Source of the DNA: Streptomonospora salina
GTDB lineage: Bacteria > Actinomycetota > Actinomycetes > Streptosporangiales > Streptosporangiaceae
Assembly: GCF_014204715.1 (NCBI RefSeq)
Contig: NZ_JACHLY010000001.1
Span: forward strand, 4,672,501-4,736,500
DNA length: 64,000 nucleotides
Direction of reading: 5' to 3'
Under the pieces are notes generated by a model. It made no database searches and was not told the origin of the DNA. It saw only the letters and a list, made by a program, of their open reading frames with translations. This document shows positions 1 to 64,000 of this stretch, in pieces (the first letter of the stretch is position 1; each line of letters begins with the position of its first letter). The position numbers were made by a program, and so were the translations under genes.

Positions 1-1
1 G

Positions 2-304
2 GCCATCGCCGCGCTGGAGTTCGTCTCCGGCGCCACCGGGCTGGCGCTGCCCGGAACCGAGCTGGAGGAGTCCGCGCGCCAGACCGACGAGGAGATCGAA
101 CAGCAGGTCGAAGCCTCCGAGGAGGTGCAGCGCGTCGTCGCCAACCTGGAGCAGCAGTACGACGACTTCATGGCTGCACGTGCGAACGCCGGGGAGGAGG
201 GCGCCCCGATGTTCGGCGAGGACGGTTCCGAGCTGCCTACCGCCGACGAGCTCGGCGCCGAGCTGGAGCGCTTCCTCGCCGACCGCGAGCGCGGTGACGG
301 CTGA
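2..304 (+). CDS. PAC2 family protein, C-terminal fragment
   Basis: The open frame enters from the left edge and ends at TGA 302-304, giving the last 100 residues of a protein. The fragment starts in an Ala/Leu-rich helix, then has a Glu-rich helical stretch (EEIEQQVEASEEVQRVV, roughly residues 29-45) and an acidic tail with the phrase LPTADELGAELERFL. This layout matches the C-terminal end of actinobacterial PAC2-family proteins, which resemble proteasome assembly chaperones and whose role in actinobacteria is not settled. The catalytic or ligand-binding part lies outside the window, so the family call rests on the tail alone. It runs in the same direction as pyrD, 81 bases upstream of it. 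Confidence 0.6.
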   Translation, partial: AIAALEFVSGATGLALPGTELEESARQTDEEIEQQVEASEEVQRVVANLEQQYDDFMAARANAGEEGAPMFGEDGSELPTADELGAELERFLADRERGDG

Positions 305-385
305 CCACCCGGCCGGGTACCCGCCCGCAGACCGGCGCCCGGCCCCGCGGGCCGGGCGCGCCGCCCCGACGAATTCGGAAAGCCA

Positions 386-1507
386 GTGCTGTACCAGTTC
401 CTCTTCTCCGCAGTGCTCCGGCGCACCGATGCCGAGTCCGTCCACCGGCTGAGCTTCGCGGCGCTGCGCGGGCTCGCCGCGGTGCCGGGCGCCGCCGGGG
501 CCCTCCGCGCTGCTCTGGCCCCCCGCGAACCCGAACTCGCCGTGCGGGCCCTGGGCCGGGACCTGCCGGGCCCGCTGGGGCTGGCGGCCGGATTCGACAA
601 GAACGCCGAGGGCGTCACGGCACTGACCGCCCTGGGCTTCAGCCACGTCGAGGTCGGAACGGTCACCGCCCACCCGCAGTCGGGGAACCCCCGTCCGCGG
701 CTGTTCCGGCTCACCGCCGACTCCGCGATCGTCAACCGCATGGGGTTCAACAACCACGGCTCGGTCGTGGCCGCCGACCACTTGCGGGCGCTGCGGTCCC
801 GGCGCGGCGGCCGCCGCCCGGTGGTCGGCGCCAACATCGGCAAGACCAAGACGGTGCCCGAGTCCGAGGCGGTGGCGGACTACGTCGCCGGCGCACGGCG
901 GCTGGCGCCCTTCGCCGACTACCTGGCGGTCAACGTCAGTTCACCCAATACCCCCGGCCTGCGCGACCTGCAGTCGGTGGAGCGCCTCCGGCCGCTGCTG
1001 CGCGAGGTGCGCGCCGCGTTGGACGGCGACGGGCACGGCGCCCTGCCCCTCCTGGTCAAGATCGCGCCCGACCTCGCCGACGCCGATGTCGACGCGGTCG
1101 CCGATCTCTCCGTCGAGCTGGAGCTGGACGGGGTGATCGCCACGAACACCACCATCGCGCGCGAGGGTCTGAGCAGCCCGGCGGAGGACGTCGCCGCGGC
1201 CGGCGCCGGGGGGCTCTCCGGCGCACCGCTGCGCCGGCGCTCGCTGGAGGTCCTGCGGCGCCTGCGCGCCCGCGCCGGCGACCGGTTGCTGCTCGTCGCC
1301 GTCGGCGGCGTCTCCACGCCTGAGGACGCCTGGGAGCGTATCCGGGCCGGCGCGACCCTCGTCCAGGGCTACAGCGGTCTGATCTACGGCGGGCCGCTGT
1401 GGCCGCGCAGGATGCATCGGGGCCTGGCCCGGCTGGTGCGCTCGGCCGGCTACAGCTCGGTCGCCCAGGCGGTGGGGGCCGACACGCCGGCCGCCGACGG
1501 AGGCTGA
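386..1507 (+). CDS. pyrD: Dihydroorotate dehydrogenase (quinone), class 2
   Basis: Oxidises dihydroorotate to orotate in pyrimidine synthesis, passing electrons from FMN to membrane quinone. The 373-residue product starts at GTG and has the N-terminal helical region of class 2 enzymes (about residues 1-45), which contacts the membrane. FMN and substrate motifs follow: FDKN at 70-73, NRMGFNN at 117-123, and [10 protein letters not shown] from 183, whose serine is the catalytic base in class 2 enzymes (class 1 uses cysteine). LVKIAPDL and TNTT follow downstream. Length is usual for the family. The upstream PAC2-like gene is 81 bases away on the same strand. No other pyr gene is in view. Confidence 0.95.
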
Positions 1508-1586
1508 ACCCTCCCCGCGGGCGGGCCGGGGCGGGGTGCGCACCGCCAGAGCCTGCCCGAGCGGCTGCGGACCGGCCCCGTCGGTG

Positions 1587-3080
1587 TCACCACGGGCAGC
1601 CGTCCAGGCGGATGCACTCCTCGTTGGCCGCCGGGTCGGCGGTGTAGTAGACCGCGCCCGGCTCGGTGTCGCCGAGCAGGTCGGGCACGGTCACCAGGGT
1701 CAAGCCGTGCGACTCGGCGCGGTCGAGGATCTCCGGCAGCGCCGCGACGGTGGTGTCGCGGGTGCCGTGCAGCAGAACCAGCCCGCCGGGCGGCGTGACG
1801 GCGGCGACGTTGGCGGCGATCTCCTCGGCGCCGATACCGGTCCAGTCCTCGGAGTCGGTGTCCCAGACGATCTGCGCCTGGCCGTGCTCGGCCGCGGCCT
1901 CGGCGACCGCCGCGTCGGTTTCGCCGAACGGCGGGCGCAGGATGTCGGGCCGCTCTCCCGTCCGGCGGCGCACCAGCGCGTCCACGGCGTCCAGCTCCGA
2001 ATCCAGCTCGGCCCGGGTGAGGTCGGGGAAGGGCTCGTGGGTCTCACCGTGGCTGCCGAGGGCGTGGCCCGCCGTCCGTACACGCCCGACGTCCGCCGGC
2101 CGCTCGCGGATCGCCTGGCCCGACATGAAGAACGTGGCGCGCGCGTTGTGCCGCTCCAGTATCTTCAGTATCGCGCCGGTGTTCTCACTGGGCCCGTCGT
2201 CGAAGGTCAGGGCGAGGCAGGCGGTCTCGGTCCCGCACGCGTGGTCCCCGCCGCCGGGGGGCGTCCCCGGAACCTCGGTCCCGCCGGTCGGCGCGGCCTC
2301 GGGGGCGGAATCCACAGAGAACGCGTGCGGGTCGCGGGTCGAGGCGTCCAGGACGCGCTCGCCCAGCTCCGACAGCAGCGGCTGCGCGTCGCTGGCCGCG
2401 ACCACGGCGGCGACGCGCCCTTCGGCGATCGGCGCGAGCTCCCCGGCGTCGAACTCCACCACGAGGTCGCCGTCGGCGTTGAACCCGATGGAGTCGTAGA
2501 GCCGGAGTCCGGGATGCAGCAGACCGGGATCGGCCGGGGTGTCGGCCAGCGCGGCGGCGACGAGGCCGTCGAGTTCGCGCAGCTGGGCGTCGCCGGCCAG
2601 CAGCTCGGTGGCGTAGGCGGTGCGGCCGGTGCCGACGTCGTAGTAGTAGCTGGAGAACGCGTCGTGGCTGCCGCGGTGGTCGGTCTCGGTGCGGATCGTG
2701 CGCACGCCGATCACCCCCGCGCCCGCGGCGGTCAGCTCCCAGTCGACCTCCAGGCTCTCGGCGTCGTCGAAGGCGTCGCGGAAGTCGGCCGCCTCTCGGT
2801 CGACGATCTCGGTGAGGCGTTCGGTGAGGGGCCCGGCGCCGGGGATCCGGGGCACGGACGCGTGCACGGTATAGGCGTCGCCTCCGGCGTCTGCACCCGC
2901 GGGCCGCTCGGTCAGGCCGGGCACGTTGTCGGCGGCGAAGGACGTGAAGGCGGTGGGCGGTGGAGCGGGCAGGGCGAGCGCGTCGCAGCCGGTGGCCGCG
3001 GCCAGCACTGCGGCGCACGCCGCGAGGCGGGCGCGCCCGCGCGGCGGGTTCGGGGGCGCACCGGCAGAGGATCGTGGCAT
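1587..3080 (-). CDS. Polysaccharide deacetylase lipoprotein (NodB domain), paralogue 1
   Basis: Probable exported lipoprotein that removes acetyl groups from a cell-wall or extracellular polysaccharide. The chosen ATG gives 497 residues beginning with a lipoprotein signal peptide ending in AAATGC, so the cysteine would be lipidated. Residues about 60-230 form a region similar to the RsiV/DUF3298 type found ahead of NodB domains. The NodB domain starts near 290 and shows TFDDGPS (metal Asp and catalytic Asp), SHGETH (metal His), RPPFGE, DTDSEDW and LLHG. In the last motif the usual LxHD aspartate is glycine, while the catalytic His is kept. A longer start at 3173 would put 31 Arg-rich residues before the signal peptide and is rejected. 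It is a paralogue of the gene at 4241-5806. Confidence 0.85.
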   Translation of the reverse strand: MPRSSAGAPPNPPRGRARLAACAAVLAAATGCDALALPAPPPTAFTSFAADNVPGLTERPAGADAGGDAYTVHASVPRIPGAGPLTERLTEIVDREAADFRDAFDDAESLEVDWELTAAGAGVIGVRTIRTETDHRGSHDAFSSYYYDVGTGRTAYATELLAGDAQLRELDGLVAAALADTPADPGLLHPGLRLYDSIGFNADGDLVVEFDAGELAPIAEGRVAAVVAASDAQPLLSELGERVLDASTRDPHAFSVDSAPEAAPTGGTEVPGTPPGGGDHACGTETACLALTFDDGPSENTGAILKILERHNARATFFMSGQAIRERPADVGRVRTAGHALGSHGETHEPFPDLTRAELDSELDAVDALVRRRTGERPDILRPPFGETDAAVAEAAAEHGQAQIVWDTDSEDWTGIGAEEIAANVAAVTPPGGLVLLHGTRDTTVAALPEILDRAESHGLTLVTVPDLLGDTEPGAVYYTADPAANEECIRLDGCPW

Positions 3081-3334
3081 GCTCCGATGGTTCCTTCCAC
3101 GTGGCCGGGAGCACCGCGGCCGGGCCGGGCGGCCGGTCGCGCCGGCCCCCGGATCGTGCCGACGTCTACGCAAGAAACGTAGGACACCGGACCGTCCCGC
3201 AGAACCGGGACGCGGCAGGTGTCCACATCAGGTCAGCGGACACGCCGGGACAACGGGGGGTCGGACCCGGCCGTCGCACAGCGGGCCCGGCCGGCGCCGG
3301 CCGGGCCGCGGGGAGGGCACGGAGGCGGTGCCGG

Positions 3335-3946
3335 TCAGCGCGGAGTAAGCGGCAGGGCCGTGTCCAGTTCCGCACCCAGAAGCGGGCCGGCCAGGTGCGA
3401 AGAGCGGATGCGCACCCCGGTCACCCGGTCGGCCAGAGCCAGTACCGCCGCGCCGGGGTCGGACTCGGCGGCCGTACCGCCCAGACCGACGGCGCTCATC
3501 TGCTCGTCGAGCGAATCGGGGCGGGTACCGCGGCGCGTCTGCGGTGTGCGGGCGTCGAAACAGGTCTGCAGCACGCCGTCGATGACCCAGCGGAACTCGT
3601 AGCGGTGGCCCATCAGTACGCGCACCGACACCAGCTCGGTCTCGGCCGAGAGGGCGCGGTAGCACTCCGGCCGGGTGGCACGGCAGCCCGTGGGCTCGAT
3701 GATCACGGTCCAGCCGCCCATCGCCAGCGCGTGCACCGTCATCGGGGGGCGGTCGTCGGAGGCGCAGAGGGCGGCCTCGACCGCCTCGGCGATGGGCAAG
3801 CAGCGCAGATCGCGCTCGGCGACGCCGAGGCGGCCCAGCGCGGCGGTCTTGCCGAGTCCTCGGACGTAGGAGAGGCAGAACGCTTCGGCGAGGTCCGGCT
3901 GGGTCTCCCGCAACCAGGTGTAGTCGCGGGCCAACGCAACGGCCAT
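3335..3946 (-). CDS. DUF6461-like hypothetical protein
   Basis: A 203-residue soluble protein with no signal peptide or membrane segment. It begins DYTWLRE and contains CLSYVRGL near residue 25 and GWTVIIEPTGCRATRPE near residues 76-92. This pattern recalls the DUF6461 family of actinobacteria, for which I know no function. The start at 3946 is chosen because GAAGGGAAA lies 4-5 bases upstream; the earlier in-frame ATG at 3997 has no such site. It sits between two polysaccharide deacetylase paralogues on the same strand, about 250-300 bases from each, so cotranscription is uncertain. The family assignment is from memory of the pattern only. Confidence 0.6.
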   Translation of the reverse strand: MAVALARDYTWLRETQPDLAEAFCLSYVRGLGKTAALGRLGVAERDLRCLPIAEAVEAALCASDDRPPMTVHALAMGGWTVIIEPTGCRATRPECYRALSAETELVSVRVLMGHRYEFRWVIDGVLQTCFDARTPQTRRGTRPDSLDEQMSAVGLGGTAAESDPGAAVLALADRVTGVRIRSSHLAGPLLGAELDTALPLTPR

Positions 3947-4240
3947 CGGATTTCCCTTCACGTCCACGGGGCACGCTGTGGTGGCTGCTCTCGTCATCGG
4001 GAACGACCGCTCTCGGTACTCACGTTCCCCGTACTCGCCTGTCTAGCGGGCCGGTTGCGGACACGCCGAGGACGGTTGGGCCGCCCCCGCGCGGGTAGGC
4101 GGGTATCCGGCGGGGTGTTCCTGTGCCACGGCGCACCACCCTACGCGCGAACACGGGGTGCCCCGCACCCGGGACGTCCCGTGCCGTGCCGGATCGGTCG
4201 CGGTCTCCGCGGCCCGGCGGTTCCCGGGCCCGGACGGGTG

Positions 4241-5806
4241 TCAGGGCGACGGTTCCGTCGTGGGCGGGGGATGGGACGGATCGGCGTCGGTGTAGGTCCC
4301 GCCGGGGTCGGTCGCGCCCAGCAGCTGCGACACCGTGACCATCGTGTAGCCCTTGCCGTCGAGCCGCTTGAGGATGCGGGGAACGGCGTCGACGGTCGTG
4401 TCGTGGATGTCGTGCATCAGTACGATCGCGCCGGGGCGGGCGCGCTCGACGGCGCGATCGGTGACGATTCCCGCGTCGTGGTCGCGCCAGTCGTTGGTGT
4501 CGATGCTCCACAGCACCTGCGCCTGCTCCATGTCCGCGGCGACGTCGGCGACGCCGTCGTCGGTGGCGCCGTAAGGCGGGCGCATGAGTTCCATGCTGAA
4601 TCCGGTCTCGCGCCGTACCAGCCGGTTGACCGTGGTCAGTTCGCCGGCGACGCCGCCCTCGCCCAGCGAGGTCAGGTCCGGGTGGTGGACCGTGTGGTTG
4701 GCCAGTTCGTGGCCCTCGGCGTAGGTGCGGCGCACGGTCCCGGGGTGCTCGCGCACGGGGCCGCCGGTGACGAAGAACGTCGCGCGTGCGTCGTAGTCGG
4801 CCAGTGCGTCCAGAACCTCCGGGGTCCGTCCGCCCGGGCCGTCGTCGAAGGTCAGCGCGATGCACTTGGCCTCGGAGCTCTGGCAGTCGACGTCGTCGGG
4901 CGCGGTGGACAGCATCCCCGGCACGTTGCCCGGGTCCTCGCCGTCCTTGGGGGCGCTGGCGGCGCTGGTGATCTCGAACTCGGGCGTCACCACGACGGCG
5001 GCCTCTTGCGCGCGCTCGCCGAACGGCGACAGCAGCGGGTCGGCCTGCTTCTCGGGGACCACCGCGTGGACGCTGCCCTGATCCGCCGGCGCGACCTGGC
5101 CCTCGTCGAACTCCACCACGAGGTCGCCGTCGGGGTTGAACCCGATGGAGTCGTAGAGCTCGGCGATGGGGTACAGGCGTGCGGCGTCGACGCCTTCGCG
5201 GTCGGCGATCCGCTCCTTGACCAGAGTGTCCAGCTCCTCCAGCCGGCTCTGGCCGTCGAGCAGCTCGGTGGAGTAGGCGGTGCGTCCGGACTCGGTGTTG
5301 TACCAGTAGGTGGAACGGCCGGTCCGTTCGCCGTCGCCGTCCTTCTCTCGCTGGGTGAGGCGCACGGCCAGGACGTTGCCGCCTGCGACGCTGATCTGCC
5401 AGTCGACGGTGTAGGACTCCGCCCCGGGCACGGAGCCGGCGAAGTCGTGCGCCTCCTGCTCGGCGAGTGCGGCGATCCGCTCCGCGAACGGTTCGGCGTT
5501 GGGGATCTGCGGATACGACAGCTCGACGTCCACGCCGTCGACGCTGTCGGTGGTGGTCTGCTCGCGCAGCCCCGGGATGTGGTCGGCGCCGACCACGGTC
5601 GGTGCGTCCTCGGGGCCCTCGGCAGGTGCGGCCTCCGGCGTGGCCGAGCTGTCCGACGAAGCCGGATCCGTTTCGCCGCCGGAGCAGCCGGCCGCTGCCA
5701 GCAGGGCCAGCGCGACCGCTGAAGCACTCAGCGTGTTCGTTCGGTTTCGTTTCGTAGTAGCTCGCGGGCTGGGCGGCGGGTTCTGGCCAACGCACAGGTG
5801 CTTCAA
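4241..5806 (-). CDS. Polysaccharide deacetylase lipoprotein (NodB domain), paralogue 2
   Basis: Same architecture as the gene at 1587-3080: lipoprotein signal (LALLAAAGC lipobox), a DUF3298/RsiV-like region, then a NodB deacetylase domain starting near residue 315. All five NodB motifs look intact: TFDDGPG, the metal-binding HTVHH, RPPYGA, DTNDW and LMHD. It is therefore the more canonical enzyme of the pair. I place the start at TTG 5806 (521 residues) because GAAGGA lies 10 bases upstream; in-frame ATG 5905 adds 33 residues with no signal-peptide logic. The two paralogues share phrases such as LYDSIGFN and GDLVVEFD, so they look like a local duplication with one gene between them. Substrate is unknown (peptidoglycan, or another N-acetylated glycan). 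Confidence 0.85.
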   Translation of the reverse strand: MKHLCVGQNPPPSPRATTKRNRTNTLSASAVALALLAAAGCSGGETDPASSDSSATPEAAPAEGPEDAPTVVGADHIPGLREQTTTDSVDGVDVELSYPQIPNAEPFAERIAALAEQEAHDFAGSVPGAESYTVDWQISVAGGNVLAVRLTQREKDGDGERTGRSTYWYNTESGRTAYSTELLDGQSRLEELDTLVKERIADREGVDAARLYPIAELYDSIGFNPDGDLVVEFDEGQVAPADQGSVHAVVPEKQADPLLSPFGERAQEAAVVVTPEFEITSAASAPKDGEDPGNVPGMLSTAPDDVDCQSSEAKCIALTFDDGPGGRTPEVLDALADYDARATFFVTGGPVREHPGTVRRTYAEGHELANHTVHHPDLTSLGEGGVAGELTTVNRLVRRETGFSMELMRPPYGATDDGVADVAADMEQAQVLWSIDTNDWRDHDAGIVTDRAVERARPGAIVLMHDIHDTTVDAVPRILKRLDGKGYTMVTVSQLLGATDPGGTYTDADPSHPPPTTEPSP

Positions 5807-6343
5807 CTGGTGAGCGTCCTTCACGAGTCTGTTTTCGGGTCCCGACGAATGTGTCGCTCTGGGAATCCTGCCGGTTCCCCGAAATGCGTATCGATTCGGA
5901 AACACGGTCCATCGGCGGAGGGGAATTCACGAAAGACCAGTTCAGGCGACATGGCGTGTCATGATGCGGCCGGCAGCCGCCGGGTTCGCCGGGGCGATCG
6001 GCGGGCCGTGCCCGACACCGGGGCCACCGGCGGCGCCCCGTCCGGCCGCCGGGGAGCCCGGGAGCTCCGACGGTGCACGGCACCGGACCGTCCACGACAG
6101 TTCCACCGATCATGGCATTCGCCGCCGGCGCGTGCACGTTCTCGCGTGCGTGTCGCTGCCGGGATCCTTTCGGAATGCGGCCGAGCCCTGCGGGCGAACG
6201 CGCGATCGGCGACCGTTCCCGGCGACGGCTGCATTCGGGGGCGTCCGTCCCGGTCACGGTGAAGCGAGAGGACGGAGCGGCCTTCGGCTCGGTACCGCGC
6301 CGCCGCCGGGCACGCGGGCGCGGCGGCGTGCGGACACGCGAAA
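5807..6343. other. Intergenic region upstream of deacetylase paralogue 2
   Basis: About 540 bases with no supported gene. It should hold the promoter of the minus-strand deacetylase, but I see no convincing -35/-10 pair. Short open frames here are shadows typical of high-GC DNA. Confidence 0.5.
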
Positions 6344-6371
6344 GGGGCGCGGCCGCGCGCGGCCGCGCCCC
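6344..6371 (-). terminator. Perfect 28-base GC palindrome, probable terminator
   Basis: GGGGCGCGGCCGCG is followed directly by its exact reverse complement. It lies 25 bases beyond the stop of the minus-strand gene at 6396-7523. There is no U-tract, as is usual for actinobacterial terminators. Confidence 0.65.
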
Positions 6372-6395
6372 TCGTCGTGGCCCGATCCGTCTCGG

Positions 6396-7523
6396 TCAGC
6401 CGCCGATCGGGCTCAGGGACTCCTCGCCGAGGTCGTGCATCAGGTCCTCGACGTCGGAGAACTCCAGCGGCGCCGGAGTGTCCTCGCCGGCGGACAGGCC
6501 GGGGGAGAGGGAGTACCGCAGCTCCAGGTTCACGTTGTCCTTGCGGATCAGCAGGGTCGCCACGGAGTCCTGGGTGTCCACCACCACCTCGGTGGAGAAG
6601 ACCAGCACCGCCTCGTCGCCCAGGTCCACGTCCTCCTGGTTGTGGACCTCGCGTTCGCTGTAGCTGTCGTCCTCGTCGGTGGCGTAGTCCACGTTGGTCT
6701 GGAAGTCCTCCTTGGCGCCCTCGATCGAGTCCGATCCGGCGTAGGGCGTCTCGTAGCCGAGCGCCAGGCTGCCGTAGGTCTCGCCGTCGCCTTCGACGTA
6801 CCAGTTGCAGTTGGAGGAGGAGTCGGTGAGGCTCTTGCTGCCGTCCTGGATCCCGTGGTCGGAGAGGACGTCCTGGGGGATCGCCGAGCACGGCTCCTCG
6901 GGCAGGGCATAGGGCGGGCCGTCGCCCTGCTGCTCCGGCTCGTCCTCCTGCTCGTCGCCGCCGGGCTCTTCGCTGGGCTCGTCCTGCGGCGCCTGGCTGG
7001 GCTGCTGCTCGGGCGCGGGGCCGCCGTCGGCCGCCGGAGCCTCCTCGCCCGGGTTGCGCAGCAGCACGACCAGTACGGCGATCACCAGCACCACGATGAC
7101 CGCGCCGCCGCCGATGACGACGAACAGGCCGGCGTTGCTCTTCTTGGGCGGCGGGTAGCCGCCCCCCGGGTCCATGGGCCCGCCCGGCCCGCCCGGGCCG
7201 TAGGGAGGCTGGCCGCCGGAGAACATCTGCTGGTCGGCCGGCTGCTGGAACTGCGGGGGCTGCTGCGGCCCGTAGCCGGCGGGGGGAGGGCCGTAGCCGG
7301 GCTGGCCGCCCGAGGGGTCGCCGTAGGGTCCCCCCTGCGGCTGCTGGGGGTAGGGCTGCTGCGGCGGCTGCTGGTAGGGGCCGCCGTAGGGCTGGCCTGG
7401 AGGAGGCGCCCCCTGGTCGGGGCCGGGCTGCCCGTAGCCGCCGTACGGCGGCTGCTGCCCACCGGATCCGCCCTCGCCCTCCGGGAACTGCGGAGGCTGT
7501 GTGTAGGGCCCGTTGTCGCTCAT
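6396..7523 (-). CDS. Pro/Gly/Gln-rich single-pass membrane protein with DUF3558-like outer domain
   Basis: 375 residues in three parts. Residues 1-125 are low-complexity cytoplasmic sequence dominated by PQQPP, GGPYG and GYGPP phrases. A single membrane helix follows the positively charged PPPKKSN at about 130-155 (FVVIGGGAVIVVLVIAVLVV). After an acidic Pro/Glu linker, an outer domain from about 205 carries two cysteines (EPCSAI and SNCNWY) that may form a disulfide. The domain resembles DUF3558, common in actinobacterial exported proteins; this is a weak match. Function is unknown, with a surface or stress role plausible. It has its own terminator (6344-6371) and faces a divergent 560-base region, so it is probably monocistronic. 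Confidence 0.75.
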   Translation of the reverse strand: MSDNGPYTQPPQFPEGEGGSGGQQPPYGGYGQPGPDQGAPPPGQPYGGPYQQPPQQPYPQQPQGGPYGDPSGGQPGYGPPPAGYGPQQPPQFQQPADQQMFSGGQPPYGPGGPGGPMDPGGGYPPPKKSNAGLFVVIGGGAVIVVLVIAVLVVLLRNPGEEAPAADGGPAPEQQPSQAPQDEPSEEPGGDEQEDEPEQQGDGPPYALPEEPCSAIPQDVLSDHGIQDGSKSLTDSSSNCNWYVEGDGETYGSLALGYETPYAGSDSIEGAKEDFQTNVDYATDEDDSYSEREVHNQEDVDLGDEAVLVFSTEVVVDTQDSVATLLIRKDNVNLELRYSLSPGLSAGEDTPAPLEFSDVEDLMHDLGEESLSPIGG

Positions 7524-7918
7524 GACTCCCCTCGCGCCAGCTGAGTTCGAAACGCTGCCTGAGACGCGCGTCGGCGCGCTCCTGGTTCCACCGCCGTGCG
7601 CCCCCGCGGTCGCCGGGGCGGGCCGTAGGGGGGACGCGCGTGCTTCCGGAATCGGTTCCGGGAGCCGGTGATGACCGCGCCGGTGGCACGGGTCCTCCGC
7701 GGCCCCGGCCGCGGACGAGCCGACCGTCGTCCGCGGTTGGCGGTGCGGACCTGAGGGCCGGGATCTCGCATCCTAGCTCCTGAGTATGCCGGGGTCCGCG
7801 GCCGGGGCGCGGAGGACGGCGGGACATCGTCACCGTTTCGTGCCGGGGACGGACCTTTTCGTGTCCTGGCGGACGGCCGGGATCCGGGGCCGTGGCGCGG
7901 CCGCCGCGCCGGATCCGG

Positions 7919-7951
7919 GCACCGGCCCGGATCCGGGAACCGGGCCGGTGC
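7919..7951. repeat. 12-bp stem inverted repeat in a divergent intergenic region
   Basis: GCACCGGCCCGG and its exact complement CCGGGCCGGTGC are separated by 9 bases. It lies in the 564-base gap (7524-8087) between divergent genes, which otherwise holds no supported gene. It may be a hairpin in the leader of the gene at 8088. Confidence 0.5.
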
Positions 7952-7957
7952 GCCGCG

Positions 7958-7976
7958 GCGATCGTTGCCCGATCGC
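7958..7976. promoter_or_regulatory. Interrupted palindrome, possible operator
   Basis: GCGATCG, 5 bases, then CGATCGC. The 7-5-7 dyad is the size of a dimeric repressor site and lies about 110 bases upstream of the small membrane protein gene. No regulator can be named. Confidence 0.35.
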
Positions 7977-8087
7977 AACAGCGCGGGGTGCCCGGAAACC
8001 GGTGCCGTACTACGGTGGAAACCGCTTCACAACCTCCGCCGTCGGACAGTCCCGGGCTCTGGCGGGCTCCGGGCGGGAAGGTGCGCC

Positions 8088-8252
8088 ATGCGATCGTCGG
8101 ACCCGGCCGGTTCCCGGCCGCCGTCCGGTCAGCGGCGCGGCGGATACGGTCCGCTCGCCTGGACCGTGTTCATCCTCGCCGTCGTCGCGGTGCTGGTGCT
8201 GCTCGGGGGGTGCCTGTCGGTGCTCTACGGGCCTATCGCCACGGGCGGCTGA
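8088..8252 (+). CDS. Small membrane protein, 54 residues
   Basis: A short gene supported by a good ribosome binding site (GGGAAGG, 6-7 bases before ATG) and a clear protein plan. There is a basic, Pro/Ser-rich 20-residue head, then one hydrophobic helix from about residue 23 to 48 (WTVFILAVVAVLVLLGG) ending near the C-terminus. A cysteine follows the helix core (GGC), but the position is not a lipobox at the end of a signal peptide, so a plain membrane anchor is more likely. No family is recognised. It is followed on the opposite strand by the coiled-coil peptidase-like gene at 8304. Confidence 0.5.
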   Translation: MRSSDPAGSRPPSGQRRGGYGPLAWTVFILAVVAVLVLLGGCLSVLYGPIATGG

Positions 8253-8303
8253 AGCGGGCCGGCGCGGTGCCCGGCTCCGGGACCGGCGCACCGGCCGCCG
8301 CGG

Positions 8304-9323
8304 CTAGAACATCGAGATGTGCACGTGGTCGAAGTGGTTCTCGGTGATGCTGCCGCGGTCCTCCATGGGGCGCCAGCCTTCGCCGCCCCGGCGGATGTCC
8401 CAGATCTCCTGGCGGTAGATGATGTACATGATCCCCAGGCGTTCTGCGTTCTGCTGCGCCCAGTCGGCGATCCGCTGTCCGCGTTCGCGCTGATCCTGCG
8501 GCGGCATCTGGCCGTTGTCGTCGACCATGAAGTCGCAGGCGCGGCCCTTGGGGTGCTCGCCCACGACCCAGCCGCCGTCGGGGCGGTAGCAGCCCACACC
8601 GCCGGTTGCGGGGCTCTCGCCGAACTTCTCGATGATCAGCGTGCGCATCTGCTGGGTGCGGGGGGTGATGTTGTAGGGCCCCTGCATCTCCTGTACGGGG
8701 TAGTCGGCGATCATCTCCTGGACGTCGGCACGGCGGTCCTCCAACTGCTGGAGGTCCTCCTCCACCTGCTCGACCTTCTCCTCGGAGTTCGCCTGCGCCT
8801 TCTCGTCGCGCTCGATCGCCTGTTCGAGCTGGTCGACCTTGTCCTGGTTGGTGGCGGAGAGGTGGCCCACCAACTGGGCCTGGTCGACGATGGCCTGGGG
8901 GTCGTCCTCGACGAACATCGCCAGGGCGGGAGTGATACCGCCGCCGGTGTAGCTGGCGACCGCGAGCCGGCGCACCTGCTCCTGGGCTTCGTCGACCTCC
9001 TCGCGGGTGCTGTCGGCACGCTCCTGGGCGGTCTCGGCCTCTTCCACCACCGCGTTCATGTCGTTGAGCTGGCCCCGGTAGTCGTCGCTCAGGCTGTCGG
9101 CGCGGTCGCGCAGATCCGACAGGCTGGGATCGCCGGGCAGCGGCGCGGCGCTGGAGGGAAGCGAACCCAGCGTGCACGCGGCCAGGGCGGCGGCGACCAG
9201 GGCCGCGGTCGTGCGCAGGCCGCGGTGCGGGCCGGGGCTGTCGTCGGGGTCGCGAGGGCACGGGGGATCGGGCGCCCAGAAATCGGCGAAGTCGTTCGCG
9301 CGGTCGGGTCGGTCGGACTCCAC
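8304..9323 (-). CDS. Secreted coiled-coil protein with M15-like C-terminal domain
   Basis: 339 residues from GTG 9323, chosen because AGGAGC sits 7 bases upstream. A basic N-terminal stretch leads to a signal helix (TTAALVAAALAACTLGSLPS, about 38-57). Residues 65-225 are strongly charged coiled coil (LNDMNAVVEEAETAQERAD, KVEQVEEDLQQLEDRR), like the regulatory coiled coils of NlpC/P60 wall hydrolases. The C-terminal domain has HPKGRACDF near 254-262 and ends HFDHVHISMF. The His/Asp plus HxH pattern is that of LAS/M15-type zinc peptidases and of the ARB_07466-like C-terminal domain. A role in peptidoglycan remodelling is likely; the exact bond cut is not known. Compare the similar design of the gene at 16636-17961. 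Confidence 0.75.
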   Translation of the reverse strand: MESDRPDRANDFADFWAPDPPCPRDPDDSPGPHRGLRTTAALVAAALAACTLGSLPSSAAPLPGDPSLSDLRDRADSLSDDYRGQLNDMNAVVEEAETAQERADSTREEVDEAQEQVRRLAVASYTGGGITPALAMFVEDDPQAIVDQAQLVGHLSATNQDKVDQLEQAIERDEKAQANSEEKVEQVEEDLQQLEDRRADVQEMIADYPVQEMQGPYNITPRTQQMRTLIIEKFGESPATGGVGCYRPDGGWVVGEHPKGRACDFMVDDNGQMPPQDQRERGQRIADWAQQNAERLGIMYIIYRQEIWDIRRGGEGWRPMEDRGSITENHFDHVHISMF

Positions 9324-9712
9324 GTGAGTCGCTCCTCGCTGGCGCGGCACCGCCCGGGGGAGGTGCGCGTACTCGGTCGGATGCGTGGCCTGACTCGGCG
9401 CCGCGCGGAGGGGCGGGACGCCGAGCGCCCGCGGTCAGTCAAGTGTTTAGCCTGCCGCAGGCAAGGGTAACCATTCCACTTTGCCAATCGACGGGCCTTA
9501 CTTGGGCCGCGCATCGATTGTATGAAGGCCGCCCCGGCGAGTGCGGACGGCACGCTCGCTTCCCGGTGCGGCGGCCCCCGGACGGCGCGGTCCCCTGGGC
9601 ATATCCGATCCGGGGCGTGCACGCGCTGTCGCGCGGGGCGACCGGGGAGCGGCGGGACTCCTCCGAGGTCGCGCCCCCGGTAACGGTTGGGTTTCGGCAG
9701 CGGGTATGGGCA
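9324..9712. other. Intergenic region before the cellobiose operon
   Basis: About 390 bases with no supported gene. A 13-base dyad, GCCTGCCGCAGGC, lies at 9450-9462 and might be an operator or weak hairpin for the minus-strand gene at 8304. No riboswitch fold was recognised by eye. Confidence 0.4.
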
Positions 9713-9740
9713 TTGACTCCACGGGGTGTGACCCGATTCT
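9713..9740 (+). promoter_or_regulatory. Candidate promoter of cebEFG-bglC
   Basis: TTGACT (9713-9718), a 16-base spacer and GATTCT (9735-9740) resemble a housekeeping promoter. Transcription would start near 9747, inside the CelR operator that follows, so bound repressor would block initiation directly. Confidence 0.55.
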
Positions 9741-9744
9741 CTTA

Positions 9745-9758
9745 TGGGAGCGCTCCCA
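9745..9758. promoter_or_regulatory. CelR/CebR operator TGGGAGCGCTCCCA
   Basis: A perfect 14-base palindrome identical to the operator described for Thermobifida fusca CelR and Streptomyces CebR, LacI-family repressors released by cellobiose. It lies 59 bases before the cebE start and immediately downstream of the candidate -10 box. Its partner repressor gene is the last gene of the cluster (14703-15725). I saw only this one exact copy in the window. Confidence 0.93.
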
Positions 9759-9816
9759 AAAGGGGGTACGGGGACGCGGTCAGTATTCAATCCTCGTGTG
9801 ACGTAAGGGGTCGCAG

Positions 9817-11109
9817 ATGTTTAAGCGTATCCGCGGTGCCAGGGTGGCAACCGCGATGCTGGGGAGCGGAGCGCTGCTCCTGGCTACCGCGTGCGGTGGC
9901 GGAGGAGACTCCGCCGATGGCGGCGAAATCAACCTCGTTCTGGACACCTTCGGGACCCCGGGCTACAACGCCCGTATCCAGGCCTTCGAGGAAGAGCACC
10001 CCGACGTCACCATCGAAGAGCGCAACGTCGCCGACGTGGCCGACTACACGCCCCAGCTGCAGCAGAACCTCGCCGCCGGAAGCGGCGCGGGCGACGTGGT
10101 CATGGTCGAAGAGGCCAACGTCGCGCAGTTCTACGCCCAGTCCGACCAGTTCGTGGACCTCAACGACCACAACGGTGCCGAGCTCGAAGACAACTTCCTG
10201 CCCTGGAAGTGGGACCAGGGCCACAACTCCGACGGCGCCCTGCTGGGTCTGGGCACCGACATCGGCTCGATGAGCATGTGCTACAACATGCCGCTGTTCG
10301 AGGACGCCGGCCTGCCCACCGACCCGGAGGAGCTCGGCGAATCCTGGGAGACCTGGGACGACTTCATCGCCAGCGGCGAGGAGTTCATGGACGCCGAGAC
10401 GGGCGCGTCCTTCGTTTCGACGGTCCAGCCCTACTTCCGCGCGGTCCTGGCCCAGAAGGGCGGCGAGCCGTACCAGAACCGCGACGGCGAGCTGATCATC
10501 GAGCAGCAGCAGTCCACGCGCGACGCCTACGACACCGTGACCGAGATGGCCGACGTCGGACTGTCCGGCAGCCTGCAGATCTGGTCGGAGGAGTGGAACG
10601 CCGGCATCCAGAACAACGCCTTCGCCACGCTGCCGTGCCCGGCCTGGATGCTGGGCACCCTCGAGGACACCGCCGGCGACGAAGGCACCAACCAGTGGAA
10701 CGTCGCCAGCGTCCCCGGCGAAGGCGGCAACTGGGGCGGCTCCTTCCTCTCGGTGCCTTCCCAGACCGAGAACCAGGACATGGCCATCGAGCTGGCCAAG
10801 TTCCTGACCAGCAAGGAAGGACAGCTCAGTGCCTGGGAGGAAGCCAACCTGCTGCCGTCCAACCCGGAGGCGCTGAAGGACCCGAAGGTCACCGAATTCA
10901 CCCGGGGCTACTTCAACGACGCCCCCGTCGGCGAGATCTTCAGCGCCACCGCCCTGGAGCTTGAGCCGATCTACTTCGGCCCCGACACCCAGGCCATCGA
11001 CGACGGGTTCCGCAGCGCCGTCGAGTCCGTCGAGCAGGGCCAGGCCTCGCCCGAGGAAGGCTGGGAGGCGGCTCTGCAAGAGGCCGAGCGCGCCACCGGC
11101 GAAGGCTGA
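9817..11109 (+). CDS. cebE: Cellobiose-binding lipoprotein of an ABC transporter
   Basis: 430 residues; AAGGGG precedes the ATG by 8 bases. The N-terminus is a lipoprotein signal peptide with lipobox LATAC, followed by a Gly/Asp-rich linker and a family 1 extracellular solute-binding fold (NLVLDTFGTPGYN, then the region around GLGTDIGSMSMCYN). Length matches sugar-binding proteins of the CebE type. It would sit on the outer face of the membrane and hand cellobiose or cello-oligosaccharides to CebF-CebG. The ligand is inferred from the CelR operator, the downstream GH1 beta-glucosidase and gene order, not from binding residues. No ATPase gene is in the cluster; such systems usually use the shared MsiK ATPase encoded elsewhere. 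Confidence 0.9.
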   Translation: MFKRIRGARVATAMLGSGALLLATACGGGGDSADGGEINLVLDTFGTPGYNARIQAFEEEHPDVTIEERNVADVADYTPQLQQNLAAGSGAGDVVMVEEANVAQFYAQSDQFVDLNDHNGAELEDNFLPWKWDQGHNSDGALLGLGTDIGSMSMCYNMPLFEDAGLPTDPEELGESWETWDDFIASGEEFMDAETGASFVSTVQPYFRAVLAQKGGEPYQNRDGELIIEQQQSTRDAYDTVTEMADVGLSGSLQIWSEEWNAGIQNNAFATLPCPAWMLGTLEDTAGDEGTNQWNVASVPGEGGNWGGSFLSVPSQTENQDMAIELAKFLTSKEGQLSAWEEANLLPSNPEALKDPKVTEFTRGYFNDAPVGEIFSATALELEPIYFGPDTQAIDDGFRSAVESVEQGQASPEEGWEAALQEAERATGEG

Positions 11110-11184
11110 CGCTTCCCCGCCCGGCGGCCCGGCCCCTCCCCTTCGGCGGTGACGCGGCGACCACGCCCCGCCACCGCCGGGCCG

Positions 11185-11204
11185 GGCCGCCTTTCACGGC
11201 GGCC
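11185..11204 (+). repeat. Intercistronic stem-loop between cebE and cebF
   Basis: GGCCGCC, loop TTTCAC, GGCGGCC, in the 154-base gap between the binding-protein and permease genes. Such hairpins often stabilise the upstream mRNA or cause partial termination, giving more binding protein than permease. Confidence 0.5.
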
Positions 11205-11263
11205 AGACCCGCTCGCTTCATCACGTCCCGGACCGCTCCGGGACATCGCGAAAGGAGTGCGAC

Positions 11264-12268
11264 GTGACCTCCCTGCAGCACGGCGCCCCGCCGTCACCCG
11301 CGCCGGGGTCGGCGGGCGGTGCCGGCGACCGTCCACCCGACTCACGGGACCGGGCGCGTGCTCGCCGCAGCCAGATGTGGAGCAGGCTCGACATCCGGAC
11401 CTCGCCTTACCTGTTCATCACCCCGTTCTTCCTGCTGTTCGGGATCTTCGGCCTGTTCCCGCTGCTCTACACGGTGTGGGTGTCCCTGCACGACTGGAGC
11501 CTCATCGGGGGCAACGAGGGCTTCGTCGGCCTGGACAACTTCGTGCGCCTGGCCGGCGACGAGAAGTTCTGGAGCGCGCTCTACAACACGCTGGGCATCT
11601 TCACCATCGCGGTCGTGCCCCAGCTGCTCCTCGCCCTGATGCTGGCGGACACCCTCAACCGCAGGATCCGCTTCGCCAACCTGTTCCGGATGACGCTGGT
11701 CCTGCCCTACATCACCTCGGTCGCCGCGCTGGCGATCGTCTTCAGCGTGGTCTTCGGCGGCGAGCAGTTCGGCCTGATCAACCAGGTCCTGGGATCCATC
11801 GGACTGGACCCGATCTCCTGGCAGGGGGACCGCTACTGGTCCTGGGCCGCGATCGCCACGATGATCGACTGGCGCTGGACCGGCTACAACGCGCTCATCT
11901 ACCTCGCCGCGATGCAGTCGGTGCCCAAGGACGTCTACGAGGCCGCCGACCTCGACGGCGCCTCCCGCGCGCGGCAGTTCGTCCAGATCACCGTGCCGCT
12001 GCTGCGGCCCACGATCATCTTCACGGTCATCATCTCCACCATCGGCCAGATGCAGCTGTTCACCGAGCCGACGATCTTCGGCAACAACGGCTACGCCGGC
12101 GGCACGCAGGGCCAGTTCCAGACGGTGATGATGCTGGTCTTCCAGGAGACGTTCGACTACCAGAACTTCGGCTACGCCGCCGCGATCTCCTGGGTGCTGT
12201 TCTTGATCGTGGTCGTCATGGGACTCATCAACGTGTGGCTCACCAGCCGGATCAAGGGGGCGGAATGA
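11264..12268 (+). CDS. cebF: Cellobiose ABC transporter permease, MalF type
   Basis: 334 residues from GTG 11264, preceded by an ideal AAAGGAG site. A 45-residue Pro/Gly/Arg-rich cytoplasmic head is followed by about six membrane helices, the first near 50-70 (LFITPFFLLFGIFGLFPLL). The cytoplasmic EAA loop that docks the ATPase is EAADLDGASRARQFVQI, near residue 226, with the conserved G and the following VPLL. It belongs to the MalF-like half of binding-protein-dependent sugar permeases and pairs with CebG. The stop codon overlaps the cebG start (ATGA), so the two are translationally coupled. Confidence 0.92.
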   Translation: MTSLQHGAPPSPAPGSAGGAGDRPPDSRDRARARRSQMWSRLDIRTSPYLFITPFFLLFGIFGLFPLLYTVWVSLHDWSLIGGNEGFVGLDNFVRLAGDEKFWSALYNTLGIFTIAVVPQLLLALMLADTLNRRIRFANLFRMTLVLPYITSVAALAIVFSVVFGGEQFGLINQVLGSIGLDPISWQGDRYWSWAAIATMIDWRWTGYNALIYLAAMQSVPKDVYEAADLDGASRARQFVQITVPLLRPTIIFTVIISTIGQMQLFTEPTIFGNNGYAGGTQGQFQTVMMLVFQETFDYQNFGYAAAISWVLFLIVVVMGLINVWLTSRIKGAE

Positions 12269-13182
12269 CGGCCACGACCATCGAGCGACCCGCCCGGCCG
12301 CACGACGAGCGGCCCCGCCGCCCGCGGCGCAGGCGCTCCGGCGGCGGTCTGCGCCGGATGCGCCAGGCCACACCGCTCACCTACTTCGCACTGATCCTGA
12401 CCTTCGTGCTGTCGGTCTTCCCGCTGTGGTGGATGATCGTCGTCGCCACGCGCACCACCACGGCCGCGTCGCAGTTCCCGCCGGCGCTCCTGCCGGGCGG
12501 CAACCTCGTCGACAACGTGGGCCGGCTCTTCACCAACAACTCGGCCAACTTCCTGACCGGCCTGATGAACTCGATCATCGCCTCCACCACGGTGGCGGCC
12601 TCGGTCGTGTTCTTCTGCTCGCTGGCCGGATTCGCCCTGGCCAAGCTGCAGTTCAAGGGGCGCGGCTTCTTCACCGTGGCCGTCGTGGTCACCATGGCCG
12701 TGCCGGTGCAGATCGGGCTGGTCCCGCTGCTGATCCTGATGGACTGGCTGAACTGGCGGGGCGATCTGCAGTCGGTGATCGTGCCGTTCATGGTCAGCGG
12801 CTTCGGCGTGTTCCTGATGCGCCAGTACGTCCTGCAGACCATCCCCGACGACCTGATGGAAGCCGCCCGCATCGACGGGTGCTCCACCTTCCGGATCTAC
12901 TGGAGCGTCGTCCTGCCGGCGCTGCGCCCGGCCATGGTCGTGCTGGGCCTGCTGACGTTCATGCAGACCTGGAACGAGTTCATCTGGGCGCTGGCCGTGC
13001 TCACCCCGGACAACCCGACCGTCCAGTTCTCCATCCAGCAGCTGAACGAATCGGCGTACTCGCGTGACTTCGCCCTGATGTTCACCGGCGCGACCTTCGC
13101 GACGCTCCCCTTGCTGATCATTTTCTTCGTGTTCGGCCGCCAGCTGGTCGGGCGCATCATGGAAGGTGCGATCAAAGCGTGA
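12265..13182 (+). CDS. cebG: Cellobiose ABC transporter permease, MalG type
   Basis: 305 residues from an ATG that overlaps the cebF stop by 4 bases. A very basic head (about 30 residues, rich in Arg) precedes six membrane helices, the first LTYFALILTFVLSVFPLWWM. The EAA loop reads MEAARIDGCSTFRIYWSVVLP, near residues 196-216, matching the MalG-like half of sugar permeases. The end GRIMEGAIKA is typical of the family. Its stop overlaps the bglC start by 4 bases (GTGA), so the transporter and the intracellular glucosidase are expressed together. Confidence 0.92.
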   Translation: MTATTIERPARPHDERPRRPRRRRSGGGLRRMRQATPLTYFALILTFVLSVFPLWWMIVVATRTTTAASQFPPALLPGGNLVDNVGRLFTNNSANFLTGLMNSIIASTTVAASVVFFCSLAGFALAKLQFKGRGFFTVAVVVTMAVPVQIGLVPLLILMDWLNWRGDLQSVIVPFMVSGFGVFLMRQYVLQTIPDDLMEAARIDGCSTFRIYWSVVLPALRPAMVVLGLLTFMQTWNEFIWALAVLTPDNPTVQFSIQQLNESAYSRDFALMFTGATFATLPLLIIFFVFGRQLVGRIMEGAIKA

Positions 13183-14633
13183 CCCAATCACACGTGTCCA
13201 CCGTCGCCGATCCGGCGGCCGAGACCGCCGGCGGCGCCGACCCCGCCGTCCGCTTCCCCGCGGACTTCGTGTGGGGCGCCTCCACCGCTTCCTTCCAGAT
13301 CGAAGGAGCCACCACCGCCGACGGGCGGGGCCCCAGCATCTGGGACACCTTCTCGGCGACCCCGGGCAAGGTGCTCAACGGAGACACCGGCGACCCCGCC
13401 GTCGACCACTACCGGCGCTACGCCGAAGACGTCGGGATCATGAGCGAACTCGGCATCGGCGCCTACCGCTTCTCCGTCGCCTGGCCGCGGGTTCTGCCCG
13501 AGGGCGGCGGCACCGTCAACCAGGCCGGGCTCGACTTCTACGAACGGCTGCTCGACCGCCTGCTGGAAGCCGGGATCACCCCCTGGCCCACCCTTTACCA
13601 CTGGGACCTGCCCCAGGCTCTGGAGGACAAGGGCGGCTGGCCCGAGCGCGACACCGCCTACCGCTTCGCCGAGTTCGCCGAAGCGCTGCGCGACCGGTTC
13701 GGCGACCGCGTCCGCGACTGGACCACGCTCAACGAGCCCTGGTGCGCGGCCTTCCTCGGCTACGCCGACGGGGTGCACGCGCCCGGCCGCCGCGACCCGG
13801 CGGCCGCGCTCGCCGCAGCCCACCACCTGCTGCTGGGCCACGGCTTGGCGGCGCAGGTGCTGCGCGAGGGCGGATCCGAGCGCCGCGTGGGGCTGACCCT
13901 CAACCAGACCACGGTGCGCCCGTACACGACCTCGCCGGCCGACGTGGCGGTGGCCCGCCGCGCCGACGGGGCGCGCAACCGCATCTTCACCGGTCCCCTG
14001 TTCCAGGGGAGCTATCCCGCCGACATCCGCGAGGACCTCGCCGGCATCAGCGACTTCTCCTTCGTGCGCGACGGCGACCTGGACCTCGTCTCGGCGCCGC
14101 TGGACCACGTGGGCGTCAACTACTACACGCCCGAATGGGTCTCGGCCACCGCCGAGGGCATCGACCCCGAGCGCGTCGAGAGCGGCGGTGACGGCGGTGC
14201 CTTCGTCGGCTGCGACGACGTGGTCTTCGTCAACCAGGGCCTGCCGCGCACCGGCATCGGCTGGGAGATCGACGCCACCGGGCTGTACGAGGTCCTGGTG
14301 CGACTGTCGGCAGAATGCCCGGGAGTGCCCCTGTACGTCCACGAGAACGGTGCGGCCTACGACGACGAGGTCGGCCCCGACGACCGGGTCCACGACCCCG
14401 AGCGGGTGGCCTACATCGACGCTCACCTGCGTATCGTGCACGAGGCGCTGAAAGCGGGCGTGCCCATGCGCGGCTACTTCGTCTGGTCGCTGCTGGACAA
14501 CTTCGAATGGGCCTGGGGCTATTCGAAGCGCTTCGGCGTGGTCCACGTCGACTACGAGACCCAGGTGCGCCGCGTGAAGGACAGCGGCCGCTGGTACGCC
14601 GACGTCGTCGGTGCAGGTGGCCTGCCCAGGTAG
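13179..14633 (+). CDS. bglC: Beta-glucosidase, glycoside hydrolase family 1
   Basis: 484 residues, no signal peptide, so it hydrolyses imported cellobiose to glucose in the cytoplasm. Family 1 landmarks: FVWGASTASFQIEGA near the N-terminus, the acid/base motif TLNEPW with Glu186, and the nucleophile motif YVHENGAAY with Glu389. The residue before the nucleophile is His where most family members have Thr (TENG). The C-terminal SLLDNFEWAWGYSKRFG is the conserved aglycone-side segment. The start is GTG in a 4-base overlap with cebG. The neighbours and the CelR operator support cellobiose as the physiological substrate. Confidence 0.95.
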   Translation: MTQSHVSTVADPAAETAGGADPAVRFPADFVWGASTASFQIEGATTADGRGPSIWDTFSATPGKVLNGDTGDPAVDHYRRYAEDVGIMSELGIGAYRFSVAWPRVLPEGGGTVNQAGLDFYERLLDRLLEAGITPWPTLYHWDLPQALEDKGGWPERDTAYRFAEFAEALRDRFGDRVRDWTTLNEPWCAAFLGYADGVHAPGRRDPAAALAAAHHLLLGHGLAAQVLREGGSERRVGLTLNQTTVRPYTTSPADVAVARRADGARNRIFTGPLFQGSYPADIREDLAGISDFSFVRDGDLDLVSAPLDHVGVNYYTPEWVSATAEGIDPERVESGGDGGAFVGCDDVVFVNQGLPRTGIGWEIDATGLYEVLVRLSAECPGVPLYVHENGAAYDDEVGPDDRVHDPERVAYIDAHLRIVHEALKAGVPMRGYFVWSLLDNFEWAWGYSKRFGVVHVDYETQVRRVKDSGRWYADVVGAGGLPR

Positions 14634-14702
14634 TGGCGGATGCAATGCTGGTACGGGCGTGAACGCGCCCGGCACTGTGCGGGGACCGGGGAAGGTGTTG
14701 CG

Positions 14703-15725
14703 ATGAGTGGGGCCCGGCGGCCGACGCTGGAGATGGTGGCCGTGCGCGCCGGAGTCGGCCGCGGCACCGTTTCCCGCGTGATCAACGGGTCGGACCAGGT
14801 CAGCCCGGCGACACGCGAAGCGGTGCGCAACGCCGTCTCGGAGCTGGGCTACGTCCCCAATCACGCGGCACGCACCCTGGTCACCCGGCGCACGGACACC
14901 GTCGCGCTCGTGGTGCCCGAGCCCAACGACCGGCTGTTCGCCCAGCCGTTCTTCGCCCACGTCGTCCGCGGGGTCAGCGCCACGCTCAACGAGCGCGACC
15001 TGCAGCTGCTGCTGACGACCGTGCGCTCCGCCGACGAGTACGGCAGGCTCGGGGACTACCTGACCGCCCATCACGTCGACGGCGTGCTGCTGGTGTCGCT
15101 GCACGCCGACGACCCGCTACCGGACCGGCTGGCGGAGGCGGGCGTCCCGTGCGTGATCGGCGGCCGGCCGTCGTGGCCGACCAGCCACCCCATCCACTAC
15201 GTGGACATCGACAACGTCGGCGGGGCGCACACCGCCACCCGCCGGTTCGTCGAGACGGGGCGGCGCGACATCGCCACGGTGGCCGGCCCGCCGGACATGG
15301 TCGCCGGCGAAGACCGGTTGGAGGGCTACCTCAAGGCCATGCGCGAAAGCGGCCTGCCCACTCCGCCGGAGCGGATCAGGCGCGGCGACTTCAGCTACGA
15401 GAGCGGCGAGGCCGCCACTCGCGAGCTGCTGGAAGCGGCGCCCGGCATGGACGCCCTGTTCGTGGCCTCGGACCCCATGGCGCTGGCGGCCATGCGGGTG
15501 CTGCGCGAATCGGGGCGGCGCATCCCCGACGACGTGGCGGTGATCGGCTACGACGACTCCTCGTTCGCCTCGCACAGCGACCCGCCGCTGACCAGCGTCC
15601 ACCAGCCCACCGAGCGCATGGGCGGGGAGATGGCGCGCATCCTGGCCGACGTCGCCATCCCCGGTGAGGCCGACGCCAGCGAGCAGGTGCTCGACACCGA
15701 GCTGGTGGTGCGCGAGTCCGGATGA
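14703..15725 (+). CDS. celR: LacI-family repressor of cellobiose utilisation
   Basis: 340 residues from ATG 14703; GGGGAAGG lies about 8 bases upstream. An earlier ATG at 14640 would add 21 Arg/Cys-rich residues before the helix-turn-helix and is rejected. The DNA-binding headpiece is at the very N-terminus (TLEMVAVRAGVGRGTVSRVI, about 8-27), followed by the hinge region and a periplasmic-binding-protein-like sensor core (VVPEPNDRLFAQPFF, DVAVIGYDDSSFA). It is the orthologue-type of CelR/CebR and should bind the palindrome at 9745-9758, leaving it when cellobiose binds. It sits 69 bases after bglC and may be partly cotranscribed, giving negative feedback. Confidence 0.9.
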   Translation: MSGARRPTLEMVAVRAGVGRGTVSRVINGSDQVSPATREAVRNAVSELGYVPNHAARTLVTRRTDTVALVVPEPNDRLFAQPFFAHVVRGVSATLNERDLQLLLTTVRSADEYGRLGDYLTAHHVDGVLLVSLHADDPLPDRLAEAGVPCVIGGRPSWPTSHPIHYVDIDNVGGAHTATRRFVETGRRDIATVAGPPDMVAGEDRLEGYLKAMRESGLPTPPERIRRGDFSYESGEAATRELLEAAPGMDALFVASDPMALAAMRVLRESGRRIPDDVAVIGYDDSSFASHSDPPLTSVHQPTERMGGEMARILADVAIPGEADASEQVLDTELVVRESG

Positions 15726-15838
15726 CGGTCCGCTCCGGACCGCCCGCGTGGACGGAGCGCCCCCGCGCCACGGTATAGCGTGAGGCCGGGAGGAACAGGG
15801 CCGAAAGGTCCAGTCTGCTGCGGGGAGGGGAGCGTTCG

Positions 15839-16519
15839 ATGCGGTGGGTGACCTACCTTTCGCCGAGCGGGGGAGAGGAGCGATCGGGCGTCGTCGACGA
15901 CGGCTGCGTCTTCGGCTACCCCGGCGAGCAGAGCGTCCCCGAATTGCTGGGGCAGAGCCGCGACACCCTCGCCGACGCCTTCCACAAGGCGCTGGCGTCC
16001 CCGGTCGAGATCATCGTCGAATTCGAAACCCGGCTGTGCGCGCCGGTGCGCCCCGAGAACCCGGTTCCCGTCCGTGTCGGCGGCGAATGGACGGTCCTGG
16101 ACCCCGGCCTGGTGCGCGGCACCGACGACGGCGTCATGCTCCCCGCGGGCGAAACCGAGCTGACGGCGACCGTCGGCGTGCTGGCGCTGTTCGGCGGCCG
16201 CGGCGGGCACGCCGGCTACACCCCGGCGTGCCTGTGGAGCGCCCCCGGCGGAGTACCCGTGTCGCTGAGCCTGGGCCCGGCCATCGTCACCCACGACGAG
16301 TTCGACGGTTCGCCGCTGGCGGTGGAAGCGTCCGTGGAGGGCGGCGTCCTCGCCCGCGCCGAACTGGACGGCGGTCTGGAGTGGGCCGCCGGCGCCCCCG
16401 GCGGTCTCGTCGCGGCGGCGCTGCCCGTCCGCACCCGCCCCCTGGAGCGCGGCGAGGAGCTCTACATCGACGGCGGCCCCCTGGGCGAGTTCGAGGTGCG
16501 CGTCGGCGCGGGCGCCTGA
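15839..16519 (+). CDS. Degenerate fumarylacetoacetate hydrolase-like protein
   Basis: 226 residues. The first 75 (MRWVTYLSPSGGEERSGVV... ending LCAPVRPENPVPVR) match the small N-terminal domain of FAH-family hydrolases. The rest is shorter than the family core, and I cannot find the usual metal-ligand Glu-x-Glu or the following Asp motif. Phrases such as GPAIVTHDEFDG and ELDGG have the right order for the core's later strands. I infer a catalytically dead or strongly diverged member. GGGGAGGGGAG upstream supports the ATG. It stands between celR and a convergent peptidase gene with no evident functional link. Confidence 0.55.
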   Translation: MRWVTYLSPSGGEERSGVVDDGCVFGYPGEQSVPELLGQSRDTLADAFHKALASPVEIIVEFETRLCAPVRPENPVPVRVGGEWTVLDPGLVRGTDDGVMLPAGETELTATVGVLALFGGRGGHAGYTPACLWSAPGGVPVSLSLGPAIVTHDEFDGSPLAVEASVEGGVLARAELDGGLEWAAGAPGGLVAAALPVRTRPLERGEELYIDGGPLGEFEVRVGAGA

Positions 16520-16635
16520 GGGCGGACCCCGGGAACCGCGTTTGGCGGCCGCCACCCGGGCCGCCCGTGCCGCAGCCCTCGGAGCGCCTCCGGCTGCGTG
16601 GTCCCCGGACGGGTTCCAGCCCGTTCTCGCTCGTT

Positions 16636-17961
16636 CTAGCCCGTGTACTCCCAGTGCCAGGGCTCGAACCCGCCCTGTGCCCATTCCGGGTTGTGCCACC
16701 CGTAGTCGGGGGCGTTGGCCAGCATCCACGTGTGCTCGTCCGACCCGTGCCGGTTGACGCCGCCGCACAGGTCCACCGCCGCCCCACGGCCGTGGACGCT
16801 GGTGCCCGGGCTCGCCGCCTCGCCTGCGGTCCGCTCGCGGAATAGCCGGACCTGGTCCGAGAAGGGCCGGTAGGAGTCCGTCACGCACGCCGGGCGGCCG
16901 AAGCGGTCCCGGAAGGCGCCGTCGAGTTCGATGAAGGCCGCCGCCGCGTCCGCGCGCAGGCTCTCCCCGGGCTGGGGCAGGGGGCACAGCGCCGCGGCCG
17001 GAATGCGCCCGTTGGAACGGCCGTCGGCGCCGGATGCGGTGCACGCGCCGCCCGCACCGCCCGGGCCGCCGGAGGACCCCGTGTCGCCGCCCGAGGCGGC
17101 CGCTGAGCCGCCCGCGGCCCCGTGTGCGCCCGCCGTGTCCTCGGAAGCCGATCGGGCCCGCTCCAGTGCCTGCTCGCGCTCCCGCTCCGACGCCGCGGCG
17201 CCGTCGCGCTTCTGCTCCAGTTCGCGTTGCACACGCGTCTGCTCGGCGGTGATGCCGGCGAGGGCGTTCTCCTGCTCGGCGACCGCATCCAGCGCGTCGT
17301 CTTCGGCGTCGGCGGCGTCCTCGGCGGCGTCGCGGCGCTCCTGCTCGGCTTCTTCCGCGCGCTCGCCGAGCGTTTCGGCCGCGCTCAGCGCGGCGCTGGC
17401 GGTGTCGACGGCGGCCCCGCGCCGGTCGCCGAGCAGCGCCAGGTCGGCGCCGCGGTCCAGGGCATGCTGGGGCCCGCCGGCAGTCGCCCAGGCCAGGGCA
17501 GGGCTGAAGTCGGCGCCCATCGAGGCGGCTGCGGCGTAGTCGGCGGCCTCCTCGCGGACGCCGTCGGTGCGCTCGCGGGCGCGCTCGGCCGCCAGCGCGG
17601 CCGACTCGCTCTCCTGCTCGGCCTCCTCCAGACGTTCGAGGGCGTCGGCGTGCTCGGCGATGCGGTCGTCGGCGCGCTCGTAGAGCCCGTCCAGGCGCGC
17701 GCGGACCTCGGCGAGCCGTGTCGCCAGGTCGGCGAGGGTCTCTTCGTGCGCGGCCTCGTCGCCCCGGCCGTCCGGGGCCGTGCCGGATCCGGGTGGTGCG
17801 GCGGCTCCCAGGACGGTGCACAGCGCCAGGCCGAGCAGTCCGGCGGCGCCGGCGCGTCCGCGTCCGGTCCCCGGGGCGTCCTTTCGGCCCGCGGTGGTGC
17901 GGTCGCGGTCGGCGGGGCCCCGCCGACCGGGGCGCTGCAGGTGCCAGTGTCCCGATTGCAC
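16636..17961 (-). CDS. Secreted coiled-coil M15 (VanY-type) D-Ala-D-Ala carboxypeptidase-like protein
   Basis: 441 residues from GTG 17961, chosen for the GGGAGGG site 5-6 bases upstream. After a basic head comes a signal helix (GAAGLLGLALCTVLGAAAP, near 39-57). Residues about 75-280 are Ala/Glu/Arg coiled coil. A Gly/Ser linker leads to the peptidase domain with SYRPFSDQVRLF, the zinc motif SVHGRGAAVDLC (His and Asp) and C-terminal EPWHWEYTG (Glu and His), the classic M15B set. It probably trims peptidoglycan stem peptides outside the membrane, with the coiled coil limiting access as in other wall hydrolases. It is similar in design to the gene at 8304-9323. Confidence 0.85.
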   Translation of the reverse strand: MQSGHWHLQRPGRRGPADRDRTTAGRKDAPGTGRGRAGAAGLLGLALCTVLGAAAPPGSGTAPDGRGDEAAHEETLADLATRLAEVRARLDGLYERADDRIAEHADALERLEEAEQESESAALAAERARERTDGVREEAADYAAAASMGADFSPALAWATAGGPQHALDRGADLALLGDRRGAAVDTASAALSAAETLGERAEEAEQERRDAAEDAADAEDDALDAVAEQENALAGITAEQTRVQRELEQKRDGAAASEREREQALERARSASEDTAGAHGAAGGSAAASGGDTGSSGGPGGAGGACTASGADGRSNGRIPAAALCPLPQPGESLRADAAAAFIELDGAFRDRFGRPACVTDSYRPFSDQVRLFRERTAGEAASPGTSVHGRGAAVDLCGGVNRHGSDEHTWMLANAPDYGWHNPEWAQGGFEPWHWEYTG

Positions 17962-18320
17962 GGAGACCCTCCCGGAAACGCGGCGCTCACCGGCGACGAT
18001 GACACGGAGCGGCAGTCGTTTCACGGACCGTCGGAGGCGTGTCCAAAAAGTTATCGCAGCAATTTCGGTGGACCGATACCCGGGGTGAACACGGCGCAGG
18101 TGGGCCGGGTCGGGCCAGGTAAGCGGGTTTTCGCAGGTACTCCGGCGCCTCCGGGTGAGGTGCGCCGCCGCTCAGGCGGGGTGTGGCATCTGAGTGGATT
18201 GGTACGCTATCAACCTCACGTGCGCTGTTTTTTGGTTTATGGTGCACAACGCCTCTTCATTCCCCCTGAGGGCGCGTCCGGGTGCGGATCCCCACTCTAT
18301 TCCGCGCCGACCGATCCGCG
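17962..18320. other. Divergent intergenic region upstream of the conservon
   Basis: About 360 bases without a supported gene, holding the promoters of the minus-strand peptidase and the plus-strand conservon. I looked for the ydaO/c-di-AMP riboswitch often found before wall-hydrolase genes and did not recognise its conserved blocks. Confidence 0.4.
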
Positions 18321-18344
18321 CGGCAGGCCCGATCGGGCCTGCCG
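18321..18344. promoter_or_regulatory. Perfect 24-base palindrome upstream of cvnA
   Basis: CGGCAGGCCCGA is followed immediately by its exact complement. It lies about 100 bases before cvnA. With no spacer it is a better candidate for a protein-binding site than for a hairpin, but a terminator-like stem cannot be excluded. Confidence 0.4.
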
Positions 18345-18446
18345 GAACCACTCAGGCTCCATCGGACGCATTCGGACCCGGTATCGCTCGCAGGGAATCA
18401 GGAATCCGGCGGTTGAGGCGGTGAACACGAAAGGTTGCGAGGGTCC

Positions 18447-21400
18447 GTGTCGACACGAGCGACAGATGACGGAGGCGGCGCCGCTCGGGGCGAACCGCAG
18501 GCCGGCCGCGCGGCCGTGCCGGCGGAGGGCAGGCGGCGCTGGTGGGCACCGCGCGAATGGCGCGTGCGCCCCCGGTTGATCGCGCTCATCGTGATCCCGA
18601 CTGCGGTCGCCCTCGTGCTGGGCGGGCTGCGGATTTCGGAGAGCGCCGTCAACACGGTCACCCACGACCGGATCGAGGAGGCCGCGGCGCTGGGCGAAGC
18701 CGTCGTGGGCCTGTCGACCGAACTGGGCCGCGAGCGCCTGATGGCCGCCGCGTTCATCGCCGACGACCCCAACTACGAGCAGCGCTCCGAGGAGTCGCTG
18801 ACGGCGTACCAGGACCAGGTGAAGGAGACCCGCCAGGCCGAGCAGCGGGTGAAGAGCCTCATCGACGGCCTGGGCGCTCCCGGAACCCCGCTGATGGCGA
18901 CCCGCCTGCAGCGGATGCAGGGCAGCATGGGCAACCTCGACCGTGTGCGCGACGAGGTCGAGAACACCCGCCTGACCGTCCTTCCGATGGTCACCAAGTA
19001 CACCCAGGTGCTGGACTCGCTCGCCGACTTCAACCAGACCATCGCCGAGAGCACGAGCGACACCGAGCTGCGTGAGAGCGTCCGGTCGCTGACCGCTGTG
19101 GCCAATGCGCGCGCTGAGCTGTCCTACGAGGGCGCGCTGATGGTGCACTCGCTGCTGCGCGGGTCCATGTCCGAGGGCATCCGCTCCGAGATCGAAGACA
19201 GCCGGGCCACGTTCGAGAACGAGCGCGACAACTTCCGCAACAGCGCCACGACCGACCAGCGCCAGATGTACGAGGAGACCTTCGTCGGCGCGGAGGTCAG
19301 CCAGATGTCCACCACCCGGCTGCGCATCGTCATGCGCGCCCGGGACGGCCAGGACCTGTCCGGCCTGACCCCCGGCGACACTCCGGACGCCTACCAGGAG
19401 GTCGTCGGCGACGTCCTCGACCGGATGAACGAGATCGAGTCGAACCTCGCCTCCTCGGTGCGGTCCCAGGCCGACTCGCTGCGTACGGCCGAACTGAACC
19501 GGGCCATCGTCGAATCGGTGCTGGTCCTGGCCGTACTCGTCTCCGTGTTCGCCCTGACCTCGCTGGTGGTGCGCTCCCTGGTGCGGCCGCTGCGCGCACT
19601 GCGCGAAGGCGCACTGCGCATCGCCGAGGACGACCTGCCCGGTGCGATCTCGCGCATGCAGGAGTCCAGCGCCTCCGGCGAGGTCGAGGTCAGCCCGATC
19701 GAGGTCAGATCCCGCGACGAGATCGGCGAGGTCGCCCGCTCCTTCGACGAGGTCCACCGCGTGGCGCTGCACCTGGCCTCCGACGAGGCGGCCCTGCGCA
19801 GCAACGTCAACGCGATGTTCGTCAACCTCTCCCGGCGGAGCCAGACCCTGGTGGAACGCCAGCTGCGGCTGATCGACGGTCTGGAACAGGGCGAGCAGGA
19901 CGACGAGCGCCTGGGCGACCTGTTCCAGCTGGACCACCTGGCCACCCGTATGCGCCGCAACAACGAGAACCTGCTGGTCCTGTCCGGCCAGGACAACACC
20001 CGCAAGTGGGCCCAGCCGGTTCCGCTGGTCGACGTGCTGCGCGGCGCGGTCTCCGAGGTCGAGGAGTACGAGCGCATCAACGTGCGCGCCCCCTCGCACA
20101 TCTCGGTGCTCGGCCGCCCCGTCAACGACGTCATCCACCTGGTGGCCGAGCTGGTCGAGAACGCCACCTCCTTCTCCTCGCACGATTCCCCGGTTGCGGT
20201 CAACGCCCAGGTCATGGAGGACGGCGGCGTTCGGGTGGACGTCACCGACAGCGGGATCGGCATGCCGCCCGACGAGATCCGGGCCGTCAACGCGCGGCTG
20301 GCCGAACCCCCGGTCATCGACGTCGGGGTCTCGCGCCGCATGGGCCTGTTCGTGGTCAGCCGGCTGGCCGCCCGGCACGGTATCGGGGTCCAGCTGTACG
20401 AGGCGCACAACGGCGGCATCACCGCGTGCGCGATCCTGCCGCCCGATCTCCTGATCACGCCGGTGGAGCCGCAGGCCGCCCTGGACTCCCCGAGTACCCC
20501 CGGCACGCCCGACACCTACGCCGAAGCCGCTGCGGCGTTCGCGGCGAACCCCGCACCGCCCGAGCCGTCGATCTGGGGTGAGCAGCGCGGATCGGCCGAG
20601 CCCCAGCTGCCCAAGCGCGAACCGGGCATCAACCGCGCCGACGGCGCCGGCGACGAGCACCCGCCCAGTGGCGAGGACCTGTGGCAGGGCAGCGGATGGA
20701 ACCTTCCGCCCGAGCAGCCGGAGCAGACCCGGCCTCCGGAACCGCCCGCCGCCCCGCGGCAGCAGCCGCAGCCGTCGTGGGGCGAGCCTCCGCAGCAGCC
20801 GCCGGAGCCCCCTCAGGCGCCGCAGCCCCCGGAGCCGTCATGGGCCGAGCCGCCCCAGGCGCCGCAGCCTCCTGAGCCCCCGCGGGCCGAGCCGCCGCAG
20901 GCGCCGCAGCCTCCTGAGCCCCCGCGGGCCGAGCCGCCCCAGCCTGCCCAGCAGCAGTCCGGCGCACCGCAGTGGGACGCCTGGGACACCCGGCGCTGGC
21001 GCGAGCAGCGGCCGAGCCGGCAGCACAACGACGAAACGCCCACCCAGTCCTTCGCCCAAGCGGCCGAAGCGGCGAACCCCTGGGCGTCGCAGCCGGACCC
21101 GGCTGAGAACGGCCGGGTCGACGGAGCCGACGGGCAGTCCCGGCAATCGGGGCGTCCGGACGACTCCCGCCCCCAGCCCGCCTCTGCCGAGGCGGGCCGC
21201 CAGGAGTGGCACGAGCCCGAGAACCGCGAGGGATACGGCTCCGCCGCCTACCTCTCGCGGCGCTACGGCGGGGGAGCCGGACAGGACACCGTCGTTCCGC
21301 CCTCGCCCGAGGGCGGATCGGATTCCCTGCCGATCTTCGACGCCATCGAGTCCAACTGGTTCCGCCGCCGCAGCGGCGGACCCGCGACCGAGCCCGAGAC

Positions 21401-21908
21401 CGGGCCGCTGCCGCGCTTCGACGCCGATCCGGCAGCCGCTGCCGAGGAAGCCCCCGACCGGCCCCAGCAGCCCCAGGAGGGCTCCCCGGCCGGCCGCACC
21501 TCGCGGTACGGTGCCGATACGGCAGGCGCCAACGGCTCCTCGGGGCGACAGGGTGATCAGTACATGCAGCAGGACGAGGGCGCACCGGGCGCTCATCAGC
21601 CTCACGAAAGCCCCGCCTCCGCTGCTCAGCAGCCCCACGGCACCGAGGACGACTGGAGGTCGGAGGCCGACCGCGGATGGGAGGCGGCGCGCACCGCCGC
21701 CGACCCCATGGCCGGCGGACTGACGACCTCGGGCTTGCCACGACGCGTTCCCAAGGCGAACCTTGTTCCCGGAACGGCCCCCGAGCCGGACAATGTCAAG
21801 CAGGTCCCGGCACGCTCCGCCGACCGGGTGCGCAACCGCTTCTCGGGCTTCCAGCGCGGGGTTCGGGAGGGCCGCAACCAGATCGGCGGAAACGACGAGG
21901 AGAACTAG
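18447..21908 (+). CDS. cvnA: Conservon sensor ATPase with NIT domain, CvnA
   Basis: About 1153 residues. Order: basic head; membrane helix 1 near 43-63 (IALIVIPTAVALVLGGL); extracellular nitrate/nitrite-sensing-type helical domain to about 350; helix 2 near 355-375; HAMP; then an ATPase domain with N-box LVAELVENAT near 566-575, DSGIGMPPDEI near 600 and GLFVVSRLAARHG near 632. There is no obvious phospho-acceptor His box, as in other CvnA proteins. The last 460 residues are disordered, Pro/Gln/Glu-rich, with a 14-residue tandem repeat. The start is uncertain: GTG 18447 follows GAGGG closely, while TTG 18435 is also possible. With CvnB, CvnC and CvnD it forms a membrane complex that resembles eukaryotic G-protein signalling. 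Confidence 0.88.
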   Translation: MSTRATDDGGGAARGEPQAGRAAVPAEGRRRWWAPREWRVRPRLIALIVIPTAVALVLGGLRISESAVNTVTHDRIEEAAALGEAVVGLSTELGRERLMAAAFIADDPNYEQRSEESLTAYQDQVKETRQAEQRVKSLIDGLGAPGTPLMATRLQRMQGSMGNLDRVRDEVENTRLTVLPMVTKYTQVLDSLADFNQTIAESTSDTELRESVRSLTAVANARAELSYEGALMVHSLLRGSMSEGIRSEIEDSRATFENERDNFRNSATTDQRQMYEETFVGAEVSQMSTTRLRIVMRARDGQDLSGLTPGDTPDAYQEVVGDVLDRMNEIESNLASSVRSQADSLRTAELNRAIVESVLVLAVLVSVFALTSLVVRSLVRPLRALREGALRIAEDDLPGAISRMQESSASGEVEVSPIEVRSRDEIGEVARSFDEVHRVALHLASDEAALRSNVNAMFVNLSRRSQTLVERQLRLIDGLEQGEQDDERLGDLFQLDHLATRMRRNNENLLVLSGQDNTRKWAQPVPLVDVLRGAVSEVEEYERINVRAPSHISVLGRPVNDVIHLVAELVENATSFSSHDSPVAVNAQVMEDGGVRVDVTDSGIGMPPDEIRAVNARLAEPPVIDVGVSRRMGLFVVSRLAARHGIGVQLYEAHNGGITACAILPPDLLITPVEPQAALDSPSTPGTPDTYAEAAAAFAANPAPPEPSIWGEQRGSAEPQLPKREPGINRADGAGDEHPPSGEDLWQGSGWNLPPEQPEQTRPPEPPAAPRQQPQPSWGEPPQQPPEPPQAPQPPEPSWAEPPQAPQPPEPPRAEPPQAPQPPEPPRAEPPQPAQQQSGAPQWDAWDTRRWREQRPSRQHNDETPTQSFAQAAEAANPWASQPDPAENGRVDGADGQSRQSGRPDDSRPQPASAEAGRQEWHEPENREGYGSAAYLSRRYGGGAGQDTVVPPSPEGGSDSLPIFDAIESNWFRRRSGGPATEPETGPLPRFDADPAAAAEEAPDRPQQPQEGSPAGRTSRYGADTAGANGSSGRQGDQYMQQDEGAPGAHQPHESPASAAQQPHGTEDDWRSEADRGWEAARTAADPMAGGLTTSGLPRRVPKANLVPGTAPEPDNVKQVPARSADRVRNRFSGFQRGVREGRNQIGGNDEEN
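20802..20942 (+). repeat. 42-base tandem repeat coding for Pro-rich 14-mers
   Basis: Two complete units at 20844-20885 and 20886-20927 each encode AEPPQAPQPPEPPR. A diverged unit precedes them (ending EPSW) and a partial one follows. They lie in the disordered tail of CvnA, and unit number could vary between strains. Confidence 0.8.
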
Positions 21909-22128
21909 TGCTGTACGCGGGCACGGTCAGGCGCGTTCCGACCCGCTGCGGAGAACCACCGGGTCGGAGTCCCGACATATCACGGAACGGCGATGGATTA
22001 GTATCATCGGCACCTCTCGTGATGATCAGCAGCAAGCAACCGATTAAGGTCTCTACGGGAGCCTATTCGGCCGACGCTAGGCCCGCGGGCCGCGGTCGAT
22101 CCCCCGGCCGATACGGACAGGAGAGCAG

Positions 22129-22530
22129 ATGAATCAACCGGTGAACGAGCTCAACTGGCTGATCACTGACTTTGCGAATCGTGTGCCGGACGTCGCGCAC
22201 GCGATCGTCGTCTCGTCGGACGGGCTCCCACTCGCCTCTTCCACCGGTTTCCCCGCGGACCGGGCCGACCAGTTGGCCGCCATCGCCTCAGGGCTGTCCA
22301 GCCTGACCCAGGGTGCGTCCCGGGTCTTCGAGGGCGGTGCCGTTTCGCAGACCGTCGTGGAGATGGAGCGGGGGCTGCTGCTGATCATGTCGATCAGCGA
22401 CGGCTCCTGCCTGGCCGTGCTCGCGGCCGCCGAGTGCGACCTCGGACTGGTCGCCTACGAGATGACTCTGCTCGTCGAGCGGGCGGGGCGTGCGCTGACT
22501 CCGGCGGCGCGTACCTCGGGAATCCACTGA
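22129..22530 (+). CDS. cvnB: Roadblock/LC7 domain protein, CvnB
   Basis: 133 residues, a single roadblock/LC7 domain (LNWLITDFANRVPDVAHAIVV, then DGLPLASSTGFP). These small proteins regulate small GTPases; here the partner is the CvnD GTPase encoded two genes downstream. The ATG follows CAGGAGA by 4-5 bases. The 220-base gap from cvnA contains no gene and may carry an internal promoter. The length is normal for CvnB. Confidence 0.92.
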   Translation: MNQPVNELNWLITDFANRVPDVAHAIVVSSDGLPLASSTGFPADRADQLAAIASGLSSLTQGASRVFEGGAVSQTVVEMERGLLLIMSISDGSCLAVLAAAECDLGLVAYEMTLLVERAGRALTPAARTSGIH

Positions 22531-22553
22531 ACCACCACCGACAGGAGGAAGTG

Positions 22554-23042
22554 GTGGCACCTCACAGTCGAGATGCCGGGAACGCTTCGTGGTTCGGACA
22601 GCAGCCCGGCGGCGAATCCAGGCCGCCGGCGGCGAGCCCGGGCGGCGCGGATGTTCCACGACCAACCCAGAACAACGCCGACCAGCAGGCGGCGGCCAAC
22701 AGTTCCCCCAGTTCACTGGTTCGCCCCTACGCTGTAACCAAGGGACGTACCAAGCCCAAGTCCCAGCTGCCGCTGGAGACACTGATCTCCTCGACGGAGA
22801 CGGCGCGTGCCGAACAGGGGACCCTCACCCCCGAGTGCCAGGCCATCAGTGACCTGTGCCGTGACTGGCGCTCCGTGGCCGAGGTCTCGGCTCTGCTGCG
22901 CCTGCCGCTCGGTGTGGCGCAGGTCCTCGTCGCGGACATGTCCGAACAGGGACTGCTGCAGATCATGTCGTCGATCAACACCGACAGTCGGCCCAACGCC
23001 AACCTTCTTGAAAGGGTGCTCAGTGGACTTCGCAAGCTCTAG
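22554..23042 (+). CDS. cvnC: DUF742 protein, CvnC
   Basis: 162 residues from GTG 22554, placed 5 bases after AGGAGG (the adjacent in-frame GTG at 22551 is too close). The first 60 residues are polar and probably disordered. From LVRPYAVTKGRTKP onward the sequence matches DUF742, which contains a winged-helix-like part (CQAISDLCRDWRSVAEVSAL, LPLGVAQVLVADM). CvnC proteins link the sensor and GTPase components of conservons; no enzyme activity is known. Its end overlaps the cvnD start by 20 bases. Confidence 0.92.
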   Translation: MAPHSRDAGNASWFGQQPGGESRPPAASPGGADVPRPTQNNADQQAAANSSPSSLVRPYAVTKGRTKPKSQLPLETLISSTETARAEQGTLTPECQAISDLCRDWRSVAEVSALLRLPLGVAQVLVADMSEQGLLQIMSSINTDSRPNANLLERVLSGLRKL

Positions 23043-23667
23043 CGCGGCCGACGAGGGCGGTGCTGCGGCGAGTGCGATGACGTCGGTCAAGATCGTCGTC
23101 GCCGGAGGCTTCGGTGTAGGCAAAACGACGTTCGTCGGCTCCGTCTCCGAGATCGTGCCGCTGACCACCGAGGCCGTCATGACCAGCGCCAGCGTGGGGG
23201 TCGACGACCTCGCCAAGACGCCGGACAAGCAAAGCACCACGGTGGCCATGGACTTCGGCCGGGTCTCCCTCGATTCCGACCTCATCCTCTACCTGTTCGG
23301 CACCCCGGGCCAGCACCGCTTCTGGTTCATGTGGGACGACCTGGTCAAGGGTGCGATCGGCGCCGTGGTCCTGGTCGACACCCGCCGCCTCGCCGACTGC
23401 TTCCCCGCCATCGACTATTTCGAAGAGGCCCGGCTGCCCTTCGTCGTCGCGGTCAACGGGTTCGACGGCTACTACCCCCACGCCGCCCAAGAGGTGCGCG
23501 ATGCGCTCACGCTCAGCCCGGAGATCCCCATCGTCCAGGTGGACGCGCGCGATCGCTCCTCCACCAAGTCGACGCTGATCACCCTGGTGGAGCATGCCAT
23601 AACGGTAGGCGACCCCGGAGGCGCCGGCCAGCCCACCTCGACCGGCGGGCAGGGCTCCTGGCGGTAG
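23023..23667 (+). CDS. cvnD: Conservon small GTPase, CvnD
   Basis: 214 residues from GTG 23023, with AAAGGG about 7 bases upstream; this start overlaps cvnC. P-loop GGFGVGKTTFVGS lies near residues 27-39. The G3 region reads LFGTPGQHRFWF, close to the DxxGQ of small GTPases. The position of the NKxD base-recognition motif reads NGFD, a departure shared by many CvnD-type ATP/GTP-binding proteins. It acts as the switch of the conservon complex with CvnA-C. It is the last gene of the operon and is followed 3 bases later by a strong hairpin. Confidence 0.92.
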   Translation: MDFASSSAADEGGAAASAMTSVKIVVAGGFGVGKTTFVGSVSEIVPLTTEAVMTSASVGVDDLAKTPDKQSTTVAMDFGRVSLDSDLILYLFGTPGQHRFWFMWDDLVKGAIGAVVLVDTRRLADCFPAIDYFEEARLPFVVAVNGFDGYYPHAAQEVRDALTLSPEIPIVQVDARDRSSTKSTLITLVEHAITVGDPGGAGQPTSTGGQGSWR

Positions 23668-23669
23668 TG

Positions 23670-23709
23670 CGCCCCCGGCCGCCCGCGGGATCGGACGCGG
23701 CCGGGGGCG
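23670..23709. terminator. Bidirectional terminator between cvnD and the cyclase gene
   Basis: CGCCCCCGGCCGC and its exact complement form a 13-bp stem with a 14-base loop, between two convergent genes. There is no U-tract. Confidence 0.75.
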
Positions 23710-23756
23710 GCACGATCCGCGGGCGCGCCCCGTGAGCGGGCGGGTCGTACCGGCGC

Positions 23757-24422
23757 TCAGCCCAGTCGGGCGGCCACGGCGCGTACCGGTGCTCCGTCCC
23801 CGCCGGCCAGCCGGATCGGCAGGGCGATGAACAGCGGATCGGCGAAGTCGATGCCGTCCAGACCGCACAGGTTCTCCAGGATCGTGCCGCCCGCACCGAG
23901 CAGGATCGTGTGCGCATCCCAGTCTCCCTCGGGATGCGGGCCGTGCGGCGTGGAGTCCGGGCTGGGCGCGTCCACGCCCACGCAGCGCACCCCCGCGTCG
24001 GCGAGCAGCCGTGCGGCGCTCGCGTCCAAGTAGGGGTGGTCGAAGTAGCGCTGCGTTCCGTAGTGCTCATCCCACCCGGTGCGGACGAGCACCGCCGCCC
24101 CCGGCGCGAAGCGGTCCGCCCACGGCCCGATGTCCTCCGCCGTGATGGCCGAGCGGTCCGGGCGCCCGGTGGCCTCCACCACCACCGCAGGACCCGTGAA
24201 CCGCTCCAGCGGAAGCTCCTCCAGGCCCGGCCCGTCGTCGGAGACGTGGTAGGGAGCGTCGGCGTGGGTGCCGCTGTGCGAACTCATGTGGACCGCGGTG
24301 GAGTTGAAACCGTTCTCGGCCACCGTGGACGAACGCTCCAGGCGCGGCTGCATGTCTCCGGGGAAGGCCTGCGTCTGCGGGCCGACGGGGCGGCTGAGGT
24401 CGACGATGCGGGTGAACTGCAC
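23757..24422 (-). CDS. Cyclase / kynurenine formamidase-like metal hydrolase
   Basis: 221 residues from GTG 24422, with AGGA about 7 bases upstream. The sequence opens IVDLSRPVGPQTQAFPGD and carries HSGTHADAPYH near residues 46-56. This is the HxGTHxDxPxH metal-binding signature of the cyclase family that includes bacterial arylformamidase (KynB) and isatin hydrolase. The region around GVDAPSPD, with the later HTILL, fits the second metal-site segment. Length is typical. With no tryptophan-degradation genes nearby the substrate is unknown. It is divergent from the DUF885 gene with a 110-base shared promoter region. Confidence 0.8.
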   Translation of the reverse strand: MQFTRIVDLSRPVGPQTQAFPGDMQPRLERSSTVAENGFNSTAVHMSSHSGTHADAPYHVSDDGPGLEELPLERFTGPAVVVEATGRPDRSAITAEDIGPWADRFAPGAAVLVRTGWDEHYGTQRYFDHPYLDASAARLLADAGVRCVGVDAPSPDSTPHGPHPEGDWDAHTILLGAGGTILENLCGLDGIDFADPLFIALPIRLAGGDGAPVRAVAARLG

Positions 24423-24532
24423 GGGATTCCTCCACTCGGTTCCGGGCGCGGCGCCGGCGGGCGGGGCCCGGCTGCGCCGCAGGCGCCCACACAGGGTGCG
24501 TCGCGCGCGGTGACGAGGCAAGATAGCAGGCG

Positions 24533-26233
24533 ATGACTTCCGAGCCTTCCCGCGACCAGCCCGACCCCGGCGCCAACGCGATGACGGACCGCTTCCGGTC
24601 CGTGGGCGAACGCGTCCTCGACGCCCTCCTCGAAGACGCCCCGGAATGGGCCGACGACCTCGGTGACCACCGCTTCGCCGATCGGCTCACCGACCACTCC
24701 GCCGACGCCGACGCCGCCCGCGCCGGAGTGCTCACCGACGCCCTGGGCGCCCTCGACGAGATCGACGACCTGCTGCTGCCCCCGGACGACCGGGTCGACC
24801 TGGAGATGCTGCGCAACCGCGTCTCGGCCGACCTGTGGCAGCTCACCGAGTTGCGTCCGCAGACCTGGGACCCGCTGGTGCACCTGCCCGGCGACGCGCT
24901 CTACGGCCTCGTCACCGGAACGGACCTGCCGGCCGAGGAACGCCTGAGCGCCGCGGTCCGGCGCTGCGCCGCCGTCCCCGAATTCCTGGCCACCGCGCGT
25001 GACCGCCTCGAAACCGGCCCCGGCATGCCGCGCGTGCACGCAGAGGCCGCGATCGCCCGCGCCGAGGGCGTCCTCGGTCTGCTCGGCGGCGGGATCGACG
25101 GCCTCATCGAGCAGGCGCCCTCCCTGCGCGCCGACGCCGGCCGCGCCCGCGAGTCCGCCGCCGACGCGCTGCGCGAGCACGTCTCCTGGCTGCGATCGCG
25201 GGTCGGCACCGCCGACGGCGACCCCCGCCTGGGAGCGCGCGACCACGCCGCCCGGCTGTGGTACACGCTGGACTCCGAGTTGTCCCAGGACGCCCTGCTG
25301 ACCCGCGCCGAAAGCGACCTCCTGGCCACCGAGGAGGCCATCGCAGAAGCGGCCTCCGACTTCGCCGGCGCACCGCCGCGCCCCGGCCAGGTGCGCGAAG
25401 TGCTCGACCGGATCGCGGCCGAGGCCGCGGTCTCCGAAGACGCGGTGCGGCCCGTCTGCGAACAGGCCCTGGAGCATCTCGCCGGCCGCGTCGGCGAGCT
25501 CGGCTTCGCGACGCCGCCCGACCCCCCGGCGCGCGTCGTCTCCGTGCCGGAGTCGCACCGCGGCACGGCGGTGGCCTACTGCGACCCTCCCGGCCCCCTC
25601 TCGCCGCGGCCCGAGCGGCCCGCCCGCATCGCCGTCGCTCCGCCGCCGGCCGAGTGGCCCGCCGAGCGCCGCGCCTCCTTCTACCGCGAGTACAACGCCG
25701 ACATGCTGCGCGAGCTGATGGCGCACGAGGGCGTGCCCGGCCACGCGCTGCAACTGGCCCGCGCCGCGGGCTACAACGGGGCCACCCGGCTGCGCCGGGC
25801 CCTGCACAGCGGGACCTTCGTCGAGGGGTGGGCGGTGTACGCGGAGGAGGCGCTGCAGGAGGCGGGGTGGAGCGAGGACCCCGACCGGAACCGGCGGCTG
25901 CGCATCGTCCAACTCAAGACCCGGCTGCGCATGATCATCAACGCCGTCCTCGACGTGCGCGTCCACGCCCACGGCATGACCGAGTCCGAGGCCATGTCCC
26001 TGCTGGTCGAGCGCGGACACCAGGAGGAGGGCGAGGCCGCCGGCAAGTGGCGGCGCGCCCGGCTCGGCAGCGCCCAACTGTCCACCTACTACGTCGGCTA
26101 CCAGGAGGTCTCCGCGATCGTGCGCGACCTGGCCGCCGCGCGGCCCGGAGCCTCCCGCCGCGAGCTGCACGACAGCGTCCTGGACCACGGCTCCCCGGCC
26201 CCGCGCCACTTGCGCACCCTGCTGCACGTGTGA
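24533..26233 (+). CDS. DUF885 family putative metallopeptidase
   Basis: 566 residues, soluble, no signal peptide. The key motif is HEGVPGHALQ, with His398, Glu399 and His404. This is a variant zinc site (HExxxGH spacing) characteristic of DUF885. It is followed by the conserved EGWAVYAEEALQEAGW near 430 and an Arg-rich helical C-terminal part. The fold resembles gluzincin peptidases, and a carboxypeptidase-type role is plausible, but no substrate is established. No clear Shine-Dalgarno precedes ATG 24533; a second in-frame ATG 16 codons later is an alternative. The gene ends about 70 bases before the IscB-type element. Confidence 0.82.
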   Translation: MTSEPSRDQPDPGANAMTDRFRSVGERVLDALLEDAPEWADDLGDHRFADRLTDHSADADAARAGVLTDALGALDEIDDLLLPPDDRVDLEMLRNRVSADLWQLTELRPQTWDPLVHLPGDALYGLVTGTDLPAEERLSAAVRRCAAVPEFLATARDRLETGPGMPRVHAEAAIARAEGVLGLLGGGIDGLIEQAPSLRADAGRARESAADALREHVSWLRSRVGTADGDPRLGARDHAARLWYTLDSELSQDALLTRAESDLLATEEAIAEAASDFAGAPPRPGQVREVLDRIAAEAAVSEDAVRPVCEQALEHLAGRVGELGFATPPDPPARVVSVPESHRGTAVAYCDPPGPLSPRPERPARIAVAPPPAEWPAERRASFYREYNADMLRELMAHEGVPGHALQLARAAGYNGATRLRRALHSGTFVEGWAVYAEEALQEAGWSEDPDRNRRLRIVQLKTRLRMIINAVLDVRVHAHGMTESEAMSLLVERGHQEEGEAAGKWRRARLGSAQLSTYYVGYQEVSAIVRDLAAARPGASRRELHDSVLDHGSPAPRHLRTLLHV

Positions 26234-26307
26234 ACGGCCCGATCCGGCCGCCGGAGACCCGCGGATTCCCGAGAGCGCACGCGGCACCATGGCCTAGACT
26301 CCTGACG

Positions 26308-26448
26308 GCCTGAAATCCCCTGATCCCTGACAACCGGAGCTGACGTCCCCGCTGTAACGGGTTCTCCCGCCTGATGGCAGGGGCTTTCACCCTCGGGTGA
26401 GGCCCGCCGTTGCCAGCACTAGCCAACACCACAAGGGAGGTGACCACG
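26308..26448 (+). ncRNA. Omega-RNA (HEARO-like) leader upstream of iscB
   Basis: IscB proteins are guided by an RNA encoded just upstream of their gene. Here the 140 bases before the start fold into local stems. GGAG 26336-26339 pairs with CTCC 26364-26367, enclosing CCCG 26348-26351 with CGGG 26358-26361. CCTG 26370-26373 pairs with CAGG 26378-26381. TCACC 26387-26391 pairs with GGTGA 26396-26400 around loop CTCG, extended by GGGC and GCCC (to 26405). The guide would be the bases just 5' of the scaffold. The boundaries and the family match are from memory and need a covariance search. Confidence 0.5.
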
Positions 26449-27156
26449 TTGGCTACGTTCCACACAGGACCACAGACCCACCAGGCCGTGCCTCCTCAGC
26501 GGCCTGCTCTGGAACCCGGCCCAGCAGACAACCCCGGGAACAGGGACGAAACGGGGGCCGGGCGCCGCGACGCACCCGGTGTGGAACACGTGCGAGAGGA
26601 GACCCCCGGTCGTGCACCTGCGACCGGGGGCGCCACCCCCGGCCCTTCCGGGATCGGGGAGCAGGGCCGTGAGTGGGCGCTGTGGCGCGCACTCGACACC
26701 CGCCTACCCACGCACGCGGGATCGGGCGGGCGCACCAAATGGAACCGCACCCGCAACCGTTTGCCCAAGACCCACACCCTCGACGCGCTATGCGCCGGCA
26801 CGACCGACACCGTCACCGCAACCGTGTCCGCGGTGCTGGTGGCCGCCTGCACCGGCCGCGGAACCCACGCCCGCACCCGGTGCGGCAAGCACGGGTTCCC
26901 GAGGCTGTACATGCCCCGCACCAAGGCGTTCCACGGGTTCGCCACCGGCGACCTCGTCCGCGCGGTCGTGCCCACCGGCAAGAACGCCGGAACCCATACC
27001 GGCCGGGTCGCGGTGCGGTCCAACGGCAAGTTCAACGTCACCACCGACCGCGGCGCTGTCCAGGGCATCCACCACCGCCACGTCCGCCGCCTCCAGCGAG
27101 GAGACGGTTACGGCTACACAACCGGAAAGGAGGGAGCGGCTTCCTCCCCGGTCTGA
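26449..27156 (+). CDS. iscB: Truncated IscB: N-terminal extension fused to RuvC-III and C-terminal domain
   Basis: 235 residues from TTG 26449, 5 bases after the strong site GGGAGGTGA. Residues 1-74 are the low-complexity extension seen in actinobacterial IscB proteins (MATFHTGPQTHQAVPPQRP). At REWALWRAL (74-82) the sequence jumps into the region normally found after the HNH domain. RTKWNRTRNRLPKTHTLDALC (95-115) holds RuvC-III with His109 and Asp112, and TGRGTHARTRCGKHGFPRLY to the end is the C-terminal domain. The PLMP, RuvC-I, bridge-helix, RuvC-II and HNH segments are missing with no frameshift. DNA cleavage is therefore not expected; RNA or DNA binding might remain. It could be a decaying remnant, since long open frames survive easily at this GC content. 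Confidence 0.75.
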   Translation: MATFHTGPQTHQAVPPQRPALEPGPADNPGNRDETGAGRRDAPGVEHVREETPGRAPATGGATPGPSGIGEQGREWALWRALDTRLPTHAGSGGRTKWNRTRNRLPKTHTLDALCAGTTDTVTATVSAVLVAACTGRGTHARTRCGKHGFPRLYMPRTKAFHGFATGDLVRAVVPTGKNAGTHTGRVAVRSNGKFNVTTDRGAVQGIHHRHVRRLQRGDGYGYTTGKEGAASSPV

Positions 27157-27184
27157 CGGCCGGGGGATCCGCTGCAGAACCCTG

Positions 27185-27967
27185 ATGACCACGGATCTGA
27201 TCGTCGGATTCTTCACGCTGACGGCGCTGGAGATCGTCCTCGGCATCGACAACCTCGTATTCATCTCGATCCTGGCGAACAAGCTGCCCGAGCACCAGCG
27301 ACACCGGGCGCGCCAGCTCGGGATCGGACTGGCCCTGATCGGCCGGTTGGCGCTGCTGGGCTCGATCACGCTGATCATGCGGCTGACGGAGCCGCTGTTC
27401 GCGGTCGGCTCGTTCGAATTCAGCGGTCAGGCGCTCATCCTGCTCGTCGGCGGGCTCTTCCTCATCGCCAAGGCCACCTACGAGATCCACGAGAGCCTCG
27501 AAGGCGAGGAGGACCACGCCGGCTCGAAGGTGCGCGCCGCGATGGGCGCGGTGCTGATGCAGATCGTCGCACTGGACATCGTCTTCTCCCTGGACTCGGT
27601 GATCACGGCGGTCGGCATGATCGGGCCCGACGGCATCTGGGTGATGGTCGCCGCCGTGGTGATCGCCGTGATCGTCATGCTCGTCCTGTCGGGGCCGCTG
27701 AGCCGCTTCGTCAGCGACCACCCCACGGTCAAGATGCTGGCCCTGGCGTTCCTGCTGCTGATCGGCATGACCCTGGTCGCCGATGGCCTCGGCTTCCACG
27801 TGCCCAAGGGCTACATCTACACCGCGATGGGCTTCTCGCTGTTCGTGGAGGTCCTCAACCTGCTGCGCCGGCGCGCCCGCAGCGCTCCGGTGAAGCTCAG
27901 CAGCCGCTACTCCGAGGAGGGGGAGAGCCACGGCTCCGGCGCCCCCGCCGTCGGAAAGGCCGAGTGA
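27185..27967 (+). CDS. terC: TerC family integral membrane protein
   Basis: 260 residues with about seven membrane helices. The family signatures are ALEIVLGIDNLVFISIL near 14-30 and QIVALDIVFSLDSVITAVGM near 125-144, whose buried acidic residues are linked to metal ion (manganese, tellurite-related) transport in TerC relatives. The C-terminal tail is cytoplasmic, Ser/Gly/Glu-rich. The ATG has no recognisable Shine-Dalgarno. The sequence just upstream (to 27173) is the hairpin end of the IscB element, so insertion may have removed the native ribosome binding site and promoter. Alternatively it is translated by reinitiation after iscB, whose stop is 29 bases upstream. Confidence 0.88.
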   Translation: MTTDLIVGFFTLTALEIVLGIDNLVFISILANKLPEHQRHRARQLGIGLALIGRLALLGSITLIMRLTEPLFAVGSFEFSGQALILLVGGLFLIAKATYEIHESLEGEEDHAGSKVRAAMGAVLMQIVALDIVFSLDSVITAVGMIGPDGIWVMVAAVVIAVIVMLVLSGPLSRFVSDHPTVKMLALAFLLLIGMTLVADGLGFHVPKGYIYTAMGFSLFVEVLNLLRRRARSAPVKLSSRYSEEGESHGSGAPAVGKAE

Positions 27968-28091
27968 CCCGCCCGACCGCCGGGGGGTCGGTCCCGCGCC
28001 GCCGGGCGGATTATGCTGGGAGCAGCACGGCGCCGCGGACCGGTCCGCGGCGGTCGGGGCGGATCCCAGACGCGGTGGGGGTGAGCGCACG

Positions 28092-28637
28092 ATGAGCGAG
28101 GCCGAGCGGGAAGCCCCCTTCGGCGACCCGGACGGCTTCCAGCGCCTGTGGACCCCGCACCGCATGGCCTACATCAAAGGCGAGAACCGGCCCACCGGCC
28201 CCGCCCCCGACGACGGATGCCCGTTCTGCCGCGCCCCCGGGCTGCCCGACGGCGAAGGCCTGGTGGTGGCCCGCGGCGAAACCGGGTACGCGGTGCTCAA
28301 CCTCTACCCCTACAACAGCGGGCACCTGCTGATCTGCCCCTACCGGCACGTCGCCGACTACACCGCACTCGACGGTGCCGAAGCCGCGGAGGCGGCGGCC
28401 CTGACCCAGGCCGGGATCACCGCGATGCGCCGCGCCTACGGGCCGCAGGGGTTCAACGTCGGTATGAACCTCGGCGCGCCCGCCGGCGCCGGAATCGCCG
28501 CCCACCTGCACCAGCACATCGTCCCCCGCTGGGAAGGCGACACCAACTTCATGCCCGTCATCGGGCGCACCAAGGTCCTGCCCGAACTCCTCGAGCAGAC
28601 CCGCGAGGCCCTTTCCCAGGCCTGGCCTCAGGAGTGA
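28092..28637 (+). CDS. HIT family hydrolase / Ap4A phosphorylase-like
   Basis: 181 residues. The histidine triad is HLHQH at 138-142 followed by IVPRW, and an upstream CPFC pair (near 41-44) suggests a structural zinc site. The plan matches actinobacterial HIT proteins such as Mycobacterium tuberculosis Rv2613c, reported to cleave diadenosine tetraphosphate phosphorolytically. In mycobacteria this gene also precedes pgsA, the acyltransferase and pimA, as here. A DUF393 gene is inserted between HIT and pgsA in this genome. The stop overlaps the DUF393 start by 4 bases. Confidence 0.9.
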   Translation: MSEAEREAPFGDPDGFQRLWTPHRMAYIKGENRPTGPAPDDGCPFCRAPGLPDGEGLVVARGETGYAVLNLYPYNSGHLLICPYRHVADYTALDGAEAAEAAALTQAGITAMRRAYGPQGFNVGMNLGAPAGAGIAAHLHQHIVPRWEGDTNFMPVIGRTKVLPELLEQTREALSQAWPQE

Positions 28638-29086
28638 CCGCCGCAGAAGAGGTGAGTCCCATCGCCACGCAGCGCCCCGCACCGGTGCTGATCTTCGACG
28701 GCGACTGCGGTTTCTGCACCGGCAGTGTCCGGCTGGTATGCCGCTTCGTCGAGCCGCGCCTGCGCGCCGTTCCCTGGCAGACCGGCGACCTGCCCCCGGC
28801 CGCGCGTACCCGGGCCCGGGAGGAGGTCCTGCTGCTGGACGCCGCCGGCACCCGGCTCTGGGGCGGTATCGACGCGGTCGCCGTGCTCCTGCTCGCCAGC
28901 CGGCGCCCCCTGTGGCAGCCGGCCGGCTGGCTGCTGCGCCGCGCGCCCCTGCGCGCCGTGGGCGGCGCCGCCTACCGCTGGGTCGCACGCAACCGCCACC
29001 GGTTGCCCGGAGGGGCGCCGGCCTGCGCCGCCGGCGCCGCGGACGGTGCCGGGCCGCGTCCCGCGGCTGCGGGAGGTGGCGGGTGA
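28634..29086 (+). CDS. DUF393 (DCC family) thiol oxidoreductase-like protein
   Basis: 150 residues from GTG 28634, which overlaps the HIT stop (GTGA); GTG 28652 is an alternative that removes six residues. The family signature DGDCGFCTGSV begins near residue 23 and gives the CxxC-like pair of DCC-family proteins, which have a thioredoxin-like fold of unknown role. The middle (LLLASRRPLWQPAGWLLR) is hydrophobic, and ARNRHRLPGG is the usual family ending. The tail after that is low-complexity Ala/Gly. It sits inside the phosphatidylinositol operon, but no link to lipid synthesis is known. Confidence 0.75.
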   Translation: MTAAEEVSPIATQRPAPVLIFDGDCGFCTGSVRLVCRFVEPRLRAVPWQTGDLPPAARTRAREEVLLLDAAGTRLWGGIDAVAVLLLASRRPLWQPAGWLLRRAPLRAVGGAAYRWVARNRHRLPGGAPACAAGAADGAGPRPAAAGGGG

Positions 29087-29207
29087 CGTTCGCACGGAAA
29101 GCGACGTGCGGCGCCGGCGGGCTCGGCGGCCGACCCCCGTCCGGCCCGCGTGCGCCGGACCGCCGCGTGGCCTCTCCCGCTCCTGCGCACTACGATCTTG
29201 AGAGATC

Positions 29208-29840
29208 ATGCTGAGAAACCTGCGTCCCGTTTTCAACCGAATGCTGCTGCCCCCCGGCCGACTGCTGGCCAGGGTCGGCGTCACCCCGACCATGGTCACC
29301 CTCGTCGGCGCCTTCGGCGTCGTCGCCGCGTCCCTGGTCTTCTACCCCCGCGGCGAGCTCTTCATCGGATCGGTCGCGGTCACGGCCTTCGTGCTGCTGG
29401 ACATGCTCGACGGCGCCGTGGCCCGCGCCGCCGACCGCACGACCCGCTGGGGCGCCTTCCTCGATTCGACTCTGGACCGCCTTTCCGACGCGGCCATCCT
29501 CAGCAGCCTGGTGCTGTGGTTCTTCGGCGGCGGAGACGCGCCCCTGCTGGGCTATGTCACCCTGTTCTGCCTCGTCAGCGGGTTCGGCATCTCCTACATC
29601 AAGGCCCGCGCCGAAGGGCTGGGCGCCAACTGCGACGTCGGGTTCGCCGAGCGCACCGAGCGACTCGTGATCCTCCTGGTGGCCGTGGGCCTGGGCGGAC
29701 TCGGCGTGCCCTACGTGCTGTCGGCCGGGTTGTGGATCCTGGCCGCCCTCAGCGGCATCACCGTCGTGCAGCGCCTGATCGAGACGCGCAACCGCCTCAC
29801 CCGGCCGCGCCGCCCCGCCGGCGACACCGGCACGGTTTAG
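29208..29840 (+). CDS. pgsA: Phosphatidylinositol phosphate synthase (CDP-alcohol phosphotransferase)
   Basis: Joins CDP-diacylglycerol with inositol 1-phosphate to make phosphatidylinositol phosphate, the lipid base for PimA. 210 residues with about six membrane helices. The family motif is complete: Asp65, Asp68, Gly69, Ala72-Arg73, Gly82, Asp86 and Asp90 in the D-x2-DG-x2-AR-x8-G-x3-D-x3-D order. Assignment as PIP synthase rather than another CDP-alcohol enzyme rests on its place directly before the PIM acyltransferase and pimA genes, the order known in mycobacteria. The ATG lacks a strong ribosome binding site. Confidence 0.9.
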   Translation: MLRNLRPVFNRMLLPPGRLLARVGVTPTMVTLVGAFGVVAASLVFYPRGELFIGSVAVTAFVLLDMLDGAVARAADRTTRWGAFLDSTLDRLSDAAILSSLVLWFFGGGDAPLLGYVTLFCLVSGFGISYIKARAEGLGANCDVGFAERTERLVILLVAVGLGGLGVPYVLSAGLWILAALSGITVVQRLIETRNRLTRPRRPAGDTGTV

Positions 29841-29903
29841 GGCGCGTCCGATGGGCCGCTCGCCACGGACGGACGCGTCGAACACACCCGAAAGGGGGCG
29901 GAC

Positions 29904-30830
29904 ATGTCCGAACGCGCGACGACGGCGCTCTACACTCTGGGCTGGTCGCTGCTGCGGCGCGTCCCCGAACGCGCCGGGCGCGCCGCGTTCAGCGCCGTGG
30001 CCGACGCCGCATGGCTGCGCCGCGGCCCCGGCGTGCGCCGCCTGGAGGCCAACCTGCGCCGCGTGGCCGGTCCCGAAGCCGGCGGCGACCGCATCCGCGC
30101 GCTCGCGCGCGTCGGCATGCGGTCGTACCTGCGCTACTTCTACGAGATGTTCATGCTGGAGGCTTACAGCGACGCGGACGTGCGCGAGCGCGTGCACTGC
30201 ACCGGCGTCGACGCCCTCCAGGACATCCTCGACTCCGGGCGCGGCGTCGTCGCCGCGCTTCCGCACATGGGCAACTGGGACCTCGCCGGCGCGTGGATCA
30301 CCCGCTACGGAATCCCCCTGACCACCGTGGCCGAGAGACTCGAACCCGAGGCGCTGTTCCAGCGCTTCGTCGCCTTCCGCGAAAGCCTCGGCATGGAGGT
30401 GCTGCCGCTGACCGGCGGCCCCGCCCACAGCGCCGGGGTTCTCGCCCGCAGGCTGCGCCAGGGCGGCTTCGTGTGCCTGCTCGCCGACCGCGACCTCACC
30501 GAGAACGGAATCGACGTCGAATTCTTCGGCGAATCCGCGCGCCTTCCGGCCGGGCCGGCGGCGCTGGCCGAGCGCACCGGCGCCGCTCTGCTCCCCGTGG
30601 CGATGTGGCACGACGGCGGGCGCCTGCGGATCGACATCCGCGCCGAGATCCCGGTGCCCGCCGCGACCGGCCGGACCGAGCGGGTCCGGGCCATGACCGC
30701 CCAGCTCGCGGGGGTCTTCGAAGGCGCCATCGCCGAACACCCGCAGGACTGGCACATGCTCCAGCGCGTCTTCGCCGCCGACCTGGACTCCGGCGGCCGC
30801 GTCCCGAACCGGAAGCGGACGACGCGATGA
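29904..30830 (+). CDS. Phosphatidylinositol mannoside acyltransferase, PatA-like
   Basis: 308 residues of the lysophospholipid/HtrB acyltransferase family, acting at the inner membrane face. The catalytic HxxxxD motif is PHMGNWD with His121 and Asp126; a second family block is LLADRDLTENGIDVEFFGE near 193-211. In mycobacteria the gene at this position (Rv2611c, PatA) acylates the mannose of PIM1 or PIM2. The ATG follows AAAGGGGG closely, and the stop overlaps the pimA start (ATGA), giving coupled translation with the mannosyltransferase that makes its substrate. Confidence 0.9.
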   Translation: MSERATTALYTLGWSLLRRVPERAGRAAFSAVADAAWLRRGPGVRRLEANLRRVAGPEAGGDRIRALARVGMRSYLRYFYEMFMLEAYSDADVRERVHCTGVDALQDILDSGRGVVAALPHMGNWDLAGAWITRYGIPLTTVAERLEPEALFQRFVAFRESLGMEVLPLTGGPAHSAGVLARRLRQGGFVCLLADRDLTENGIDVEFFGESARLPAGPAALAERTGAALLPVAMWHDGGRLRIDIRAEIPVPAATGRTERVRAMTAQLAGVFEGAIAEHPQDWHMLQRVFAADLDSGGRVPNRKRTTR

Positions 30831-31975
30831 GGGTCGGTCTGGTCTGCCCCTACACCTGGGAAGTCCCCGGCGGTGTGCAGCAGCACGTCGGCGACCTCGC
30901 CCGAGCGCTGCAGCGGCTGGGCCACGACGTCTCCGTGCTGGCGCCCTGCGACTCCGAGACCGAGCTCGACGACCACGTCGTCTCGGCGGGGAGGGCCGTG
31001 CCCGTGCCCTACAACGGTTCGGTCGCGCGGCTGTCCTTCGGGTTCCGCGCCGCCGCGCGGGTCCGCCGCTGGATCCGCGCGGGCGCCTTCGACGTGCTCC
31101 ACGTGCACGAGCCCGCCGCGCCCAGCCTGTCCCTGCTGGCCTGCTGGGTCGCCGAAGGCCCGATCGTGGCGACCTTCCACGCCTCCACGCCCCGCTCACG
31201 CGCGCTGGCCGTCTCGGCCGGCGCGCTCCAGCCCGCGCTGGAGAAGATCAACGGCCGCATCGCCGTCTCCGACGCCGCGCGCACGACGCTCGTACAACAC
31301 CTGGGCGGCGACGCCGTACTCGTCCCCAACGGTGTCGCGGTGGACCGCTACACCCACGCCCGCCCCTTCGACGGCTGGCCCGGCGAGGGCGGCGCCATCG
31401 GATTCCTGGGCCGCATCGACGAGTCCCGCAAAGGGCTGGGCGTGCTGCTGGACGCCTTCGACACCCTCGGTCGCGAGCGCACCGGTCTGCGACTGCTGAT
31501 CGCCGGCCCCGGCGACACCGCCGAGGTGCGCGAGCGCGTCGCGCCCGAGCTGCGCGACCGGGTCGTCTGCCTGGGCCGGGTCGACGAGGCCGACAAGGTG
31601 CGCGCTTACCACTCGGTCGACGTGTTCTGCGCCCCCAACCTGGGCGGCGAGAGTTTCGGGATCGTGCTCGCCGAAGCGATGTCGGCGGGAGCCCCGATCC
31701 TCGCCAGCGACATCCCCGCCTTCTCCAGCGTGCTGCGCGAAGGCGCGGCCGGACGCCTGTTCGCCACCGGCGACCCGGCCGGACTGGCGCGCGGCGCCGC
31801 CGAACTGCTCGACGCCCCCGAGCGCCGCGAGACGCTCTCCCGCGCCGCCCGCGCGGCCGTCGACGCCTACGACTGGCGCACGGTCGCCGCCGACGTCGTG
31901 CGGGTCTACGAGACCGTGCTGCCGCTGGAACGCAACGCGGGTCCGGTGACCGCCGGCCGCCAGGAGCCCGTATGA
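30827..31975 (+). CDS. pimA: Phosphatidylinositol alpha-mannosyltransferase PimA, GT4
   Basis: Transfers mannose from GDP-mannose to phosphatidylinositol, the first step of PIM synthesis. 382 residues with a GT-B fold. The N-terminal Rossmann half begins MRVGLVCPYTWEVPGGVQQH, whose GGVQ loop contacts the sugar nucleotide. The C-terminal half carries GFLGRIDESRKG near 195 and the GT4 pair Glu275 and Glu283 in ESFGIVLAE. Length and both motifs match mycobacterial PimA. It is the fourth gene of a tightly spaced lipid operon, and the small membrane-protein gene at 32002 follows 26 bases later. Confidence 0.93.
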   Translation: MRVGLVCPYTWEVPGGVQQHVGDLARALQRLGHDVSVLAPCDSETELDDHVVSAGRAVPVPYNGSVARLSFGFRAAARVRRWIRAGAFDVLHVHEPAAPSLSLLACWVAEGPIVATFHASTPRSRALAVSAGALQPALEKINGRIAVSDAARTTLVQHLGGDAVLVPNGVAVDRYTHARPFDGWPGEGGAIGFLGRIDESRKGLGVLLDAFDTLGRERTGLRLLIAGPGDTAEVRERVAPELRDRVVCLGRVDEADKVRAYHSVDVFCAPNLGGESFGIVLAEAMSAGAPILASDIPAFSSVLREGAAGRLFATGDPAGLARGAAELLDAPERRETLSRAARAAVDAYDWRTVAADVVRVYETVLPLERNAGPVTAGRQEPV

Positions 31976-32001
31976 CCGCCCGCGACCCCGGATAGCCGCC
32001 G

Positions 32002-32556
32002 ATGCCCGACTGGATCTCCACCCTGGCTCTGGCCGTCGCTGCGCTCGTGCTGCTGTCGGCCTACGTATCCTGGCGCGCCGGGCGGCTGGACCGGCTGCAC
32101 ACCCGCGTCGAGACCGCCTACGCCGCGCTGGACGCCGCGCTGCTGCGGCGCGGCGCCGTGGCGCTGGAGCTGGCCGCCTCCCCGGAGCTGGAACCGGCCT
32201 CGGCGGTGCTGCTGGGCGACGCCGCGGCCTATGCGCGCCGCGCCCACGGCGGCGACCGCGCGGCGCGCGAACAGGCGGAGAGCAACCTCTCGCGGGCTCT
32301 GCGCGCGGTGCTGGACGAGCCCGGGTTCGCCGAGGAGACGGCCGCCGCCGACGGTGCCGCCGCCGACGTCGCCGCGGAAGTGCGGGCCGCCGCCAAGCGG
32401 GTGCTGCTGGCCCGGCGCTTCTACAACAACGCCGTGGCCGGCATCCGCGAGGCCCGGTCCCGCCGGCTGGTGCGGCTGCTGCGGCTGGCGGGCCGCGCCC
32501 CCGTTCCCGAGTTCTTCGAGATGGACGACGAGCCGCCCGCACCCGTCCCCGCGTGA
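32002..32556 (+). CDS. Single-pass membrane protein of the PIM operon
   Basis: 184 residues. One N-terminal membrane helix (STLALAVAALVLLSAYVSW, about 6-24) is followed by a long Ala/Arg/Glu helical cytoplasmic part and a conserved-looking FYNNAVAGIREARSRR near 141-156, ending in an acidic/Pro tail with PEFFEMDDEP. The helix plus FYNNAV segment recalls LemA-type proteins, a weak similarity. Genes of this kind follow pimA in several actinobacteria (the Rv2609c position). The function is unknown. No strong ribosome binding site is seen, so coupling to pimA is possible. Confidence 0.75.
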   Translation: MPDWISTLALAVAALVLLSAYVSWRAGRLDRLHTRVETAYAALDAALLRRGAVALELAASPELEPASAVLLGDAAAYARRAHGGDRAAREQAESNLSRALRAVLDEPGFAEETAAADGAAADVAAEVRAAAKRVLLARRFYNNAVAGIREARSRRLVRLLRLAGRAPVPEFFEMDDEPPAPVPA

Positions 32557-32781
32557 GCGCTGGACCCGCAGCCCCCGGGCCCGCTGGAACAGCGGATCGG
32601 CCGGATGTGTTGTCCCCGCAGAGTCGTCCCCGCACAGGTGCACGAACCGGTGCACGAACCGGTGAACTACCATGGAGCCCGGGACAGCACCGGCCGCACG
32701 CCGCTGACGTGCCAGGTCGACCATCCGACGCGCACCGGGCCCCGCACCCCGGTCCGCCCGACCTTTTGGGAGTCCGCCACC

Positions 32782-33690
32782 GTGACCGACACCGCCGACA
32801 CCGCCGACAGCGCCGTCGGCACCACCCGCGTCAAGCGGGGGATGGCAGAGCAGCTCAAGAACGGCGTGATCATGGACGTGGTCACCGCCGAGCAGGCCCG
32901 GATCGCCGAAGACGCCGGAGCCGTAGCGGTCATGGCCCTGGAGCGCGTGCCCGCCGACATCCGCTCGCACGGCGGCGTGGCGCGCATGTCCGACCCCGAC
33001 ATGATCGACGGCATCATCGAGGCCGTCTCCATCCCCGTCATGGCCAAGGCCCGCATCGGCCACTTCGTCGAGGCGCAGGTCCTGCAGTCCCTCGGCGTCG
33101 ACTTCATCGACGAGTCCGAGGTGCTCACCCCCGCCGACGAAGCCCACCACGTCGACAAGTGGGCCTTCACCGTCCCGTTCGTCTGCGGCGCCACCAGCAT
33201 CGGCGAGGCGCTGCGCCGCATCGCCGAGGGCGCGGCCATGATCCGCTCCAAGGGCGAAGCCGGCACCGGCAACGTCGTCGAGGCCACGCGCCACATGCGC
33301 GCCATCCGCTCCGAGATCGCCCGGCTGGGCACCCTGGACGGAGCCGAGCTCTTCGGCGCCGCCAAGGAGATGCAGGCGCCCTACGAGGTCGTCAAGGACG
33401 TCGCGCGCCTGGGCAGGCTCCCGGTGCCGCTGTTCTCCGCCGGCGGCGTCGCCAGCCCGGCCGACGCGGCACTGATGCGCCAGCTCGGCGCCGAGAGCGT
33501 CTTCGTCGGATCGGGCATCTTCAAGTCCGGCGACCCGGCCAAGCGCGCCGACGCCATCGTCCAGGCGACCCTGCACTACCGCGACCCCGGGGTCGTCGCC
33601 AAGGTCTCGCGCGGTCTGGGCGACGCGATGGTCGGCATCAACGTGGACGACCTGGAGGAGTCCGAGCGCTACGCCGGACGCGGCTGGTAG
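32782..33690 (+). CDS. pdxS: Pyridoxal 5'-phosphate synthase, synthase subunit
   Basis: Makes pyridoxal phosphate from ribose 5-phosphate, glyceraldehyde 3-phosphate and ammonia supplied by PdxT. 302 residues from GTG 32782 with GGGAG about 8 bases upstream; longer in-frame starts add non-conserved sequence. The TIM-barrel landmarks are intact: [19 protein letters not shown] at the N-terminus, the Schiff-base lysine Lys89 in [11 protein letters not shown], and [12 protein letters not shown] plus the [10 protein letters not shown] phosphate loop near 250. Twelve PdxS and twelve PdxT form the holoenzyme. pdxT follows 70 bases downstream. Confidence 0.96.
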
Positions 33691-33760
33691 AACCGCCCGC
33701 GGAGCCGGTGCGGGACGCCCGCGCCGGCCGCGGCCGAGCCACCCGAGCGAGAGGGAGTCT

Positions 33761-34369
33761 GTGACCGCCACACCCACCGTCGGCGTTCTCGCCCTGCAGG
33801 GCGACACCGCCGAGCACCTGCGCGTGCTCGGCGACCTCGGCGTCCCGGCCGAACCGGTCCTCGCCCCCGAAGACCTCGACCGGGTCGACGGAGTGGTCCT
33901 GCCCGGCGGGGAGTCCACCACGATGTCCAAGCTCGCCGCGCGCTACGGGCTCCTGGAGCCGCTGCGCAAGCACATCGACGGCGGCATGCCCGCCTACGGC
34001 ACCTGCGCCGGCATGATCCTGCTCGCCGACCGCATCCTCGACGGCGCCGCGGAGCAGGAGACCGTCGGCGGCCTCGACATGACGGTGCGGCGCAACGCGT
34101 TCGGCCGCCAAAGCGACTCCTTCGAGGCGGGCATCGACATCGACGGCATCGGCGGCGCCCCCTTCGAAGCGGTCTTCATCCGGGCGCCCTGGGTCGAGTC
34201 GGTGGGCGATCGGGTGCGGGTCCTGGGCCAGACCCCCTACGGTGAGCGGGCCGGTAGGATCGTCGCGGTACGACAGGGCGGCCTGCTGGCTACCTCTTTC
34301 CATCCCGAACTCACCGGTGACCCGCGGATACACCGGTTCTTTGTCGACATGGTGAAAGGACAGGTATGA
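33761..34369 (+). CDS. pdxT: Pyridoxal 5'-phosphate synthase, glutaminase subunit
   Basis: Class I glutamine amidotransferase that releases ammonia into PdxS. 202 residues from GTG with AGGGAG just upstream. The triad is visible: Cys82 in GTCAGM, and His181 and Glu183 in HPEL; the oxyanion segment GGEST lies near 47-51. Length is normal. Its stop overlaps the start of the YebC-type gene by 4 bases (ATGA), a linkage common in actinobacteria. Confidence 0.95.
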
Positions 34370-35115
34370 GCGGCCACTCCAAGTGGGCCACCACCAAGCA
34401 CAAGAAGGCCGCGATCGACGCCAAGCGCGGCAAGCTCTTCGCCAAGCTGGTGAAGAACGTCGAGGTGGCTGCACGCACGGGCGGCGGGGACCTGGAAGGC
34501 AACCCCACCCTGTACGACGCCATCCAGAAGGCGAAGAAGAGTTCGGTGCCGCTCGACAACATCGAGCGCGCCCGCAAGCGCGGTTCCGGCGAAGAAGCCG
34601 GCGGCGCCGACTGGCAGACCGTCTGGTACGAGGGATACGCCGCAGGCGGGGTCGCGCTGCTCGTCGAGTGCCTCACCGACAACCGCAACCGCGCGACCTC
34701 CGAGGTGCGCATGGCGGTCACCCGCAGCGGCGGCTCGATGGGCGACGCCGGATCGGTGTCCTACCTCTTCACGCGCAAGGGCGTCGTGACGGTCTCCAAG
34801 GACAGCGCCACCGAGGACGACGTCACCCTCGCGGTGGTCGAAGCCGGCGGCGAGGACGTCAACGACCTCGGCGAGTCCTTCGAGGTCGTCAGCGAACCCA
34901 ACGAGATCGTCAACGTGCGCACGGCACTGCTGGAAGCGGGCATCGAGTACGACTCGGCCGAGGTCTCCTTCCTGCCCAGCGTCGAGGTCCGGGTAGGCGA
35001 GAACGACGCGAAGAAGGTCATGCGCGTGGTCGACGCCCTGGAGGACTCCGACGATGTGCAGAACGTCTACACCAACGCCGACATCCCCGACGACGTCATG
35101 GCCAAGCTCGGCTAG
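34366..35115 (+). CDS. YebC/PmpR family transcriptional regulator
   Basis: 249 residues. The N-terminus [22 protein letters not shown] is the highly conserved start of the family (RNA/DNA-binding basic domain). Downstream are the second and third domains with [18 protein letters not shown] and [11 protein letters not shown]. YebC-type proteins have been described both as transcription regulators and, more recently, as ribosome-associated factors that help at proline stretches. In actinobacteria the gene lies just before ruvC, as here. It closes the pdxST operon and is followed by a strong terminator. Confidence 0.94.
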
Positions 35116-35138
35116 AGTCCCCGCGCCTCCGCGCCCGT

Positions 35139-35184
35139 ACGCCGCACGCCCCGCACTCCGGTCCCGGAGCGGGGCGTGCGGCGT
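35139..35184 (+). terminator. Strong rho-independent terminator after yebC
   Basis: A perfect 16-bp stem (ACGCCGCACGCCCCGC with its complement) with a 14-base loop, ending in TTT. It lies 23 bases after the yebC stop. Confidence 0.9.
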
Positions 35185-35306
35185 TTCGCGCCCGCCGGGC
35201 CGCCCGGGTGCCGCGGATCCGCCCGCTCGCCCCGCTGCGCGCGGCCGCGCGCGGTAGGGTGGCCAACCGCCGAAGCAGTCCCGCCCAGCCGCGTGAGCGA
35301 GGCCCC

Positions 35307-35822
35307 ATGAATCCCCCCGGTGACACCCCCGACGAGTCCGGCCGTCCCGACTACGGTTCCCGGCCCGGGCCGGATCCGTCCGGCTACTCCGATCCTGCGG
35401 GCTATCCCGGCCAGCCGGGCCAGCCGGGCGCGTCCGGCCCCCAGCAGGGCCGGCAGCAGCCGCCGCACCAGCCGCCCTACGGCGCGCCCGGTCCCGGCCC
35501 GGCGGCTCCGCCGCCCGCGGCCGGCCCCAACTTCGTCACGGCGCTGTTCGACTTCGAGTTCCGCAGCTTCGTCACCACCCGGATCACCAAGGTGCTGTTC
35601 GTCCTCGGCCTGGTGCTGATCGCGATCTCCACCCTCAGCGGGATCGTCGGCTCCTTCGACCTCATATCCCACAACGCACTGGCCGGCCTGCTGGCCCTGC
35701 TGGGAGCACTGGTCGGCGGAGCCGTGTCGGTGCTGCTCACGCGTGTGGTCCTGGAAGTGCTGATCGTGCTGTTCCGCATCAGTGAGCACCTCGCCGCGCT
35801 CCGCGCCCGCAGCGGCATGTGA
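35307..35822 (+). CDS. DUF4282 membrane protein with Pro/Gly-rich head
   Basis: 171 residues. Residues 1-72 are low-complexity Pro/Gly/Gln sequence. FVTALFDFEFRSFVTTRITK (from about 75) is the characteristic start of DUF4282, followed by two membrane helices (VLFVLGLVLIAISTLSGIVG and GLLALLGALVGGAVSVLLTR) and RVVLEVLIVLFRISEHL. DUF4282 proteins are small actinobacterial membrane proteins of unknown role. The ATG follows GAGG by 4 bases. It is flanked by terminators on both sides (35139-35184 and 35900-35955), so it is an independent unit between yebC and ruvC. Confidence 0.85.
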   Translation: MNPPGDTPDESGRPDYGSRPGPDPSGYSDPAGYPGQPGQPGASGPQQGRQQPPHQPPYGAPGPGPAAPPPAAGPNFVTALFDFEFRSFVTTRITKVLFVLGLVLIAISTLSGIVGSFDLISHNALAGLLALLGALVGGAVSVLLTRVVLEVLIVLFRISEHLAALRARSGM

Positions 35823-35899
35823 GCCGGCGGGTGCTCCGCGGGCGGCGCCCGTCGGCGGAGTCCGCCGGGTCTTGTCGGGGGTGGTGCCCCGGTCCTCAC

Positions 35900-35955
35900 C
35901 GAGCGCGGGGTTCTCACCGGCACAGTGCTGGAGAACGGTTGAAACCCCGCGCTCG
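35900..35955 (+). terminator. Terminator after the DUF4282 gene
   Basis: CGAGCGCGGGGTT pairs exactly with AACCCCGCGCTCG around a 30-base loop, followed by TTTT. The surrounding gap 35823-36167 holds no supported gene. Confidence 0.75.
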
Positions 35956-36167
35956 TTTTCGGTGCACCCGACACAACGGGCCGCGGCCGAGGGCGGACGC
36001 GCCGAAGGGCGGGGGAGAGGAGCGTCGCCGGTTCCCGATAGGCTCGGAGCCTGCGAACGGGCGTTCGAGGACGGCGCCGCGGCGCGCAGAGCCGCTGTCG
36101 GGAACGGCGGAGCGCCCGCACGGGCAGGCAGCGCCCGCCCGGCCGGTGCGGACGAGGGAGGAGCGGC

Positions 36168-36734
36168 GTGCGAGTCATGGGGGTCGATCCGGGGCTGACC
36201 CGGTGCGGAGTGGGAGTGGTCGACGGCGCGGTCGGGCGGTCCCTCGCGCTGTCGGGCGCCGGGGTCGTGCGCACCGGCGCCGACGCCGACCTGCCCGAGC
36301 GGCTCCTGGGCATCGAACACGGCATCGAGGACTGGCTGGACCGGTACCGCCCCGACGCCGTCGCCGTCGAGCGGGTCTTCGCCCAGCACAACGTCAGCAC
36401 CGTCATGGGCACCGCCCAGGCCAGCGCGATCGCGATCACGTGCGCGGCCCGCCGCGGACTCCCCGTCGCGCTGCATACGCCCAGCGAAGCCAAAGCCGCC
36501 ATCACCGGCAGCGGACGCGCCGACAAGGCCCAGGTGCAGACCATGGTCGCCCGGCTGCTGGGCCTGGACGCCGCCCCCAAACCGGCCGACGCCGCCGACG
36601 CCGCCGCACTGGCCATCTGCCACATCTGGCGCGGCGGTGCCCGGGACCGCATCGCCCAGGCCCAGCAGGACCTCGCCCGCAAGGTGGAGCTGGCGCGCCG
36701 CACCCGTCCGACCCCCGAAACCCCCGGAAGGTGA
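36168..36734 (+). CDS. ruvC: Holliday junction resolvase RuvC
   Basis: Cuts Holliday junctions during recombination, guided by RuvAB. 188 residues from GTG with GAGGAG upstream. The RNase H-like fold shows Asp7 in [12 protein letters not shown], Glu68 in AVERVF, and the two C-terminal aspartates in [13 protein letters not shown]. The family phrase [15 protein letters not shown] is present. Length is normal, with a 20-residue charged tail. It starts the ruvC-ruvA-ruvB operon, with 7 bases to ruvA. Confidence 0.96.
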
Positions 36735-36741
36735 CGCCGAC

Positions 36742-37356
36742 GTGATCGCGTTCCTCAGCGGCCGCGTGGCCGCCCGCACCGGAGGGACCGCCGTGATCGA
36801 GGTCGGCGGCGTCGGCATGACCGTGCACTGCACACCGACGACCCTGGCCGGCCTGCGGGTGGGCGAGCAGGCCACCGTCCCCACCTCGCTGGTGGTCCGC
36901 GAGGAGTCGCTGACCCTCTACGGATTCGCCGACGACGACGAGCGCGAGGTCTTCGAACGGCTCCAGCAGGCGAGCGGGGTCGGGCCGCGCCTGGCGCTGG
37001 GCATCCTCGCCGTGCACACGCCCGACGTCCTGCGTTCGGCCGTCGCCTCCGAAGACACCGCCGCCCTCACCCGCGTACCCGGCGTCGGACCCAAGGGCGC
37101 CCAGCGCATCGCCCTGGAACTGCGCGACAAGCTCGGTCCGCCCCCGGCCGCCGACCCCGCCGTCGCCGAGCACGGTGCCGCGCCTCCCGCGGCCGAGGCG
37201 CCGTGGCGCCCGCAGGTGGTCTCGGGGCTGGTCAACCTGGGATGGTCGGCCAAGGACGCCGAAACCGCGGCCGAGGCCGTCGCCCCCGAGGCCGCCGACT
37301 CCCCCGATGTGGCCGTGCTGCTGCGCAGCGCCTTGCGCAGGCTCAGCCGGTCTTAG
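36742..37356 (+). CDS. ruvA: Holliday junction branch migration protein RuvA
   Basis: 204 residues from GTG 36742, with GGAAGG about 8 bases upstream; longer in-frame starts lie inside ruvC and lack conservation. The N-terminal OB fold runs from [15 protein letters not shown]. Two helix-hairpin-helix motifs follow ([13 protein letters not shown] and [16 protein letters not shown]), and the C-terminal RuvB-contact domain includes [13 protein letters not shown]. It binds junction DNA as a tetramer and loads RuvB. Next gene ruvB starts 11 bases later. Confidence 0.96.
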
Positions 37357-37367
37357 GAGCACACACG

Positions 37368-38462
37368 ATGAGCGACTACGAGCGCGACGCCGTCGCGGCC
37401 GACGCCGACTCCGACGAGCGTGCGCTGGAAGGAGCGCTGCGTCCGCGCAGCCTGGACGACTTCGTCGGCCAGGAGCGTGTCCGCCAGCAGCTGTCGCTGG
37501 TGCTGCGCGGCGCTCAGCGGCGCGGCCGGGCCCCCGACCACGTGCTGCTCTCCGGCGGGCCGGGCCTGGGCAAGACCACCCTGGCCATGATCATCGCGGC
37601 CGAGCTCGGCGCGCCCCTGCGCATCAGCTCCGGACCGGCCATCGAGCGCTCCGGCGACCTCGCCGCGGTGCTGTCCACCCTGCACGACGGCGAGGTGCTG
37701 TTCCTCGACGAGATCCACCGGATGGCGCGCCCCGCCGAAGAGATGCTCTACGTCGCCATGGAGGACTTCCGCGTGGACGTGATGGTCGGCAAAGGGCCGG
37801 GCGCGACCGCCATCCCGCTGGACGTCGCCCCCTTCACCCTGGTCGGCGCCACGACGCGTTCGGGACTGCTGCCCGCACCGCTGCGCGACCGGTTCGGCTT
37901 CACGGCCAACATGGACTTCTACGACGCCGCCGACCTGGAGTGGATCCTGCGCCGCTCGGCCGGCCTGCTGGGCGTCGAGGTCGACGGCGACGCCGCCGCC
38001 GAGATCGCCGGGCGTTCGCGCGGCACCCCCCGCATCGCCAACCGGCTGCTGCGGAGGGTGCGCGACTACGCCGAAGTGCACGGCGACGGCCGCCTCACCC
38101 GCGACACCGCCTGCGCCGCGCTGACGCTGTTCGAGGTCGACCACCACGGGCTGGACCGGTTGGACCGGGGGGTGCTGGAAGCCCTGTGCGGGAAGTTCCG
38201 CGGCGGTCCGGTCGGGCTGTCGACACTGGCTGTGGCGGTGGGGGAGGAGCCCGAGACCGTCGAAGTGGTCGCCGAACCGTTCCTGGTGCGCTCGGGACTC
38301 ATCGCCCGCACCCCGCGCGGGCGGGTGGCCACCCCCGACGCCTGGAACCACCTGGGTATCGCGCCGCCGGCCGACGCCGCGTTCGGGGCCGCGGCGGCCG
38401 CCGACACCGCGGCCGCCCCGCGCGCCGTCGACGCGTCCGGAACCGAAGGCGCGGCCCGGTGA
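37368..38462 (+). CDS. ruvB: Holliday junction branch migration ATPase RuvB
   Basis: 364 residues; GGAG precedes the ATG by 8 bases. The N-terminus has [14 protein letters not shown]. Walker A is GGPGLGKTT (about 63-71), Walker B LFLDEIHR, and sensor 1 [28 protein letters not shown] is the conserved RuvB lid/sensor 2 region, and a winged-helix C-terminal domain follows. An Ala/Asp-rich tail of about 30 residues at the end is not conserved. It drives branch migration as hexameric rings with RuvA. Confidence 0.97.
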
Positions 38463-38683
38463 GGCGGAAACATCCGCGGGCGGGGGTCCGCTGCGCGGAC
38501 CGGTAGGTAAACTGGGACGCGGACCTTGCGAGTCGGCAACGATGGACGCGGATCGCAGCCGCGGGGAACACGCGGCGCCGCCCACGCGTTGACCTGCGGC
38601 GGCGTGGTGCCGCGGAACGCGGATCCGCGACCGCGGTGGCGGCGCGGCCGCTAAGGTCGGAACAATCTATGGAAGGACACCCC

Positions 38684-39067
38684 GTGCTGGCCCAGACAAT
38701 TTTGGCCGAGGGCACCCAAGACACCGGCGGCCTCCTCGGGATGGTCCTGCCGCTCGTGCTCATCGCACTCGTCTTCTGGCTGCTGATCCTCCGCCCGCAG
38801 CAGAAGCGCAAGCAGCAGGAGACCAAGCTGCAGAGCCAACTGCAGCCGGGCGTCGAGGTGCTGACCAAGGCGGGCATTTTCGCCACCGTCGTGGAGGTCC
38901 GCGAGAACGAGGTCGAGTTGGAGATCTCCCCGGGTACTCGGGTCCGGATGCTCAAGGCGGGCGTCGGCGACGTCGTCACGCCCAACGACGGCGTGAGCGA
39001 CGACACCCCGGTCGAAGACCGCCCCGACTTCCCGGGCAACGACGACAAGAACGACGGCTCCCGCTAG
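38684..39067 (+). CDS. yajC: Preprotein translocase accessory subunit YajC
   Basis: 127 residues from GTG 38684, with GAAGGA about 6 bases upstream; in-frame ATG 38669 is an alternative. One membrane helix (LLGMVLPLVLIALVFWLLIL, about 12-31) is followed by the hallmark RPQQKRKQQ, then a small soluble domain with LQPGVEVLTKAGIFATVVEV and an acidic tail. YajC forms a complex with SecD and SecF at the Sec translocon. Here secD and secF do not follow; a hairpin and then apt come next. Confidence 0.93.
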   Translation: MLAQTILAEGTQDTGGLLGMVLPLVLIALVFWLLILRPQQKRKQQETKLQSQLQPGVEVLTKAGIFATVVEVRENEVELEISPGTRVRMLKAGVGDVVTPNDGVSDDTPVEDRPDFPGNDDKNDGSR

Positions 39068-39076
39068 GAGCCGGTG

Positions 39077-39109
39077 ACGAAGCGGGCCCCGCCGCGGGCC
39101 CCGTTTCGT
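39077..39109 (+). terminator. Hairpin between yajC and apt
   Basis: ACGAAGCGGG and its partner CCCCGTTTCGT form a stem with one bulge and inner GC pairs, starting 10 bases after the yajC stop. It suggests yajC transcripts end here. Confidence 0.6.
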
Positions 39110-39220
39110 GCGTCCGCGCCCGGTCGGCGCGCCCCAACGCCCCCGCCGCTGCGGCCCGGGCCGCCGGGCGCGCCGCCGACCCCCGCCCCCATCAACCGAG
39201 ACGAGGAGACCCCCTCCGCC

Positions 39221-39769
39221 ATGCCCGCCGACTCCAGTGCCCCCGCCGACCTCGAATCCCGGATCACGTCCGGCATGCGCGACGTCCCCGACTTCCCCAA
39301 GGAAGGGGTCGTCTTCAAGGACATCACTCCGCTGCTGGCCGACCCCGAGTCCCTGCGGGCCGTGGTCGCGGGCATCGCCGGCCGCTACGCCCGGGGCTCG
39401 GTCGACGCCGTGCTCGGACTGGAGGCGCGCGGCTTCATCCTGGGGGCCCCGATCGCGCTGGAACTGGGCGCCGGCTTCGTGCCCGTACGCAAAGCCGGGA
39501 AACTCCCGCGCGAGACCCACCGGGCGTCCTATGATCTGGAATACGGCTCGGAGACCATCGAGATGCACGCCGACGCCGTGGGCCCGGGAAGCCGTGTCCT
39601 GATCGTCGACGACGTGCTCGCCACCGGCGGCACGGCTCGGGCCGCGGTGGAGCTGGTCGACAAGGCGGGTGGTACGGTCGTGGGATTCTCCGTCCTGGTC
39701 GAGCTCGGGTTCCTCCAGGGTCGGCGGAAACTGACCGACGTGGAGCCGCACGCATTGGCCGTGCTTTAG
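39221..39769 (+). CDS. apt: Adenine phosphoribosyltransferase
   Basis: Salvages adenine to AMP with PRPP. 182 residues from ATG 39221; an upstream in-frame GTG at 39074 would add 49 Pro-rich residues overlapping the yajC terminator and is rejected. GMRDVPDFPKEGVVFKDITP is the conserved N-terminal part, GLEARGFILGAPIA the base-binding region, and VLIVDDVLATGGTA (near 128-141) the PRPP loop. Normally secD and secF stand between yajC and apt in actinobacteria; they are absent here. rel follows 250 bases later. Confidence 0.95.
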   Translation: MPADSSAPADLESRITSGMRDVPDFPKEGVVFKDITPLLADPESLRAVVAGIAGRYARGSVDAVLGLEARGFILGAPIALELGAGFVPVRKAGKLPRETHRASYDLEYGSETIEMHADAVGPGSRVLIVDDVLATGGTARAAVELVDKAGGTVVGFSVLVELGFLQGRRKLTDVEPHALAVL

Positions 39770-40019
39770 CGGCCGGGTTCCGGGCCGTGCGCCCCGGACC
39801 CGCCGAATAGGCCCTGACATGCGAAAATCGCTGCCGTCCGGCAGTAGAATCGCGGGCATAACAGGGCTGCGGTGATGCGTTGCTACAGGTGACACCTGAC
39901 GTGCACGACGCAGACGTCGACCCGGCGGGCCGAGCGGCGGCGACCCCGCGGCGCGGTCACCCTCCCGCAGCGAGGCGGAGTGGACCCGGCCCCCGGGAGA
40001 ACCCGCGGGAGGGATGTCC

Positions 40020-42458
40020 ATGGCAGGCGAAGCGGCATCGGCCGAGGCGGCCTCCGCACTGCGCGGAGCCTCCCCGAGCGGGCACGACCGCTCCGGGAAC
40101 GCGCATACCCCCGAGCCGCCCGCCGCACACGCCGCCGACCCCGCTGATTCCGGCGCCGCGTCCCGACAACCCGGTCCAGACAGCGGAGCCGACGGCCGGA
40201 ACGCCTCCCCGGCCGGCTCCAACCCGTCGTCCGGCGTGCGGGTACGGCGCAGACTCGCACGACTCGGTGCACAGCGGGGGGTATCCATGAACCCGGTCCT
40301 CGAACCACTCATCAAGACCGTCCGGGCGACCCATCCCAAGGTCGACGTCCGGCTCATCGAGCGCGCCTACGACGTCGCGGCGCACTACCACCGCGACCAG
40401 AAGCGCAAGAGCGGCGACCCCTACATCACCCACCCGCTGGCGGTGGCCACCATCCTCGCCGAGCTGGGCATGCAGGAACCCACGCTCGCCGCGGCGCTGC
40501 TGCACGACACCGTCGAGGACACCAGTTACCCCCTCGACCAGCTGCGCAAGGACTTCGGCGACGAGATCGCCGAGCTCGTCGACGGGGTGACCAAGCTCGA
40601 CAAGGTCAAGTACGGCGAGGCCACCGAGGCCGAAACCGTGCGCAAGATGGTCGTGGCGATGTCCCGCGACATCAAGGTGCTGGTCATCAAGCTGTGCGAC
40701 CGGCTGCACAACATGCGCACCCTCCGCTACCTGCCCGAGGCCAAGCGCGAGAAGAAGGCCCGCGAGACCCTGGAGATCTTCGCGCCCCTGGCCCACCGGC
40801 TGGGCATGAACACCATCAAGTGGGAACTCGAAGACCTCGCCTTCGCCACCCTCTATCCCAAGCGGTTCGACGAGATCGCCCGCCTGGTCTCCGAGCGGGC
40901 CCCGCGCCGCGACGTCTACCTGCAGGACGTCATCGAAGCGGTCTCGGCCGACCTGCGCGACGCCAAGATCAAGGCGACGGTGCGCGGGCGGCCCAAGCAC
41001 TACTACTCGATCTACCAGAAGATGATCGCCCGCAACTGCGGCTTCGACGAGATCTACGACCTCGTCGCCGTGCGGGTGCTCGTCGACAGCGTCCGCGACT
41101 GCTACGCGGCCCTGGGCACCATCCACGCGCGGTGGAACCCCGTCCCCGGACGGTTCAAGGACTACATCGCGATGCCCAAGTTCAACATGTACCAGTCGCT
41201 GCACACCACGGTGATCGGTCCGTCGGGCAACCCCGTCGAGCTGCAGATCCGCACCCGCGCGATGCACCGCCGGGCCGAGTACGGGATCGCGGCGCACTGG
41301 AAGTACAAGGAGGAGCGGGCCGCCGCCAAGGAAGCCGGGACGTCCAAGGGCACCGCCGACATGGCCTGGCTGCGCCAGCTCATCGACTGGCAGCAGGAGA
41401 CCAAGGACCCCGGCGAGTTCCTGGAGTCGCTGCGTTTCGACCTGTCGGTGCAGGAGGTCTTCGTCTTCACCCCGCAGGGCGACGCCATCGCCCTGCCGCA
41501 GGGGGCCACCCCCATCGACTTCGCCTACGCGGTCCACACCGAGGTCGGGCACCGCACCGTGGGGGCCAGGATCAACGGCCGGCTCGTGTCTCTGGAGAGC
41601 GAGCTGCACAACGGCGAGACCGTGGAGATCCTCACCTCCAAGGCCGGCGACGCCGGCCCCAGCCGCGACTGGCTGCAGTTCGTCAAGAGCGCCCGCGCGC
41701 GCAACAAGATCCGGCAGTGGTTCACCAAGGAGCGCCGCGAGCAGGCCATCGAGCGGGGCAAGGACGCCATCGCGCGGGTCATGCGCAAGCAGGAACTGCC
41801 GATAAAGCGGTTGTTCAGCGGCGAAGCCCTGATCGCGCTGGCGCGCGACCTGCGCTACGGCGACGTCGACTCCCTGTACGCCGCCGTGGGCGAGGGCCGC
41901 ATCGGCTCGCAGAACGTCGTGCAGAAACTCGTCGACTCGCTCGGCGGGATCGAGAGCGCCGAGGAGGACATCGCCGAGTCCTCCCTGCCGACCCGGACCC
42001 GGCCGCGGCCGGCCGGCAACCCCGGCGTGGTCGTCGAGGGCGACTCCGCCGTGTGGGTGCGGCTTTCCAAGTGCTGTACGCCGGTTCCCGGCGACGACAT
42101 CGTCGGATTCGTCACCCGCGGCAACGGGGTATCGGTGCACCGCAGCGACTGCGTCAACGCCCGCGCCCTGGACCAGGAGCGCATGGTCGACGTGGAGTGG
42201 CAGCCCACCGAGGACTCCATGTTCCTGGTGGCGCTGCAGGTCGAAGCGCTGGACCGCTCCCGCCTGCTGTCGGACATCACTCGGGTGCTGTCCGACCAGC
42301 ACGTCAACATCCTTTCGGCCACCGTGCAGACCAGCCGCGACCGGGTCGCGCTGAGCCGGTTCACCTTCGAGATGGCCGACCCCACCCACCTCGGCCACGT
42401 CCTCAAAGCCGTGCGCGGGGTCGACGGGGTCTACGACGTCTACCGGATGAAGAACTGA
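40020..42458 (+). CDS. rel: Bifunctional (p)ppGpp synthetase/hydrolase Rel
   Basis: Controls the stringent response by making and degrading (p)ppGpp. 812 residues from ATG 40020, 6 bases after GGGAGGG; ATG 40014 lies too close to that site. A non-conserved head of about 85 residues is followed by the HD hydrolase domain (ITHPLAV, then LLHDTVEDT near 158-166). The synthetase domain has [13 protein letters not shown] near 322 and [20 protein letters not shown]. Then come TGS ([20 protein letters not shown], from about 480), a conserved Cys region ([12 protein letters not shown]) and the ACT domain. Both catalytic halves look intact. A 9-bp stem terminator follows at 42489. Confidence 0.97.
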
Positions 42459-42488
42459 CCTCCCCGGTAGGGCCGCACGGGCGGTCCC

Positions 42489-42518
42489 GGCCGGCGGTCC
42501 CCGCGTGTTCCGCCGGCC
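42489..42518 (+). terminator. Hairpin after rel
   Basis: GGCCGGCGG pairs with CCGCCGGCC across a 12-base loop, 31 bases after the rel stop. No U-tract. Confidence 0.6.
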
Positions 42519-42578
42519 CGCGGCGGCCTGCGGCGTTTCGCGGCGTGTGAGCCGCCGCGCAGCGGTCAGAATGTCGGC

Positions 42579-42908
42579 ATGAACAAGTTGTCGTTGGACG
42601 CCCTCGCCCGCAACCACCTGGAGACGGCGGCGGCGGCGCCGGCCGGCCGCAGTTCCGAAACGTTCTACGGCGGGCACGAGCGCACGCTCCGCCAGACCCT
42701 CATCGCGCTCACCCGGGGCAGCACCCTGTCGGAACACCCCAATCCCGGCGAGGCGACCGTCCTGGTCCTGCGCGGCCGCGTCCGCCTCGACGCCGACGGG
42801 GACAGTTGGGAAGGCCGGGCCAACGACGTGCTGGTCGTCCCGGAGAAGAGCCACTCGCTGGAGGCGTTGGAGGACTGCGCGATCGTGCTCACCGTCGCCA
42901 AGAGCTGA
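42579..42908 (+). CDS. Small cupin-domain protein
   Basis: 109 residues forming one cupin barrel. The first cupin motif region is LRQTLIALTRGSTLSEHPNPGEATVLVLRG (long loop with His and Glu), and the second is PEKSHSLEALEDC with a metal-type His. A ligand or reaction cannot be deduced; such stand-alone cupins often bind small molecules or metals. The start has no clear ribosome binding site. It lies between rel and the convergent DUF349 gene, in its own transcription unit. Confidence 0.75.
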   Translation: MNKLSLDALARNHLETAAAAPAGRSSETFYGGHERTLRQTLIALTRGSTLSEHPNPGEATVLVLRGRVRLDADGDSWEGRANDVLVVPEKSHSLEALEDCAIVLTVAKS

Positions 42909-42959
42909 CACCGGAGGCGGCCGCACCGCGGAGACCGCGCAGGACCGCCGCCCGCCGCA

Positions 42960-44210
42960 TCAGCTCATCTCGTCCAGCGCACGCTGCGCCTCCTCCAGCC
43001 AGGACCGGCGCGCGGCCAGCGCCTCCTCGGCCTCGCGGATCTCGCGGTCGTCGCCGCGCCGCTTGGCGCCGTCGAGGTCGTCCTCCAACTGGGAGATCGC
43101 GCCGCGCAGCCGGTCGGCGGTGGCTTCGGCGCGCGCCCGGGCCTCGGGGTTGGTGCGCTGCCACTCGCGGTCCTCGGCCCGGCGCACCTCGTCCTCGAGC
43201 TTGCGGAAGGCGCCCTCCAGCCGGTCGCGCTGGTCGCGCGGCAGCGGCCCCGCCTCCTCCCAGGCCTCCTGGAAGTCGCGGAGCCGGGCGCGCGCCGCCC
43301 GCGGTCCGGTGATCTCCGACAGCTCGGTGCGCGCATCCTCCAGGAGGCGTTCCTTGGCCTCGGCGTTGCCCCGCAGTTCGGCGTCGCGCTCGGCGAAGGC
43401 CGCGTTGCGCGCCTGGAAGAACCGGTCCTGGGCCGCCTTGAACCGCGACCACAGCTTGTCCTCGCTGGTGCGGTCGGCGCGGCCGCTGCCCTTCCACTGC
43501 TGCATCAGATCCCGGTAGCGGGCCGCGGTGGCGCCCCAATCGGTGGAGTCGGTCAGCGACTCCGCCTCGGCCACCAGGCGCTCCTTGTCCTGGCGTACCT
43601 GCTCGCGCTGCTGGTCAAGGCCCGCGAAGTAGGCCTTGCGGCGCTTGGAGAAGGAGTTGCGCGCCGCCGACATCCGCTTCCACAGTGCCTGTTCGGTGGG
43701 CCGGTCGGTACGCGGCGCCGCCTTCCACTCGTCGATCAGCTGCCGCATCCGCTCGCCACCGGACTTCCAGTGCGTGGTTTCGGCTGCGACGCGCTCGGCC
43801 TCGGCGACGATGCGCTCCTTGACCTCGCGCGCCTCGGACCGCGCCTGCTCCTGCGCCTGCTTCTGCTCGACCCTGCGCTTCTCGGCCTGCTCGGTCAGCA
43901 CGTCCAGACGCCGCGAAAGCGCATCGAGGTCGCCCACGGCGTTGGCTTCGCGCACCGCGGTGCGCAGCTTCTCCACGCTCGACAGCGCCTGCGACGCCGA
44001 CAGGTCCGTGGTGCGCAGCCGCTTCTCCAGCAGATCGACCTCGGTAACCAGGGCGTCGTATTTGCGGCGGAAGAACGCGAGGGCCTCCTCGGGCGCGCCC
44101 GCCTGCCACGATCCGACGACGCGCTCGCCCTCGCCCGTGCGCACGTAGACCGTGCCGTCGTCGTCAACGCGGCCCCAGGGGTCCGTGGTCACCGTGTCCT
44201 CCAGAGTCAT
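42960..44210 (-). CDS. DUF349 coiled-coil protein
   Basis: 416 residues from ATG 44210 (MTLEDTVTTDPWGRV); earlier starts add non-conserved sequence. A short N-terminal domain (DDGTVYVRTGEGERVVGSW) is followed by repeated DUF349 helical units. Each has the pattern W-K-x-x-G with a following D/R-x-x-E-x-x-L-W-x-R/K-F/M, for example WKAAPRTDRPTEQALWKRM and WKGSGRADRTSEDKLWSRF. The rest is charged coiled coil. The family is frequent next to rel in actinobacteria; its molecular role is not established. The gene is convergent with the cupin gene and divergent from the metallo-hydrolase gene. Confidence 0.88.
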   Translation of the reverse strand: MTLEDTVTTDPWGRVDDDGTVYVRTGEGERVVGSWQAGAPEEALAFFRRKYDALVTEVDLLEKRLRTTDLSASQALSSVEKLRTAVREANAVGDLDALSRRLDVLTEQAEKRRVEQKQAQEQARSEAREVKERIVAEAERVAAETTHWKSGGERMRQLIDEWKAAPRTDRPTEQALWKRMSAARNSFSKRRKAYFAGLDQQREQVRQDKERLVAEAESLTDSTDWGATAARYRDLMQQWKGSGRADRTSEDKLWSRFKAAQDRFFQARNAAFAERDAELRGNAEAKERLLEDARTELSEITGPRAARARLRDFQEAWEEAGPLPRDQRDRLEGAFRKLEDEVRRAEDREWQRTNPEARARAEATADRLRGAISQLEDDLDGAKRRGDDREIREAEEALAARRSWLEEAQRALDEMS

Positions 44211-44374
44211 GAGCCCGGCCCGCAGGCCAGGTCCGGGTGGTCCGGCGGGCGGCTTTCGCCAGAGCCGGTGTGAACCGCCGTGACTGAGCACGATATCCGC
44301 ACACCTCACCGGATACCGTCCGCCTCCTGTCAGCGTCGTCGCACATCAACGGCGCAAGCCGTTTCGAGGCATGC

Positions 44375-44393
44375 CGTCCGGACACACCGGACG
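44375..44393. repeat. Inverted repeat in a divergent intergenic region
   Basis: CGTCCGG, 5 bases, CCGGACG. It lies in the 424-base gap (44211-44634) between the DUF349 and metallo-hydrolase genes, close downstream of a candidate minus-strand promoter. It may be an operator. I see no gene in this gap. Confidence 0.35.
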
Positions 44394-44407
44394 CGTGCGA
44401 CGCGACC

Positions 44408-44435
44408 AATATGACACTGACGGGGCGTTTGGCAA
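44408..44435 (-). promoter_or_regulatory. Candidate promoter for the DUF349 gene
   Basis: On the minus strand TTGCCA (44435-44430), a 16-base spacer and CATATT (44413-44408). AT-rich bases are rare here, which makes the pair stand out. Confidence 0.35.
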
Positions 44436-44634
44436 AGAGCCGTGAGTACGGCGGTGATCGAATGGTGATGTGCGCCTGAACGGCGGGCGCGGCGCGACCG
44501 CGCGCAATCCGGTCGCCGCCGCGCCCGCGCCTCGGTAGGCTCGGACCACGGGCGGGGCCGGCGGCCGCATCCGCTCCCGCTCGGCACGCCGCCCGCAGAG
44601 TTCGACAGAGTTCGAGAGGAAGTCAGCGCTCACC

Positions 44635-45321
44635 GTGTTCATATCCGCTTTCCCCGCCGGGCCGCTCGCCGCGAACTGCTACCTGGTCGCTGCGGCCGAT
44701 CGGGCGGCGGAGTGCGTGATCGTCGACCCCGGCCAGGACGCCGGCGAGCAGATCTCCGCCCGCCTGGCCGAGCACGGGCTGGTGCCCGCGGCCGTGCTGC
44801 TGACCCACGGCCATTTCGACCATGTGTGGTCGGCCGCCGAGGTGGCCCGCGACCACGGCGTCGCCGTCTACGTGCACGGCGCCGACCGGCCGCTGCTGAG
44901 CGACCCCGCCAAAGGGCTGGGCCCCGGACTGGCCGCCCAACTGTCGGCGCTGCTGGGGCAGGCCGAGCTGGAGGAGCCCACCGACGTGCGCGAACTGGCC
45001 GGCGGCGAAACCCTGGAGCTGGCCGGCCTGGAACTGTCGGTGGAGCACGTGCCCGGACACACCCCCGGGTCGGTGTGCTACGGGCTGGCCGGCGGTGCGG
45101 CGGGCGATCCGGTGCTGTTCACCGGCGACCTGCTGTTCGCCGGCGCCATCGGGCGCACCGACTTCCCCGGCGGCGACCACGGTGAGATCCTGCGCAGCCT
45201 GGAGCGCGTCTGCCGCGACTGGCCCGACGGCACCGACGTCCGCCCCGGCCACGGGACCCCGACCACCATCGGCGGCGAACGCGCGGCCAATCCGTTCCTC
45301 GCGGATATCCCGGGGCGCTGA
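44635..45321 (+). CDS. Metallo-beta-lactamase fold hydrolase (glyoxalase II type)
   Basis: 228 residues from GTG. The dinuclear zinc motif is THGHFDH with His58, His60, Asp62 and His63. VPGHTPGSVC supplies the next His, FTGDLLFAGAIGRTDFPGG the bridging Asp, and RPGHGTPTTIGGE the last His. This set is typical of glyoxalase II/persulfide dioxygenase-like enzymes. In actinobacteria this gene usually stands before hisS; here hisS is missing and aspS follows. Substrate unknown, with a thioester or persulfide likely. Confidence 0.88.
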   Translation: MFISAFPAGPLAANCYLVAAADRAAECVIVDPGQDAGEQISARLAEHGLVPAAVLLTHGHFDHVWSAAEVARDHGVAVYVHGADRPLLSDPAKGLGPGLAAQLSALLGQAELEEPTDVRELAGGETLELAGLELSVEHVPGHTPGSVCYGLAGGAAGDPVLFTGDLLFAGAIGRTDFPGGDHGEILRSLERVCRDWPDGTDVRPGHGTPTTIGGERAANPFLADIPGR

Positions 45322-45563
45322 CCCGCTCCGGAACCCGACGCGCGCCGCGAGCGTGGCCCGCCGCGGCGCGCAGGGTCAGGGCCCCGCCCGCACACCAGGG
45401 CCGGACGACGGCGGCCCGAACGACCACAGACCCGCCTGCTCGGACCGACCGCGCCACGAACCCGCCTGCGACGGCAGGTTCCGGCGGTCCCCGGTACGGG
45501 ACCGCGCACGTGCGCAGGTCAGGCAAGATGAGTAGGTACGAGAGACACTGAAGGAGAACTCCG

Positions 45564-47312
45564 TTGATCCGCACGCATGACGCCGGCGCCCTGCGCGCCG
45601 AGCATGCAGACGCGACCGTCGTACTGGCCGGGTGGGTCGCGCGCCGCCGCGACCACGGCGGCGTCGTCTTCCTCGACCTCCGCGAAGCCTCGGGCGTCGT
45701 CCAGGTCGTCGTCCGCGAGGACGACCTGGCCCACGACCTGCGCGCCGAATACTGCATCAAGGTGACCGGCAGGGTCCGCGTGCGGCCCGAGGGCAACGAG
45801 AACCCCGAGATCCCCACGGGCGGCGTCGAAGTCGTCGGCGACCGGATCGAGGTCCTCAGCGAATCGGCTCCGCTGCCGTTCCCGCTGGACGGGTCCCAGG
45901 ACGTCGCGGAGGAGACGCGCCTGCGCTACCGCTACCTCGACATGCGCCGGTCGGAAACGGCCTCCGCGCTGCGGGTGCGGTCCCACGCGGGATACGTCGT
46001 GCACGACGTGATGCGCGACCACGGATTCCTCAACGTGGAGACGCCCAACCTCACCCGGTCCACGCCCGAGGGCGCGCGCGACTTCCTGGTCCCGGTGCGG
46101 CTCCAGCCCGGCCACTGGTACGCCCTGCCGCAGTCGCCCCAGTTGTTCAAGCAGCTTCTGATGGTCGGAGGGCTGGAGCGCTACTACCAGATCGCCCGGT
46201 GCTTCCGGGACGAGGATTTCCGAGCCGACCGGCAGCCCGAATTCACCCAGATCGACCTGGAGATGAGCTTCGTCGACCAGGACGACGTCATCGCCGTGGC
46301 CGAAGACCTCGCGTCGCGCTTGTGGCGGGAGGTCCTGGGATACGAGATCCCGACCCCGCTGCCGCGCATGCCGTTCTTCGAAGCCATGGCCCGTTTCGGG
46401 TCCGACAAGCCGGACCTGCGCTTCGGCCAGGAGCTGACGGAGCTGACCGGGTTCTTCGCCGACACCCCGTTCCGGGTGTTCCAGGCGCCCTACGTCGGCG
46501 CGGTGGTCATGCCCGGCGGGGCCTCGCAGACCCGCAAGGAGCTGGACGGCTGGCAGGACTGGGCCAAGTCGCGCGGCGCCAAGGGGCTGGCCTACGTGCT
46601 GATCCAGGAGGACGGCACGCTGAGCGGACCGGTCGCCAAGAACATCTCCGAGGCCGAGGGCGCGGGGCTGCCCGAGGCCGTCGGCGCGCGTGCCGGAGAC
46701 GCCGTCTTCTTCGCCGCCGGGCCCCGGCGCGCATCGCAGGAGCTGCTCGGCGCCGCCCGCTTGGAGATCGGCACTCGTCTGGGCCTCGTCGACACCTCGC
46801 AGTGGTCGTTGCTGTGGGTGGTCGACGCTCCCATGTTCGAGGAGGACGGCAACGGCGGCTGGACCCCTGCGCACCACCCCTTCACCGCACCCAAGCCGGA
46901 ATGGGCCGACTCGTTCGAGCAGGACCCGGCCAACGCTTTGGCGTACGCCTACGACATGGTCTGCAACGGCAGCGAGATCGGCGGCGGATCGGTCCGTATC
47001 CACCGCGCCGAGATGCAGCAGCGTGTCTTCGACACCATCGGAATCACCAAGGAGGCCGCTGAGTCGAAGTTCGGGTTCCTGCTGGAGGCCTTCAAATACG
47101 GACCGCCTCCGCACGCCGGCATCGCTTTCGGCTGGGACCGGATCGTCGCCCATCTGACAGCCGCGGACTCCATCCGCGATGTCATCGCGTTCCCCAAGAC
47201 CGCCTCCGGCGGCGACCCGCTCACCGGCGCGCCCACCGAGATCACCCCGGGCCAGCGCACCGAGGCCGGCATCGACTACGTCCCTGAGGACGAGACGGCC
47301 GGGGAGAAGTAG
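45564..47312 (+). CDS. aspS: Aspartyl-tRNA synthetase
   Basis: 582 residues from TTG 45564, 8 bases after AAGGAG. The N-terminal anticodon-binding OB fold ([22 protein letters not shown]) is followed by the class II core: motif 1 around [20 protein letters not shown], motif 2 [20 protein letters not shown] and motif 3 [15 protein letters not shown]. The bacterial insertion (GAD) domain lies between, near 290-410. Whether the enzyme is discriminating or also charges tRNA-Asn depends on whether the genome has asnS or gatCAB, which cannot be seen here. A strong hairpin follows the stop. Confidence 0.97.
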
Positions 47313-47339
47313 GCGCGGACCCGCCCCACGCAGCACGCA

Positions 47340-47382
47340 GCGGGCCGGTGCGGACGGCGACGGGCCGTCCGCACCGGCCCGC
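47340..47382 (+). terminator. Strong hairpin terminator after aspS
   Basis: GCGGGCCGGTGCGGACGG pairs exactly with its complement (18-bp stem, 7-base loop), 27 bases after the stop. No U-tract. Confidence 0.85.
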
Positions 47383-47531
47383 CTGTGCGGCCGCCGCCCC
47401 CGCCGATCTGGCGCGCGGTATTCGTGGCGTCGAGCGCTCACAGCGGCGAAAACCGCGCGGTAGACGGCCGCCGCCCCGCGCGATCCCCGTTTCAGCGAAC
47501 GCGGCGGGGCGGATAGCCGGCAGGCGCCGCC

Positions 47532-47672
47532 TCACTTCTTTGCGGCGCCGCAGCGTTGGCAGCAGATGTCTTCGTTGTCGGGATTGCTGTAGGAGCAGAG
47601 GCGGCACGTCCAGTTGCGGAGGATGAGCGCGTTCCTGAGGGCCGGGCCCGTGGCGATCGCTGGTTCACGCAT
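47532..47672 (-). CDS. 46-residue RanBP2-like zinc-finger protein
   Basis: A small gene on the minus strand encoding one zinc finger. After a 20-residue head, Trp21, Cys23, Cys26, Asn30, Cys38 and Cys41 follow the RanBP2-type order W-x-C-x2-C-x3-N-xn-C-x2-C, in the stretch WTCRLCSYSNPDNEDICC. Five of the 46 residues are cysteines. The end is GAAKK. No ribosome binding site is seen, but TAAAAT lies 6 bases before the ATG, suggesting a -10 box and a leaderless transcript. RanBP2 fingers bind RNA or ubiquitin in eukaryotes; the role here is unknown. The surrounding DNA, 47673-48051, is unusually AT-rich for the window and holds no other supported gene. Confidence 0.6.
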   Translation of the reverse strand: MREPAIATGPALRNALILRNWTCRLCSYSNPDNEDICCQRCGAAKK

Positions 47673-48051
47673 GACCGAATTTTAAGCCGGACTTTTTCCG
47701 CGTACGGGGGACTGCGAGCTGCCGCGGATGTGTGGCGCAGGCTGTACGCGGACTTTACGCAGTTATGCGCTACCGGTTACGCGTGTGTAACGATTCCCCG
47801 ATTGCCGTGGTTCGGGGGCGCGTGTTTCGCGGTTTTCCCCGCTGTTCGGGCTGCTTTTCGTATTCTTGTGTGCCGAATGGGGTGTAGGGGTGCGGGAGGA
47901 TGAAAGGGACGCGGGGCGGTCCCTGGGCAGGCGTCGGCCACCTGCACGGACGGGCGGTGATCTGGCTAGACTGAGCCGAATCGGATGTCCCCGGGAGGAG
48001 CGCGCGATTGCGCGAAATGGACGTCTGTGACGATATAGGGATGATCTAGTC
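47673..48051. other. AT-richer intergenic region before the SpoIIE phosphatase
   Basis: About 380 bases between divergent genes with runs such as TTTTT and TTTTCG that are scarce elsewhere in the window. It probably holds promoters for both flanking genes. No gene or hairpin is supported. Confidence 0.4.
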
Positions 48052-50085
48052 GTGAACGGTGCAACCGGTTCCACTGACGGCTCCGCAGGAGCCTCGGCGG
48101 CGTCCGAAGGCGAACAGGAACAGGGCCACCGGGCCGGCACCGCCTTCGGCGCGGCCCCGGTCGCCATGCTCGTGGCCGACGGGGCGGCGCGCGTCACGCT
48201 GGCCAACCGCGCCTTCACCGAGTTCACCGGGCGCTCGTCCGAGGACGTGGTCGGCCGCCCCTGGCCGGTGGTACTGGCCGAGGACGCCGACGCGGACTCG
48301 GCCTGGGAACTGCACCGGGCCGCCCGCGGCGGCGCACCGGTGCACCACCGCGCCCTGGTCACCGCGGCCTACGCCGGCCGGCAGCACCGCGTCGTCGCCG
48401 AAGCCCAAGCGCTGCCCGGCGACCGCTCCGCCGCCGAACCCGACGGCGTCGTCGTGGTGTTCCGCGAACCGCTGCGCGAGGAGGAGACCCTCCGCGTCAT
48501 CAGCGAACTGCGTACCGAGAACGCCGATACCGCACTGTGGACCCTGGACCTGCGCACCGGGCGGCTGCACGAACTGTTCGGACCCTCGCCGCTGGGCCGG
48601 CTGCTGGCGGGCGACGCCGGCGGGCTCGACGACATCCTCGCCCGCGTCCACCGCGACGACATCGCCCGCGTCCGCGACGCCATCGAAGCCTCCCACCAGG
48701 GCCGCGACTACGAACAGCGCTTCCGCATGTACGACGACCTCGGCGACGAGCGGTCGCTGCACACCCGCGCCCGCTACGTCTCCGGCGACCACCCCCGGCT
48801 CGTGGGCATCGTCGACGACGTCACCGAACACGTCCAGCTCATCCGCCGGCTGGCCGACCGCCGCCGCATCGAGGCCGCGCAGGGCCGCCAGGTCACCGAC
48901 CTGGCCGCCAAACTCGTCTCCGCGACCACCGTCGAGGAGGTCACCGGGCTGCTCACCGACGAGTTCGTGCCGATCTTCGGCGGCGTCGGCGCCTCGGTCG
49001 TGCTCGTCGAGGAGGGGCGCCTGCGCGCCTCGCCGACCCCGCCGGAGCAGTCGCCGGGCCCCATGGGCACGGGCGACGAAGCCGCATACGACGTCGCCCA
49101 CCCCGTCGGCGCGGTCGTCCAGGACCGCCAGCCGCGCTTTTTCGAAAGCCGCGCCGAACTCCTGGAGCGCTTCCCCGGGGTTGCGGAGTTCCTGCACCGC
49201 ACCAGCGCCCAGTCCTGGGCGACCATCCCCGTCTTCGGCGACCGCCGGGTGGCGCTGGGGGTCTGGCAGGTCGCCTGGGGCGAGTCGCACCACGCCACCC
49301 CCGACGAGCGCGCCCTCATGCTCACCCTCGCCGGACTGGCCGGCCAGGCGCTGCAGCGGGTGCGCCGCCAGCAGGAGGAACTGCAGCTCGCCGACGCCAT
49401 CCAGCGCCGTATGCTGCCGCCCCAGATCTCCCGGTTCGCCGAGTTGAGCATCGCCGTGCGCTACCTGCCCTCCCGCGCGGGCTGGCGGGTCTGCGGCGAC
49501 TTCTACGACGTCATCCGCCTGCCCGGGCGCCGCGTCGGCCTGGTCGTGGGCGACGTCCAGGGACACGGGGTCGAGGCCGCCGCGGCCATGGGCCAGATCC
49601 GCGTCGCGTTCCGCGCCTACGCCAGCAACCAGGTCGACCCCGGCGTGGTCCTGGCCGAGACCAACCGCCTGCTCACCGAGACCGGCGAGATCGTCTTCGC
49701 CACCTGCGGCTACCTCGTCCTCGACCTCGACAGCGGCGAGATGCAGGCAGCCTGGGCCGGTCAGCCGCCCGCCATCGTCGCCACCCCCGACGCCTACGAC
49801 CTGTGGGAACCCGAAACCGGGCCGCCCGTCGGCGTCGACGGCGACAGCAAGTACCCGGTGACCACCCGCCGGCTGATCCCCGGCGACACCCTGCTGATGT
49901 GTTCCGACGGCCTCGTCGAGAGCGCGCAGACGCCCATGGACCAAGGGCTGCGCGCCGTCGGCGAGGACCTGCGGGGACTGGCGACCGACGTCGAGGCGGC
50001 CGCCGGCTCGCTCATCGGCCTCACCCCGGCCGGGCGCGGCGACGACATCGCCCTGCTCATCGTCCGCATGAGCGGCGCCGGCTGA
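48052..50085 (+). CDS. PAS/GAF SpoIIE-family protein phosphatase
   Basis: 677 residues, soluble. The order is a PAS domain (about 25-135, ANRAFTEFTGRSSEDVVGRPW), a second PAS-like domain (about 150-265), a GAF domain (about 285-445) and a PPM/SpoIIE phosphatase domain from about 460. Metal-binding residues are visible: Asp483 in CGDFYDV and Asp501 in VVGDVQGHG, with MCSDGLVESA and GRGDDIALLIV near the end. Such proteins dephosphorylate anti-sigma-factor antagonists in response to signals sensed by PAS/GAF. No anti-sigma kinase or antagonist gene is adjacent. The GTG start has only a weak ribosome binding site. Confidence 0.9.
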   Translation: MNGATGSTDGSAGASAASEGEQEQGHRAGTAFGAAPVAMLVADGAARVTLANRAFTEFTGRSSEDVVGRPWPVVLAEDADADSAWELHRAARGGAPVHHRALVTAAYAGRQHRVVAEAQALPGDRSAAEPDGVVVVFREPLREEETLRVISELRTENADTALWTLDLRTGRLHELFGPSPLGRLLAGDAGGLDDILARVHRDDIARVRDAIEASHQGRDYEQRFRMYDDLGDERSLHTRARYVSGDHPRLVGIVDDVTEHVQLIRRLADRRRIEAAQGRQVTDLAAKLVSATTVEEVTGLLTDEFVPIFGGVGASVVLVEEGRLRASPTPPEQSPGPMGTGDEAAYDVAHPVGAVVQDRQPRFFESRAELLERFPGVAEFLHRTSAQSWATIPVFGDRRVALGVWQVAWGESHHATPDERALMLTLAGLAGQALQRVRRQQEELQLADAIQRRMLPPQISRFAELSIAVRYLPSRAGWRVCGDFYDVIRLPGRRVGLVVGDVQGHGVEAAAAMGQIRVAFRAYASNQVDPGVVLAETNRLLTETGEIVFATCGYLVLDLDSGEMQAAWAGQPPAIVATPDAYDLWEPETGPPVGVDGDSKYPVTTRRLIPGDTLLMCSDGLVESAQTPMDQGLRAVGEDLRGLATDVEAAAGSLIGLTPAGRGDDIALLIVRMSGAG

Positions 50086-50143
50086 GTACCGCCGCCCCGC
50101 GCTCGCCGTGCGCCACCCCGGCTCCCTCGCTTAGGCTGGGAGC

Positions 50144-51502
50144 GTGTCCGAAACACTGTTCGACGACGCCGGCGCCGAAGCCCAGCGCGGCCAGGAACCG
50201 CTTGCGGTGCGCATGCGCCCGCGCACCCTCGACGAAGTCGCCGGCCAGCAGCACCTGCTGGGCGAGGGCAGCCCGCTGCGCCGCCTGGTCGAGGACGACG
50301 CGCCCATGTCGCTGTTCCTCTGGGGCCCGCCCGGCACCGGCAAGACCACCCTGGCCACGGTGGTCAGCCGCGTCACCCGGCGCCGTTTCGTGGAGCTGTC
50401 TGCCGTCAGCGCCGGGGTCAAGGACGTCCGCGCGGTCATCGACGACGCCCGCCGCCAGATGGGAATGCGCGGAACCCGCACCCTGCTGTTCGTCGACGAG
50501 GTCCACCGCTTCAGCAAAACCCAGCAGGACGCGCTGCTGCCCGCCGTGGAGAACCGCTGGGTCAGCTTCATCGGCGCCACCACCGAGAACCCCTTCTTCT
50601 CCGTGATCAACCCGCTGCTGTCGCGGTCGCTGCTGCTGACCCTGAACGCGCTCACCGACGACGACGTCGGCGGCGTCGTCGACGCCGCACTGGGCGACGA
50701 ACGCGGCCTCGGCGGCCGCTACACCCTCGCCTCCGACGCCGCGGAGCAGCTGATCCGCCTCGCCGGCGGCGACGCCCGCCGCTCGCTGACGTACCTGGAG
50801 GCCGCCGCCATGGTGGCCGGTGAGCGCACCGAGATCGGCGTCGCCGACGTCGAGCGCGCCGTCGACCGCCACGCGGTGAGCTACGACCGCACCGGCGACC
50901 AGCACTACGACGTCATCAGCGCTTTCATCAAGAGCATGCGCGGCAGCGACCCCGACGCCGCGCTGCACTACCTGGCCCGCATGATCGAGGCGGGCGAGGA
51001 CCCGCGCTTCATCGCCCGCCGCATCGTCGTGCACGCCAGCGAGGACGTGGGCATGGCCGACCCCACCGCGCTGCAGGCCGCTGTCGCCGCAGCCCAGGCG
51101 GTGGAGCTCATCGGCCTGCCCGAGGCGCGCATCAACCTCGCCCAAGCCGTCGTGCACATCGCCCTGGCGCCCAAGTCCAACGCCGTCATCGGGGCGATCG
51201 ACGCCGCCATGGCCGACGTTCGCCAGGGCCGCGCCGGCCCGGTGCCCGCCCACCTGCGCGACGCCCACTACCAAGGGGCCCGCGACCTCGGCCACGGCGC
51301 CGGCTACGCCTACGCCCACGACTACCCCGGCGGGGTCGCCGCACAGCAGCACGCGCCCGACGCCCTGGTGGGCCGCGACTACTACGTCCCGACCGCCCAC
51401 GGCGCCGAGCGCCGCTTCGGCGAGGTCCTGCACCGCATCAAGGGCGTGCTGCGCGGCGAGTCCGGCGGAGGCCGAGGGGACGAGCCGCCCGCCGAGCGCT
51501 GA
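50144..51502 (+). CDS. rarA: Replication-associated recombination ATPase RarA
   Basis: 452 residues from GTG. AAA+ ATPase of the RarA/MgsA/WRNIP1 family, acting at stalled forks. [24 protein letters not shown] is the conserved N-terminus, Walker A is GPPGTGKTT (about 62-70), Walker [12 protein letters not shown], and sensor 1 [11 protein letters not shown]. The tetramerisation domain shows [23 protein letters not shown] near 269-291. In Streptomyces and relatives it lies upstream of alaS, as here. It is convergent with the kinase gene at 51633. Confidence 0.95.
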
Positions 51503-51632
51503 GGCCCACCGCCGGCCGCGCCGCCGAGCGCACGCCGCACCGCTTCCCGCGAGGCCCGTCGCCACATCGGAAGCGCGCCTCCGGGCGGTGCCCGGGGGAG
51601 CCCGGCCGGCGGCGGCACCGCGGCGCGTCCCG

Positions 51633-53153
51633 CTAGTCCGCCGGCGTCGGGTAGACCTCGACGATGCGGGAGATCTCACGCGGCCCGTCGCCGCCGTCCT
51701 CGGCGAACTCCAGCTCCGCGATCACCGGCTCGCCCCAGGAGAGGTAGTCGATGAACTCCGGGCCGCTCAGGGGGAAGGTGCCGCGGTCGTCCTCGATATA
51801 GCCCGGGCCCGGTACGCAGAACCGGCCGCACAGCACCTCGGTGTCCGCGGTGATGACCGCCTCCCGGACCGCGTCCCCGCCCGCCGGCCGCCACTGCTCG
51901 CTCCAGGCGTCGGGCGCGAGCGTGGCCGCCGGCGTCTCCGGCGCCGACGGGCGGCGCTCCACCCGGGTGTAGGTCCACGGGCCCTCGGCCGGGTTCTCCT
52001 GGTCGGCCGGGTCGAACCGCACGATCGGCGGGCCCTGCTGCGCCTCGGTGGAGGGCGGGGGAGACGACGGCGCGGGCGGGTTCTCCGCCTGCTCGGTACC
52101 GCCGCCGTTCAGCGCCGCATAGGCCGCGTAGCCCCCGCCGCCGATCAGCGCGAGCGCCACCACCGAGCCGCCGGCGACCAGCGCGGCCCGCCCGGCGCCG
52201 CGGCGCCGGTTCGCGCCCAGCCGCACCAGGCGCGGCAGCCGGTCCGGCTCCACGATGCCCCGCCACTCGCGCGTGAGTACCTGTGTGACGGCGGTTCCCT
52301 GCACCGGCGGGGCGTCCGAGCCGCTGACGGCCTCCCAGGCCGCGATCGTGGCGCCCAGGACCTCGCGCACCGTGGGCCGGTCGCGGGGCGCCTCCGACAG
52401 CGCGCGGCGCACGATCGGGCGCATCTCGGCCGGTAGCCCCTCCAGCCACGGGGTCGAGGAGGCGGGAGTCCCCTCGTCCTCGACCGGCGGCCGTCCGCTG
52501 GCGGCGAATACCGCGATCGCCGCCCATGAGAAGACGTCGGACGCCGCCGAGGCGTCACCGCCCTCCAGCCGCTCCGGCGCCGTCCACGCGGCCGCGGTGC
52601 GGCGCAGCAGCTCGCCGTCGCCCGGCAGCGCGCAGTCCAGCAGGCGCGGTCCGCGGCCGCTCAGCAGCACGTTCCCGGGCGTGAGGTCCCCGTAGGCCAC
52701 GTCGTCGCCGTGCAGGGCCGACAGGGCCTCGCCCAGTGCCGCCACGAGTGCGATGAGCCGCCCCCGCCCCAGCGGCCCGTGCTCGCGCACGAACCCGTCC
52801 AGCGCCAGGCCCGCGACATAGGGCATGGCCAGCCACGGGTGCTCGGCCTCGGCGTCGAACGTCACCGGCGGCACGTAGCAGCGCCCGTCGACCCCCGCGA
52901 GCGCCCCGAGGCGGGCCTGCAGGCGCGCGCGATCCTGCGGGTCCTCGACCGGCCACGGGTGCACCACCTTGACCGCCACCAGCTCGCCGTCCGTATCGGC
53001 GGGGTCGACCGCGGCGAAGACGGTACCGGTTCCGCCGGCGCCGAGGCGGCCGATGAGCACGTAGGGACCGACCGCCCCCGGGTCTCCGGGGGCGAGCGGG
53101 GCCAGGTGCGGTGGTACCAGAACGGAGATCTCGCGCTCGGCGGGGCGGCTCAT
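51633..53153 (-). CDS. Atypical membrane Ser/Thr protein kinase
   Basis: 506 residues from ATG 53153 (AGGA 6 bases upstream; ATG 53159 two codons earlier is possible). The kinase domain covers about 28-280: glycine loop GRLGAGGTGTVFAA and lysine in AVKVVH. The catalytic loop reads YGDLTPGNVLL (near 152-162): Asp and Asn are kept, but His-Arg and the Lys of HRDLKPxN are replaced. The DFG position reads DCA. A basic linker, one membrane helix (AALVAGGSVVALALIGGGGYAAY, near 335-357) and an outer domain with paired cysteines (VLCGRFCVPG) follow. It could be a weak kinase or a pseudokinase sensor. Confidence 0.82.
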   Translation of the reverse strand: MSRPAEREISVLVPPHLAPLAPGDPGAVGPYVLIGRLGAGGTGTVFAAVDPADTDGELVAVKVVHPWPVEDPQDRARLQARLGALAGVDGRCYVPPVTFDAEAEHPWLAMPYVAGLALDGFVREHGPLGRGRLIALVAALGEALSALHGDDVAYGDLTPGNVLLSGRGPRLLDCALPGDGELLRRTAAAWTAPERLEGGDASAASDVFSWAAIAVFAASGRPPVEDEGTPASSTPWLEGLPAEMRPIVRRALSEAPRDRPTVREVLGATIAAWEAVSGSDAPPVQGTAVTQVLTREWRGIVEPDRLPRLVRLGANRRRGAGRAALVAGGSVVALALIGGGGYAAYAALNGGGTEQAENPPAPSSPPPSTEAQQGPPIVRFDPADQENPAEGPWTYTRVERRPSAPETPAATLAPDAWSEQWRPAGGDAVREAVITADTEVLCGRFCVPGPGYIEDDRGTFPLSGPEFIDYLSWGEPVIAELEFAEDGGDGPREISRIVEVYPTPAD

Positions 53154-53482
53154 GGGCATCCTGTCTGCACGGGGGGCTGTGCCAACTGCGCCAGCGGATC
53201 GCGTGGCGAAGAATTCGATGCCATGATTCTGCGACATCTCGGGATTTTCGTCGACGTCGGAACGGCGGATGCCCCCTCGGGGTGCCCGGCGCCACACACC
53301 GGGCGCGCACGGGCGCATCCGCCCCGGACGCGATAGGGTCTCCCGTATTCGGATCTCCGCATTCCGTCGGCCCGGAGCCGACCGGTGGTGCCGACGAGGC
53401 CGCTTCCGCCGTGGACGGCCGGGCGAGCCCCCGAATGCCGCCGATGGAGATGCCGCCACCCCGATTCGCCAACGGAGTCCGC
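53154..53482. other. Divergent intergenic region between the kinase and DUF948 genes
   Basis: About 330 bases that must carry promoters for both directions, including that of the DUF948-alaS-mltG operon. I see no clear -35/-10 pair, hairpin or additional gene. Confidence 0.4.
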
Positions 53483-53875
53483 ATGCTGACCGCAGGAGAC
53501 GTAGCAGCGCTCATCGCGGCGGTGGTCTGGACGGTGCTGGTCGCGTTCATGTGCGTGGCCCTGGTGAAGCTCACCAGGCTGCTGTCGGAGACCACGAAGG
53601 TCGTCGCGGAGTTCGGCGAGCGCACCCGCCCCATGCTCGACGACGTCGCCGCGACGGTCGAGCGCACCGGAGCCTCCCTCGACCGGGTCGAGGAGATCAC
53701 CGCCAACGTCGCCACCGCGACCGAAGACGTCTCGACCGTCACCGCGCTGACCCGCTCCACGGTGTCGGGGCCGCTGGTCAAGGCGGCGTCGTTGTCCTAC
53801 GGCGTGCGCAAGGTGCTGGGCCGGCGCCGCGCTCTGGCCCTCGTGCGCAGCCGCCGCAGGAAGGAGCGCCGATGA
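53483..53875 (+). CDS. DUF948 membrane protein
   Basis: 130 residues; GGAG precedes the ATG by 5 bases. One N-terminal membrane helix ([21 protein letters not shown], about 7-27) is followed by a long amphipathic helical part ([38 protein letters not shown]) typical of DUF948. It ends in a very basic tail (RSRRRKERR). The family is regularly found before alaS in actinobacteria; the function is unknown. Its stop overlaps the next start by 4 bases. Confidence 0.88.
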
Positions 53876-54186
53876 TCCGCCGACTGGCGTATCTTGTCGC
53901 AGGTGCCGCGCTCGGCGGGTATGTTGTTCACAAGCTCAACCGCACGGCCCGTGCGTGGAGCCCGGCGGGGATCGCCGGCCGCGTCGAGGACCAGGTCGCC
54001 GATTACCGCGCCGTCCTCCGCGAGTTCAACGAGGACGTCCACGACGCGATGCGGCAGCGCGAGGCCGAGCTGCAGGCCCGCTACGACGGCGGCGCCGAGC
54101 CCCCCGCACTGCCCCTCGACACGCCGGGCCGCGCGACCCGACCCCGCGGCGCTATCGACGCCCCCGACACGAAGGACGGCCGCTGA
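53872..54186 (+). CDS. DUF6167-like small membrane-associated protein
   Basis: 104 residues starting [22 protein letters not shown], a short hydrophobic helix with basic flanks. [31 protein letters not shown] follows as a charged helix near 37-67, and then a Pro/Asp-rich tail. Small genes of this form stand between DUF948 and alaS in many actinobacteria. The function is unknown; membrane anchoring is likely. AAGGAG lies 7 bases upstream. The stop overlaps the alaS ATG by one base (TGATG). Confidence 0.8.
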
Positions 54187-56858
54187 TGGAGACGGCAGAG
54201 ATCGCCCGCCGCTTCCTCTCATTCTTCGAGAAGAACGGACACACCGTGGCGCCGTCGGCCAACCTGGTCGCCGACGATCCCACCCTGCTGTTCGTCGCGG
54301 CCGGCATGGTGCCGTTCAAACCCTACTTCCTGGGCCAGCGCACGGCCCCCTACGACCGCGCCGCCAGCGTCCAGAAGTGCATCCGCACCATCGACATCGA
54401 AGAAGTCGGCAAGACCTCGCGGCACGCGACGTTCTTCCAGATGCTCGGCAACTTCTCCTTCGGCGACTACTTCAAGGAGAAGGCCATCCCGCTGGCCTGG
54501 GAGCTGCTGACCTCCCCGGTCGAGGAAGGCGGCTACGGCGTCGACCCCGAGCGGCTGTGGGTGACCGTCTACCTCGACGACGACGAGGCCGCGACCGTCT
54601 GGCGCGACAAGGTGGGCGTGCCCGCCGAGCGCATCCAGCGCTTCGGCGCCGAGGAGAACTACTGGTCCATGGGCGTGCCCGGCCCCTGCGGCCCCTGCTC
54701 GGAGATCTTCTACGACCGGGGCCCCGAATACGGCGCCGAAGGCGGGCCGGCCGCCGACGAGGACCGCTACGTCGAAGTGTGGAACCTCGTCTTCATGCAG
54801 TACGAGCGGGGCGAGGGCGGCGCCAAGCAGGACTTCCCGATCCTCGGTGACCTGCCCCGCAAGAACATCGACACCGGCATGGGCCTGGAGCGCCTGGCGA
54901 CCCTGCTGCAGGGCGTCGACAACATCTACGAGACCGACACCCTCGGCCGCATCCTGCGCGACGCCTCCGAGCGCACCGGCGTGGCCTACGGCGACGACGA
55001 GCGCTCCGACGTCATGCTGCGGGTGGTCGCCGACCACGTGCGCAGCGCCACCATGCTCGTCTCCGACGGCGTCCGGCCCGGCAACGAGAAAGCCGGCTAC
55101 GTCCTGCGCCGCATCCTGCGCCGCTCCATCCGCAACCTGCGCCTGCTCTCCGGGACCGACACCCCCTACATGCACGGCCTCACCGAGACCGCCATCGAAG
55201 CCATGCAGGGCATCTACCCGGAGCTGCGCACCGACGCCGACCGCATCCACGAGGTCATCGAGACCGAGGAGACGAACTTCTCCGACACCCTGCGCTCGGG
55301 CACGGCGCTGTTCAGCCGCGCCGCCGAGCGCACCCGCAGCAGTGGGGCCGACCGGATCTCCGGCGCCGACGCCTTCCAGCTGCACGACACCTACGGCTTC
55401 CCCATCGACCTCACCCTGGAAATGGCCGCCGAGCAGGGGATGGGCGTCGACGAGGACACCTTCCGCACGCTCATGGCCGAGCAGCGCGAGACCGCCAAGC
55501 GCGATGCCAAGGCCAAGAAGCTCGGCAACGCCGACGTCAGCGTCTACGGCCGGCTGCTGGAGAGCGCCGGTGCCACCGACTTCCTCGGCTACACCGACCA
55601 CGGGACCGAGTCGCGCGTGCTGGGCCTGGTCGTCGGCGGCGAGTCGGTCGGAGCCGCATCTGCGGGCGACCGGGTCGAGCTGGTGCTGGACCGCACCCCC
55701 TTCTACGCCGAAAGCGGCGGCCAGCTCGCCGACAAGGGCAGCGTCTCCGCGCCGGGACGCGGCACCGTCGACGTCGAAGACGTGCAGAAGCCCGTGCCCG
55801 GACTGTTCGTGCACCGCGGCACCGTGCGCGAGGGCACCGTCGCCCTGGACGACCGCATCGAGGCCGTCATCGACTCCGACCGCCGCGCCTCGGTCTCCCG
55901 TTCGCACTCGGCCACCCACCTCATCCACTCCGCGCTGCGCAACGCGCTGGGCCCCTCCGCCGGACAGGCCGGGTCGGAGAACCAGCCCGGCCGGCTGCGG
56001 TTCGACTTCACCGCGAGCAAGCCGCTGGGCACCTCGGAGCTCGCCGAGATCGAGGACGAGGTCAACACCGTGCTCTCCGGCGACATCCAGGTGCGCGACT
56101 TCACCACCTCCATGGACGAGGCATTGTCGATGGGCGCGCTGGCGATGTTCGGGGAGAAGTACGGCGATCGGGTCCGCGTCGTCGAGATGAGCGACTACTC
56201 CCGCGAGCTGTGCGGCGGCACGCACGTCGGCGCCACCGGACAGCTGGGCGTCGTCAAACTGCTGGGCGAGTCGTCGGTGGGCTCGGGCGTGCGCCGCGTC
56301 GAGGCGGCCGTGGGCATCGACGCCTTCCGCCGGCTCTCCCGCGAGTCGCTGCTGGTCGGCCAGCTCTCCGAGCAGCTGAAGACCCCGCGCGAGGAGCTTC
56401 CCGAGCGTGTCGACTCCCTCGTCACCCGGTTGCGCACCGCCGAGAAGGAGATCGAGAAGCTGCGGGCCGACCAGGTGCTGCAGGCCGCCGGCGAACTGGC
56501 CGCCAACGCCCGCAGGCACGGGTCGGCGCTGATGGCCGCCCACCAGGCTCCCGACGGCACTACCGCCGACGACCTGCGCCGGCTGGCCGCCGACGTGCGC
56601 CAGCGGCTCGGCGACGACGGCCCGGTCGTGGTCGCCGTCACCGCGGTCCCCCAGGACCGTCCCGTCGTCGTCGTGGCCGTGAACAAGAAGGCCCAGGACA
56701 GCGGACTCAAAGCCGGCGACCTCGTCGGCCTGGCGGCCCGCGCCCTCGGTGGCGGAGGCGGCGGCAAGCCCGACATGGCGCAAGGCGGCGGCACCGACGC
56801 CTCGGCGGTCGGCAGCGCCCTGGAGGCCGTCGAGCAGCGCGTCGCCCAGCCCTCCTGA
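54186..56858 (+). CDS. alaS: Alanyl-tRNA synthetase
   Basis: 890 residues. The class II aminoacylation core begins [20 protein letters not shown] and contains [11 protein letters not shown] and [19 protein letters not shown]. The editing domain has His574 and His578 in SHSATH, and Cys676 and His680 in CGGTH, the zinc ligands that clear Ser- and Gly-tRNA-Ala. The C-Ala domain with a coiled coil ([18 protein letters not shown]) and a [15 protein letters not shown] glycine-rich end is complete. The start follows the DUF6167-like stop directly. It leads the alaS-ruvX-mltG-aroE operon. Confidence 0.97.
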
Positions 56859-56960
56859 CCCGCATCCACGGGCAGAGAAAGGACACCCCGAGTTGATCAG
56901 GCACCTCCCCGGCGCGCTGCTGCGCGTACTGCCTTGCCCCCGCATGGGGGAGTCCGGTTC

Positions 56961-57440
56961 TTGAGGCGCGGAGTTCGGATCGCTGTGGATCCCGGCAGCA
57001 CCAGGATCGGGGTCGCGCGGTGCGACCCCGGCGGCATGCTCGCCACGCCGGTGGAGACCGTCCGCCGCGGCGACGGCGATCTCGACCGGATCGCCGAGCT
57101 CGTGCTCGAACACGAGGCCCGCGAGGTCGTCGTCGGCTACCCCGCTTCGCTCTCGGGCGAAGCGGGCCCGTCGGCGCGCCGGGCGCGGTCCTTCGCCGAG
57201 ACGCTGTCCCGCAGGCTCGCGCCCGTGCCGGTCCGGCTGGTGGACGAGCGCATGACCACGGTGACCGCTCAGGACCAGTTGCGCTCCGGCGCCTCCTACG
57301 GCCGCCGCGGCGTCGCGGGCGGTAAGGCGCGGCGCTCGGTCGTCGACCAGGCCGCGGCCGTCGTGCTGCTGCAGAGCGCTCTGGACGCCGAGCGTCAGAG
57401 CGGCCGCCCGCCCGGTGAGACCGTCGGGGGAGATTCATGA
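56961..57440 (+). CDS. ruvX: Putative pre-16S rRNA nuclease YqgF/RuvX
   Basis: 159 residues from TTG 56961, 8 bases after GGGGGAG, which gives the usual family start RRGVRIAVDPGSTRIGVA. An upstream TTG at 56934 adds nine non-conserved residues. RNase H-like residues are Asp at about 9 (VDPG), Glu in LVDERMTT near 97, and Asp in VVDQAAAVVLLQ near 137. YqgF helps finish 16S rRNA ends and has been proposed as a Holliday junction resolvase. The stop overlaps the mltG ATG by 4 bases. Confidence 0.92.
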   Translation: MRRGVRIAVDPGSTRIGVARCDPGGMLATPVETVRRGDGDLDRIAELVLEHEAREVVVGYPASLSGEAGPSARRARSFAETLSRRLAPVPVRLVDERMTTVTAQDQLRSGASYGRRGVAGGKARRSVVDQAAAVVLLQSALDAERQSGRPPGETVGGDS

Positions 57441-59521
57441 GCGACCGAGCCCCCTACGACGGCGGCGACAACGGGCGGCGCGGGCGCCGCCGCGCTTCCG
57501 CACCCGTCGACGACGACCGCGGGAGCGGCCCCTCGTCCGGCGCCGGCTACTACACCGACCCGCACACCGACCCGGTGCGCGCGGCGCGCGACGGCGGCTC
57601 GGACGACCCGCCGACCGACCCGGGGCGCCGGGGCGGGGCCCCGGGCGTGCCCGGCCCCGGTGGTGAACCGGCGCCCGCCGATCGGGGCGACGCCCGGACC
57701 GCCCGCCCCCGCGGGCGCCGGCACCGCGCCCCGGACGCGGACGGCCCCGGGCCGTCCGCCGGGCCGCCGCAGCAGGCGTCTCCCGAGGATCCCGGCCCGC
57801 GCTCCCGTCGCCGCAGGGCCCGCTCCGATCAGGACGCCGAAGAGCACTTGGCCTGGAGCCGCGGCGATTCCGGCGACGAGGACGGCGGTTTCCAGCCCGT
57901 GCAGCCGCGGGCCCTGGACTTCGACGCCGTCCCGGTGCGGCGCAAGCGTTCGCGCGGCGCGGAGCCGGGGGAAGGGGCGCGCGGAGCCGGGCGCAGGCGC
58001 TCCGGCGACACCGGATCCGTCCCCGCCGTACCCGAGCAGGGCCCCGAACGCGGCGGGGCCGACGGCGGGCGCGGGGCCGGGCCCGAATCGGGCGGCCTCG
58101 CGGCGGTCGAAGATACCGGCACCGGGAGCGGAAGCGGCGCGGATCCCCGCGGGGGCCGCAGGCGCCGCCGCGGCGACGCCGCCGAGGACCCGCGGGGGCG
58201 CCCCGCCGGGGCCGCCTCCGCCCCGTCGCACGAGGCGGAGGCCGAGCCCGCCCCGCCGCGCCGCTCCCGCCGGGCTCCGGCCGAGCCGGGCCGCGACCGG
58301 CGGAAGAGCCGGCGCGCCCCGGCCGAGGAGCCCGACGACGCCGGTTCCGGCTTCGGAGCCCAGGACGGAGCCGAAGACGAGGACCGCGAACCGGTCGGCG
58401 AGCCCGGCCGTCGGCGCGCGCGCACCGGCGGCCGGGACGGGGGCCGCTCGCGAAGCCGTCGTCCGCGGGCCGCGAAGAAGCGCACACGCCGCCGCACGTT
58501 CCCGGTCGTGCTGGTGTGCGTGGTGCTGGTCGCCGGACTCGCCGGGGGCGGCTACCTCGGCCGCACCTACCTGTTCCCGCCCGACTACGAGGGCGAGGGA
58601 AGCGGCGGTGTCCGGATCACCGTCGCCGAGGGCGCCAGCGGCAGCGCCGTCGCCAGCGAACTCGCCGACGAGGGCGTGGTCGCCGGCCCGCGGGCGTTCC
58701 TCAACGCGCTCGACGCCGACGGCGGCAATCTCGAACCCGGCACCTACCGGATGAACGAGCGGATGAGCGGCGAGGCCGCCGTAGCCGCGCTCATGGACCC
58801 CTCCTCCCGCGTTAAGGCGCACATCACCTTCAAGGAAGGGCTGCGCTCCTCGGAGATCCTCACCCTGATCTCCGAGGAGACCGACATCCCCATGGAGCGG
58901 CTGCGCGCGGCGCTGGAGAACGGCGAGCAGTTGGGGCTTCCCGGATACGCCGAACAGGGAGCGGAGGGCTACCTCTTCCCCGACACCTACGACATGCCGG
59001 CCGACGCCGGCGCGCCCGCGCTGCTCAAGCGCATGGTCGACCGGTACCACCAGGTGGCCGAGGACGTGTCGCTGAAGGAGAAGGCCGACGAGCTCAACCT
59101 GACGCCCGACGAGGCGCTGTCGGTGGCGGCCGTGGTCCAGGCGGAGTCCGGCTCGGCCGAGGACATGCCCAAGGTCGCCCGCGTCGTCTACAACCGGCTG
59201 CAGGACGGAATGCAGCTGGGCATGGACAGCACCTGCTTCTACGTACTGGACGAGTACGGGATCGCGCTGACCAGCGACCAGGTCGAGAAGTGCGAGAACA
59301 GCGGCAGCGAGTACGCCACCTACGGCCGCACGGGCCTGCCGGCCGGGCCCATCGTCAGCCCGGGCCGTGACGCCATCGAGGCCGCGCTGGAACCGGCCGA
59401 AGGCGACTGGCTGTACTTCGTGGCCACCGACCCCGAGAACGGGGTGACGGAGTTCGCCGAGACCTACGACGAGTTCGCGCAGCTCAAGCAGGAGTTCGAG
59501 CGGAATCGGAGCGATGCGTGA
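57437..59521 (+). CDS. mltG: Endolytic murein transglycosylase MltG with long disordered cytoplasmic region
   Basis: 694 residues. The first 350 are cytoplasmic, disordered and dense in Arg, Gly, Asp, Glu and Pro with many RRR and basic patches. One membrane helix (VVLVCVVLVAGLAGGGYLG, about 355-373) leads to the outer YceG domain. A LysM-like part (VRITVAEGASGSAVASEL) is followed by the catalytic region with Glu570 in AAVVQAESGSAEDMPKVARV. MltG cuts nascent glycan strands and so sets their length. The enzyme part is normal in length; the cytoplasmic extension is far longer than in E. coli. It is coupled to ruvX by a 4-base overlap and to aroE by TGATG. Confidence 0.93.
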   Translation: MSDRAPYDGGDNGRRGRRRASAPVDDDRGSGPSSGAGYYTDPHTDPVRAARDGGSDDPPTDPGRRGGAPGVPGPGGEPAPADRGDARTARPRGRRHRAPDADGPGPSAGPPQQASPEDPGPRSRRRRARSDQDAEEHLAWSRGDSGDEDGGFQPVQPRALDFDAVPVRRKRSRGAEPGEGARGAGRRRSGDTGSVPAVPEQGPERGGADGGRGAGPESGGLAAVEDTGTGSGSGADPRGGRRRRRGDAAEDPRGRPAGAASAPSHEAEAEPAPPRRSRRAPAEPGRDRRKSRRAPAEEPDDAGSGFGAQDGAEDEDREPVGEPGRRRARTGGRDGGRSRSRRPRAAKKRTRRRTFPVVLVCVVLVAGLAGGGYLGRTYLFPPDYEGEGSGGVRITVAEGASGSAVASELADEGVVAGPRAFLNALDADGGNLEPGTYRMNERMSGEAAVAALMDPSSRVKAHITFKEGLRSSEILTLISEETDIPMERLRAALENGEQLGLPGYAEQGAEGYLFPDTYDMPADAGAPALLKRMVDRYHQVAEDVSLKEKADELNLTPDEALSVAAVVQAESGSAEDMPKVARVVYNRLQDGMQLGMDSTCFYVLDEYGIALTSDQVEKCENSGSEYATYGRTGLPAGPIVSPGRDAIEAALEPAEGDWLYFVATDPENGVTEFAETYDEFAQLKQEFERNRSDA

Positions 59522-60363
59522 TGCGGGCGGCGGTCCTGGGTTCCCCGGTGGGCCATTCGCTTTCCCCGGTGCTGCACACGGCCGCCTACGCGGCGCTCGG
59601 CCTGGCGGGGGAGTGGTTCTACGGGTGCTTCGAATGCGCCGAGGACGGGTTGGACGGTTTCGTGAAGGGCTGCGGCGACGGTTGGGCGGGGCTCAGCGTG
59701 ACGATGCCGCTCAAACACGAGGCGCTGCGGCTGGCCGACGAGGCCGAACCCGTCGCCCGCGACGTCGGCGGAGCCAACACCCTCGTCTTCGGCAGCGGGC
59801 GGCTGCTGGCCTTCAACACCGACGTCCACGGGATCGCGGCCGCGCTGCACGAGGCGGGGGTCGAGCGTGTATCCGCCGCCGCGGTACTGGGTGGCGGCGC
59901 CACCGCGGCCTCCGCCGTGGCGGCGCTCCGCGACCTGGGCGCGGATCCCGGCGGCGTCACCGTTCTGGCACGCGATCCCGCGCGGGCCGCCGGCGCCGTG
60001 GCCGCGGGTGAGCGGATGGGCATGCGGGTCGCCACCGCGCCGCTGGCCGAGATCGGGGCGCACCTCGACACCGACGTGGTGGTCTCGACACTGCCCGCGG
60101 GCGCCGGCGACGCCTACGCCGAAGCGGTCGCCGGCTGCGGGGCGGCCGTGTTCGACGTGGTCTACAGTCCGTGGCCGACCGCGCTCGCGGCGGCTTCCCA
60201 GGCGGCCGGGCGCACCGTCGTCGGCGGCTTCCCGATGCTGCTGCACCAGGCGGCGCGCCAGGTCGAGCTGATGACCGGTGCGGAGTCCGCACCGGTGGAG
60301 GCGATGCGCACCGCCGGTCTCGCGGAGCTGCACCGCCGTACCGCAGCCGGAGCCGAGCGCTGA
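59521..60363 (+). CDS. aroE: Shikimate dehydrogenase
   Basis: Reduces 3-dehydroshikimate to shikimate with NADPH. 280 residues from ATG 59521 (GTG 59518 adds one Met). Shikimate-binding SPVGHSLSP is at the N-terminus; the catalytic pair is Lys65 in TMPLKHE and Asp101 in FNTDVHG. The NADP loop is LGGGATAAS near 121-129, and GGFPMLLHQA is the conserved C-terminal segment. In Streptomyces the next genes are aroC, aroK and aroB, but here the following genes are infC-rpmI-rplT, so the operon order changes at this point. Confidence 0.94.
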   Translation: MRAAVLGSPVGHSLSPVLHTAAYAALGLAGEWFYGCFECAEDGLDGFVKGCGDGWAGLSVTMPLKHEALRLADEAEPVARDVGGANTLVFGSGRLLAFNTDVHGIAAALHEAGVERVSAAAVLGGGATAASAVAALRDLGADPGGVTVLARDPARAAGAVAAGERMGMRVATAPLAEIGAHLDTDVVVSTLPAGAGDAYAEAVAGCGAAVFDVVYSPWPTALAAASQAAGRTVVGGFPMLLHQAARQVELMTGAESAPVEAMRTAGLAELHRRTAAGAER

Positions 60364-60523
60364 CCGGGGTTCCATCCGGCGACCTCTGGCCGGACCCCCG
60401 GGAAACGGCGGTGCGGGGCCGGGCGGCGCGAAGCGTCTCCGGTCGGGCGCGGGCGGCGAGCGGGAATAGTGCCCCTCCGCCCGATGTTCGACGAGTCAGA
60501 CTGCGGGTGTCACCCGACGACGA

Positions 60524-60554
60524 TGACGGAGTGCAGCGGAACTGCTGGTACGAT
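60524..60554 (+). promoter_or_regulatory. Candidate promoter of the infC operon
   Basis: TGACGG (60524-60529), a 19-base spacer and TACGAT (60549-60554). It lies 300 bases before infC, leaving room for the leader with its attenuator. The spacer is longer than ideal. Confidence 0.4.
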
Positions 60555-60753
60555 GGGAACCTGACCTGATCCGGTGCATCGCGCACCGGACACGCGTAAG
60601 CGGAGGCGGATCCTCCCACCCGCCGGGGCAAACCCCGTCCGGGTTCCGGTCGGCGGCGCACACGGTGCGCTGTCCGGCGTCGCCGGTTTCGGCGGCGGCG
60701 CGGCGCAGGGGCGGTGGGACCGTCCCGATGGATGCGGCGCGTCTCGGTGGATC

Positions 60754-60790
60754 ACCCCGCTTGCACACCGCCGGCGGGGTTTTCGTTTTT
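60754..60790 (+). terminator. Transcription attenuator in the infC leader
   Basis: ACCCCGC (60754-60760) pairs with GCGGGGT (60774-60780), followed by TTTCGTTTTT. This is a classical rho-independent terminator, rare in form for this GC-rich genome, and lies 64 bases upstream of the infC start in the same direction. It implies regulated read-through into infC-rpmI-rplT. The rest of the leader (60555-60753) can fold into competing GC stems. Open frames in it are not supported as genes. Confidence 0.75.
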
Positions 60791-60853
60791 CGGTTCCGTT
60801 CAGAGCCGGGTGACCCCCCACAAAGATTCTCGACAATGCTAGGGAGGGGTCCC

Positions 60854-61462
60854 ATCAGCGCTGAGCAGCCCCGCATCAATGACCGCATCAGGGTAGCCGA
60901 GGTCCGGCTCGTCGGTCCCAACGGCGAGCAGGTCGGTATCGTGCCTGTGCAGGACGCACTGCGTCTCGCCGAAGAGGCGCAACTCGATCTCGTCGAGGTC
61001 GCGCCCACGGCACGCCCGCCGGTCGCGAAGCTGATGGACTACGGAAAGTACAAGTACGAGTCCGCGGTCAAGGCGCGCGAGTCGCGCAGGAACCAGTCGA
61101 ACACGATCATCAAGGAGATCAAGCTCCGTCCGAAGATCGACCCGCACGACTACGAGACCAAGAAGGGTCACGTCGAGCGGTTCCTCAAAGGCGGGGACAA
61201 GGTCAAGGTGACGATCATGTTCCGCGGTCGCGAGCAGTCCCGCCCTGAGCTGGGGCGCCGTTTGCTGGGCCGGCTGGCCGAGGACGTCTCGGATCTCGGG
61301 GCGGTCGAGTCGCAGCCCAAGCAGGACGGCCGCAATATGGTCATGGTCCTCGGGCCGCACAAGCGCCGGTCCGAGAACAAGGCCGAGGCTCGCGGCGGCG
61401 GCGGGAAGTCGCGGCGCGAGCAGCCCAAGCAGGAGCAGGAGCAGGCCGGCCAGGGGACCTGA
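60854..61462 (+). CDS. infC: Translation initiation factor IF-3, probable AUC start
   Basis: Binds the 30S subunit and proofreads start codons. The conserved N-terminus is [20 protein letters not shown], followed by the linker and C-terminal domain with [19 protein letters not shown] and [10 protein letters not shown] place the start at ATC 60854 (202 residues), 4-5 bases after the strong site AGGGAGGGG. An in-frame ATG at 60836 (208 residues) has no ribosome binding site and would put that site inside the gene. Non-AUG starts at infC are known in other bacteria (AUU in E. coli) and allow IF-3 to repress its own translation. A basic Arg/Glu/Gln tail of about 30 residues follows the C domain. 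It leads the operon with rpmI and rplT. Confidence 0.93.
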
Positions 61463-61653
61463 CGCCGGCGGATCAGGCCGGGCGTGCAGCGCCCCGGCAC
61501 GTTGGTGCAGCGCGGTGTACCGCCGCTCGCCCCACCGGGGAGGCGGAGGTGCGCCGCAGTATGCCGATGTGCTGTGTGCAGACCAGTCGTGCCGCCGGTG
61601 GGACCGGCGGCATTCGATTGAGAACTGAGACTGAGTAGGAGACGACGGCGACT

Positions 61654-61845
61654 ATGCCGAAGAACAAACCCCACAGCGGGGCCAGCAAGCGCTTCCGTGT
61701 GACCGGCTCCGGCAAGGTCATGCGCCGCCGTGCGAACAAGAACCACCTGCTCGAGCACAAGGCGAGCAAGCGCACCCGCCGCCTCAGCAGCGACGTCGAG
61801 CTCGCCCGCCCTGACGCCAAGAACATGAAGAAGCTGCTCAGCTAG
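61654..61845 (+). CDS. rpmI: Ribosomal protein L35 (bL35)
   Basis: 63 residues, very basic. The family start [20 protein letters not shown] and the following [21 protein letters not shown] are complete. It belongs to the large subunit and lies between infC and rplT in the conserved IF3-L35-L20 operon. The 190-base gap after infC may contain a processing or regulatory hairpin; I see GC-rich stems such as the pair in GCCGGTGGGACCGGCGG (about 61594-61610) but no U-tract. Confidence 0.96.
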
Positions 61846-61962
61846 AGGCTGAGTTTCGTTCCGTCCGATCCGTCCGGCCGGATCCCTCCGGCTTAGGGCA
61901 CCGCGCACCCGAGCCGATCGGGATCGCGGCGGATGCCGACGCCAACCCACAAGGGAGTCACA

Positions 61963-62343
61963 GTGGCACGCGTGAAGCGGGCTCTCAACGCCAAGAAGAA
62001 GCGCCGGGAAATCCTCGAGAGCGCCAAGGGGTACGAAGGTCAGCGTTCGCGCCTGTACCGCAAGGCCAAGGAGCAGTGGCTCCACTCGAACACCTACGCC
62101 TACCGCGACCGCAAGGACCGCAAGGGCCAGTTCCGCAAGCTGTGGATCCAGCGCATCAACGCCGGCGCCCGCGCCAACGGCCTGACCTACAACCGGTTCA
62201 TGCAGGGCCTCAAGCTCGCCGGCATCGACGTCGACCGCCGCATGCTCGCCGAGATGGCCGTCAACGACGAGCAGGCCTTCGGTACGCTCGTCGCGACCGC
62301 GAAGAACGCGCTGCCCGCGCAGCCGCAGTCCTCCGCGGCCTGA
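61963..62343 (+). CDS. rplT: Ribosomal protein L20 (bL20)
   Basis: 126 residues from GTG 61963, 6 bases after AAGGGAG; the upstream in-frame ATG 61933 gives a non-conserved head. [20 protein letters not shown] starts the basic N-terminal arm that threads through 23S rRNA; the globular part includes [20 protein letters not shown] and [13 protein letters not shown]20 is needed early in 50S assembly and represses its own operon in several bacteria by binding the leader RNA. Such control could use the attenuator at 60754, an inference only. Confidence 0.96.
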
Positions 62344-62367
62344 ACCCCCGACGGATAGCACGACGCG

Positions 62368-63219
62368 ATGGCGAGCCACGAGTTCACGAGTGCCAGGTCC
62401 CCCCGCATCAAGGGGGCTCGTCGGCTCGCCAAGCGCGCCTTCCGCCGGCGTGAGCGCCGGTTCCTGGCCGAAGGGCCGCAGGCGGTACGCGAGGCGATCG
62501 CCGCGCCCGGACGGGTGCACGAGGTCTTCGCCACCGCCGAGGCCGCCCAGCGCCACGCCGACCTCCTCGACGCCGCCGACGCGCACGGCGCCGCCGTCCA
62601 CCGGGTCACCCTCGAGGTGATGACCGAGATAGCGCAGACGGTCACCCCCCAGGGGCTGCTGGCCGTGTGCGACTTCGTCGACGTCGAGCTGGGCGAGATC
62701 GGCCCCACCCGGCTGGTGGCGGTCCTCTCCCACGTGCGCGACCCCGGCAACGCCGGAACCGTCGTGCGTACCGCCGACGCCGCCGGCGCCGACGCGGTCG
62801 TCTTCACGGACGCGTCGGTCGACCCCTACAACGGCAAATGCGTCCGCGCGTCGGCGGGGAGCCTGTTCCACCTGCCCGTCGTCGTGGGGGTGCCCGTCGC
62901 CGAAGCGGTGGGCCGCCTGCGCGGAGCCGGCGCGCGCGTGTTCGCGGCCGACGGCGGCGGCGAGCGCGATCTGCACGGCGCCGCCGACACCGGCGAGCTC
63001 GACGGCCCGGTCGGCTGGGTCTTCGGCAACGAAGCCTGGGGCTTGCCGGAGGAGACCGTCTCCCTCACCGACGGCGCCGTCGCCGTGCCCGTCTACGGCG
63101 GCGCCGAGAGCCTCAATCTGGCCACCGCCGCCGCCGTATGCCTGTACACCACAGCGCGCCAGCAGCGCGGCGCGGCCGCCGCATCGGGCCCCGCCCCGCG
63201 TTATGCGGCAGAGGCGTAG
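62368..63219 (+). CDS. SpoU-family RNA 2'-O-methyltransferase
   Basis: 283 residues. An N-terminal substrate-binding domain (KRAFRRRERRFLAEGPQAVREA) is followed by the SPOUT knot. Motif 1 is VLSHVRDPGNAGTVVRTADAAG (near 112-133), motif 2 GWVFGNEAWGLPEE (near 214-227), and motif 3 VPVYGGAESLNLATAAAV (near 237-254). This is the set of TrmH/RlmB-type methyltransferases that use S-adenosylmethionine. The exact RNA target (23S rRNA or tRNA) is not clear. The gene follows rplT by 24 bases and is probably cotranscribed, an arrangement also seen in Streptomyces. Confidence 0.92.
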   Translation: MASHEFTSARSPRIKGARRLAKRAFRRRERRFLAEGPQAVREAIAAPGRVHEVFATAEAAQRHADLLDAADAHGAAVHRVTLEVMTEIAQTVTPQGLLAVCDFVDVELGEIGPTRLVAVLSHVRDPGNAGTVVRTADAAGADAVVFTDASVDPYNGKCVRASAGSLFHLPVVVGVPVAEAVGRLRGAGARVFAADGGGERDLHGAADTGELDGPVGWVFGNEAWGLPEETVSLTDGAVAVPVYGGAESLNLATAAAVCLYTTARQQRGAAAASGPAPRYAAEA

Positions 63220-63241
63220 TTGTGCGGTCGGCGCATAGCGG

Positions 63242-63260
63242 CTACCCGCAACGCGGGTAG
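63242..63260 (+). terminator. Short perfect hairpin after the SpoU gene
   Basis: CTACCCGC, loop AAC, GCGGGTAG: 8-bp stem, 22 bases after the stop, no U-tract. The rest of the 303-base gap to the kinase gene holds no supported feature. Confidence 0.6.
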
Positions 63261-63522
63261 GACCGCCAGAGCGGACCAAGGGCCCTGGTGAGGCGTCCCC
63301 GGATCCGGTAATTCCGGCCTATGCCCAGCTTCTCCCGCGTTCTGCGGGTTGCCCGTATCCCCGGTGTTGCCGATACGCTCAAGCCCTCATCTACGGGGCG
63401 CCGGCGCAGCGCGGCGGGACCGCTCCACGGCCGTCGGAGCCGACGCCCCGGAGCGTAGCCGGCGAGGACTGCGGGTAATGATCCCCGGCGGGGCAGTCAC
63501 ATCAGGGCGTGGGGAGGCGGTC

Positions 63523-64000
63523 GTGGGCGGCGACCAACCAGGGCAGCACAGCGACGCGGAGCACGTACGCACGGTGCCCGTGTTTTCGGCCGAGGACCTT
63601 CCCGACGGCCTCGTCGTCGCCGACAGCGAGGGCCGCATCGTCACGTTCAACCGCATGGCCCAGCGGCTCGCCCGCGTCGCGCCCGACGACGCGCTGGGGC
63701 GCGACTTCCGCGACGTCCTGGCGCTGCACGACGCCGACGGCCGCGACTGGTGGAAGTGCAGCGACCCCTACGGCGGCCTGCGCACCCGCACCCGCCAGCC
63801 CGAGCGCCCGCTGTTCCTCGCCGACGGCCGCGAGATCCTGGTCGCCGCGCGCTACATCCGCGACACCGCCACCGGCGACCTGACACAGCTGGTCGTCACC
63901 CTGCGCGACGCCTCGCACCGCGCGCGCGGCGAACGCAGCCGCGCCGACCTGGTCTCCACCGTCGCCCACGAGCTGCGCTCGCCGCTGACCAGTGTCAAGG
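63523..64000 (+). CDS. PAS-domain histidine kinase, N-terminal part
   Basis: Open to the right edge; 159 residues are visible from GTG 63523, 5 bases after GGGGAGG. There is no membrane helix in the visible part, so the sensor is probably cytoplasmic. A PAS domain spans about 20-130 (EDLPDGLVVADSEGRIVTFNRMAQRLARV, then a short acid loop and VVTLRDASHRARGE). The dimerisation/phospho-acceptor box begins just before the edge: VAHELRSPLTSVK with His149. A cytoplasmic PAS kinase at this position, before pheS, is known in Streptomyces. The ATPase domain and any partner regulator lie outside the window. Confidence 0.9.
   Translation, partial: MGGDQPGQHSDAEHVRTVPVFSAEDLPDGLVVADSEGRIVTFNRMAQRLARVAPDDALGRDFRDVLALHDADGRDWWKCSDPYGGLRTRTRQPERPLFLADGREILVAARYIRDTATGDLTQLVVTLRDASHRARGERSRADLVSTVAHELRSPLTSVK

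Follow-up and report, generated by a model that had tools for sequence, protein, structure and literature searches.

An internally deleted IscB element that keeps its reading frame between the Shine-Dalgarno sequence and the start codon of terC in Streptomonospora salina

Results

A miniature IscB frame directly upstream of terC

The window analysed here, a stretch of 64,000 nucleotides from Streptomonospora salina (contig NZ_JACHLY010000001.1, positions 4,672,501 to 4,736,500), contains the remnant of an ISC/IscB element whose right end lies directly 5' of the ATGA of the host gene terC (Table 1). The remnant comprises an omega-RNA and, partly overlapping it, a miniature IscB open reading frame (ORF), whose TGA stop falls in the loop of the right-end hairpin, 28 nt 5' of the terC ATG, a spacing expected of a coupled leader cistron. 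A single open frame of 235 codons had been reported here by an earlier sequence-only reading, and the observation holds: as judged by comparison with larger copies, residues 1 to 75 of a Streptomonospora-type IscB are fused to its RuvC-III/C-terminal end. That reading had joined residues 1 to 74 to REWALWRAL; it was right that an N-terminal part runs into the RuvC-III end, and one to two residues off as to where, R74 and E75 belonging to the left side.

Table 1. Features of the element and its surroundings (positions in the window)
Feature	Position	Strand	Basis
GGAG, displaced Shine-Dalgarno of terC	26336..26339	+	aligned to the uninterrupted terC sites of five congeners
Whole element, internally deleted ISC/IscB element, left end GTAACGGG	26354..27184	+	copies in own genome and congeners; empty site in 5/5 congeners
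Omega-RNA (HEARO, RF02033), overlaps 5' part of ORF	26354..26607	+	cmscan, 53.2 bits, whole model
GGGAGGTG in an omega-RNA loop, Shine-Dalgarno of the IscB frame	26435..26442	+	sequence; conserved in family elements
In-frame miniature IscB ORF	26449..27156	+	235 codons, TTG start; ORF list and translation
Deletion junction	26673..26674	+	831 nt missing; comparison with L035 and L036
RuvC-III motif KTHTLDAL	26767..26790	+	translation; NF040563 match
C-terminal region, putative TAM-interacting domain	26941..27153	+	approximate limits; by position relative to IsrB (accessible text of PMC9581776)
terC, host gene, start codon at insertion site	27185..27967	+	Pfam TerC

The alignment with a larger IscB copy that the same reading had proposed places the junction after residue 75. 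The reference for the missing codons was L036, a copy in the congener Streptomonospora sp. PA3 (G005) that is open over 447 residues and has lost its 5' end at a contig end. Against it the junction reads GAG/TGG, with 277 codons (831 nt) absent, a break at a codon boundary and at most 1 nt of microhomology. From position 26673 on, an ungapped alignment of 518 bases shows 86% identity between the window and an IscB element of PA3, so that the resemblance to IscB is not due to chance and the frame descends from an IscB gene. The reported loss of PLMP, RuvC-I, bridge helix, RuvC-II and HNH was borne out by the missing codons and by the NCBIfam IscB profile (NF040563), which matched only residues 75 to 117, the last 44 of its 314 positions (271 to 314); RuvC-I, bridge helix, RuvC-II and HNH are not present in the mini-protein. 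A Pfam search of the mini-protein gave no match, and a PDB sequence search nothing useful (best E 0.66). In IsrB, a domain at the position corresponding to the C-terminal region contacts the TAM, according to the accessible text of PMC9581776. The earlier caution that open frames are weak evidence at high GC proved well placed, as other frames across the element are also open: two of them reach terC, one ending in TGATG and one open into terC, so that an out-of-frame deletion might have been harmless here too.

A ribosome binding site inside the omega-RNA

The omega-RNA at the left end of the element matches the whole HEARO model at 53.2 bits (E 1.1e-9 in 1.3 kb), which is below the gathering score of 83, and was seen in a permissive search only; at gathering scores, Rfam returned nothing in the window. 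We accepted the match because a PA3 element gets 53.9 bits with the same model. HEARO was matched at E <= 0.001 by 10 of the 14 loci scanned (40 to 86 bits), and no match was found in L012, L067, L133 and L134. Because the match in the window extends into the ORF, residues 1 to 53 of the mini-protein share their sequence with the omega-RNA; the N-terminal extension is coding, as first described, and additionally encodes an omega-RNA that had been missed.

The strong ribosome binding site pointed out earlier is present as well, and is not a plain one, since it sits in an omega-RNA loop and is conserved in the family. In 20 of 20 full-length family elements (22 minus two dropped for a mis-set start), this loop carries GGAGGTG followed by ATG, TTG or GTG, and in full-length family elements the frame is open from this start codon into IscB. 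Because GGAGGTG and a start codon recur in the same loop of all 20, we assign the site to a clade whose IscB frame starts inside its own guide RNA. A start codon inside the omega-RNA was also found in named Streptomyces loci, where a Shine-Dalgarno sequence was required to set the start. An interpretation of the N-terminal extension as non-coding, owing to its overlap with the omega-RNA, was dropped, because full-length elements have an open frame with a conserved Shine-Dalgarno sequence and start codon. Across the window, the 20 full-length family loci and the named Streptomyces loci, about 80 N-terminal IscB codons and the omega-RNA structure are one shared sequence.

Precise insertion at terC and further copies in the genus

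The terC site is empty in five of five congeners, their upstream region being uninterrupted (for example, GGAGCTGACGACCCCGCC running directly into ATGACCACGG), and the insertion is precise, with ATGACC following the insertion point. terC is intact in all six genus genomes. In S. salina its ribosome site is now about 850 nt from its start codon, a split which the sequence-only reading had overlooked. The terC promoter probably precedes the element, because a TAGACT-like motif upstream is shared with the congeners. Comparison with the congeners shows an IscB element to have inserted between the terC Shine-Dalgarno sequence and ATGA in this lineage and then to have lost 831 internal bases, a deletion which, by the same comparison, removed the nuclease and kept the omega-RNA, start codon, frame, native stop and right end.

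A profile search found no full-length IscB in the S. salina genome (best match 49 bits, cut-off 175), which holds at least four further degraded IscB copies and two Y1 transposase matches, both partial. Larger IscB copies are present elsewhere in PA3, one of full extent with a frameshift (in L035) and one open over 447 residues (L036). These copies, the five empty congeners, the lack of a full-length IscB here and a search for homologues with the same junction, which found it in none of the other 26 in-frame derivatives described below, all support the simpler view already voiced in the earlier reading, namely that an element with no functional nuclease has undergone an internal deletion. L035 (G005:C17:16500-22500) contains two consecutive copies of a segment made up of the end of an ornithine carbamoyltransferase-like gene and the beginning of an IscB element, with a stretch of N separating the copies; this is either a tandem duplication or an assembly artefact.

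S. salina carries a second in-frame miniature IscB, L011 (C1:1448500-1451200), of 287 codons, in which PLMP is kept and RuvC-I to HNH are lost. It lies at the stop-start junction of a prfA-like gene, which we read as prfA, and prmC (Pfam PrmC_N), at a site that is empty in five of five congeners. There the junction reads TC/ATGA (5/5), the upstream stop overlapping the start; the GTAA left end of L011 restores this stop, as the junction now reads TCG TAA and the last codon is synonymous.

Frame-keeping among gutted IscBs of the family

The 341 genomes of the family were searched with a profile of the IscB C-terminus, at least 72 of them giving matches, and we took loci with open frames below 500 codons or otherwise odd ones, plus some full-length elements. 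An omega-RNA start region was recognised in 73 of the 93 loci scanned, the other loci lacking their 5' end, stopping at a contig end or escaping recognition; L103, among the 73, had no recognisable start. We defined a derivative as a locus spanning less than 1450 nt from start to native stop, which gave 39 and left L097 (1459 nt) and L113 (1455 nt) just outside. Start and tail share one frame in 27 of the 39, all open throughout except L079, which has a stop, and 12 are out of frame (L012, L038, L078, L107, L110, L112, L119, L120, L129, L136, L137 and L138). This recurrence of in-frame gutting had also been overlooked. In L103 (G232:C23), the IscB gene is seemingly interrupted within the HNH region by a stretch resembling another insertion sequence.

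The in-frame share exceeds one third (p = 5e-6; p = 4e-5 once the window, L130 and L135 are removed). As a control, words repeated within 24 intact ORFs proved to be in phase in 43, 45, 48, 54 and 70% of cases for k = 4, 5, 6, 8 and 10, so that mutation alone may favour in-frame deletions; tested against the first four of these microhomology rates the excess gave p = 0.0007, 0.002, 0.006 and 0.04, and against the 70% rate of 10-base repeats there was none (27/39 = 69%). Strong against one third, the excess shrinks to a modest one (p about 0.006) under the microhomology null and disappears when the longest repeats set the rate. Frame-keeping was not commoner where a host start was recognised (22/32) than where none was (5/7), which counts against the leader-cistron reading put forward below. 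Among 394 genomes of the class, 16 matched, four of them outside the family, and the four loci analysed there included no derivative. A scan of named genomes retained 80 of 318 relatives; of the 84 loci then analysed, the 72 with usable start and tail were all of full extent and 66 of these open, full-extent elements alone being recovered because the scan motifs require the RuvC-III region.

In the blastp mapping, every pair among the 27 in-frame derivatives differed in at least one breakpoint; L122 and L130 occupy one insertion site and have breakpoints close together. Simple patterns detected the RuvC-I DPGS in six of the 27, an HNH-like motif in three and the RuvC-III motif in seven, with all three in none, and the open ORFs are 74 to 438 residues long. 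The RuvC-III stretch of L111 is in another frame than the tail, the net ORF being back in the native frame. Given the varied parts kept, down to 74 residues, and the frame switch of L111, the derivatives do not preserve a common protein, and the pattern would fit selection for translation through the element rather than for the protein. The 438-codon derivative, L141 (G228:C1:1623100-1626000), has RuvC-I and RuvC-III motifs and no HNH motif; a deletion may have produced this IsrB-like layout.

Host start codons next to the elements

An ORF of at least 60 codons lies near the native stop in 57 of 72 tabulated elements (32 of 39 derivatives and 25 of 33 others), and downstream starts were classed as lying 22-31 nt after that stop (type A), overlapping it (type B) or lying 84-111 nt after it (type C). 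Pfam domains were found in 16 of 20 downstream proteins scanned, including TerC, PrmC_N, GT28, porphobilinogen deaminase, TPP enzyme, homoserine dehydrogenase and histidine biosynthesis domains; we read several of the genes as MurG-like (GT28), HemC-like, MenD-like (TPP enzyme) and HisA-like. GGAG, AGGA or GAGG occurs within 18 nt 5' of the left end in 32 of the 52 elements with a recognised left end, whereas of 260 control windows taken further upstream 48 contain such a word (p 1e-9).

By a criterion chosen after inspection of the data, an ORF ending within -30 to +4 nt of the host start is present in 22 of 27 type A or B derivatives: 18 in-frame ones at -26 to -29, L112 and L138 in an ATGA overlap, L129 at -4 and L136 at -28, with none in L107, L110, L119, L120 and L137. 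Random deletions simulated in ten full-length elements end in this interval in 42% of cases (p = 4e-5), and with 48% or 54% of the deletions in frame the observed count gave p = 0.003 and 0.015. The out-of-frame derivatives alone end near the host start in 4 of 9 cases, against 13% simulated (p = 0.02). At two sites the same insertion exists both full-length and gutted (L059 and L226 versus L122 and L130; L240 versus L112 and L115), and all four miniature copies there have retained an ORF that reaches either the native stop or the ATGA of the host gene. Broken copies upstream of genes were also found, in L107 (GntR-type regulator), L110 (cyclophilin-type protein) and L119 (no Pfam family), and nine full-extent or near-full copies have broken frames (L035b, L088, L096, L097, L102, L104, L106, L113 and L148).

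Discussion

The IscB element inserted between the terC Shine-Dalgarno sequence and ATGA was gutted, and we lean slightly towards the reading that the remaining ORF serves as a leader cistron whose translation supports terC. The terC mRNA would presumably start with the omega-RNA, followed by the mini-ORF; ribosomes would load at the Shine-Dalgarno sequence inside the omega-RNA, translate the mini-ORF, stop shortly before ATGA and re-initiate on terC, and this translation would additionally shield the transcript from Rho. Selection would tolerate any gutting that leaves an ORF reaching the host start, and the mini-protein would have no RNA-guided role. Several observations argue for this: the empty site in all five congeners, with the Shine-Dalgarno sequence before and ATGACC after the insertion point; L011, which repeats the stop-start insertion with the upstream stop restored; the 27 of 39 derivatives in frame, together with the 22 of 27 ORFs ending near the host start; and the Shine-Dalgarno-like words before left ends, together with the four same-site miniature copies that keep their ORFs. 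It is weakened by microhomology, which may explain the frame excess in part, and by the broken copies that precede genes.

The strongest rival is plain decay, which we regard as plausible though rather doubtful, whereby a random deletion happened to be in frame, the excess in the family stems from codon-phased microhomology in GC-rich genes and from shared ancestry, and nothing functional is left. The phased repeats (43-70% depending on length), the 12 out-of-frame derivatives and the private junction of the window all accord with it, and the changes on the window branch (10 at third positions versus 5 and 5; N 9, S 11) hint at relaxed constraint, while other outgroups gave N 17, S 16 and N 16, S 13, no clear signal. 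Decay is harder to reconcile with a window junction whose homology does not exceed 1 nt, a length at which little phase bias is expected, with an excess that persists at p 0.0007-0.006 for 4- to 6-base repeats, and with the tendency of out-of-frame derivatives, too, to end at the host start (4/9).

For the earlier suggestion of an RNA-guided DNA- or omega-RNA-binding protein we found no support in the sequences compared, and a repurposed nuclease-dead binder of omega-RNA or TAM DNA, akin to the regulator TldR, seems very improbable. TldR keeps its RNA- and DNA-binding scaffold. The mini-protein does retain the C-terminal region and the RuvC-III motif, and the omega-RNA adjoins its ORF, but the protein has lost the bridge helix, PLMP and most of RuvC, a conserved RNA- and DNA-binding scaffold with a lost active site was not found, its junction recurs in no other in-frame derivative, and the other derivatives retain different or smaller parts of IscB. 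Moreover, its dN/dS against the two PA3 copies (0.51 and 0.61) is similar to that between these copies (0.45), the value for L011 and G023 being 0.33, with no clear signal. A non-autonomous mobile derivative, whose ends and omega-RNA are kept because transposase and IscB act in trans, would agree with the retention of both ends and the omega-RNA, the two partial Y1 matches and the larger copies in PA3, but is highly unlikely, as this genome has no full-length IscB, the frame excess is left unexplained and, with no pair of in-frame derivatives sharing both breakpoints, there is no example of one that has multiplied.

As a derivative, the element is of a known kind; what looks new is that gutted IscBs keep their frame at split start codons. 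It shares with IscB/omega-RNA ISC elements (NF040563, RF02033) the ends, the omega-RNA, the RuvC-III and C-terminal part and the insertion directly before ATGA, and differs from them in lacking PLMP, RuvC-I, bridge helix, RuvC-II and HNH and in an ORF that starts inside the omega-RNA. Integration next to ATGA/GTGA was reportedly already noted in the first HEARO description (Weinberg, 2009). As in MITE-like, internally deleted non-autonomous IS derivatives, the ends are kept, the middle is lost and several different deletions occur per genome; unlike these, most gutted IscBs found here keep the frame from start to native tail (27/39). IStrons, which combine a group I intron with an IS, likewise make an IS harmless at its insertion site, according to the accessible part of PMC4227781, whereas the harmlessness proposed here would come from being translated through and not from splicing. 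With TldR, a nuclease-dead TnpB-type regulator as described in the accessible part of PMC13418256, the mini-IscB shares the loss of nuclease function in a transposon-derived RNA-guided protein, but it has lost most of the scaffold, and a search for a lineage with its junction found none. NTGA is given as a TAM of the IscB relative IsrB in the accessible text of PMC9581776. In the mostly open-access literature on IscB, HEARO and IS605, as covered by titles and abstracts (PMC9755519 included), we found no description of frame-keeping gutted IscBs at split start codons.

More broadly, we tentatively propose, as an idea that falls a little short of probable, that actinomycete IscB elements are built to sit at host start codons or stop-start junctions without silencing the gene: the GTAA left end can restore a stop; the omega-RNA contains the Shine-Dalgarno sequence and start codon of IscB, one sequence thereby serving as guide scaffold and as coding region; and the IscB frame ends 26-29 nt short of the host start codon at the TAM, or overlaps it. 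Once the nuclease decays, the frame would live on as a leader cistron, and gutted IscBs would form a recurrent class retained because they are translated and not for their product. If true, this would explain how RNA-guided IS elements with a start-codon target enter before important genes (MurG-like, HemC-like, PrmC, MenD-like and homoserine dehydrogenase genes among the sites concerned) without killing the host, and why IscB nuclease genes so often shrink in frame. It would also mean that conserved-looking, nuclease-dead IscB frames should not be taken for new RNA-guided regulators until the gene downstream has been considered.
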